This document shows, piece after piece, positions 1 to 32,259 of a stretch of DNA of 32,259 bases; within the stretch, counting starts at the first letter, position 1, and every line of letters begins with the position of its first letter. A program made the position numbers and the translations under genes. The stretch spans positions 1-32,259 of the forward strand of contig ONQO01000028.1 in assembly GCA_900319995.1 (NCBI GenBank), given 5' to 3'. The DNA is from an uncultured Bacteroidales bacterium. Lineage in GTDB: Bacteria > Bacteroidota > Bacteroidia > Bacteroidales > Paludibacteraceae. Below the pieces are notes generated by a model. The model had not been told where the DNA came from and did not search any database. It saw only the letters and a list, made by a program, of their open reading frames with translations.

Positions 1-102
1 ATTATATTTTTTTGTTAATTAATATTCTTATTAAACCTATCAAAATGTCGGAAAACCATAGTACAGGAATAGTGTAGATGGCTTGTCCCCAAAAATAGCG
101 TG

Positions 103-134
103 CAAAATTACGAAAATATTTTGACATATGCAAA
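103..134 (-). promoter_or_regulatory. Leftward promoter for a gene beyond the left edge
   Basis: On the minus strand TAATTTTG (103-110) is preceded by TTTG (131-134) with exactly 20 bases between, which is the Bacteroidota -7/-33 arrangement. Transcription would run left through positions 1-100. No convincing start codon with an open frame lies there; the only ATG soon meets a stop. So 1-100 is probably the 5' leader of a gene outside the window. Confidence 0.6.
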
Positions 135-200
135 TGTTTTCGGATTTTTGCAATCGAATAAAGCAAAATTGCGTAATCCGCTTGGCAAAAAAAAGATTCT

Positions 201-232
201 ATTGCATATATTGAATTTTTTTTGTACCTTTG
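201..232 (+). promoter_or_regulatory. Promoter of the RNase R-like gene
   Basis: ATTG (201-204) and TACCTTTG (225-232) are spaced by 20 bases. Only five bases separate the -7 element from the ATG at 238, so the transcript should begin at or very near the start codon and be leaderless or nearly so. Confidence 0.7.
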
Positions 233-237
233 CAAGC

Positions 238-1665
238 ATGATAGATGAAAAAGAAATATTGCGCAGGCGTGACATGCGTGACGCTTTCACCTTTACCATC
301 GATCCTGCAGACGCCAAGGATTTTGATGACGCAATCTCGTTTCAAGTGTTAGTGTCATCCGAAGGGGTGACGAATGCCCTTTCCGAAAATGCCGCAAAGG
401 AGCAGTATCAGGTAGGCGTCCATATAGCGGATGTCTCTTACTATGTTCGTCCGGGCACGCAAACGGATGAAGAAGCCTATAAACGAGGCACTTCTGTTTA
501 TCTTGTGGACAGAGTGTTGCCCATGCTGCCGGAGGAGTTATGCAACGATCTCTGCTCACTCCGTCCCAATGAGGACAAGCTCTGCATGTCGGTCATTTTT
601 ACAATGGATGCCTCTGCCAAGGTTCTCAAATACAAGATATGCCGGACGGTCATCCGCTCCAATGCACGTCTTAACTACGACGAAGCTCAGGAGATAATCG
701 CGAATTCAGCCGTCAGCGATCCGTATTCAGAAGAATTGAAGAACGCTTTAATCAAACTCAACGCGCTTGCCATCCAACTTCGGGCGGAGAGGGTAGCGAA
801 CGGTGCTCTCACCATTGAGCAGGAGGAGATGCGTTTCCGACTGGACGAGCACGGTTTTCCGGTGGAGATATACTTCGAGCAACCCAACGAAGCACATCAT
901 CTCATCGAAGAATTCATGCTTCTTGCCAACCGAACAGTAGCCACTTCCGTCGGTTCGGGCAGACCTTTTGTCTATCGTGTACATGATTTGCCGGATGGAG
1001 AAAAACTGGATGCGGTGAAAGCTTTTGTGAAACATTTCTCCGGCAAGTCCGGTCAATCCGGTACTACCCAAGCAGCCGTTCGTCGAGCCGCGGATATTCT
1101 TACTATCCGAGCGCAAGCCAAAGCGGTCTATTCGACGTATAACATAGGACATTACGGCCTTGCTTTTAGCCATTATACCCATTTTACGTCTCCCATTCGT
1201 CGCTATCCGGATCTTATGGTTCACCGGCTCATAGAGAAATATATTCTCACCGGCAAAAAAGAGTCGTTGACACGTGCCGAGTTGGAAGACAAATGCGAAC
1301 ATTGCTCGGCATGCGAACAGGAGGCAGTGAAAGCGGAACGTGACTCAATCAAGATGTATCAAGCAATGTGGATGTCCGCCCATATTGGTGAGGTGCTTCA
1401 CGGATATATATCAAACGTAACCGATTTCGGATTCTTTGTCCAACTGGACGAATCGCGATGCGAAGGGCTGGTTCATATCTCCGACATCGGCGAAAAAGGC
1501 GAATATTGGCAATATGACGAGAAAAACTTCCGCCTTGTCTGTGAAAACGGTGAAAACAAGAAAGCAGTTAAGGCTTACACTCTCGGTGATTCCGTTTCCG
1601 TAAAAGTGATACGAACAGACGTTAGTCGCGGACAAATTGACTTTGAACTGATAGAAAATGAATAA
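238..1665 (+). CDS. rnr: Short ribonuclease R-like 3'-5' exoribonuclease (RNB + S1)
   Basis: This 475-residue protein belongs to the RNase II/R family, which degrades RNA processively from the 3' end in the cytoplasm. The RNB catalytic signature IDPADAKDFDDA lies near residue 20 and supplies the clustered metal-binding aspartates. The second RNB signature HYTHFTSPIRRYPDLMVHR follows near residue 320. An S1 RNA-binding domain (GYISNVTDFGFFVQL) fills the C-terminus. The usual N-terminal part of RNase R (winged helix plus two cold-shock domains, over 200 residues) is absent: the reading starts right at the segment before the RNB domain. ATG 238 is chosen because EKEILRRRDMRD matches the family just before the catalytic signature and the promoter ends at 232; ATG 274 is the alternative. 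The open frame upstream to 100 crosses the promoter and has no family similarity. Family assignment is sure; equivalence to full-length RNase R is not. Confidence 0.88.
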   Translation: MIDEKEILRRRDMRDAFTFTIDPADAKDFDDAISFQVLVSSEGVTNALSENAAKEQYQVGVHIADVSYYVRPGTQTDEEAYKRGTSVYLVDRVLPMLPEELCNDLCSLRPNEDKLCMSVIFTMDASAKVLKYKICRTVIRSNARLNYDEAQEIIANSAVSDPYSEELKNALIKLNALAIQLRAERVANGALTIEQEEMRFRLDEHGFPVEIYFEQPNEAHHLIEEFMLLANRTVATSVGSGRPFVYRVHDLPDGEKLDAVKAFVKHFSGKSGQSGTTQAAVRRAADILTIRAQAKAVYSTYNIGHYGLAFSHYTHFTSPIRRYPDLMVHRLIEKYILTGKKESLTRAELEDKCEHCSACEQEAVKAERDSIKMYQAMWMSAHIGEVLHGYISNVTDFGFFVQLDESRCEGLVHISDIGEKGEYWQYDEKNFRLVCENGENKKAVKAYTLGDSVSVKVIRTDVSRGQIDFELIENE

Positions 1666-1723
1666 AAATGCAAAAAAAAGGTGATTTTTCCACTTTCCAC
1701 TTTCTATATTCAACTTTTTTTTG

Positions 1724-1731
1724 TACCTTTG
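1724..1731 (+). promoter_or_regulatory. -7 element for the membrane-protein gene
   Basis: TACCTTTG sits behind a T-run and nearly repeats the sequence before gldD (14711-14718). The -33 element is weak (TTTC at 1701-1704, 19 bases away). It lies 20 bases upstream of ATG 1752. Confidence 0.55.
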
Positions 1732-1751
1732 CACTCGAAATGGCACTTGAC

Positions 1752-2486
1752 ATGAAAAAAAATCTATTTTTTATACTGCTGACCGTATCTTTTTTATGCG
1801 CGCACGCGGAAACCGTATTATTACGTACGGGCGCACGTGTGAAAGGTGAAATTGTTTTTCAGAACGACGAAGTGGTGATAATTCGCAATGCCGAAGGAGC
1901 ACGATTTCAGTATCCCCGAGCGGATGTGGAGCAGATTCTTGAAAATGACACCGTGGCAGATGAAACGCCTAGCGGCGAAGCGATAAATGACCAAATGGTC
2001 AGCAAGAAAGCGTCTATTCTGCTTGAAATAGCCGGCGGAGTTGCGGTTCTTCCCAATGAAGCGGTAGGAGCAGCCGTATCCGCGGATCTGCTGGTCGGGT
2101 CGCACCATATAGGGGAGCGCCATTTGTTCGTAGGCGGCGGATTGGGATACCACGGAGTCTTTATGGGGGAGAACAAATATAACTTCCTGCCGATCCAGGT
2201 AGCGGCCAGAATTCCTGTCCTGGAATCCAAACATGCCCCTGTGTTCGGACTGTCCGCCGGATACGGCATTGCGCTCAGCAAGGATTATCTTGGCGGAATT
2301 TATGCAGGCGCGGATTTCGGATACCGTTGCCAACTCAATCCCAAGACGGCACTTGCTTTGGTGCTCTTTGCGCAGTTCCAACAGGCGAAGATGCAGGTGG
2401 CTACGGAGATAGAAGGCATTCCATATACTCATTTCGCAGGACGAAGTCTTGTCTCTTCGGGAATCAAGATGGCGTTGTATTTTTAA
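1752..2486 (+). CDS. Exported hypothetical protein, probable outer-membrane beta-barrel
   Basis: I do not recognise a named family. The 244-residue product begins MKKNLFFILLTVSFLCAHA, a typical signal peptide cleaved after about residue 19. The next 40 residues (VLLRTGARVKGEIVFQNDEV) resemble the small beta domain that many Bacteroidota proteins carry after the signal peptide. The remaining 150 residues alternate glycine/aromatic strands (FVGGGLGYHGVF, FGLSAGYGIALS, YAGADFGYRC) and end MALYF. A terminal aromatic residue on an amphipathic strand is typical of outer-membrane barrels. ATG 1740 in the same frame is an alternative start only about nine bases after the -7 element. The gene has its own promoter and is followed 27 bases later by the ribbon-helix-helix gene. 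Location is inferred from sequence character; no function can be given. Confidence 0.72.
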   Translation: MKKNLFFILLTVSFLCAHAETVLLRTGARVKGEIVFQNDEVVIIRNAEGARFQYPRADVEQILENDTVADETPSGEAINDQMVSKKASILLEIAGGVAVLPNEAVGAAVSADLLVGSHHIGERHLFVGGGLGYHGVFMGENKYNFLPIQVAARIPVLESKHAPVFGLSAGYGIALSKDYLGGIYAGADFGYRCQLNPKTALALVLFAQFQQAKMQVATEIEGIPYTHFAGRSLVSSGIKMALYF

Positions 2487-2513
2487 TAGAGAATTGAGAA
2501 TTGAGAGTTGAGA

Positions 2514-2690
2514 ATGAAACAGCCCCGCGAATTCAGGATATCCCTGATGCTCAATGAGAGCGAGCAAAGGATGTTAGACCGCTTTTGCAAGAAATACGGT
2601 GTGTCTAACCGTAGCCGTCTCATTCGTGAAACGCTCATGAAAACCATTCTCAAAAAGATGGAAGACGACCAGCCAACACTGTTTGATTAA
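2514..2690 (+). CDS. Small ribbon-helix-helix DNA-binding-like protein with C-terminal QPTLF motif
   Basis: A 58-residue basic protein. FRISLMLNESEQRMLDRFCK followed by a second helix (SRLIRETLMKTILKKM) matches the beta-alpha-alpha layout of MetJ/Arc/CopG-type ribbon-helix-helix proteins, which bind DNA as dimers. The last residues are DDQPTLFD; QPTLF fits the QxxLF pattern used by bacterial proteins to dock on the DNA polymerase sliding clamp (a family-level rule, not shown here). Upstream lies a short microrepeat of GAGAATTGA units (2488-2513). ATG 2514 is preferred to TTG 2508. No toxin or mobilization gene lies beside it. It ends just before the terminator that serves rpoD from the other side. 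Fold fairly likely; role unknown. Confidence 0.7.
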   Translation: MKQPREFRISLMLNESEQRMLDRFCKKYGVSNRSRLIRETLMKTILKKMEDDQPTLFD

Positions 2691-2718
2691 TAAAAAACGC
2701 CTCCCGAAAGGAGGCGTT
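2691..2718 (-). terminator. Intrinsic terminator of rpoD
   Basis: A perfect 9-base stem AACGCCTCC (2696-2704) / GGAGGCGTT (2710-2718) with a 5-base loop. On the minus strand it is followed by a T-run (complement of 2692-2697), so it stops leftward transcription from rpoD. Rightward there is no T-run, so it is at best weak for the small gene ending at 2690. Confidence 0.8.
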
Positions 2719-2737
2719 GCCATTAGTCGTTTATCAC

Positions 2738-3598
2738 TTAACCGAGGTAAGTCTGCAAGATGTGGCTTCGTTGCCCTTGATTGAGTTTGCGGATAGCTTT
2801 CTCTTTGATCTGTCGTACACGTTCACGGGTAAGATGGAGTTCGTCACCGATTTCTTCCAAAGTCTTTTCCGGAGTACCGATACCGAAAAACTTACGCAGG
2901 ATGTCCGCCTCTCTCGGAGTGAGCGTTTGCAGTGCGCGGTTGATTTCCGTGGAGAGCGATTCGCTGATCAGTCCTCTGTCTGCATTGGGTGAATCTTCAT
3001 TCACCATTACATCAATCAGACTGTTGTCTTCGCCTTCTACGAAAGGAGCGTCCACACTTACATGCCGTCCGGACATCTTCAGCGTCTCCGCAATCTTGTC
3101 AACCGGAATGTCTAGCATTTCTGCGAGTTCCTCTGCACTTGGTTTGCGCTCATGCTCCTGCTCAAACCGCTGGAAGGCCTTGTTGATTTTGTTCATTGAG
3201 CCAACCTGGTTAAGCGGAAGACGCACAATACGGCTTTGCTCAGCCAATGCCTGAAGAATAGACTGCCTAATCCACCAAACAGCGTAGGAGATAAACTTGA
3301 AACCACGTGTCTCGTCAAATTTCTCTGCAGCCTTGATCAAACCTAAATTGCCCTCGTTAATCAAGTCGGGCAGACTCAATCCCTGGTTTTGATACTGCTT
3401 GGCTACAGACACTACAAAACGTAAGTTGCTTTTGGTCAGTTTCTCCAACGCGGCTCGGTCTCCGTTACGGATACGACCGGCGAGTTCTACTTCTTCTTCC
3501 ACCGAAATCAACTCCTCCCGACCTATCTCTTGCAGATACTTGTCGAGACTTGCCGACTCACGATTAGTGATAGATTTTGTGATTTTTAATTGACGCAT
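2738..3598 (-). CDS. rpoD: Primary RNA polymerase sigma factor RpoD (short Bacteroidota type)
   Basis: The housekeeping sigma factor, which directs RNA polymerase to the TAnnTTTG promoters seen across this window. It has 286 residues and lacks region 1.1 and the non-conserved spacer of the E. coli protein, as is normal in the phylum. Region 1.2 ([16 protein letters not shown]) begins near residue 17. Region 2 follows with [14 protein letters not shown] and the RNA polymerase binding/melting segment [14 protein letters not shown]. Regions 3 and 4 end with the helix-turn-helix [17 protein letters not shown]. The gene faces left and ends 19 bases before its terminator. No clean promoter is visible between it and tRNA-Arg, so transcription from the tRNA promoter at 3986-4017 may continue into it. 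Confidence 0.97.
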
Positions 3599-3647
3599 GT
3601 ATAATAGTTATATACGATGTTTCTATATTAGTGCAAAGCCCGTGTTG

Positions 3648-3749
3648 GGATTTCTACGTAATCCCTGCTGCGTGCAGGGCGCTCAGTTCAAACGTTCATC
3701 CTGCTTTATCTTACAAGCAAGCTTGACGCTAAATCGCTATGAACGTTTG
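3648..3749. repeat. Cluster of inverted repeats between tRNA-Arg and rpoD
   Basis: Three inverted repeats lie in the 151-base gap between tRNA and rpoD. An 11-base perfect pair CAAACGTTCAT (3689-3699) / ATGAACGTTTG (3739-3749) encloses 39 bases and abuts the tRNA 3' end. CCCTGC (3663-3668) / GCAGGG (3674-3679) and GGGATT (3648-3653) / AATCCC (3661-3666) follow and partly overlap each other, so they are mutually exclusive. No T-run follows on the minus strand, so these are not standard terminators. They could be processing signals or a structured rpoD leader. Confidence 0.55.
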
Positions 3750-3823
3750 TGATCCGGTCGGGATTCGAACCCGAGACCCACAGCTTAGAAGGCTGTTGCT
3801 CTATCCAGCTGAGCTACCGGACC
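3750..3823 (-). tRNA. tRNA-Arg (anticodon TCT)
   Basis: The complement folds as a 74-base cloverleaf. The acceptor stem GGTCCGG pairs with CCGGATC (one G-U), with A as discriminator base. The D-arm is GCTCAGCTGGATAGAGC. The anticodon loop carries TCT, which reads AGA arginine codons. The T-arm contains GGTTCGAATCC. CCA is not encoded; the sequence after the discriminator is CAAAC. Its promoter lies about 165 bases upstream at 3986-4017. Confidence 0.95.
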
Positions 3824-3985
3824 CTCGTTTGCGCTAAGGCTTGCACGACTGCGCGTTACACGCTTGTATTGTGCTTTGCCTTGCGCTACGTTCTCCGCAC
3901 AAATTAAAATTTGCGTGGCCCCCGAATACCGGGGAATTCCCATAATTGCACACAAAAACTGTGCCTATTGGGGCAAAATAGGGTG

Positions 3986-4017
3986 CAAAGGTACTGCTTT
4001 TTTTTGAATTGTGCAAA
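3986..4017 (-). promoter_or_regulatory. Promoter for tRNA-Arg (and possibly rpoD)
   Basis: On the minus strand TACCTTTG (3986-3993) follows TTTG (4014-4017) with exactly 20 bases between. The -33 element lies inside an 18-base palindrome (GTGCAAA tatt TTTGCAC, 4011-4028). The 160-base stretch between promoter and tRNA has no convincing gene. Confidence 0.75.
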
Positions 4018-4053
4018 TATTTTTGCACTTTTTTGCGTTTTTACCCTTCTTTT

Positions 4054-4368
4054 TTAGAGTAAAGCGTCAAAAAGTTGTGCCAAATCCTGCTTGCGGCATG
4101 CTCCGACATGACGATTGACCAACTCACCGTTGTTGAAGAACAACATGGTCGGGATATTCATAATGCCGTATTCCTCGCAAGTGTCCGGGTTGTCATCCAC
4201 ATTCAGTTTACCGACAACTACTTTTCCTTCATACTCGTTGGATAACTCTTCCAAAATAGGGAGCATCATTTTGCATGGGCCACACCATGCTGCCCAGAAA
4301 TCCACTACTACCGGTTTTCCTGACGCAATCACATCCTTGATGTTAGCGTCTGTAATTTCTACTGTCAT
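4054..4368 (-). CDS. trxA: Thioredoxin
   Basis: A 104-residue cytoplasmic disulfide reductase of normal family length. The active site FWAAWCGPCKMM lies near residue 25-36 and the conserved cis-proline segment NIPTMLFF follows. No signal peptide is present, so it is the cytosolic type. An additional cysteine occurs near the C-terminus (VGACRK). Its start overlaps the end of the clp gene by 4 bases (ATGA), so the two are translationally coupled and thioredoxin is last in the leftward transcription unit. No intrinsic terminator with a proper T-run is visible downstream before the tRNA promoter. Confidence 0.96.
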   Translation of the reverse strand: MTVEITDANIKDVIASGKPVVVDFWAAWCGPCKMMLPILEELSNEYEGKVVVGKLNVDDNPDTCEEYGIMNIPTMLFFNNGELVNRHVGACRKQDLAQLFDALL

Positions 4369-6644
4369 ACTTTTTGTATTTGTTTGATGATTATTTTTTT
4401 CTGATTCGGTTTGCGAAGCAATATATCCGTCAAGGGGTCTTCCAGATAGGTTTGTACAGCTCGTTTGACAGGCCGTGCTCCATTCTTGCGGTCAAAACTC
4501 TTGTCCACTAACTGCTCGTTCACTTGTGTGGATACGCTCAATTGGTGTCCTTGTGCTTTGAGTCGTTGTTGCAGCAGGCTAACCTCTATACGTACTATTT
4601 GTGCGATTGTTTCGCGGCTAAGCGGTTCAAATGTCACGACATTGTCAATACGGTTCACAAATTCCGGCGGGAACTGTTTCTGCAATGCTTTCAGCAGCGT
4701 AGCGTTCACCTGTTTCTGGTCCATTTCAGCGGCGCTGAAACCGACACCGCTGCCGAACTCCTGCAACTGGCGTGTGCCTACGTTGCTTGTCAGCACGATA
4801 ATCGTGTTGCGGAAATCGACGATATGTCCCTGTCTATCAGTCAGGCGACCCTCATCCATAACTTGCAGCAGCACATTGAAAATATCCGGATGTGCTTTCT
4901 CTATCTCGTCAAAGAGAATAATAGAGTAGGGTTTTCTGCGTACGGCTTCGGTCAGTTTGCCACCGTCTTCGTGTGCTACGTATCCCGGAGGCGCACCTAC
5001 TAACAAGCTGACAGTGTGTTTTTCCATAAACTCCGACATGTCAAAGCGTATCATGGCATCTTTGCTGCCGAACATTTCTTCCGCCAGACATTGCGCCAAA
5101 TAGGTTTTACCTACTCCAGTCTGTCCTAAAAAGAAGAATGTGCCGATGGGTCGTTTGGGGTCTCTTAGTCCTAAGCGGCTTCTCTGGATAGCCCTCACGA
5201 CCGTCTCAACCGCTTTGTCCTGACCGATGATCTTATGACGCAGGGTCTCCCCTAAGGTGCGCAGCCTTTCGTTCTCTGCCGTAGCTACGCGCTGAACGGG
5301 AACACCGCTCATCATGCTGACTACTCCGGCGACGTCGTCGGTTGTGATGCAGTACGGAGCCTCACTTGTATCTCCTGTTGCCTGTTGGCGTGCGTGACTT
5401 CGCGCTCCCACTTCGTCCATGACGTCTATTGCTTTGTCCGGAAATGCCCGGTCTGTCAGATACCTTTCGCTCAATCCGACGCAAGCTTTGAGCACCTCTT
5501 CGGTATAGACCACATGGTGGTATTTCGCGTAGTGTGCACTCAGTCGCTCCAGAATATCTAATGTCTCCTCCACTGTCGTGGGGCGGACGATTACTTTCTG
5601 AAAGCGGCGTTCCAAAGCTCCATCTTTCTCAATGGATTTGGCGTACTCTGCGGTGGTAGTTGCTCCGATACATTGTACTTCTCCCCTTGCCAGAGCCGGT
5701 TTGAGAATATTGGCTGCGTCCAGCGATCCGGATGCATTTCCAGCGCCGATAAGTGTGTGAATCTCATCGACAAAAAGAATTACTTCCGGATGGTTTTGCA
5801 ATTCCGTGATTACCTGTTTCATCCGTTCTTCGAACTGTCCGCGATAGGTGGTCCCCGCGACCATGGAAGCCATGTCTAACGTCACAATGCGTTTGCCGCG
5901 CAAAGCTCCGGCCTCGTTGTTCACAATCCGCAGAGCCAGACCTTCCACTATCGCCGATTTGCCGACACCGGGTTCGCCGATTAGTATCGGGTTATTTTTC
6001 TTGCGCCGGCTTAGAATCTGTATCACGCGTTCTATCTCCACTTCGCGCCCTACCATCGGATCCAATACCCCTTCTTCGGCTTGTTTGGTTAAGTCGCGTC
6101 CATATTTGTCCAACGCTGTTGTTTTCCCTTTCTTTGCACTTTTTTTCTGCTCGCGCTGCGGCTGCCAATTGTTGTCGTTCACGTTCTCGTTTTGTTCGGA
6201 GTCCGTGGTATTCTCCGGTGCATAATTGGGCTGGCCGTATATGTCCACCAACCGCTGGTAATGGATATTCCATTCCCTCTCCAAATAAGCAGCCGTTGCA
6301 TTGATGCGCTCACGCATGATAGCAAGCAGCAGATGAATCGTGCCGACAGCTTCCGATTGATACTCCCGGCTGATTCCTTCAGCAATGCGCAATATCCGAT
6401 CAGTCTGTGCGCTCCGTGTTACCGGCTCGACCATCGTCTCTTGGCCTTGCATCTCCTGCTCTATATGTGCCTTCGCCTGTTCTGCATCGAATGCGGTCTT
6501 TTTCAATACCTCAAACGCCGACCCTTCTCCCAACCGGATAATAGCGAGCAGCAGGTGGTTCGGTTCCACCCGTTTGTTCAACAAGCGCTCTGCCTCTCCC
6601 TGTGCGTATACGATTACCGTATTCAAATTCTGTGTTATGATCAT
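4365..6644 (-). CDS. clpC: ClpC-like AAA+ protease ATPase lacking the middle domain
   Basis: A 759-residue Hsp100 unfoldase that would feed substrates to ClpP. Two N-terminal Clp repeats occupy residues 1-135, followed by a polar linker. The first AAA+ module has Walker A GEPGVGKS (223-230) and Walker B ILFVDE (289-294). The second has GQTGVGKT (507-514) and IILFDE (575-580). The ClpP-docking tripeptide VGF is at 634-636, as in ClpC. The coiled-coil middle domain that ClpC inserts between module 1 and the MSGVPV segment is absent: only about 25 residues join DEVGARSHA (410-418) to ITTDDV. ClpC is normally above 800 residues. The start [10 protein letters not shown] is chosen because the family's first helix begins there; the in-frame ATG at 6686 would overlap the porin gene. 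ClpP is not in the window. Confidence 0.9.
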
Positions 6645-6682
6645 ATATATAATATCTATTAAAGATTCTCTATTTTCTATTT

Positions 6683-8689
6683 TCAATTATAGAAGTGCCA
6701 AGCCAATCCTGCTCGGAAGACGTCCCTGTTGGTGGGGGAGCCCGGCATTGTCAAATAATTGATATTTTTGCTCATAAATAAATGGTTTAGGTGTTGGTAG
6801 TGTGCGAAGAACCGTAAGCGGATGGATCGCACATAAAAATTGGCATATACATTCATCCAAGGATAGTTGCCCACGTTTTCCTTCTGTTGGGTAGCGAACA
6901 TACCGGAAGCCGGACACAGTACAGGTGCATGATAGCGTGTGAAATAGCGCACGTCAACACCTATCTGTGCGTCTAAAGCTTTGAACCATGTTCCGTGGTA
7001 ATAGAGCCGGTGCTGCAGGATAACCGTTGGAACCGGCATTACGCTGTCGTTCGTGCTGTATTGTATAACCGCTCTATTCTCCAAATTAATCCAAGGTGTC
7101 GTCACATCCAATCCGACATCTCCTGAAAAAATCTGTACGTTTCCTTTGTGCTGGTGTGGTCTCCAGTCCGCTGCGGACACATATATCGGATTAGTCTGGT
7201 TTTCGAAATTGAAATCAATTCGCGGCTTGACCCATTTAGTCGGGTATGCTATGGTAGCGCCTCCCAAAAAGCGGTATGTGAATTCGAAGTTATTCTCCCA
7301 ACGGATATGGTTTGATGTGAAATGTTCCAGATACCAATTGGGTGTTTCACTCTTAGCATATGCCCTTGCCGCAATTATCATCGGATATTTACCGGCATTG
7401 AACTTTGTCTCCAATTGGCCGTGTACATCGAATTCGCCAATCTTGTAGCCCAATACGCATACTTGCCCCTCTATGTTATAGTGTACATGAGGCCCGCTGT
7501 GTTTGTGGATTGCGCCACCGACAAATGTGTTGTTTGTCCAATGGTAGGCGTACTCATATATATTATTGTCAGTTCTGTTCTTTCTGAGCCGGTGACTGTC
7601 TCCATTATTTCCGGATGGCATAAGGGAAATGCACTCGGTTGTCATGAAACGCTGGCACTCGTTCATTGCAAATGTGGTGATACCGAACTTCAGCTTCGTG
7701 TTGTACGCCTCGCAGAACGTTACAGCCACAGTGTTACGGATAGTCAGTACGTCTGTTGAGTCGTTCGTCTTGCTTGTATCGTAATATGTAGTGTCGTAAA
7801 AATTCTGGTTCGCCGTTTGCTCTACATACCGCCGGTTCGAGTTGTTGGTCTCGAAGATATGACTGAATGTCATCAGCGGAATATATTCCACTTTAATCGT
7901 ATCTTTTTTTACTCTTCGTCCTTCTTCAATTACTTCTATCGAATCGTGATACTCCCTATCTTTCGTGATGGCGTACTGGTTGTGCATGAATCCGCTTAGG
8001 TATCTGTATCCAATCATTGCGTTCAAGCGAACGGGTAAGTCCTCTGCATTCATGCCGCTGCTCAGTTGGGTCACATCCTGCAATCCTCCGTTGTTAAATG
8101 AGCTCAACCGGCTCCATCCGAATGCGGCGTGCATGCTGTAGTGTGCGCCTGTGTAACTACCCCATACTGATCCCCGATATAATTTGCCCGCCGTGTTCTT
8201 GTAGTGTCCTGCGGAACTGAGAAAATCCATTTCTACACCTAAATTTAACCGGCGGTTGATATTGCCAGTAAACAAAAAATCTATATCGTTCTCCTCATGC
8301 CCGCTCACAAAACCTCTCTTATACGCCACGGTAGAGTAGGGGGTCGTGGTGTTGAAGAAACGTTGCTGCTGGGGTGTCACAACATAGGGAGTCAGGCTCC
8401 ATGCGAACGGGTCATCTATGGTACGCAGGCGGTGGTTGACCACGCGCGATTCGATAGGGGACACTAATACATTACCATTCGTTACACTGGTAAGAGAGTA
8501 TAGCTGCTGCACATCTACGTCATGATAGTTCAAGGTGACTGTATCGGTAAAAACAACAGTATCTGCCACGGCGGTGAATCCCGGCATCTGCCAGGTCTTC
8601 ACTTTGGTTCGGGCAAGCGGCGGTTTGGCAGCGACCATAACGGCCGCTGCCAACAGCACTAATACTATTCCGATACGAAAAACTTTCAA
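6683..8689 (-). CDS. Putative outer-membrane porin (Porin_10-like)
   Basis: A 668-residue exported protein. Residues 1-21 form a signal peptide (GIVLVLLAAAVMVAA). The body alternates polar and aromatic beta strands throughout, for example NINRRLNLGVEMDFLSSAG and FTYRFLGGATIAYPTKW, and ends AGLAWHFYN with an aromatic-rich last strand. The early segment about the strand FFNTTTPYSTVAYKRGF and the overall length agree with the Bacteroidota 'putative porin' family (Porin_10). The conserved pattern YSTV.Y..G preceding the first barrel strands is the main reason for this call. It sits 41 bases after the GH57 gene and 38 bases before the clp start with no promoter between, so it is probably co-transcribed. 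Substrate unknown; a role in oligosaccharide uptake is only suggested by the neighbours. Confidence 0.8.
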   Translation of the reverse strand: MKVFRIGIVLVLLAAAVMVAAKPPLARTKVKTWQMPGFTAVADTVVFTDTVTLNYHDVDVQQLYSLTSVTNGNVLVSPIESRVVNHRLRTIDDPFAWSLTPYVVTPQQQRFFNTTTPYSTVAYKRGFVSGHEENDIDFLFTGNINRRLNLGVEMDFLSSAGHYKNTAGKLYRGSVWGSYTGAHYSMHAAFGWSRLSSFNNGGLQDVTQLSSGMNAEDLPVRLNAMIGYRYLSGFMHNQYAITKDREYHDSIEVIEEGRRVKKDTIKVEYIPLMTFSHIFETNNSNRRYVEQTANQNFYDTTYYDTSKTNDSTDVLTIRNTVAVTFCEAYNTKLKFGITTFAMNECQRFMTTECISLMPSGNNGDSHRLRKNRTDNNIYEYAYHWTNNTFVGGAIHKHSGPHVHYNIEGQVCVLGYKIGEFDVHGQLETKFNAGKYPMIIAARAYAKSETPNWYLEHFTSNHIRWENNFEFTYRFLGGATIAYPTKWVKPRIDFNFENQTNPIYVSAADWRPHQHKGNVQIFSGDVGLDVTTPWINLENRAVIQYSTNDSVMPVPTVILQHRLYYHGTWFKALDAQIGVDVRYFTRYHAPVLCPASGMFATQQKENVGNYPWMNVYANFYVRSIRLRFFAHYQHLNHLFMSKNINYLTMPGSPTNRDVFRAGLAWHFYN

Positions 8690-8730
8690 TTGTGAACTAA
8701 GAGAATTTGTTCAACTCATAATGTTAACTC

Positions 8731-9996
8731 TCAACTTTTCTTCTTCAGTTTGGCTTGCAATACCTGTATCTCTTCTTCCTGATTGCGGATCGTTTTCAGC
8801 AATTCATTCAACTCCTCATTCTCTATCGTCGTCGGATATTGCTCCTCAACTGTCTGCAGAAAATCGGACAGCACGTTCATGTAATTGATGAAAGCATCAT
8901 ATGCTGACTCATATTGGGTTTCACCCTGATCAATATGGTTCATGTTGTGGAGATAGTTCACATCTTGCAGACGCAGCCAATTAGTTTTGAGGTTCTTGTC
9001 CTGGCACAGATGTACACGCTCCGTTACGGCGTACAGTTTGTTTAATGCTTCTTGCTGCAAATCATTGCCGGTATATACACTCAGGTCTTTCGCCTCACCG
9101 CTCCAAGTCAGAGGATACGGGCTCGACAATACATCGTTCGCTGCCATTTTCTTGGCAGCCTCTGCGGGAGTCATGAATCCCATTTCGCGCTCAATTGCAA
9201 AATACGGAAGGGCTTTCAGGAAATCGAAGATACCAGTTCCCGCGTTCTGACGGATGCCGAACGTTTCTGCGCCTATCCATATGTTGATGATATCCTCTCC
9301 TTCCGGCAGTGCTTTAAGTGCATCTGCGTATTTCTCTGCGTCAATAGGGAAGTTTCCCCAATTCGGGTCGGAGAAATGGAAACTCAGCTCATCGCTTAGG
9401 TTTGTGTTGCGCAGAAGCACTTTCATCTTCGGAGCACCTGCAGACTGAAATACGCGGTTCGGGCTCTTCCAACTGATGATATGCTTGGCTCCTTCTGTCA
9501 GAATAGCCTTGTACCCCATCTTGCTCAGGTTGTACGCGGTCTCGTCCGTGTACAATAGCTCCGTGTTCCATACACTTTGGGCTTTTACACCGAAAATGGT
9601 TTCTAACAACTCGCCTTGAAACTTGAGTTGTTTTTTGAATTCCGTTTCGTTGAACTCCGAAGCCAGCGAATAACTATACGGCGTGGCAAGAAATTCTACG
9701 CACTTTGTTCCTGCCAGTTCTTTGAGAATATCAATCATTTCCGGATTGAACTGCTCGAACATCTCAATCATCGTTCCGCTCACACTAATGGCGCAATGGA
9801 ATTTTCCTTTGCTCAGGTTAATCATGTCGCGGAGGGTATGGCATAACGGCAGATAGGAAGTCTGCACAAGCCAATTGACATGTTCCTCAGTAGCCATGTC
9901 ATCATAGTAATAATGGTCATGACCGATTTCAAAAAAACGATAGCGCTTCAGACGATAGGGGACATGCATCTGGAAGCAAAAACATATATTTTTCAT
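8731..9996 (-). CDS. GH57 alpha-amylase-like protein with altered catalytic residues
   Basis: A 421-residue cytoplasmic protein of glycoside hydrolase family 57, usually alpha-glucan hydrolases or transferases. The N-terminal block RLKRYRFFEIGHDHYYYDD and the segment LTEGAKHIISWKSPN identify the Bacteroidota alpha-amylase-like branch. The expected nucleophile glutamate is present in WNTELLY (E146). In region 4, where the catalytic aspartate begins a D-Y-E-T-F-G motif, the sequence reads IGAETFG, so the aspartate is replaced by Gly242. The family's HQP near the N-terminus is HVP (11-13), and a usually conserved histidine in the 104-112 segment is tyrosine (TPYSYSL). The reading frame is intact and the C-terminus ends in a coiled coil. 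It follows GH133 and GT4 as in Bacteroides glycogen clusters. Catalysis may be lost or changed. Confidence 0.85.
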   Translation of the reverse strand: MKNICFCFQMHVPYRLKRYRFFEIGHDHYYYDDMATEEHVNWLVQTSYLPLCHTLRDMINLSKGKFHCAISVSGTMIEMFEQFNPEMIDILKELAGTKCVEFLATPYSYSLASEFNETEFKKQLKFQGELLETIFGVKAQSVWNTELLYTDETAYNLSKMGYKAILTEGAKHIISWKSPNRVFQSAGAPKMKVLLRNTNLSDELSFHFSDPNWGNFPIDAEKYADALKALPEGEDIINIWIGAETFGIRQNAGTGIFDFLKALPYFAIEREMGFMTPAEAAKKMAANDVLSSPYPLTWSGEAKDLSVYTGNDLQQEALNKLYAVTERVHLCQDKNLKTNWLRLQDVNYLHNMNHIDQGETQYESAYDAFINYMNVLSDFLQTVEEQYPTTIENEELNELLKTIRNQEEEIQVLQAKLKKKS

Positions 9997-10049
9997 AATT
10001 GTAAAAATTACTAAATGGTTAATTTCTAATTAAATGTCCAAAAGGTAAA

Positions 10050-11312
10050 TTACAGGGTATGATTAATCACACCATCGTATATCCTGCGCACTTTCAATCC
10101 TGCGTCAGCCCATTTGATGTTATTGACCTCAGCCATTCCTAACTCATGCAGACTCTTGTACATGGCAGGATATTTTACAATCGCATAAATGGCATCGGCC
10201 ATTGCGTCAATATCCCAATAGTCTATTTTGATGGCGTGTTGCAGTATTTCCGCGCAACCGGACTGATGACTGATAATCGACGGGCAACCTACTTGCATAG
10301 CCTCTAACGGCGAAATACCGAACGGTTCGCTCACGCTCGGCATGATATACACATCGCTCATAGCCAGCATTTCTTGCACTTGTTTTCCGCGCATGAAACC
10401 CGGGAAATGGAATTTATCTGCAATTCCGCGTTTGGCTACCAGATCAATCATTTCTGCCATCTTGTCGCCGCTTCCTGCCATCACAAACCGTACACCGTTT
10501 GTCTTGCTCAGCACACGTGCAGCGGCTTCAACGAAATACTCGGGCCCCTTCTGCATCGTAATACGACCAAGAAAAGTAACAAGTTTGTCTTTACGGGGCG
10601 GTTTGGTAAATTCTTCAGGATGCGCCAATGGTTCTACTGCGTTGTGTACTGTGCTTACCTTACGCGGATCCTGACCATATTTCTCAATGACCGTGCGTCG
10701 GGTCAGGTTGCTCACGCATATGATATGATCGGCGATGTCCATTCCGCGTTTCTCTATCGCATAAACAGTCGGGTTCACATTACCGCGGCTACGGTCGAAA
10801 TCCGTAGCATGGACATGGATAACGAGGGGTTTGCCGCTGATTTGTTTGGCAAACACACCTGCCGGGTAGGTCAGCCAATCATGGCTATGGATAATATCGA
10901 AGTCCAGACTATGAGCTAAAACGGAAGCCACGGCTTCATAGTTTCCTATCTCCTCAATCAGGTTGTCCGGGTAACGGCCTGAGAATCCAATACATCCCAA
11001 GTCGTCAGTTCCTATTCTGCGATAGTCGTAGCGTATGCCGTCGCGGAAATGGTAGTAGTCTTCGGGGCTCATTTTGCCTTCCATACGTTGTTTGACGTAG
11101 TTATAATCCACGTCTTTCCATACAACAGGCACACTGTTGGCTCCGATGATACGCAGGAATGATTGGTCCTCATCCCCCCATGGTTTGGGGATAACGAAAG
11201 TGATTTCCAGATCTTTCTGTTCGCTCATGCCACGGGTCAAACCGTAACTGGCAGTTCCTAAACCGCCTAAGATATGGGGAGGGAACTCCCATCCGAACAT
11301 TAACGCTTTCAT
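10050..11312 (-). CDS. GT4 glycosyltransferase of the glycogen cluster
   Basis: A 420-residue GT-B fold transferase. The N-terminal domain opens MKALMFGWEFPPHILGGLGT, the glycine-rich donor/acceptor loop seen in starch/glycogen synthase-like enzymes. The C-terminal domain has GRITMQKGPEYFVEAA and the E-x7-E motif SEPFGISPLEAMQVG, which binds the nucleotide-sugar. Its start overlaps the end of the debranching enzyme gene by 4 bases, and GH57 follows after 53 bases. The debranching enzyme - GT4 - GH57 order is the arrangement known from Bacteroides, where the transferase is taken as the glycogen-synthase-like partner. Donor (UDP- or ADP-glucose) cannot be read from sequence. The gap to GH57 holds a near-promoter (TACCTTTTG on the minus strand, one base too long) of doubtful value. 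Confidence 0.9.
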   Translation of the reverse strand: MKALMFGWEFPPHILGGLGTASYGLTRGMSEQKDLEITFVIPKPWGDEDQSFLRIIGANSVPVVWKDVDYNYVKQRMEGKMSPEDYYHFRDGIRYDYRRIGTDDLGCIGFSGRYPDNLIEEIGNYEAVASVLAHSLDFDIIHSHDWLTYPAGVFAKQISGKPLVIHVHATDFDRSRGNVNPTVYAIEKRGMDIADHIICVSNLTRRTVIEKYGQDPRKVSTVHNAVEPLAHPEEFTKPPRKDKLVTFLGRITMQKGPEYFVEAAARVLSKTNGVRFVMAGSGDKMAEMIDLVAKRGIADKFHFPGFMRGKQVQEMLAMSDVYIMPSVSEPFGISPLEAMQVGCPSIISHQSGCAEILQHAIKIDYWDIDAMADAIYAIVKYPAMYKSLHELGMAEVNNIKWADAGLKVRRIYDGVINHTL

Positions 11313-13300
11313 GATTGTGCCTCCTTTATTTCTGTTTCCTTTGTACTTTGTACATTGTCACTTTGTACTTGTTCGTACTTTTTTAAAGTGTCCAACAGGC
11401 TGATGACTGCCGCAACACTCGGTGCGCTGCTCATGCCACCGTGGCCTTTGTATGGCGGGTTGCCGTCGTAGAACTCGTTTAGTGTTCCGATAGTAAGTTC
11501 GTTCATCTCGGCCTCAAAGCCGACTAACAGACGTTCCATAAAACTGGTTCCGCTGTATTTATAAATATTCATGTACGCACGCGAATAAGCAGTAATTGTC
11601 GAAGGCCATACTACCCCGTTGTGCAGGCAACGCTCGCGTTCTGCCAAATCAACATTGGGACGATAACTTCCGCTTTTAGGACTCAGACTGCGTAGGCCTT
11701 TCGGCGTTAGCAACTCTTTCGTGCAGATATCTACAACCGCTTTCTGTTGCTTTCTGTCCAACGGGCTGTATGGCAGACCTACTGCCCATATCATGTTCGG
11801 ACGAACCTCTTTGTTCTGGTAGTTGTCAATCACGTAGTCGTTCAGATAGATTCCGTTCCAGAATGTCTTAACGAAAGCGTCTTTGGTGATTTCTGCCTGA
11901 TATTCCATAAGGTCGGCACTGGTCTCTTTTCCTGCTTCACGAAGCATCTCAGCCGTGAAACGCATAGCGTTGTACCAAAGGGCGTTGATTTCCACTACAT
12001 ACCCGGTCCGAGGCGTTACAGGCCATCCGTTTTCCGTCGCGTTCATCCATGTCGCCGGGCGTTGTGTTCCATCCACCCATAGAAGCCCATTCTGATGCAG
12101 TTTGGCGCGGGGATGGTTCTGCTTGCGGTAATATGTAATGATGTCCTTGCATAACTCGCAATAAAGATCAGCCGCCTCGCGTACGGTGTACTTGTGAGCA
12201 TATTTCTGGGCTGCGCGGATGAACCATAATAATACGTCCGGCTCGTCCATGCCTGTCATTTTTACCTCATTGCCACGTCCGCTCATGAATTTCAGTATTT
12301 CGTCAATCGCTGTCTTGTTGATGATAGCGTCCCAGTATTCGGGACGGTCAATGTCGAGAGTGCAACTTGCTACTGAGAAGAATGTACTCCGTGCATCTGC
12401 GTGGAACCAGGGGAATCCTGCAAGCAGGTAGCATTTGTCGCCTTCCCGTTTGTAGAATTGGCTCGCGCTGTTTTTCAGCGTACTGAACATGTCCTCCCGT
12501 CTGTTCCGCCTCTCCAACTCTTTCTTCCAGATTGCTTTCAGCTGGTTAGTTTTGCATTCCGTTACGCCGGCTGCGAATATCACACTCTCGCCTTTCTTCA
12601 TTGGTAATTCAAAATAGCCGGGAACCAGCAGGTCTTCTTTGAAAGCGTAGCCGCGTTCTTTCTCTTTGCGGTACTCGATGTTCTTGTACCATTGCGGGTC
12701 GTGGTGGTATTCCACCGATTTGCTGAACTGCATATACAGGTTCGGGAATCCCGGGTACATGCGGTTATAACGGCCGTTCTCACACTCGTCCATGTTCGGG
12801 TTTGCTAACGGGTTCTCGTGAGTCAACTCGTTCACGCTGCGGAACGCAAGGAACGGGCGGAAACGCAACGTCGTCGGACTGCCACTCTCTAATAGCGTGT
12901 AACGAATCAGCACACGCGGCTCAAAACTGACTAACAGACGCTCTTTCTGGAAAACTACTGCGCCTACACGATAAGTCGTGCGGGATATTAACTCGCAGTC
13001 AAATTCTCGAATGTACTTGTGCCCATTCGGGCTGAAATGATTGTCGCTGTACTCGTGCAGGCCCAAGTTGAACTCTGCGCCATGCTGAATAACCGTCTCG
13101 TCCAGGGAACTGAGCAACACATAGTTGTCATCGCTCAGGTGAGGTAATGGCATTACCAACTGGCCGTGGTACTTACGGGTGTTGCAGTCAACCAGAGTGG
13201 TTGAGTTATATACACCTGCACGGTTTGTCCGAATCATCTCTTTCTGAAGCGAACGCTCCAGATTAACAAGCACTGTCTTGTCAAAATTCAGATAACTCAT
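11309..13300 (-). CDS. Glycogen debranching enzyme (amylo-alpha-1,6-glucosidase, GH133-like)
   Basis: A 663-residue cytoplasmic enzyme of the archaeal/bacterial debranching type, removing alpha-1,6-linked glucose stubs. The N-terminal domain begins with EMIRTNRAGVYNSTTLVDCN, and CNTRKYHGQLV is the family's characteristic entry motif. The C-terminal (alpha/alpha)6 catalytic domain contains LLWVDGTQRPATWMNA, VTPRTGYVVEINALWYNA and NGVVWPSTITAY, which match the conserved active-site segments. The last 25 residues (KKYEQVQSDNVQSTKETE) are low-complexity and coded by a microrepeat of TTTGTAC/GTCACTTT units, so the C-terminus seems extended beyond the fold. It overlaps the GT4 gene by 4 bases. The 60-base gap to manC upstream is AT-rich without a promoter, so it is likely in the manC transcript. 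Confidence 0.92.
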   Translation of the reverse strand: MSYLNFDKTVLVNLERSLQKEMIRTNRAGVYNSTTLVDCNTRKYHGQLVMPLPHLSDDNYVLLSSLDETVIQHGAEFNLGLHEYSDNHFSPNGHKYIREFDCELISRTTYRVGAVVFQKERLLVSFEPRVLIRYTLLESGSPTTLRFRPFLAFRSVNELTHENPLANPNMDECENGRYNRMYPGFPNLYMQFSKSVEYHHDPQWYKNIEYRKEKERGYAFKEDLLVPGYFELPMKKGESVIFAAGVTECKTNQLKAIWKKELERRNRREDMFSTLKNSASQFYKREGDKCYLLAGFPWFHADARSTFFSVASCTLDIDRPEYWDAIINKTAIDEILKFMSGRGNEVKMTGMDEPDVLLWFIRAAQKYAHKYTVREAADLYCELCKDIITYYRKQNHPRAKLHQNGLLWVDGTQRPATWMNATENGWPVTPRTGYVVEINALWYNAMRFTAEMLREAGKETSADLMEYQAEITKDAFVKTFWNGIYLNDYVIDNYQNKEVRPNMIWAVGLPYSPLDRKQQKAVVDICTKELLTPKGLRSLSPKSGSYRPNVDLAERERCLHNGVVWPSTITAYSRAYMNIYKYSGTSFMERLLVGFEAEMNELTIGTLNEFYDGNPPYKGHGGMSSAPSVAAVISLLDTLKKYEQVQSDNVQSTKETEIKEAQS

Positions 13301-13360
13301 GATGTATTTAAGTATTAAGTAATTTTTTTGAATATTCTAATTCTCTAATGTTTAAATCTT

Positions 13361-14521
13361 TTAATTGAACTTCCCTTTAAATTTCTCCTGTGCGTCCGCC
13401 ACAAACTGTTTGATACGTTGCTCTTCTGCTTTTTTGCACACTAACAGTACGCCTTTCTGCTCTGCAATAATCATATCATCCACGCCTTGCACAACAGCTA
13501 ATTTGCCGGGTTCTAATGTTACTACGTTCCCCCGGGCGTCATAGAAAAGCGCGTTAGAATGCAGACTCACGTTCAGGGATGTATCTTTTTCGCTCAATTC
13601 GTACAGGCTACCCCAAGTGCCTAAATCGCTCCAACCGAAACTGCTGGGGAGGACGAACACATTGTCCGCTTTCTCCATAATGCCGTAGTCAATGGAAATA
13701 TTCGGGCATTTCGGGAAAATCTGTTCAATGAATGCTTCCTCTTCGTCCGTTCCCATTAGCAATTCGCCTTCTCGGAAACGGTCTGCCACTTCAGGCAGCA
13801 AGTATCGGAATGCCTCGCTGATGGTTTGCAGGTTCCATATGAAGATACCGCTGTTCCATAAGAAGTCTCCACTCTCCAGGAAAACTTTCGCCATCTCTAA
13901 ATTCGGCTTTTCTGTGAACGTCTTTACCGGATAAATATCTTTCGGGTTTAAATGTTCCATTTCATTCGATTCGTCGCGGATGAATTGAATATATCCGTAT
14001 CCAGTTTCCGGTCTAGTCGGCGTCATTCCCAAGGTGGCGATTGCTTTGTGCTTGCTGACAAAATCAAATGCCTTGCGTATCGTGTCACGGAATTTATCTT
14101 CTTCTAAAATCAAATGGTCACTTGCTGCTACCACTATATTTACCTGCATTTCCGGTCTTGACCAATCTTGATTTGCTGCCGTCAATCCCGCCTTGCGCAA
14201 GCAAATGGCGCGGATGTGAGAGGTGGCATAAGCAATACACGGAGCAGTGTTACGTCTCGCAGGCTCACATAGTATCTGTCCTTCCACCAAATCCGGTACT
14301 TGCTCCAAGATCAGCTCTTTGTAGGCTACATTTGTCACGATGAACACGTTCTCAATCGGTACTAGCGGACGAAAACGGTCCACTGTCATTTGCAGCAGAC
14401 TTCTGCCGGTGCCGAAGAAATCTAAAAACTGTTTCGGTTTGTCGGCTCTGCTGTACGGCCAGAAACGGCTACCAACGCCGCCGGCCATGATTACGCAATA
14501 ATTATTTTTGTTTTCTGTCAT
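13361..14521 (-). CDS. manC: Mannose-1-phosphate guanylyltransferase
   Basis: A 386-residue nucleotidyltransferase that makes GDP-mannose from GTP and mannose-1-phosphate for glycan synthesis. The pyrophosphorylase signature MAGGVGSRFWPYSRADKPKQ lies at residues 12-31. The second conserved block FTEKPNLEMAKVFLESGDFL precedes WNSGIFIW near the middle, and SIDYGIMEKADNVFVLPSSF follows. No phosphomannose isomerase domain is fused on, so this is the short single-function form. The start MTENKNNYCVIMAGG is preferred to the upstream in-frame ATG at 14590, which would lie on the promoter. It is the first gene of the leftward seven-gene unit; its link to glycogen genes is by transcription, not by known pathway. 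Confidence 0.93.
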   Translation of the reverse strand: MTENKNNYCVIMAGGVGSRFWPYSRADKPKQFLDFFGTGRSLLQMTVDRFRPLVPIENVFIVTNVAYKELILEQVPDLVEGQILCEPARRNTAPCIAYATSHIRAICLRKAGLTAANQDWSRPEMQVNIVVAASDHLILEEDKFRDTIRKAFDFVSKHKAIATLGMTPTRPETGYGYIQFIRDESNEMEHLNPKDIYPVKTFTEKPNLEMAKVFLESGDFLWNSGIFIWNLQTISEAFRYLLPEVADRFREGELLMGTDEEEAFIEQIFPKCPNISIDYGIMEKADNVFVLPSSFGWSDLGTWGSLYELSEKDTSLNVSLHSNALFYDARGNVVTLEPGKLAVVQGVDDMIIAEQKGVLLVCKKAEEQRIKQFVADAQEKFKGKFN

Positions 14522-14587
14522 ATTCTGTAGTTGGGTTTCTATCACTTTCTGTATTCTGCATATAATTACAGTTTCTGAAAAATCGTG

Positions 14588-14618
14588 CAAATATACAACT
14601 TTATTTTTATATATGCAA
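14588..14618 (-). promoter_or_regulatory. Promoter of the manC-to-trxA transcription unit
   Basis: On the minus strand TATATTTG (14588-14595) is preceded by TTG (14616-14618) at the 20-base spacing. The leader to ATG 14521 is about 60 bases. A run of alternating GC (GCGCGCGC, near 14619-14627) sits next to the -33 element. Confidence 0.65.
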
Positions 14619-14710
14619 GCGCGCGCGTATTTTATTCAAAAAAAAGTGTCATTTTCTCTAAAATAAAGGATTCTTTTCTTCTTCCTCTTTCTTCTTTCAA
14701 CTTTTTTTTG

Positions 14711-14718
14711 TACCTTTG
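14711..14718 (+). promoter_or_regulatory. -7 element for the gldD transcription unit
   Basis: TACCTTTG follows an eight-T run and CAAC, nearly identical to the element at 1724-1731. The -33 element is weak (TTTC, 14688-14691). It lies back-to-back with the manC promoter, about 115 bases away. Confidence 0.6.
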
Positions 14719-14736
14719 TGCCCAAATTGGATTAGT

Positions 14737-15309
14737 ATGCGTAAATTGTTAAGTTATATCTCTGTTTGTGCACTCTTTATGTGTTCGTGCGGGAACAAGA
14801 CTTCTTTGCCTAAACCGTACGGCTATTACCGCATCTCTGTGCCGGATACTGCCTATACACCATTTGATGCACAATTTCCACAATTTCCTTATTCCTTTGA
14901 CTTGTCGCAAAACGCTGTGGTTCAAATACGTAAAGATGAACCTTTTTGGATAAATATATGGTATCCCCCCTTGGATGCAACGATTCATTGCTCATACAAA
15001 CCGATTCATCGCAATCTGCGTGAATTGACTAACGATGCCTTAGAGTTTGTCTATCGGAATGCTTCGTTTGCCAGTTCCATACCCGAGCGCGAATACAATC
15101 ATCCGGAAGCGCAAGTTTATGGAGTTCTTTTTGATTTGGAGGGAAACACGGCTTCATCTTGCCAGTTCTTTGTGACTGATTCTGTCCGTCATTTCTTCCG
15201 AGCTTCGGTATATTGTAACTGCCAGCCGAATGCCGACTCGCTGGCGCCTGTTTATAACTACTTGCGTACAGACGTTAAAAGAATGGTTGAATCTTTTGTG
15301 TGGAAATAA
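14737..15309 (+). CDS. gldD: Gliding motility lipoprotein GldD
   Basis: A 190-residue lipoprotein. The signal peptide ends in a lipobox-like FMCSCG near residues 14-19, giving an acylated cysteine for membrane anchoring. The mature start LPKPYGYYRISVPDTAY matches GldD's conserved P-K-P-x-G-Y-x-R-I motif. PYSFDLSQ and FWINIWYPPLDATIHCSYK are further family blocks. GldD is required for gliding in Flavobacterium and is associated with the type IX secretion apparatus; non-gliding Bacteroidales keep it too. ATG 14737 is chosen because the lipoprotein signal begins there. It ends one base before the fusion gene, so it is the first gene of a rightward operon. Confidence 0.9.
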   Translation: MRKLLSYISVCALFMCSCGNKTSLPKPYGYYRISVPDTAYTPFDAQFPQFPYSFDLSQNAVVQIRKDEPFWINIWYPPLDATIHCSYKPIHRNLRELTNDALEFVYRNASFASSIPEREYNHPEAQVYGVLFDLEGNTASSCQFFVTDSVRHFFRASVYCNCQPNADSLAPVYNYLRTDVKRMVESFVWK

Positions 15310-15310
15310 T

Positions 15311-16456
15311 ATGTCTTTTTCTTTTAAAAATAGAAGTTTGGCTTTATTGCTTGACCCGGAAAAAGCGAATCCGGACGCACTGCCTATTTCTGCGGATTGT
15401 TGTCCCGACTACATTTTTGTGGGTGGTTCCACCGGCGGCGATACCACGGAGTTTGTGCGTACATTGAAAATCAAACTCTCGACTCTCAATGGTCAATTGC
15501 CAATTATTTTATTTCCAGGGAATGCAGAGCAGTTTACACCTGAAGCCGATGCTGTCTTGTATCTTTCTTTACTGTCTGGGAATAATCCGGAATATATTAT
15601 AGGTCAACAGATTAAGTCGGCAAGAGCTATTCACGGCTCGTCTGTTGAGTGTATCCCAACGGCGTATGTGCTAATAGATGGAGGCGTTGAGACGTCCACT
15701 ATGCGAGTAACAGGTTCTAAACCTCTTGACCCTTCAAATCTTCAAACAATTATCGATACTTGTATTGCCGCTGAACTGATGGGTAAAAAAGCCATCTATC
15801 TGGAAGCCGGTTCCGGAGCCATCAATCCCGTTTCATCAGACATAATAAAAGCCGTAAAAGAGCACATCTCTGTCACGCTTATTGTAGGAGGAGGCATTCG
15901 TACTCCCGAGGCGATGAAAGCAGCATATGATGCCGGAGCGGATGTGGTAGTTATCGGAAACCACTTTGAAACGCATCCCGAAGAGTTGAAGAAATTTGTT
16001 TGTACTCACGAAATCAATTCGTTACAAGAAGACGAAAAGTATATGTCTCTTGCTCTTGAAGAAGCCCGTAAAGCGTTGGTTGCCAATGAAATTCCTATCG
16101 GTTGTGTCATCGTTTCACAGCATCAGATTATCGGTAGAGGATACAATCTGTCAGAGGCGCTTTCCGATGTGACAGCGCACGCTGAAATACAGGCTATAAC
16201 TGCGGCATCTCAGACCATTGGGGGAAAATACCTTCCCGACGCGACACTTTATGTAACCATCGAACCCTGCCCTATGTGCGCCGGAGCTATCGGTTGGGCA
16301 CAAATAAGCAGGATTGTTTATGGAGCGTCGGATCCTAAACGCGGTTATACTATATATGCTCCCCGTGCTTTCCATCCGAAAGCAAAAGTTACTTCCGGAG
16401 TCCTTGAATGCGAATGCCGTGAACTCATGCAGGAGTTCTTCCGGCCAAAAAGATAA
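15311..16456 (+). CDS. Fusion of geranylgeranylglyceryl phosphate synthase-like domain with TadA tRNA adenosine deaminase
   Basis: A single 381-residue frame carries two complete enzymes. Residues 1 to about 235 are a PcrB/GGGP-synthase TIM barrel: LALLLDPEK (10-18), FVGGSTGGDTTEF, IYLEAGSGA and LIVGGGIRTPEAM are the phosphate- and prenyl-binding motifs. This family joins a polyprenyl diphosphate to glycerol-1-phosphate. From about residue 239, EDEKYMSLALEEARKAL begins a full TadA domain with the zinc/catalytic site AHAEIQA and PCPMCAGAI. TadA converts A34 to inosine in tRNA-Arg(ACG). The junction (KKFVCTHEINSLQEDEK, about 228-243) has no stop or frame change, and each half has its usual length. 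ATG 16043 (M245) lies just inside the TadA part and could be an internal start, but would cut the first helix. The gene begins one base after gldD. I know of no standard pairing of these enzymes. Confidence 0.9.
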   Translation: MSFSFKNRSLALLLDPEKANPDALPISADCCPDYIFVGGSTGGDTTEFVRTLKIKLSTLNGQLPIILFPGNAEQFTPEADAVLYLSLLSGNNPEYIIGQQIKSARAIHGSSVECIPTAYVLIDGGVETSTMRVTGSKPLDPSNLQTIIDTCIAAELMGKKAIYLEAGSGAINPVSSDIIKAVKEHISVTLIVGGGIRTPEAMKAAYDAGADVVVIGNHFETHPEELKKFVCTHEINSLQEDEKYMSLALEEARKALVANEIPIGCVIVSQHQIIGRGYNLSEALSDVTAHAEIQAITAASQTIGGKYLPDATLYVTIEPCPMCAGAIGWAQISRIVYGASDPKRGYTIYAPRAFHPKAKVTSGVLECECRELMQEFFRPKR

Positions 16457-16479
16457 AAGACTAAACAATAAATGATAAT

Positions 16480-18378
16480 ATGATAAACGACAAAATGATA
16501 AATAGTAAAGTTGTTAACACAGTACTACGTCTTGGGGTTTTTCTCCTGCTCGCAGCAGTTATTGTACTTATCTTCCCACGCTACAGCAATACATTCCGTT
16601 ATCATTATGAAATAGGCAAACCATGGGGGTACGCGACCCTTACGGCTCCTTTTGATTTCCCGATTTTCAAAACGGACGAACAGGTAGCCAAAGACCAGCA
16701 GCAGCTCCTTTCTACTTTTGCTCCATGCTATGATTATATCCGAGGTGCGCAGCGCGAAGTGCTTGTTGTTTCTCTGCAGGAGATGGAATGGCTTCGAACC
16801 GAGCAGATTTCACGTATATCGGTAATACAGGGAAGGACTTCGAAGATATATCCCATCTCTTCTGTCTATACTCCGATGACAGCGCGAAGAGAAAAAGGAT
16901 ATGATTGTGCTCAAAACCTTGTCCGAGATACTGCCCTTACCTCCACCATGCGCCAGAAACTGCTTTCTGCGCTTAATTATACGCAAGATATGGTTCAGAA
17001 AGAGGAACGTATCATTGAGCAAGGAGAGATAGTTACTGATTATTCCTATCAGGTCCTCCAGTCTCTATCGCGTGCTTATAGCGACAAATCTATCGGAGCC
17101 AAACAAAGGGTATGGACGCTCGTTGGTGAGTCAATCCTTGTCCTTCTTTTCCTTTGTCTATTTATAATTTATCTGTTTGTCTTCCGCCCGTCTTATATCC
17201 ATAAGACATCAAGAGTGCTCTTTTTCTGTCTTCAGATATTTATAGTTATCGCCCTTGCTTGTCTTGCGTTGCGATTCAATCTCTCTGTGTATATCATTCC
17301 TTTTGCTTGGGTACCCATCTTGACGCGCGTATTTCTTGATTCCCGGACTGCCCTCTATCTCCATTTTACCACGATTCTTATCGCCTCTGTCATAGTTCCT
17401 GCGCCTGTTGAGTTTTTCTTTGTACAGGTGGTAGTGGGAATGGTAGCGGTATCTTCGTTGTCAGACATGACGAGAAGGGCACAACTCGTTCAAACGGCAG
17501 GATGGATTCTTCTTGCCCAGACAATTGCTTATACGGCAATCTCTTTCGCGCAGACTGGAGACATCAACTCCATAAACTGGAGAATGTACCTCTATTTCGG
17601 CATCTGCGCCATACTCACAATAGGTTGTTACGGCTTGATTTATACGTTCGAAAAAGTATTCCACTTCATTTCGTCTATCACCTTGGTCGAACTGACGGAC
17701 ATTAACTCCGATCTTCTTCATACGCTCGCGGAAAAAGCCCCCGGGACATTCCAACATTCCATGCAGGTTTCTAATCTAGCTACGGAGGCAGCCAAGGAGA
17801 TAGGAGCGAATGCCCTGCTTGTCAGAACAGGAGCACTATATCACGATATAGGCAAAATAGTGAATCCTCTCTATTTTATTGAGAACCAGCACGGAGCAGA
17901 TAATCCTCTCTTGTCAATGAAACCGATGGAGGCTGTGCAGGTGATTATCTCTCATGTTACAGAAGGCGAAAAGATTGCCCGTCAGCACCGGCTTCCTGAG
18001 GCGATTGTCAATTTTATCACAACTCATCACGGGACCTCGCTTGTGAGATATTTCTATAATACCTGGTGTAACGCACATCCCGGGGAGCAGGTAGATGAGA
18101 CACTTTTCCGTTATCCGGGCACCAAACCCACCACTAAAGAAGGAGCTATCCTCATGATGGCGGATGCTATTGAAGCGCGTTCACGAAGCCTTGATGATTT
18201 CTCGGAAGAATCCATTGCAAAAGCTGTTAATCAGATGATTGATAGTCAGATAGCCGATGGTCAGTTTGCAGAGACACCTCTTTCGTTCAAAGATGTAGAA
18301 GACATCCGACGAGTCTTCACAGCCCGACTGACAGCCATGAACCATCACCGCATTTCATACCCGACTCTGAACAAATAG
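16480..18378 (+). CDS. pgpH: PgpH-type 7TM-HD cyclic-di-AMP phosphodiesterase
   Basis: A 632-residue membrane protein that would hydrolyse the second messenger c-di-AMP. Residues 15-32 form a first membrane helix. An extracytoplasmic region of about 180 residues follows (7TMR-HDED type). Several hydrophobic helices lie between about 208 and 400 (ILVLLFLCLFIIYLFVF, IFIVIALACLALRF and others). The cytoplasmic HD domain has GTFQHSMQVSNLA and the metal site GALYHDIGKI (H455-D456), then FITTHHGT and ILMMADAIEARSRSL. Start uncertain: ATG 16480 or ATG 16495. It sits 23 bases after the fusion gene and 43 bases before dus with no promoter between, so it belongs to the gldD operon. The cyclase partner is not in the window. 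Confidence 0.9.
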   Translation: MINDKMINSKVVNTVLRLGVFLLLAAVIVLIFPRYSNTFRYHYEIGKPWGYATLTAPFDFPIFKTDEQVAKDQQQLLSTFAPCYDYIRGAQREVLVVSLQEMEWLRTEQISRISVIQGRTSKIYPISSVYTPMTARREKGYDCAQNLVRDTALTSTMRQKLLSALNYTQDMVQKEERIIEQGEIVTDYSYQVLQSLSRAYSDKSIGAKQRVWTLVGESILVLLFLCLFIIYLFVFRPSYIHKTSRVLFFCLQIFIVIALACLALRFNLSVYIIPFAWVPILTRVFLDSRTALYLHFTTILIASVIVPAPVEFFFVQVVVGMVAVSSLSDMTRRAQLVQTAGWILLAQTIAYTAISFAQTGDINSINWRMYLYFGICAILTIGCYGLIYTFEKVFHFISSITLVELTDINSDLLHTLAEKAPGTFQHSMQVSNLATEAAKEIGANALLVRTGALYHDIGKIVNPLYFIENQHGADNPLLSMKPMEAVQVIISHVTEGEKIARQHRLPEAIVNFITTHHGTSLVRYFYNTWCNAHPGEQVDETLFRYPGTKPTTKEGAILMMADAIEARSRSLDDFSEESIAKAVNQMIDSQIADGQFAETPLSFKDVEDIRRVFTARLTAMNHHRISYPTLNK

Positions 18379-18421
18379 CATCAACCAAACAACGGCTATT
18401 AAATGATAAAATCAGTGGTAC

Positions 18422-19501
18422 ATGGCAAATGACAGAATGACAAATAAGTTATATTTGGCTCCCATGGAGGATGTCACCGATCCGGCCTTCCGGATGCTTT
18501 GCAAGCGCTATGGAGCCGATCGGGTCTATACGGAGTTTGTCAATGCCGACGCGCTTGTCCGAGACATTGCATCCACTACGCGCAAACTGACTATTCATGA
18601 CGAAGAAAGGCCGGTAGCCATTCAGATTTATGGCCGTGAACCCGAAGCCATGGCGGATGCCGCGCGGATTGTAGAAACCGCCCACCCCGATTTTATAGAC
18701 ATTAATTTCGGCTGCCCAGTAAAGAAAGTGGCGGGAAAAGGAGCAGGAGCTGGGCTTCTTCGGGATGTCCCCAAAATGCTTGAAATAGCCCGTTCAGTAG
18801 TCAATGCCGTACATACTCCTGTAACTGCCAAGACGCGTCTCGGGTGGGATGAGAAAGACCTCATTCCCCGTGTCAATCCTCTTGGCCTTTCCACTTCTTC
18901 TGCTTTGGGATGTGACAATGCGGAACTCTTCATCGTCGAGTTGGCACTCGCCCTTCAAGATTGCGGAATTCAAGAGCTTGCTATTCATGGCCGCACACGT
19001 TCACAAATGTACCGCGGAGAAGCGGATTGGACGCTTATAGGTGAAGTTAAGAATAATCCGCGCGTGCATATACCTATTATAGGGAACGGGGATGTGTGTA
19101 CGCCCGAGCGCGCTCGTGCGTGTTTTGACCGCTATGGAGTAGATGCCATAATGATAGGTCGTGCCACCTTTGGCGCTCCGTGGTTATTCGCAGAAATGCG
19201 CAATGCACTATGCCCAAACTCTCCAAACAATCCTGATTTTCCAGTCTCCATGGCAGACAAGGTCGCAGTTCTCAAAGAACATGTCTTGTCTTCAATTGCA
19301 TGGTGTGGCGGAGACGAGCGCAAAGGAATTCTCCATTCAAGGCGTCATTTTGCATCTTCCCCTGTATTCAAAGGTCTCGCAGACTTCAAACAAACCCGCA
19401 TAGCACTCCTTCGTGCGGAAACAAAGGAAGAGGTGTTCCGAATAATGGATTACATCGTAGAAAATTGGTCTGTAGATACATATAATGAGGTGAAGGAATA
19501 A
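18422..19501 (+). CDS. dus: tRNA-dihydrouridine synthase (Dus family)
   Basis: A 359-residue FMN enzyme that reduces uridines in tRNA D-loops. YLAPMEDVTDPAFR near residue 11 is the FMN-binding entry, and INFGCPVKKVAGKGAGAGLL (94-113) holds the catalytic cysteine C98. AIHGRTRSQMYRGEADW and GNGDVCTPERA complete the barrel; the C-terminal helical domain follows. The sequence is closest to DusB-like Bacteroidota proteins. Between LGWDEKD and IVELALALQD there are about 20 extra residues (NPLGLSTSSALGCDNAE) compared with relatives as I remember them, probably a surface loop. ATG 18437 is an alternative start. BASS transporter follows after 13 bases. Confidence 0.93.
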   Translation: MANDRMTNKLYLAPMEDVTDPAFRMLCKRYGADRVYTEFVNADALVRDIASTTRKLTIHDEERPVAIQIYGREPEAMADAARIVETAHPDFIDINFGCPVKKVAGKGAGAGLLRDVPKMLEIARSVVNAVHTPVTAKTRLGWDEKDLIPRVNPLGLSTSSALGCDNAELFIVELALALQDCGIQELAIHGRTRSQMYRGEADWTLIGEVKNNPRVHIPIIGNGDVCTPERARACFDRYGVDAIMIGRATFGAPWLFAEMRNALCPNSPNNPDFPVSMADKVAVLKEHVLSSIAWCGGDERKGILHSRRHFASSPVFKGLADFKQTRIALLRAETKEEVFRIMDYIVENWSVDTYNEVKE

Positions 19502-19514
19502 CGAGAAAGACCCA

Positions 19515-20471
19515 ATGAAACCATATTTTGTACATCACACTTTGTCACTTCGTACCTTTCTTCCTCTGCAGCCTTCGCTACCTTGGCTCATTTTCTTTAT
19601 GCTTTTTTTTACGTTCTGTAAGGTTAATCCACTTGATTTGCGTCTTCATCGGTGGCATTGGGTCGTGCTATTCCTGCAAATCTTCCTTTCCCTCGCAGCT
19701 TATGCCGGTGTTTATTTCTGGACAGGGAACAGGATCATTGCTCAGGGATTAATGCTTTGTTTTATTATGCCCACTGCTACCGCAGCGCCTGTCATAGCCG
19801 GCAAGCTCGGAGGCTCCATACAAAACCTCACCGCATTTACACTACTTTCAAATCTGGCAACCACCATCATTGTACCGGTGCTTTTTCCGATTGTCTATCC
19901 TGCTGCCGAGAAAGCCTTTTGGCCTGCATTTACGCTCATCCTCAGTCACATAAGTCCTCTATTGCTTGGTCCTTTCTTTGCTGCATGGTTTCTGCGGTTG
20001 GGCTATCAAAAGATTCAAAAGAAAGAGTTTGTACTCTCGTCGCAAATGGCACAAATTCCTTTCTATCTTTGGGTTGCATCAATCATAGTCCTAACCGCAG
20101 TTGTGACTCAAACAACACTGACCAATTATGAGTCTCAAATCACCAATATATTAACTTTGTTAATATTATCTTTCTTCGCCTGCCTTATCCAGTTCGGACT
20201 CGGCAAATTCATCGGATACAAGTTCCCGGCGCCTTCCAAGGGAAAAGATTACCAAGACGTACTTGTCAATCCTGCCGCTGCGCCCAAAACCATGTCCGGA
20301 GTCTCCTCTATTACTGCCGGACAGGCATTCGGACAAAAAAACACATCTCTCGGCGTTTGGATGGCTCAAACTTATCTTGACCCTTTGGCTCCACTTGGGG
20401 CAGCGGCATATATCATATGGCAAAATGTCTTTAATTCCGTCCAGTTAATGGTCGTTGCTCATAAAAAATAA
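19515..20471 (+). CDS. BASS-family (bile acid:sodium symporter-like) transporter
   Basis: A 318-residue inner-membrane protein with about nine to ten hydrophobic segments. LMLCFIMPTATAAPVIAGKLGG and TAFTLLSNLATTIIVPVLF match the conserved core helices of the bile acid:Na+ symporter superfamily, and the end GQAFGQKNTSLGVWMAQTYL matches its C-terminal signature. Members carry bile acids, organic anions, pantoate or steroid sulfates; the substrate cannot be read here. The first 15 residues are coded by a TTTGTACATCACACTTTGTC microrepeat and may not be conserved. Last gene of the gldD operon; no clear hairpin terminator follows before the next promoter. Confidence 0.85.
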   Translation: MKPYFVHHTLSLRTFLPLQPSLPWLIFFMLFFTFCKVNPLDLRLHRWHWVVLFLQIFLSLAAYAGVYFWTGNRIIAQGLMLCFIMPTATAAPVIAGKLGGSIQNLTAFTLLSNLATTIIVPVLFPIVYPAAEKAFWPAFTLILSHISPLLLGPFFAAWFLRLGYQKIQKKEFVLSSQMAQIPFYLWVASIIVLTAVVTQTTLTNYESQITNILTLLILSFFACLIQFGLGKFIGYKFPAPSKGKDYQDVLVNPAAAPKTMSGVSSITAGQAFGQKNTSLGVWMAQTYLDPLAPLGAAAYIIWQNVFNSVQLMVVAHKK

Positions 20472-20512
20472 AGCATTTGTTATTTGACTTTAGACTAAAA
20501 AATGATTTTTTA

Positions 20513-20544
20513 TTTGCATATGTAAAAAAAAAGTTGTACCTTTG
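20513..20544 (+). promoter_or_regulatory. Promoter of the two secreted-protein genes
   Basis: TTTG (20513-20516) and TACCTTTG (20537-20544) with exactly 20 bases between, a full match to the phylum consensus. The leader to ATG 20660 is about 110 bases and AT-rich, with no obvious structured RNA. Confidence 0.75.
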
Positions 20545-20659
20545 CAGCGGTTTTTAATGCAGAAAGTTCTTTCAGGATATTTAGAACAACCAGAATACTT
20601 TAAACACGTAGAAAAACACCATAATAACAAACGTTTTGTTTAACTAAATTTTTATAATC

Positions 20660-21649
20660 ATGAAGAAAATCTTCTCTCTTTTCGCTGCCGTTCTTTTCGC
20701 AGGCAGCATGATGATGGCAGAGGAACTGACAATCACGCCGGACAAACTTCCGAGTGTAACAGGAGAAACGTTCAGCAAAGTAATTGACGGACTTAAACTG
20801 TCAGTTTCCAGCGGTACGGTTACTGCGGACCAGATTCGTATCTTCAAGAATGAGACACTCACTCTTGAGGTCGGAGAAGGCGGCAAGATAACCAAAGTCG
20901 TTTTCACTTGTACAGCTAATGGGGAAACCAAATACGGTCCCGGATGCTTCGGTGCGCAAGCCGGATATTCTTTCGAAGGTAAGGTAGGAACATGGACTGG
21001 TGAGGCGGAATCGTTGGACTTTACCGCTTCCTCTAATCAGGTTCGCGCGGAAAGTATTGTGGTGACCTATGTTCGCGGAGATGACCCCGAAGAGAATCCC
21101 GGCGAGGGTGGTTATGAGTACGATTATTCGTACGACGATGAAGAGGACTTCAACCAGACCTTTGACTCCTATACCATAGATGATACCTATCTGGAGGATG
21201 ATGGTGACCTTTATATAGAGGCGGAGAACAAAGAGGGATATTACATTGCAGTCGACATCATGGTGCCTGAAAATTCCACCGAACTCCTGCCGCTTTCCTA
21301 CACCATCCGTCCTGATGATGAGACCTATCCTCCCCAAACGGTTATTGGCGGCGAATTTTATAACAGTTCTATCTATGGTTCGTATGCTGCTACGATAGTA
21401 GAGGATTATGTGGACCGCGTGTGGTATCTCGTTTCCGGTACAGTTACAGTTGCGCAAAACGGAGATATAACCGTTGATGCGAAGAACTCGCTGGGTAAGA
21501 GCGTCAAAGCGTTACTTAAAGCAACTGCTACACCTATCGCAAACACCGAAATAAAAACCAATGCGGTCAAGAGAGTCACGAACGGTATTCTCGTTATTGA
21601 CAAGGGCGGTGTCAAATACAATGCTTTCGGACAACAAATAAACAAATAA
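20660..21649 (+). CDS. Secreted hypothetical protein with shared C-terminal tail (paralogue 1)
   Basis: A 329-residue exported protein of unknown function. Signal peptide MKKIFSLFAAVLFAGSMMMA. Residues 22-138 form a beta-rich domain (LTITPDKLPSVTGETFSKVI ... ESIVVTYV) that is also found in the next gene. An acidic linker (EYDYSYDDEEDF, 153-164) leads to a second domain (170-288) with DGDLYIEAENKEGYYIAVDI, a type seen in secreted Bacteroidales proteins. The C-terminus IANTEIKTNAVKRV ... NGILVIDKGGVKYNAFGQQ corresponds to the tails of the two following secreted proteins. This looks like a short type IX secretion sorting signal; that is inference. It has its own strong promoter and is 30 bases ahead of paralogue 2. 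Confidence 0.82.
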   Translation: MKKIFSLFAAVLFAGSMMMAEELTITPDKLPSVTGETFSKVIDGLKLSVSSGTVTADQIRIFKNETLTLEVGEGGKITKVVFTCTANGETKYGPGCFGAQAGYSFEGKVGTWTGEAESLDFTASSNQVRAESIVVTYVRGDDPEENPGEGGYEYDYSYDDEEDFNQTFDSYTIDDTYLEDDGDLYIEAENKEGYYIAVDIMVPENSTELLPLSYTIRPDDETYPPQTVIGGEFYNSSIYGSYAATIVEDYVDRVWYLVSGTVTVAQNGDITVDAKNSLGKSVKALLKATATPIANTEIKTNAVKRVTNGILVIDKGGVKYNAFGQQINK

Positions 21650-21679
21650 CAATATTATCTAATCAAAAACAAAGACACA

Positions 21680-22783
21680 ATGAAAAAGATTTTCTCTTTT
21701 CTTGCTGCCGCTCTTTTCGCCGGTAGCATGATGGCAGCCGATGCGCTGAACACAGACTTCGCCAAAGGACAAGGCGAATGGACTATCAAAGACGTCGAAC
21801 TTGACGGACTCTCCTATGTATGGAACTTTGATTCCAAAAACAACGTGATGAAGGCAAGTGCTTACGTCAACAAAGCCAACCACGCAACCGAGAGCTGGCT
21901 CGTATCTCCCGCTTTTGACCTCTCTGAAGCTAAAGAGGCTACACTCAAGGTGTCCCATATGCTCAACTATGCTTCCTCCGAGAATCTGCTCGTTAAGATT
22001 TCCGAAGATGGAGAAAACTGGAATAATATCGCCATATCCGCATGGCCTGCAGGCAAAGACTGGAATCCGGTAGATGCTACAGCAGACCTTAAGGATTTCC
22101 TCGGAAAGAAGAACCTACAACTCGCTTTCGTTTATGTATCTACGACAGAGGTATGCCCGACATGGGAACTGAAAACAGTGGCCGTCGAAACTGATGGCGA
22201 AGGTCAAGGTGGTGACAATCCAGACCCGCAAGATACAGGTGACCTCGCTACATCGGGAGTAATCACCGTTACTCCGGCTGATGTGGAAGGTTTGGAGGAA
22301 GGTGCCGGCTCATTCGATCAAGTCATCAATGGCATTAAAATCGTTTGGAGTGGAGCTTTCTATAACGGAACGAGCAAAGCCAGCAACAACGATTTCCGTA
22401 TTTATGCAGGAAAGACAATGACTATCTCGGCAGGAGCCAACATTGTTAAGGTTGAAATTGCTGGACTCGCGAAGAAGGATCTGGAGGTTTCTGTTGACAA
22501 AGGTTCAATCACAACAGGTGGAGAAAAGTTTGATTCTGAGACTACAAAGGGTGACATTGAGGATCCACTGGTGGTTATTGAGGACATTAAAGACAAGTCT
22601 GTTGTTATTTCTTGCACCAAGCAAATGCAGGCTCGTATTATCCGTGTTACGCTCGCAGATGGATCAACTGCTATCTCCAACACGGAACTGAAGACCAAAG
22701 GCGTCAAGTCTATCGTTAACGGTCAACTTGTTATTGAGAAGAAAGGTGTTCGTTACAACGCTACCGGCGCTGTTGTTCGCTAA
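21680..22783 (+). CDS. Secreted protein with jelly-roll-like domain and shared C-terminal tail (paralogue 2)
   Basis: A 367-residue exported protein. Its signal peptide MKKIFSFLAAALFAGSMMAA is almost the same as that of the gene before it. Residues 24-175 (FAKGQGEWTIKDVELDGLSY, ESWLVSPAFDLSEAKEATLK, LLVKISEDGENW) match the 'choice-of-anchor'/DUF5017-like beta-sandwich that often binds sugars. A Gly/Asp-rich linker (GEGQGGDNPDPQDTGD) follows. Residues 193-337 (ITVTPADVEGLEEGAGSFDQ ... ARIIRVTLADG) repeat the first domain of paralogue 1. The tail AISNTELKTKGVKS ... NGQLVIEKKGVRYNATG is the shared C-terminal signal. It ends 54 bases before a strong terminator. Ligand and role are unknown. Confidence 0.83.
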   Translation: MKKIFSFLAAALFAGSMMAADALNTDFAKGQGEWTIKDVELDGLSYVWNFDSKNNVMKASAYVNKANHATESWLVSPAFDLSEAKEATLKVSHMLNYASSENLLVKISEDGENWNNIAISAWPAGKDWNPVDATADLKDFLGKKNLQLAFVYVSTTEVCPTWELKTVAVETDGEGQGGDNPDPQDTGDLATSGVITVTPADVEGLEEGAGSFDQVINGIKIVWSGAFYNGTSKASNNDFRIYAGKTMTISAGANIVKVEIAGLAKKDLEVSVDKGSITTGGEKFDSETTKGDIEDPLVVIEDIKDKSVVISCTKQMQARIIRVTLADGSTAISNTELKTKGVKSIVNGQLVIEKKGVRYNATGAVVR

Positions 22784-22837
22784 TTCAACCTTCATAATGA
22801 AGCAGCCACATATGGCTGATTCGTAGAGGTTTTCCAA

Positions 22838-22877
22838 AGAGGGTGTGTCAATAGAAATGGCACACTCTCTTTTTTTT
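22838..22877 (+). terminator. Intrinsic terminator of the secreted-protein pair
   Basis: A 13-base stem (22838-22850 with 22858-22870, two G-U pairs), a 7-base loop ATAGAAA and seven T residues. It lies 54 bases after the stop codon of paralogue 2 and separates that unit from the repeat-rich region. Confidence 0.88.
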
Positions 22878-22983
22878 ATGGTTACTATTATCCATCAGAC
22901 ATCATTTTGACCCAAATAGCATAAGAAATGTGGGATAGAAAAAGTACTTAAACTATGTTTTGACAGTAGGGTAGCGTACCGTG

Positions 22984-23026
22984 TATGGTCTAGGTATGGT
23001 CTAGATATGGTCTAGGTATGGTCTAG
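22984..23026. repeat. 11-base tandem repeat, four copies
   Basis: TATGGTCTAG occurs at 22984, 22995, 23006 and 23017, each one base apart (G, A, G), so the period is exactly 11. It lies in non-coding DNA upstream of the promoter at 23241-23272. The stretch 22878-22983 before it shows nothing I can name. Confidence 0.95.
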
Positions 23027-23088
23027 TATATTCTCGTTAGATTCTTGTGTTTATGTTGATAAATGCCAGTAATAGGCGGGGAATTGAA

Positions 23089-23198
23089 GTTTGATTATGT
23101 TTGGGGTGTGGTTTGATTATGTTTGGGGCGTAGTTTGATAATGTTTGGATTGTGGTTAGATTATGTTTTGGGTGTGGTTTGATAATGTTTGGATTGTG
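23089..23198. repeat. 22-base tandem repeat, five copies, strongly G/T-biased
   Basis: Five contiguous units begin at 23089, 23111, 23133, 23155 and 23177, of the form GTTTGATTATGTTTGG plus six variable bases. The plus strand contains almost no C. Units three and five are identical. The array ends 42 bases before the -33 element of the next promoter. 22 is twice the 11-base period of the other arrays. Confidence 0.95.
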
Positions 23199-23240
23199 AT
23201 GGATTGTAGTGCTTGAAAATACAAAAAAATAAATTTTTTT

Positions 23241-23272
23241 CTTGCATGTTCGAAAAAAAAATAGTAACTTTG
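23241..23272 (+). promoter_or_regulatory. Promoter of the 645-residue secreted protein gene
   Basis: CTTG (23241-23244) and TAACTTTG (23265-23272) with a 20-base spacer. The start codon is at 23651, so the leader is about 370 bases long and made almost wholly of AT-rich tandem repeats. Confidence 0.75.
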
Positions 23273-23310
23273 CGGCATATTTGCTTACAATGGGGTCTTT
23301 GGGATATTAA

Positions 23311-23534
23311 GAAAGTAAAAATAAACATTATTATAATAATGTAGAAATAAACGTCATTGGCTAAAAGAAAGTAAAAATAAACATATTAATAATAATGTAG
23401 AAATAAACGTCATTGGCTAAAAGAAAGTAAAACATACGTTATTAATTAGAATGTAGAAATAAACGTTATTAGTTAAAATAAAGTAATATACGTTATTAAT
23501 TTAAATGTAGGAATAAGCATTATTAATAAAAATA
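23311..23534. repeat. 56-base imperfect tandem repeat, four units, in the mRNA leader
   Basis: Units begin with GAAAGTAA or a close variant at 23311, 23367, 23423 and 23479, an exact 56-base spacing. The first two are nearly identical; later ones decay. Each unit has two half-units containing ATAAACNTNATT, about 28 bases apart. The segment is A-rich, has stops in all frames and codes nothing. Confidence 0.88.
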
Positions 23535-23600
23535 TAGTAATAAAACAGTAATAAAATAGTAATAAAATAGTAATAAAATAGTAATAAAATAGTAATAAAT
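23535..23600. repeat. 11-base tandem repeat TAGTAATAAAA, six copies
   Basis: Six contiguous 11-base units run from 23535 to 23600. The second begins with C instead of T, and the last ends with T. They lie 50 bases before the start codon at 23651, within the predicted leader. Confidence 0.95.
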
Positions 23601-23650
23601 ATTACTAACTAAAATCAATTAACAAACATTATTAACTAAAATCTATTAGT

Positions 23651-25588
23651 ATGAAGAAAATTTTTTCTTTATTGGTAGCGCTGACGGCTGTAATCAGTCT
23701 CTCCGCTAAGACGCTTTATCTGACGCCTAATGCCAATTGGCTAAAAGACAATGCCCGTTTTGCCATCTACACGATCGATGATCAGAAATGGGTTGACATG
23801 GCAGCCGTTCAAGGCGAGTCGAACCTCTTCTCAGGTGAAGTGGGCGATGCGATTGTGAAAGTTATTTTCTGCCGTATGAATCCTGCTACATCGGAAAACA
23901 ATTGGGACAACAAGTGGAATCAGTCGTCCGACCTCGACCTGGAGGAAGGAAAAGACCACTACACGGTAGCCGAAGGCGCATGGGACAAAGGCGATGGCTC
24001 ATGGTCGAAGTATGAAAAGTATGTTTCCTCATGGAAGGAAATCAAGTTCACCGCGACTACTGAAGCCGGTAAATTCAACGACTCCGTATTCAGCGTAGAA
24101 GGTTTCGAACTCAGATGTACGGATGCCAACTCGAAACAAAAGACCAATGAAAGCAACGCATCGTTTGCCGATGACAAAGAGAAGAATGACTACAATTTCC
24201 GTTTCCAGACAGGCGGCAAGTCTTCTGCCAACAACAAATTGGTATTGACAATACCGGCAGATGGTGCACTCCGTATAGCCGTAGTAACCGGTGCAGACGG
24301 AGACAAAGAGCGCATGGTAACTGTTCTTCAGGGCGAAGAGAAACTGCTCGAAGAGCATGCATGGGACAAGGATGAGAAGGTAGATGGTAATTTCCCCTAT
24401 CTCCAGGTGAATGTGAAGAAAGGCGCAGTAGAGTTGAACTATTCCGCCGCTGTTAATTTCTATGCCTTCGGTTTCCTTGCCGGTGGTTCTGTTCCCGAGC
24501 CAATTGACCCATCGACAGAGGCTAAGTTCTATATTACCGGTTCGAAAGAGTTGGTAGGCGAAGCGTTGGCATGGAATTCTGCAGCTATCAAAGTAACGGA
24601 AGAGAGCTACACCTTCAAGTCTTTGGCAGCAGGCAGTTACCAGCTGAAAGTGACGGTTGACGGCGATTGGAAGACCGCAAAGGGTTATTCAAACTTGACC
24701 GAGAAAGCTGAAGGATTGAGTGCCGACAAAGACGACAACATCTGCTTTACGCTTGCAGAGGCAGGTGACGTGAAAGTTACCTATACCGCAGAGGTATTCA
24801 AAGTAGAGGGTAATTTCAAAGTTGCTCCGGTTGACCCGACAGCGGCCAAGTTCTACATCACCGGTTCGAAAGAGTTGGTAGGCGAAGCGTTGGCATGGAA
24901 TCCTTCTGCAATCAAAGTAACGGAAGATAGCTACACCTTCACTGCCTTGGCAGCAGGCAGCTATCAGATGAAAGTGACTGTGGACGGCGATTGGAAGACC
25001 GCAAAGGGTTATTCCAACTTGACCGAGAAAGCCGAAGGATTGAGTAAAGACAAAGATGACAACATCTGCTTTACGCTTGCAGAGGCAGGTGACGTGAAGG
25101 TTACCTATACCGCAGAGGTATTCAAAGTAGAGGGTAATTTCAAAGAGGGAACTCCGGAACCGCAGTTGAAGACCGGATTCTACCTTGTAGGAAGCTTCAA
25201 CGAGTGGAAACCGGCAGCAGAATATCATTTTGAGGGCAATCCTGACAACCCTGTAGAGTTCATTCTGCAAGTAACACTGTCCGTAGGAGACAAAATCAAA
25301 GTGGTTAACGTGCTTGACAACAATATAACCGCTTGGTACCCAAATGGCGAAGGCAATGACTATGTAGTAGATGCCGCTCATGCAGGCGATAAGACCATCT
25401 ATTTCAACCCTGATTATCAAGAAGGTTGGGCAGAGTTTGGCGGCTACATCTGGATTGCAGCGAGCAGCGGAGACGCGATAACCAACACAGCGTCAGACGT
25501 TAAGACTGTGAAAGTCATCCGCAACGGTCAGCTGCTGATCATCAAAGGCGACAAGACGTTCAACGCCCAAGGCGCACAGATGAAATAA
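23651..25588 (+). CDS. Secreted multi-module protein, probable starch/carbohydrate binding, with shared C-terminal tail
   Basis: A 645-residue exported protein (signal peptide MKKIFSLLVALTAVISLSA). The N-terminal module (20-115: YLTPNANWLKDNARFAIYTI, KVIFCRMNPATSENNW) resembles starch-binding modules of CBM26 type in Bacteroidales proteins. A beta domain follows (125-280). Two adjacent copies of a 100-residue module start at residues 291 and 399 (AKFYITGSKELVGEALAW) and differ at only seven positions. Another module near 507 (FYLVGSFNEWKP) looks like the E-set/CBM48 or SusE/SusF-type sugar-binding fold. The tail AITNTASDVKTVKVI ... NGQLLIIKGDKTFNAQGAQM matches the two preceding secreted proteins. 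No catalytic domain is evident. Likely role: surface or extracellular glucan binding; assignment is from motif resemblance only. Confidence 0.8.
   Translation: MKKIFSLLVALTAVISLSAKTLYLTPNANWLKDNARFAIYTIDDQKWVDMAAVQGESNLFSGEVGDAIVKVIFCRMNPATSENNWDNKWNQSSDLDLEEGKDHYTVAEGAWDKGDGSWSKYEKYVSSWKEIKFTATTEAGKFNDSVFSVEGFELRCTDANSKQKTNESNASFADDKEKNDYNFRFQTGGKSSANNKLVLTIPADGALRIAVVTGADGDKERMVTVLQGEEKLLEEHAWDKDEKVDGNFPYLQVNVKKGAVELNYSAAVNFYAFGFLAGGSVPEPIDPSTEAKFYITGSKELVGEALAWNSAAIKVTEESYTFKSLAAGSYQLKVTVDGDWKTAKGYSNLTEKAEGLSADKDDNICFTLAEAGDVKVTYTAEVFKVEGNFKVAPVDPTAAKFYITGSKELVGEALAWNPSAIKVTEDSYTFTALAAGSYQMKVTVDGDWKTAKGYSNLTEKAEGLSKDKDDNICFTLAEAGDVKVTYTAEVFKVEGNFKEGTPEPQLKTGFYLVGSFNEWKPAAEYHFEGNPDNPVEFILQVTLSVGDKIKVVNVLDNNITAWYPNGEGNDYVVDAAHAGDKTIYFNPDYQEGWAEFGGYIWIAASSGDAITNTASDVKTVKVIRNGQLLIIKGDKTFNAQGAQMK
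24521..25144 (+). repeat. In-gene 324-base duplication encoding two near-identical modules
   Basis: The segment from 24521 is repeated from 24845 in frame (period 324 bases, 108 residues including the linker). Over the 100-residue core, seven residues differ, and long DNA stretches are identical, for example around GTCGACGGCGATTGG-like codons. This points to a recent duplication or continued gene conversion. Confidence 0.92.
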
Positions 25589-25637
25589 GTTTGGAAACGT
25601 GACGGTTAGTCCGAATATCGGATGAGCCGCAAATAAG

Positions 25638-25665
25638 AAATGAGACGCCAAATGACGTCTCATTT
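25638..25665. terminator. Bidirectional terminator-like hairpin between convergent genes
   Basis: A 10-base perfect stem AAATGAGACG (25638-25647) / CGTCTCATTT (25656-25665) with an 8-base loop. T-rich sequence follows on either strand, though short. It overlaps the last codons of the leftward alkaline phosphatase gene and lies 50 bases after the stop of the rightward gene. Confidence 0.7.
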
Positions 25666-27066
25666 CTGTTTGTTTACCGCTTTCCGTATCAACGGCGCGA
25701 TTTCGGTATTGTCGTGCCATCCGGTGAAGAGTTCAGCTCCCGGTCCGATGGCAAAAACAGGAACCGCATGTGCGGAATGTGCCCGTGTGGTCCAGCCCAC
25801 ATGTGCTTTCTTGTTAAGCAAAGCGATGCCTTCGTCTCCGAGTTGGTTAATCGATTTGTACATGGTTTCGATGTCCTTGTTCTTCTTCGCGCGAGCGGCT
25901 TTGTAGAGCGCTTTCAACTCTTTCTCTTCCTCCGGAGTGATTTCGACGTTTTCCCAAAAGCCCAATTGTTCCTTGTAAATTTTCTTTACTTGTTCCCAAG
26001 TGGGTTTCTTGTTCTCTTTGAACAAGTTGGTGAATAAATCACTCAACGCCGCCACCGAGCACTTCTGGTATTGTAAAACATCCAAATGCAAGGTATAATC
26101 GCTGTTGCCCAATGCCATTCCGCCTGTTTCGTGGTCCGCGGTGACCACAATGAGCGTTTCGTCCGGATGTGCTTTGTAGAACTCAAACGCAACGCGCATG
26201 GCTTCATCCATGTCCCATAGTTCTCCGTACGCCGTGGCGGCATCATCTGCGTGGCAGGCGTAGTCAATCATTCCGCCTTCCACCATCATAAAGAACCGCT
26301 CGTACCGACTGTCTAAAAACGGAATAGCCGTGCTGACGATTTGCTCCAGCGTCAAGTCTCCCTCTTTTCGGTCAATGGCGTACGGAAGGTTGTCACCGTG
26401 TTTTGCACCCTGGTCATCGTCTTTCTGGACAAGGATGAGTTTGTTGACGTCAGCAGGTTGCAGTTGTGCTACTTCGTCATAGCCGTGCGCGATGGTATAA
26501 CCGTTCTGCTCTGCCAAGCGGTATAAGTTGGTTGTTTTGTCGTCATGTTTGCCCTGTGGATAGTGGAACCCGGCTCCTCCGAAGAAATCAAAATTGCTTT
26601 GGCATAACTGCTCTCCTATCTTGTAGTATGAACTGCGTTTGGGCACGTGCGCGTAGAAAGCAGCCGGAGTGGCATGGTCGATGGCGACAGTGGTCATGAT
26701 TCCCACTCCCCATCCTTGCGCTTTCAGTTCCTCTGCAATCGTACTGAGGTTCAAACTGTCGGCATCGAGTCCTAACATGCCGTTCTTTGTTTTGCTGCCC
26801 GTAGCCAGACATGTTCCTGCTGCGGCGCTGTCTGTAATGCCGTTGCTCTTGGAGTATGTGGAGGCGTGTCCGGAGAAGGGGAAAGTGGTCATCAGCGTCT
26901 GAACGCGTCCGAGCGGTTCTCCTTGAATGGCGGAGCGGTACATCTCCGCTCCCAGTACTTGGTTGGAGCCCATGCCATCACCGATGAAATAGAAGACATA
27001 CTTGGGCTGTGCCCATACGGATAGCGCCGCAATGAGCAGTAGTGTGAATAAAAAGAATCGTTTCAT
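25660..27066 (-). CDS. phoA: Alkaline phosphatase (periplasmic)
   Basis: A 468-residue exported metalloenzyme that releases phosphate from monoesters. Signal peptide 1-19 (FLFTLLLIAALSVWAQ). The first metal site is IGDGMGSNQ (D30). The phosphorylated serine is S80 in ITDSAAAGT. MVEGGMIDYACHADD and TADHETGG carry further metal ligands, and TTRAHSAHAVPVFAIGPGA the C-terminal histidine site. A helical, charged insertion near 350-410 (EEEKELKALYKAARAKKNKD) lies before the last strands, as in many Bacteroidota relatives. It starts one base after the exonuclease stop, so it is the third gene of the unit starting at 28438. No Pho-box-like site is recognisable. Confidence 0.93.
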   Translation of the reverse strand: MKRFFLFTLLLIAALSVWAQPKYVFYFIGDGMGSNQVLGAEMYRSAIQGEPLGRVQTLMTTFPFSGHASTYSKSNGITDSAAAGTCLATGSKTKNGMLGLDADSLNLSTIAEELKAQGWGVGIMTTVAIDHATPAAFYAHVPKRSSYYKIGEQLCQSNFDFFGGAGFHYPQGKHDDKTTNLYRLAEQNGYTIAHGYDEVAQLQPADVNKLILVQKDDDQGAKHGDNLPYAIDRKEGDLTLEQIVSTAIPFLDSRYERFFMMVEGGMIDYACHADDAATAYGELWDMDEAMRVAFEFYKAHPDETLIVVTADHETGGMALGNSDYTLHLDVLQYQKCSVAALSDLFTNLFKENKKPTWEQVKKIYKEQLGFWENVEITPEEEKELKALYKAARAKKNKDIETMYKSINQLGDEGIALLNKKAHVGWTTRAHSAHAVPVFAIGPGAELFTGWHDNTEIAPLIRKAVNKQK

Positions 27067-27067
27067 G

Positions 27068-27910
27068 TTATTTTTTCGTTTTTTTTCTTTTGAACGGCTT
27101 CTGAACGGTTTTGCTTTTTTGCGCTTTCTCGAGTTGCAGCCGTTGTCTTTTCCTTTTTCGTGCTTCCCGACGTTTCTCCGCTTGGTGAGCCTCCCTTTCC
27201 TCCAGAGTCATATGCGGCGGCGGTTCAATTCCCTGTTCGCGCAGGCGTTGGTCCTGAACCTCCTGCTGATGCTCAATAATGCGCTCTTTTTCTTCGCGTT
27301 TCAGCGTTTCCAGGTCCTCATTGGAAATAGGTTCGTGTGCTAACAAGTCTTCGTAAATCAGAAGTGTCGCCCATGCGTCGGTGCTTGCGTAACGTGCCTG
27401 TTCGGGAGTCAGTTGGGTGTTCTCCCAGTTGGTCAGCTGCTGGCTTTTGGAAATCTTTTTTCCGAAACAGATAGCGAAAATCTTTTGCAATCCCAAATCG
27501 AAGATGCCATAGTGCGTAACCATCGATTGTACATCCACACAGTTGGCCGGTGTGAAGTCCCGTCTGCGTCTTAGACCGTTGATGTCGTCCTTGAAGGCTA
27601 ACCCCACTTTGCATATATCCGGATCGGCGAACAGTTCTGCCAGCTCTTGCGGCAAGCCCACATGCGTGAGTCTGAAGAGGTAACACCGTTCGTGGCTGGC
27701 AATCTGAAGCAGCGCAGTAGGGTAGTGAATGCCCCTTTGGAAGCTTGGTCTCGCCTCCGTATCCACTCCTAAGACTTTCTGTGTGCGCAGATAAGCGACC
27801 GCGTCAGCCACTTGTTCCTCGCGGTCAACGACAATCACTTCCCCCTCGAATGCCGCTAATGGCATCCACTGAAGCAACTCCTTGCTGATATGCGGTATAT
27901 AATTATTCAA
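27068..27910 (-). CDS. 3'-5' exonuclease domain protein (DEDDy, RNase D/WRN-like) with basic tail
   Basis: A 280-residue protein. The exonuclease motifs are VDTEARPSF (D50, E52), FKDDINGL and the YxxxD form ARYASTDAWAT, which gives the DEDDy type. Such domains remove nucleotides from 3' ends of DNA or RNA; the substrate is not known. From about residue 205 the chain becomes a charged coiled coil and ends in a strongly basic run (QKPFKRKKTKK), suited to nucleic acid binding. Its start overlaps the end of the DUF5063 gene by 8 bases. This DUF5063-exonuclease pair is common in Bacteroidales; the usual third partner there, as I recall, is an rRNA methyltransferase, whereas here alkaline phosphatase follows. 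Confidence 0.9.
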   Translation of the reverse strand: MNNYIPHISKELLQWMPLAAFEGEVIVVDREEQVADAVAYLRTQKVLGVDTEARPSFQRGIHYPTALLQIASHERCYLFRLTHVGLPQELAELFADPDICKVGLAFKDDINGLRRRRDFTPANCVDVQSMVTHYGIFDLGLQKIFAICFGKKISKSQQLTNWENTQLTPEQARYASTDAWATLLIYEDLLAHEPISNEDLETLKREEKERIIEHQQEVQDQRLREQGIEPPPHMTLEEREAHQAEKRREARKRKRQRLQLEKAQKSKTVQKPFKRKKTKK

Positions 27911-28415
27911 TTTTCGGTTCTTCTATAGCGTGCAGTGCCCGAAGTACAGCCAGCACTTTCTGCCCCCAATGGTTATCAAACGCCTCGCGGCAGAGAACGA
28001 CGGCGTCGTGCATGATCTCTTCTTCGCCCGTTTGGAATGCGGCAGCCATGTCTTTCAATTCCTGATAGAGATCAGCCAAGCCCTCTGAGATATAGGCAGT
28101 TTGCACTTCATCGGTATAAATACCTTGGTCCACAAAGACATCCAAATAGGCATCGTCCTGGCCCAAGAGGTTGCGCATGCCTGCTAAAACGTAATTGTAG
28201 TCCTCCTCCGTTACAAAGCGCTGCGGCTCCTCGTCCGATAAAGTTTCTTCTTTGTCGAGCAGCCGTGTGCGCAGATAGAGCACAGGAAGGAGGCGTAACA
28301 ACTGCTCTCGCCAATCGTCACAAGCGTATTCGTTGCTCTTTTCTATGAGCAGACACGTTTGTGCCGCGGCGGTCACAAAAGCGATGGTTGTGTCCTTATA
28401 AATGAAAGATTTCAT
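27903..28415 (-). CDS. DUF5063 family protein
   Basis: A 170-residue, acidic, mostly helical cytoplasmic protein of unknown function. LLRLLPVLYLRTRLL, FVTEEDYNYVLAGMRNLLGQ and ISEGLADLYQELKDM agree with the DUF5063 family next to the exonuclease in Bacteroidales. ATG 28415 is chosen because MKSFIYKDTT begins the family and lies about 17 bases after the predicted transcript start; the longer frame to 28622 crosses two promoters. It overlaps the exonuclease gene, suggesting a joint role in nucleic acid turnover, which is inference. Confidence 0.85.
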   Translation of the reverse strand: MKSFIYKDTTIAFVTAAAQTCLLIEKSNEYACDDWREQLLRLLPVLYLRTRLLDKEETLSDEEPQRFVTEEDYNYVLAGMRNLLGQDDAYLDVFVDQGIYTDEVQTAYISEGLADLYQELKDMAAAFQTGEEEIMHDAVVLCREAFDNHWGQKVLAVLRALHAIEEPKIE

Positions 28416-28437
28416 GTTATGATGAATAAAAATCGTG

Positions 28438-28469
28438 CAAAGGTAAAGAAAAATTTTGATATATGCAAA
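28438..28469 (-). promoter_or_regulatory. Leftward promoter for DUF5063-exonuclease-phosphatase
   Basis: On the minus strand TACCTTTG (28438-28445) follows TTTG (28466-28469) at exactly 20 bases. The -33 element lies inside the spacer of the rightward promoter. Confidence 0.75.
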
Positions 28470-28485
28470 AAAAATTGTAACTTTG
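28455..28485 (+). promoter_or_regulatory. Rightward promoter for the coiled-coil gene and upp
   Basis: TTTG (28455-28458) and TAACTTTG (28478-28485), spacer 19. Its -33 element lies inside the spacer of the leftward promoter, so the two promoters interlock. Confidence 0.75.
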
Positions 28486-28509
28486 CACCGTTTTTTAATT
28501 CTAACAGGT

Positions 28510-29151
28510 ATGAAAAAAATAGTTGTAGTGGCTTTAATGGCCTTTAGTATGGCTGCCGTAGCGCAGCAAGTGACCCCGTTGTCAATCCAGTTGGCAGAGT
28601 TTAACAGAGATTCTCTTCGCAACTTGTATCTCTCTCAACCGGCTATGTACCGTGCTTCTTTGGATGTTGTAGCCAACGATCTTGCGAAGAACGCGGATGA
28701 GGTGAAAGCCGCCAGAGCAGAACTGAAGATAGAGCAGGCGCATGCGAAAGAAATCGGTAACTCTCTCAAGAAAGCGACCAAGATGGCAGCTTCGCTGAAG
28801 AAACTCTATGGAAAAGAGCGCGGTGAATTGAACAAAATGCGTAATGCGGTAGAGGATCAGCAAAAGACCCTTAAGAATCAGGTAGAACTGAACGAGGCTA
28901 CTCGCAACAGTTACTTCGCATTCCTGGAGAAAGAGCAGCATGAACTGGGTGAAGCCATCAGCGAGGTAGCAGACAGACTGCGCTCCATCGAAGATCTTGA
29001 GAATGCCATCCGCGCAGGTCAGACGAGCCTCCAGAGTTATGGTTCACAACTGGCACAGAAGGGCGCAGAGTTGGACCGAATCGACGCCCAACTCAAACAA
29101 CGTGTTGCCAGCGTACAGGCAGAGCAGAAAACAGCCAAAACAATGAAATAA
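28510..29151 (+). CDS. Exported coiled-coil protein of unknown function
   Basis: A 213-residue protein with a signal peptide (MKKIVVVALMAFSMAAVAQ). Nearly all the mature part is predicted long alpha helix with heptad spacing: residues 50-125 (AARAELKIEQAHAKEIGNSL, KRGELNKMR-like charge pattern) and 130-205 (EKEQHELGEAISEVADRLRS). It ends in a basic QAEQKTAKTMK. This could be a periplasmic spacer or chaperone-like protein, but I recognise no family. The start is fixed by the signal peptide and by the promoter 25 bases upstream. upp follows after 27 bases with no promoter. Confidence 0.78.
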   Translation: MKKIVVVALMAFSMAAVAQQVTPLSIQLAEFNRDSLRNLYLSQPAMYRASLDVVANDLAKNADEVKAARAELKIEQAHAKEIGNSLKKATKMAASLKKLYGKERGELNKMRNAVEDQQKTLKNQVELNEATRNSYFAFLEKEQHELGEAISEVADRLRSIEDLENAIRAGQTSLQSYGSQLAQKGAELDRIDAQLKQRVASVQAEQKTAKTMK

Positions 29152-29178
29152 CCGGCTTGACGCCAAACCGTTCTACGT

Positions 29179-29847
29179 ATGAAGGTAATTAATCTATCGG
29201 AGCAAAACAGCGTTCTCAATCATTTCCTGCGCGAAATACGTGACGTGAATATTCAAACGGACAGCCTTCGTTTCCGGACGAATATCGAGCGTATAGGCGA
29301 GGTAATGGCAATAGAGATGAGCAAGTCGCTCCATTACGTCAGGACAGACGTACAGACCCCGTTGGGCATCGCGCCGGTGAATATCACGGACGAACAGCTT
29401 GTGCTGGCTACTATTCTGAGAGCAGGAATGCCCTTGTATCTTGGTTTCCTCCGTATTTTTGACCATGCAGAGAATGCGTTTCTCAGTGCCTATCGGCGTG
29501 TGGCGAAAGACGCGGAAGGAAAGGAGCATCTTGAGATAGTGGCGGAGTACATGGCTGCGCCTTCGATGGAAGGAAAGACGCTTGTCATCGCCGACCCGAT
29601 GCTGGCTACAGGAATGTCGATGGAGGCGAGTTATCTATCTCTCCTGAAGCATGGCAAACCCCGCCATACGCATCTGTGTTGCACTATAGGTACGCCGCAA
29701 GCGATTGATTATCTGCGTAAAGCGCTCAACGACAGTCCGGATGTTACTCTTTGGTGTGCAGCGATAGATCCCGTGCTGAACGAGAAGAAATATATTGTTC
29801 CAGGGCTCGGCGATGCGGGTGATCTCTGCTTTGGTGACAAATTATGA
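29179..29847 (+). CDS. upp: Uracil phosphoribosyltransferase
   Basis: A 222-residue pyrimidine-salvage enzyme making UMP from uracil and PRPP. The PRPP loop is VIADPMLATGMSM (near 135-147), and LRAGMPLYLGFLR is the conserved ATILRAG-type segment. The C-terminal uracil site includes AAIDPVLNEKKYIVPGLGDA and the following GDLCFG. The length is usual for the Bacteroidota branch. It lies between the coiled-coil gene and the VanZ-like gene in one rightward unit. Confidence 0.95.
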   Translation: MKVINLSEQNSVLNHFLREIRDVNIQTDSLRFRTNIERIGEVMAIEMSKSLHYVRTDVQTPLGIAPVNITDEQLVLATILRAGMPLYLGFLRIFDHAENAFLSAYRRVAKDAEGKEHLEIVAEYMAAPSMEGKTLVIADPMLATGMSMEASYLSLLKHGKPRHTHLCCTIGTPQAIDYLRKALNDSPDVTLWCAAIDPVLNEKKYIVPGLGDAGDLCFGDKL

Positions 29848-29855
29848 TTTGAATT

Positions 29856-30245
29856 TTGAATCTCAAATCCTCCATACGGTATATGCCTGCGGTGTTTATT
29901 ACCGCAGGTATTACTATAGTCAGCCTTTGGGAAAATCCTCAGATGGAGCCGGCCATTATGGTCAGCGACAAACTGGTTCATGGACTAATGTACATGATAT
30001 TGGCAATCAGTTGGACCATGCCCCTCGTGCGTACGCGCAGCGCACGCGCGTTCCCTATTTATAGTGGTGTATGTCTTACCGTAACGGCGTATGGCGGACT
30101 CATTGAACTTCTTCAGCATTGGTGTACACGAACCCGCACAGGAGACCTCGCCGACTTTCTCGCTGACTTTGTCGGCGCACTCGCAGGAATAGCGATGGTT
30201 GTTATTTTCAGGTTTATACAGAAGCAAATGGTACAAAACAAATGA
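29856..30245 (+). CDS. VanZ-like membrane protein
   Basis: A protein of about 129 residues with four hydrophobic segments: AVFITAGITIVSLW, MYMILAISWTMPL, YSGVCLTVTAYGGLIELLQ and LVGALAGIAMVVIF-like. The motif SDKLVHGLMYM followed by GGLIELLQHWCTRTRTGDLA and DFLADFVGALAG is the VanZ-like family signature (K-x-x-H...E-x-x-Q...D-x-x-D/N). Function of the family outside teicoplanin resistance is unknown. The start is uncertain: TTG 29856 gives a basic N-terminus as in relatives, ATG 29883 is shorter. The stop overlaps the dprA start (ATGA). Confidence 0.85.
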   Translation: MNLKSSIRYMPAVFITAGITIVSLWENPQMEPAIMVSDKLVHGLMYMILAISWTMPLVRTRSARAFPIYSGVCLTVTAYGGLIELLQHWCTRTRTGDLADFLADFVGALAGIAMVVIFRFIQKQMVQNK

Positions 30246-31324
30246 TAAATCCACTCTATGACATCGCTTTGGGTTTTCTGTTTCATACCCGTTTGAGAAA
30301 ATCGCTGGCACTGGTGGAGCATTATGGCTCCGCCGAAGAGGCGTGGCGTCATCTGGATGAACCGGAGATGTCGGTTAGTCTCGCCCGTGCGGAGCAGGAA
30401 CTGGAATGGATCAACGCGCATGGAATACATGTTTGGACGCTGGCGGACAGTGATTATCCATATCGTCTCCGTCAATGCCCGGACAGACCTCTACTGCTGT
30501 ATGGAAAAGGTAATATACAACTATCCGCCGGACATATTGTTTCCATTGTAGGAACGCGTAGACCTACCGAGCGCGGCAAAGAGATCACAACGACTCTCGT
30601 CCGCGAGTTACATCAGCGTCTGGACTCCGTCACGATTGTCAGCGGAGGGGCATACGGCATTGACATAACAGCGCACAGGGCGGCTATCGAACTGGGAATA
30701 CCTACTATTATTGTTCCCGCTCATGGCCTCGACCGTATTTATCCCTATCGTCATCGTCCTGAAGCGGTTGCGTCATTGGCGCATGGAGGTCTTGTGACCG
30801 AATTTTCCTCAGGAACAGAACCTATGGCTCCTTATTTCATACAGCGTAACCGTATAGTGGCAGGTTTGGCGGACGCCGTCGTGGTGGTCGAGTCACCGGA
30901 GAAAGGAGGCAGTCTCATTACCGCGCAGATGGCGGTTGATTATAACCGGGAACTGTTCGCTTTCCCCGGACGTACCTCTGATCCGGTTTCGCAGGGCTGT
31001 AATAACCTTATTCGTACCCACAAAGCGCAACTCATTTCTTGCGCGGATGAACTCATAGAAGCCATGAACTGGCCAATAGCTAATAGCCAAAAGCCAACAG
31101 TCAACAGCCAATTGACCATGGTCCAGATGTTGGCGGACAACCTTTCCGAGCGTCAGCAGGCTATTCTCACCAAACTGCAAGAGGCGGAGGAAGGAATGCA
31201 TATCAATTTGCTGGTTATGGAACTGGCGCTGCCTTACGGAGATGTTTCTTCGGAGCTCGTTATGCTTGAATTACAGGGCCTCGTTCGCTCACTTCCAGGC
31301 GGAATTTATCGTTTTGTGAGATAA
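30242..31324 (+). CDS. dprA: DNA processing protein DprA
   Basis: A 360-residue single-stranded DNA-binding protein that loads RecA during natural transformation and related recombination. A helical N-terminal domain precedes the Rossmann-like core with GTRRPTERGKE, VSGGAYGIDITAHRAAIELG and NRIVAGLADAVVVVES. A C-terminal winged helix (LSERQQAILTKLQ ... LVRSLPGGIYRFVR) is present. The linker between core and winged helix (about 276-292, NWPIANSQKPTVNSQL) is coded by a microrepeat of GCCAAtAGc/GTCAACAG units. It overlaps the VanZ-like gene by 4 bases. No terminator hairpin is clear downstream, where the next promoter lies. Confidence 0.95.
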   Translation: MINPLYDIALGFLFHTRLRKSLALVEHYGSAEEAWRHLDEPEMSVSLARAEQELEWINAHGIHVWTLADSDYPYRLRQCPDRPLLLYGKGNIQLSAGHIVSIVGTRRPTERGKEITTTLVRELHQRLDSVTIVSGGAYGIDITAHRAAIELGIPTIIVPAHGLDRIYPYRHRPEAVASLAHGGLVTEFSSGTEPMAPYFIQRNRIVAGLADAVVVVESPEKGGSLITAQMAVDYNRELFAFPGRTSDPVSQGCNNLIRTHKAQLISCADELIEAMNWPIANSQKPTVNSQLTMVQMLADNLSERQQAILTKLQEAEEGMHINLLVMELALPYGDVSSELVMLELQGLVRSLPGGIYRFVR

Positions 31325-31338
31325 AAAAAGCAAATTTA

Positions 31339-31370
31339 TTTGCATAAATGCAAAATTTTTTGTAACTTTG
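31339..31370 (+). promoter_or_regulatory. Promoter of the small membrane protein and topoisomerase genes
   Basis: TTTG (31339-31342) and TAACTTTG (31363-31370) with exactly 20 bases between. The leader to ATG 31421 is about 45 bases. Confidence 0.75.
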
Positions 31371-31420
31371 CAGCCGATTTACAATGAAAGGTTGTAAATG
31401 ACTAAAAAGTAAATGATTTT

Positions 31421-31588
31421 ATGGAAAGTTTTTTGAAGTATTTGGGGGTTATTCTCCTTCTTTTGGGTGTTGTGTGCCTTGTGGTGTACAAGTACTCTTT
31501 GTCTGAAAACTGGCTTCTTGTCACGAGCATGGCGCTCGAGGTGTCCGGTGTGTTGGCGTATATCTTTATCAACAAAGTCCTTCGCTAA
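31421..31588 (+). CDS. Small membrane protein of 55 residues
   Basis: The frame encodes MESFLKYLGVILLLLGVVCL followed by VVYKYSLSENW and LLVTSMALEVSGVLAYIFIN, ending KVLR. Two hydrophobic helices (about 7-23 and 32-49) are joined by a short polar loop, giving a hairpin in the inner membrane. It has its own consensus promoter and lies three bases before the topoisomerase start, so both are probably co-transcribed. Small two-helix proteins of this kind are common in Bacteroidales, but no function is known to me. Confidence 0.75.
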   Translation: MESFLKYLGVILLLLGVVCLVVYKYSLSENWLLVTSMALEVSGVLAYIFINKVLR

Positions 31589-31591
31589 CGC

Positions 31592-32259
31592 ATGGCAGCC
31601 CGAGAAGGATTCAATGATGCGGTGAAATATCATTTGACGGGAATGTACCAGGATTGGTTCCTGGACTATGCGTCGTATGTGATATTGGAGCGCGCGGTAC
31701 CAGCTGTAGAGGATGGACTCAAGCCGGTGCAGCGCCGTATTTTGCATGCGATGAAAACCGTCGATGACGGCAAGTACAACAAGGTCGCCAATATCGTCGG
31801 CCAAACCATGCAATACCACCCGCATGGAGACAGTTCCATCTATGAAGCAATGGTTAAACTGGCGCAGCCTTTCGCAACCAGATACCCGCTCATCGACGGA
31901 CACGGAAACTTCGGCTCCATCGACGGGGACGGCGCGGCAGCTATGCGTTATACGGAAGCACGTATGACGCCGTTTGCGCTGCAGATGATCCGTGACATTG
32001 ATAAAAACACAGTCGACATGATTCCAAACTTCGACGAAGAAGAACTGGAACCAGTCGTTCTGCCATCACGCGTACCAAACCTTCTGATCAACGGAAGCAA
32101 CGGTATCGCCGTCGGTATGGCAACCTCCATTCCGCCGCACAATCTGAGCGAGACCATCGACGCCTGCGTCAAGATGATCGAATGCGGAATCGATGACGAA
32201 GAGTGCACCGTCGAGGACCTTATGAAGATCGTCAAGGGACCGGACTTCCCGACGGGCGC
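31592..32259 (+). CDS. Type II topoisomerase A subunit, 5' part (ParC/GyrA), runs off the window
   Basis: The first 222 codons are present without a stop. Residues 1-75 ([51 protein letters not shown]) closely follow Bacteroidota ParC. From [19 protein letters not shown] (75-93) onward, the text ([46 protein letters not shown]) follows the GyrA-like pattern of other lineages. The ParC-like GQGNWGN-type block expected after HPHGD is missing. The active-site tyrosine would follow the AAAMRYTEA segment and is present (Y124 by my count). Codon choice also shifts: Asp is GAC in 11 of 13 cases after the HPHGD site against 2 of 6 before it. ParC is suggested by the N-terminus, but GyrA is possible; see findings. 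Starts at ATG 31592. Confidence 0.85.

Follow-up and report, generated by a model that had tools for sequence, protein, structure and literature searches.

An in-frame fusion of GGGP synthase and TadA homologues in one genus of Paludibacteraceae, joined by a linker often made of dispersed genomic repeats in relatives

The stretch of DNA analysed here (hereafter the window; the 32,259 nucleotides of contig ONQO01000028.1, assembly GCA_900319995.1, from an uncultured Bacteroidales bacterium) carries one gene whose product combines a homologue of GGGP synthase (GGGPS), an archaeal-type lipid enzyme, with a homologue of the tRNA deaminase TadA. Within the genomes searched this fusion is confined to one genus. 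Its unexpected part is the linker: in relatives of the window's organism, repeats dispersed over the genome often supply its sequence. The reading that we hold with good confidence is that of a two-enzyme fusion which arose by the joining of operon neighbours and whose product would consist of independent domains on a disordered tether, with TadA as the retained and GGGPS as the accessory half, and with a linker that is tolerated.

The fused frame comprises 381 codons and a stop codon, with no internal stop (Table 1), and the computed mass of its product is 41.0 kDa. Both domains are complete by Pfam and meet at about residues 229–239. The preliminary description of this DNA, which had proposed one in-frame fusion of a GGGPS-like enzyme and TadA with the catalytic motifs retained in both halves, is borne out by these data and by the presence of the checked residues in all 74 fused proteins of the genus (see below). 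The frame extends in the 5′ direction without a stop to an ATG at position 15230, within gldD; the ATG at 15311, one base past the gldD stop codon, is the likelier true start of the gene. The fusion is described here at the level of gene sequences, the named genomes being metagenome-assembled or uncultured.

Table 1. Position of the fused gene, of its domains and motifs, and of the neighbouring genes in the window.
Feature	Position	Strand	Evidence
gldD, gliding motility lipoprotein, directly upstream	14716..15309	+	TIGR03512 above cut-off
Fused GGGPS-TadA gene	15311..16456	+	Translation; Pfam and NCBIfam families; same stop-free frame in 74 genomes of the genus
GGGPS/PcrB TIM-barrel domain, residues 12-226	15344..15988	+	PF01884; Foldseek 4jej; Y119, Y163, E165
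Interdomain linker, residues 230-238 (9 aa)	15998..16024	+	No in-frame ATG/GTG/TTG; no 16-mer shared within this genome
TadA domain, residues 240-381	16028..16453	+	PF00383/PF14437; PDB 7cph; Foldseek
TadA H290-A291-E292	16178..16186	+	H290 and E292 in 74/74 fused proteins
TadA C320-x-x-C323	16268..16279	+	Both Cys in 74/74 fused proteins
7TM-HD (HDIG) protein, next downstream	16480..18378	+	PF07698/PF01966
DusB-like tRNA dihydrouridine synthase, further downstream	18422..19501	+	TIGR00737, 293.0 bits for a cut-off of 293.3 (just under)

The first half matches the Pfam PcrB family at residues 12–226 (E = 5e-36; PF01884, 124.7 bits for a threshold of 23.9). It passes the cut-off of the GGGP synthase model TIGR01769 (168.4 bits; cut-off 161.55) and lies under the one of the subfamily model NF003198 (223.9 of 247). 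The closest solved GGGPS by sequence is 4jej of Flavobacterium johnsoniae (E = 2e-48), which Foldseek also matches to the predicted fold of this half (TMt 0.83). Residues Y119, Y163 and E165 are found in 74/74 fused proteins; from our reading of the motifs they would be the counterparts of Y134, Y178 and E180, the conserved residues named for MtGGGPS in PMC9385802. That source also states that Thr replaces Asn in loop βα8 of group II GGGPS. In the last phosphate loop the window protein has N217 (IGNHFE) where 4jej has Thr (IGTAFE). As N217 is shared by at least 97% of the unfused relatives, it is a lineage trait rather than a fusion trait. The window GGGPS is filed here as nearest to 4jej, and not as a typical group II member: it resembles this representative of the Bacteroidota group IIb in sequence, fold and Tyr/Tyr/Glu residues but adds a C-terminal TadA and differs in the loop residue just described. 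Bacteroidetes GGGPS homologues use G1P in vitro, according to PMC7852524, and the GGGPS half is predicted to act on G1P like these other homologues. Matches to PF13685 (G1P dehydrogenase) were found in 13 of 14 genomes, eight of them over the cut-off, although several resemble AdhE or other relatives by open-frame length.

The second half is covered by the deaminase domains PF00383 and PF14437 (residues 239–338 and 240–380; E = 1.5e-29 and 6.7e-32, respectively). Its best solved relatives by sequence are the TadA proteins of Bacillus (7cph, E = 4e-32) and Streptococcus (E = 5e-32), its predicted fold is matched by Foldseek with a TMt of 0.85, and the AlphaFold model of the whole window protein recovers the GGGPS and TadA families by fold. 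The TadA model NF008113 gives an E value of 1.7e-33 but a score under its cut-off (115.7 of 150 bits). A stand-alone TadA from an unfused relative has a similarly low score (114.9; another fused protein reaches 129.5), so that the shortfall is not due to the fusion and is a property of the lineage. This half is named TadA from homology and motifs, its score being below the curated threshold. The HAE...PCxxC zinc-deaminase site is present, with H290, E292, C320 and C323 in 74/74 fused proteins; from their roles in the family we take H290 to be a zinc ligand and E292 the catalytic glutamate, C320 and C323 presumably being zinc ligands as well. This site and a C-terminal FF helix are shared with the TadA of B. 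subtilis (7cph) and S. aureus (2b3j), from which the window TadA differs in being the C-terminal domain of another enzyme.

No second tadA was found in the window's genome, which is 87.7% complete and whose other deaminase-like matches are only RibD and a ComEB-like one, the latter under the cut-off of its model. The question of another copy had been raised by the preliminary description on the ground that TadA is normally essential, a premise that does not hold universally: B. subtilis is viable without TadA, as reported in PMC10454642. All 36 tRNA matches of the window's genome could be typed. They include the TadA substrate tRNA-Arg(ACG) (at L266), and the only other CGN tRNA found in this 87.7% complete genome is CCG. 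Because these two are the sole CGN readers found, inosine-34 should matter in the window's organism, and the TadA half is predicted from its family, its catalytic residues and the tRNA set to form inosine-34 on tRNA-Arg(ACG). A tRNA-Arg(TCT) gene is located in the window itself (3750–3823, strand −). Genomes usually have one TadA match; two were found in G315 (fused) and G238 (not fused). The second TadA of G315 stands alone at L215 (G315:C21) beside the fusion, and is perhaps on a foreign contig since this genome is 76% complete with 4% contamination.

Search of 178 genomes of the genus led to the classification of 160 (10 of the remaining 18 had no TadA match and no locus was retrieved for the other 8). 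The two halves are fused in 74 genomes, encoded by adjacent ORFs in 62 and by ORFs lying apart in 5, with GGGPS alone in the retrieved stretch in 10 and TadA alone in 9, loci of the last two classes possibly including contig ends. The preliminary description had recommended looking for the same single-frame architecture in relatives and regarded a stop codon or frameshift at the junction in all of them as the outcome that would disprove the fusion; the junction is open in the 74 genomes. G238, tallied under GGGPS alone, has in addition a truncated GGGPS next to TadA on another contig (L218). G205, whose halves are in differing frames, and G201, whose GGGPS is in two frames, were tallied as adjacent, while G209 and G248, which have a frameshift within GGGPS, were tallied as fused on their best stretch. 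The 68 good-quality genomes (completeness of 90% or more, contamination of 5% or less) distribute into 27 fused, 25 adjacent, 7 with TadA without GGGPS, 4 whose stretch holds only GGGPS, 4 apart and 1 unclassified. All 36 named relatives are Bacteroidales or Paludibacteraceae, and the loci of 36/36 match both halves; the titles that state a source mention rumen, reticulum, omasum, abomasum and colon, cattle, goat, yak and sheep, and red deer. Among the matches listed for 165 family members that belong to other genera none spans both halves; the list is ranked by E value, so that any spanning match would come first. An order-wide search (393 genomes, of which 390 lie outside the genus and some also belong to the family set) found spanning matches in the window's genome and in one other of its genus, and none outside the genus. 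A phage origin was considered and rejected: none of 35 phage-collection records covers 80% of the query, and the best 20 of the 35 match the TadA side only.

Unfused members of the genus have the gene order gldD-GGGPS-tadA-HDIG with ends that often overlap. The gldD gene lies upstream in 74/74 fused and 61/62 adjacent loci, and the HD-domain gene downstream in 73/74 and 59/62, respectively. A possible TadA-frame ATG is found 5′ of the GGGPS stop codon in 40 of the 62 adjacent loci, 17 of which have an ATGA overlap, and in nine of the 62 the GGGPS and TadA genes are already in one frame. This conserved order, often with overlapping genes, identifies the fusion as one of operon neighbours, in agreement with the origin from former neighbour genes that had been proposed beforehand. 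Fusion of adjacent operon genes forms a general class in which neighbouring, often overlapping genes become one ORF. The present case differs from it in that GGGPS and TadA share no known pathway and that several events probably occurred within one genus. A quick tree computed on both halves (142 rows, 366 columns) groups 69 of the fused genomes in one clade, G165, G331, G326/G270 and G251 being found elsewhere. The fused label changes five times on this tree (three changes being forced by well-supported branches) versus a mean of 47.5 times for shuffled labels; the change count alone cannot tell gain from fission, and the branch of G251 is long. One main fusion followed by a few later, separate ones would be the simplest reading.

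The two halves are not retained alike. Among the fused proteins, the number of positions without variation across the rows with a letter is 50 in GGGPS and 47 in TadA, and dN/dS in 12 near pairs of our choice ranges from 0.08 to 0.30 for GGGPS and from 0.01 to 0.17 for TadA. Both halves are under purifying selection, which is stricter on TadA. Comparison with unfused relatives revealed no nearly invariant GGGPS residue that had shifted in the fused proteins; TadA positions 303, 308 and 354 differ between the fused and unfused proteins. TadA is present in 68/68 good-quality genomes and GGGPS in 60/68. The TadA of G171 and G298 falls inside the fused clade (SH-aLRT of 98 for the set) and no GGGPS match was found in these genomes, the tadA of G171 starting at the very end of gldD. 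The same gldD-tadA arrangement, with GGGPS absent, characterizes a separate group composed of G191, G150, G284 and G070, with G177. Since GGGPS is absent in both cases and TadA kept, the lipid half is the removable, dispensable one, and two species of the fused clade have lost it. GGGPS is absent between gldD and tadA at loci L018, L023, L026, L145, L208, L209 and L211, and the tadA start codon overlaps the final gldD codons in several of the GGGPS-less loci. Frameshifts within GGGPS or between the halves were noted at L127 (G209), L129 (G248), L144 (G205) and L142 (G201); they may reflect decay or assembly error.

The linker of the 74 fused proteins has 8 to 36 residues (median 16; 24–108 nt) and no conserved sequence, and inspection by eye detected no shared motif. 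Unrelated linkers are found between near relatives (G310 and G341, dN ~0.05; G304 and G293, dN 0.03–0.05), and elsewhere the linker is retained between near relatives (G233 and G282, for example). An in-frame ATG is absent from 64/74 linkers. ATG, GTG or TTG occurs in frame in 29/74, where TadA may be separately started, and none of the three in 45/74, including the one of the window. Many linkers are visibly repetitive. Their 16-mers are shared with other sites in 33/74 cases, versus 5/74 for reversed linkers and a mean of 1.55/74 for codon-shuffled ones, when linkers are masked and the motif-fetched loci, the G205 locus and ortholog loci are left out; a count that left out only the motif-fetched loci gave 35, 5 and 1.4, respectively. 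The 41/74 linkers that have no 16-mer shared elsewhere include the one of the window, in which no repeat was found on scanning. Within the fetched stretches linker 11-mers recur 5.3 times per 10 kb in their own genome versus 1.9 in others, and 42/74 linkers have no 11-mer recurrence within their own stretch. Pattern searches of 24 genus genomes revealed two of the repeats to be spread genome-wide. TACAGCGNAGCGGTC was detected in 17 of the 24, with a maximum of 24 copies in G208 and none in the window's genome; AAATGGTAAATGAYCAAATG was detected in 18, with a maximum of 17 copies in G297 and six in the window's genome. The reversed controls of both gave 0 in each of the 24 genomes. Tandem copies of the class A repeat are spaced by 16 nt. 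When the 16-nt unit is arrayed in tandem, all three sense frames are free of stop codons and every antisense frame has one; in the sense direction the array can therefore be read in any phase. Small repeats (aaatggtaaatgacc, atcgtcaata and catcgaccatgcatgggcgat) also make up the intergenic operon spacers at L079, L063 and L080, varying by species.

Repeats of this type are also found inside other proteins. In the stretches fetched around the motifs, 45 of 54 motif copies (26/32 plus 19/22) fall within ORFs of 90 aa or longer, which is no enrichment because ORFs take up roughly 90% of the sequence there; the ORFs were defined mechanically, several copies falling at first codons, maybe 5′ of the true start, and a few ORFs being doubtful. 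Alignment showed that UvrA of G208 has extra residues relative to solved UvrA, being the longest of eleven genus sequences at the first site, and that the repeat of the NfnA-like reductase of G341 is inserted between the 4Fe-4S and FAD domains, a site which has other, often repeat-like, fillings in nine relatives. The repeat sites are hypervariable in both of these proteins, which were the ones compared across species. In GGGPS, a loop at about residues 54–63 has the same kind of repeat in G134, G290, G193, G215 and G324 (the loop pattern is readable in 52 of 74 rows). The window's genome has stretches of the NDQMVNDQMVN type in an S9 peptidase (L226) and in a large protein (L224). Other in-frame repeats were observed in housekeeping genes of relatives (L229–L231, L238–L242, L286, L287, L289–L291, L294); the repeat-bearing genes code for UvrA, the NfnA-like protein, a U32 peptidase, a beta-CASP protein, a glycosyltransferase, a CAAX protease-like protein and others, and in our reading RecF- and LpxB-like proteins carry such repeats too. 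One ORF of G208 (L236:677–2656), which holds two dispersed-repeat copies, combines EPSP synthase (AroA) with the rear portion of a family-2 glycosyltransferase; it is either an odd second fusion or an assembly chimera.

We lean slightly towards the view that several short repeat families spread in frame through the coding DNA of this gut Bacteroidales clade and survive where housekeeping proteins have flexible linkers or surface loops; such repeats could also bridge stop codons and create new fusions. If this is true, linker composition and length would be rewritten from species to species. The closest parallel considered is the one of the Rickettsia palindromic elements (RPEs), described in PMC10969869 as in-frame repeats of ~150 bp within unrelated housekeeping genes. 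Both are short, dispersed and inserted in frame in unrelated protein genes. However, the repeats described here belong to Bacteroidales, have units much shorter than ~150 bp (16-nt spacing), fall into several unrelated classes, and sit in linkers and loops as well as at the junction between two fused genes. Because they are shorter and of several unrelated kinds, we consider that they work like RPEs without classing them as RPEs.

Predicted models of the window and G290 fusions have two confident domains and a linker that is partly below a pLDDT of 50. Their pTM values (0.61 and 0.62, read without inter-domain error) give no sign of fixed packing. In the G290 model two repeat-made stretches have block-mean pLDDT values of 43–57, most domain blocks being at 90 or above. 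A helix is predicted at residues 232–257, with the conserved M245 inside it.

The following course of events is proposed. In the ancestor, GGGPS and tadA would have lain end to end between gldD and the HD-domain gene, and loss of the GGGPS stop codon, or a small indel bringing the two into one frame, would have created one polypeptide. To judge from the tree there would have been one main event, in the ancestor from which a clade of ~70 sampled species descends, and probably a few later repetitions. The ~41 kDa polypeptide would be composed of two independently folding enzymes on a flexible tether, most likely with no metabolic connection: a barrel that, given its family and catalytic residues, would make prenylglyceryl phosphate, and a TadA, the half held by selection, that would make inosine-34 on tRNA-Arg(ACG). 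The linker would behave like an intergenic spacer bound to the frame and be repeatedly rewritten by short repeats, which in these genomes would also insert into the loops and linkers of other proteins. The fusion puts covalent coupling in place of the tight gene coupling of the relatives and probably has little other function.

TadA is a dimer. GGGPS enzymes occur as dimers or hexamers (PMC9385802), so TadA would be displayed on an oligomer, and a mixed GGGPS-TadA oligomer is possible. Such a display is one reason to ask if the fusion was selected for a benefit of tethering, for example recruitment of TadA to the membrane via GGGPS, a fixed ratio of the two enzymes or stabilisation of one by the oligomer of the other. 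The main event has been kept in ~70 sampled species, perhaps for an unseen benefit, several probable independent events took place in the same genus, and 64 of the 74 linkers offer no in-frame ATG for a separate TadA. We nevertheless find selection for tethering rather unlikely, considering that neither length (8–36 aa) nor sequence of the linker is conserved, that the two models show no sign of fixed domain packing, that G171 and G298 kept TadA without GGGPS, and that no fusion was found in other genera among the genomes searched. With an unconserved linker, no sign of fixed packing and loss of GGGPS where TadA stays, the shared location envisaged in the preliminary description is not supported, nor is any functional link. 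The absence of GGGPS from G171 and G298 fits a GGGPS that is degenerating, with the fusion as a passive step in its loss; so do the 8 of 68 good-quality genomes that have no GGGPS match but do have TadA, the frameshifts in GGGPS of G209 and G248 and the differing frames of G205. We regard degeneration as unlikely in view of the dN/dS values of GGGPS (0.08–0.30 over 12 pairs), its 50 invariant positions and the presence of Y119, Y163 and E165 in 74/74 fused proteins.

Two separate enzymes could also be produced from the fused gene, by post-translational cleavage or by an internal TadA start in the linker. A disordered and variable linker would be easy to cut, and 29 of 74 linkers have an in-frame ATG, GTG or TTG. 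However, no common motif is visible by eye in the 74 linkers, 45 of them, with the one of the window, lack these start codons, and initiation at M245 would strip the front of the predicted helix at residues 232–257, which makes separate products quite improbable. An artefact might come to mind because the named genomes come from metagenome assembly or from uncultured isolates; its probability is negligible, the fusion being found in 74 genomes with identity down to 47% and different linkers, all in frame. A sequencing or assembly error at 15990–16045 is excluded for the same reason. The reading of a two-enzyme fusion of operon neighbours with a tolerated linker is the one we retain.

A literature search returned, among the matches listed (titles and abstract starts), no paper on a GGGPS-TadA fusion and none on in-frame repeats in Bacteroidales, a weak result as subscription papers and preprints were sparse. 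Fused genes of this kind are easily mislabelled as a lipid enzyme or as a deaminase in genome annotation. With its separate, adjacent, overlapping, fused and secondarily trimmed states, this single genus provides a replicated natural experiment on enzyme fusion, and the series shows TadA to be the partner that selection keeps and GGGPS the one that it releases. Owing to the repeats, a protein that is probably important has a linker which changes fast yet is bound to stay in frame; they also suggest that DNA spreads into proteins in an RPE-like manner outside Rickettsia as well.
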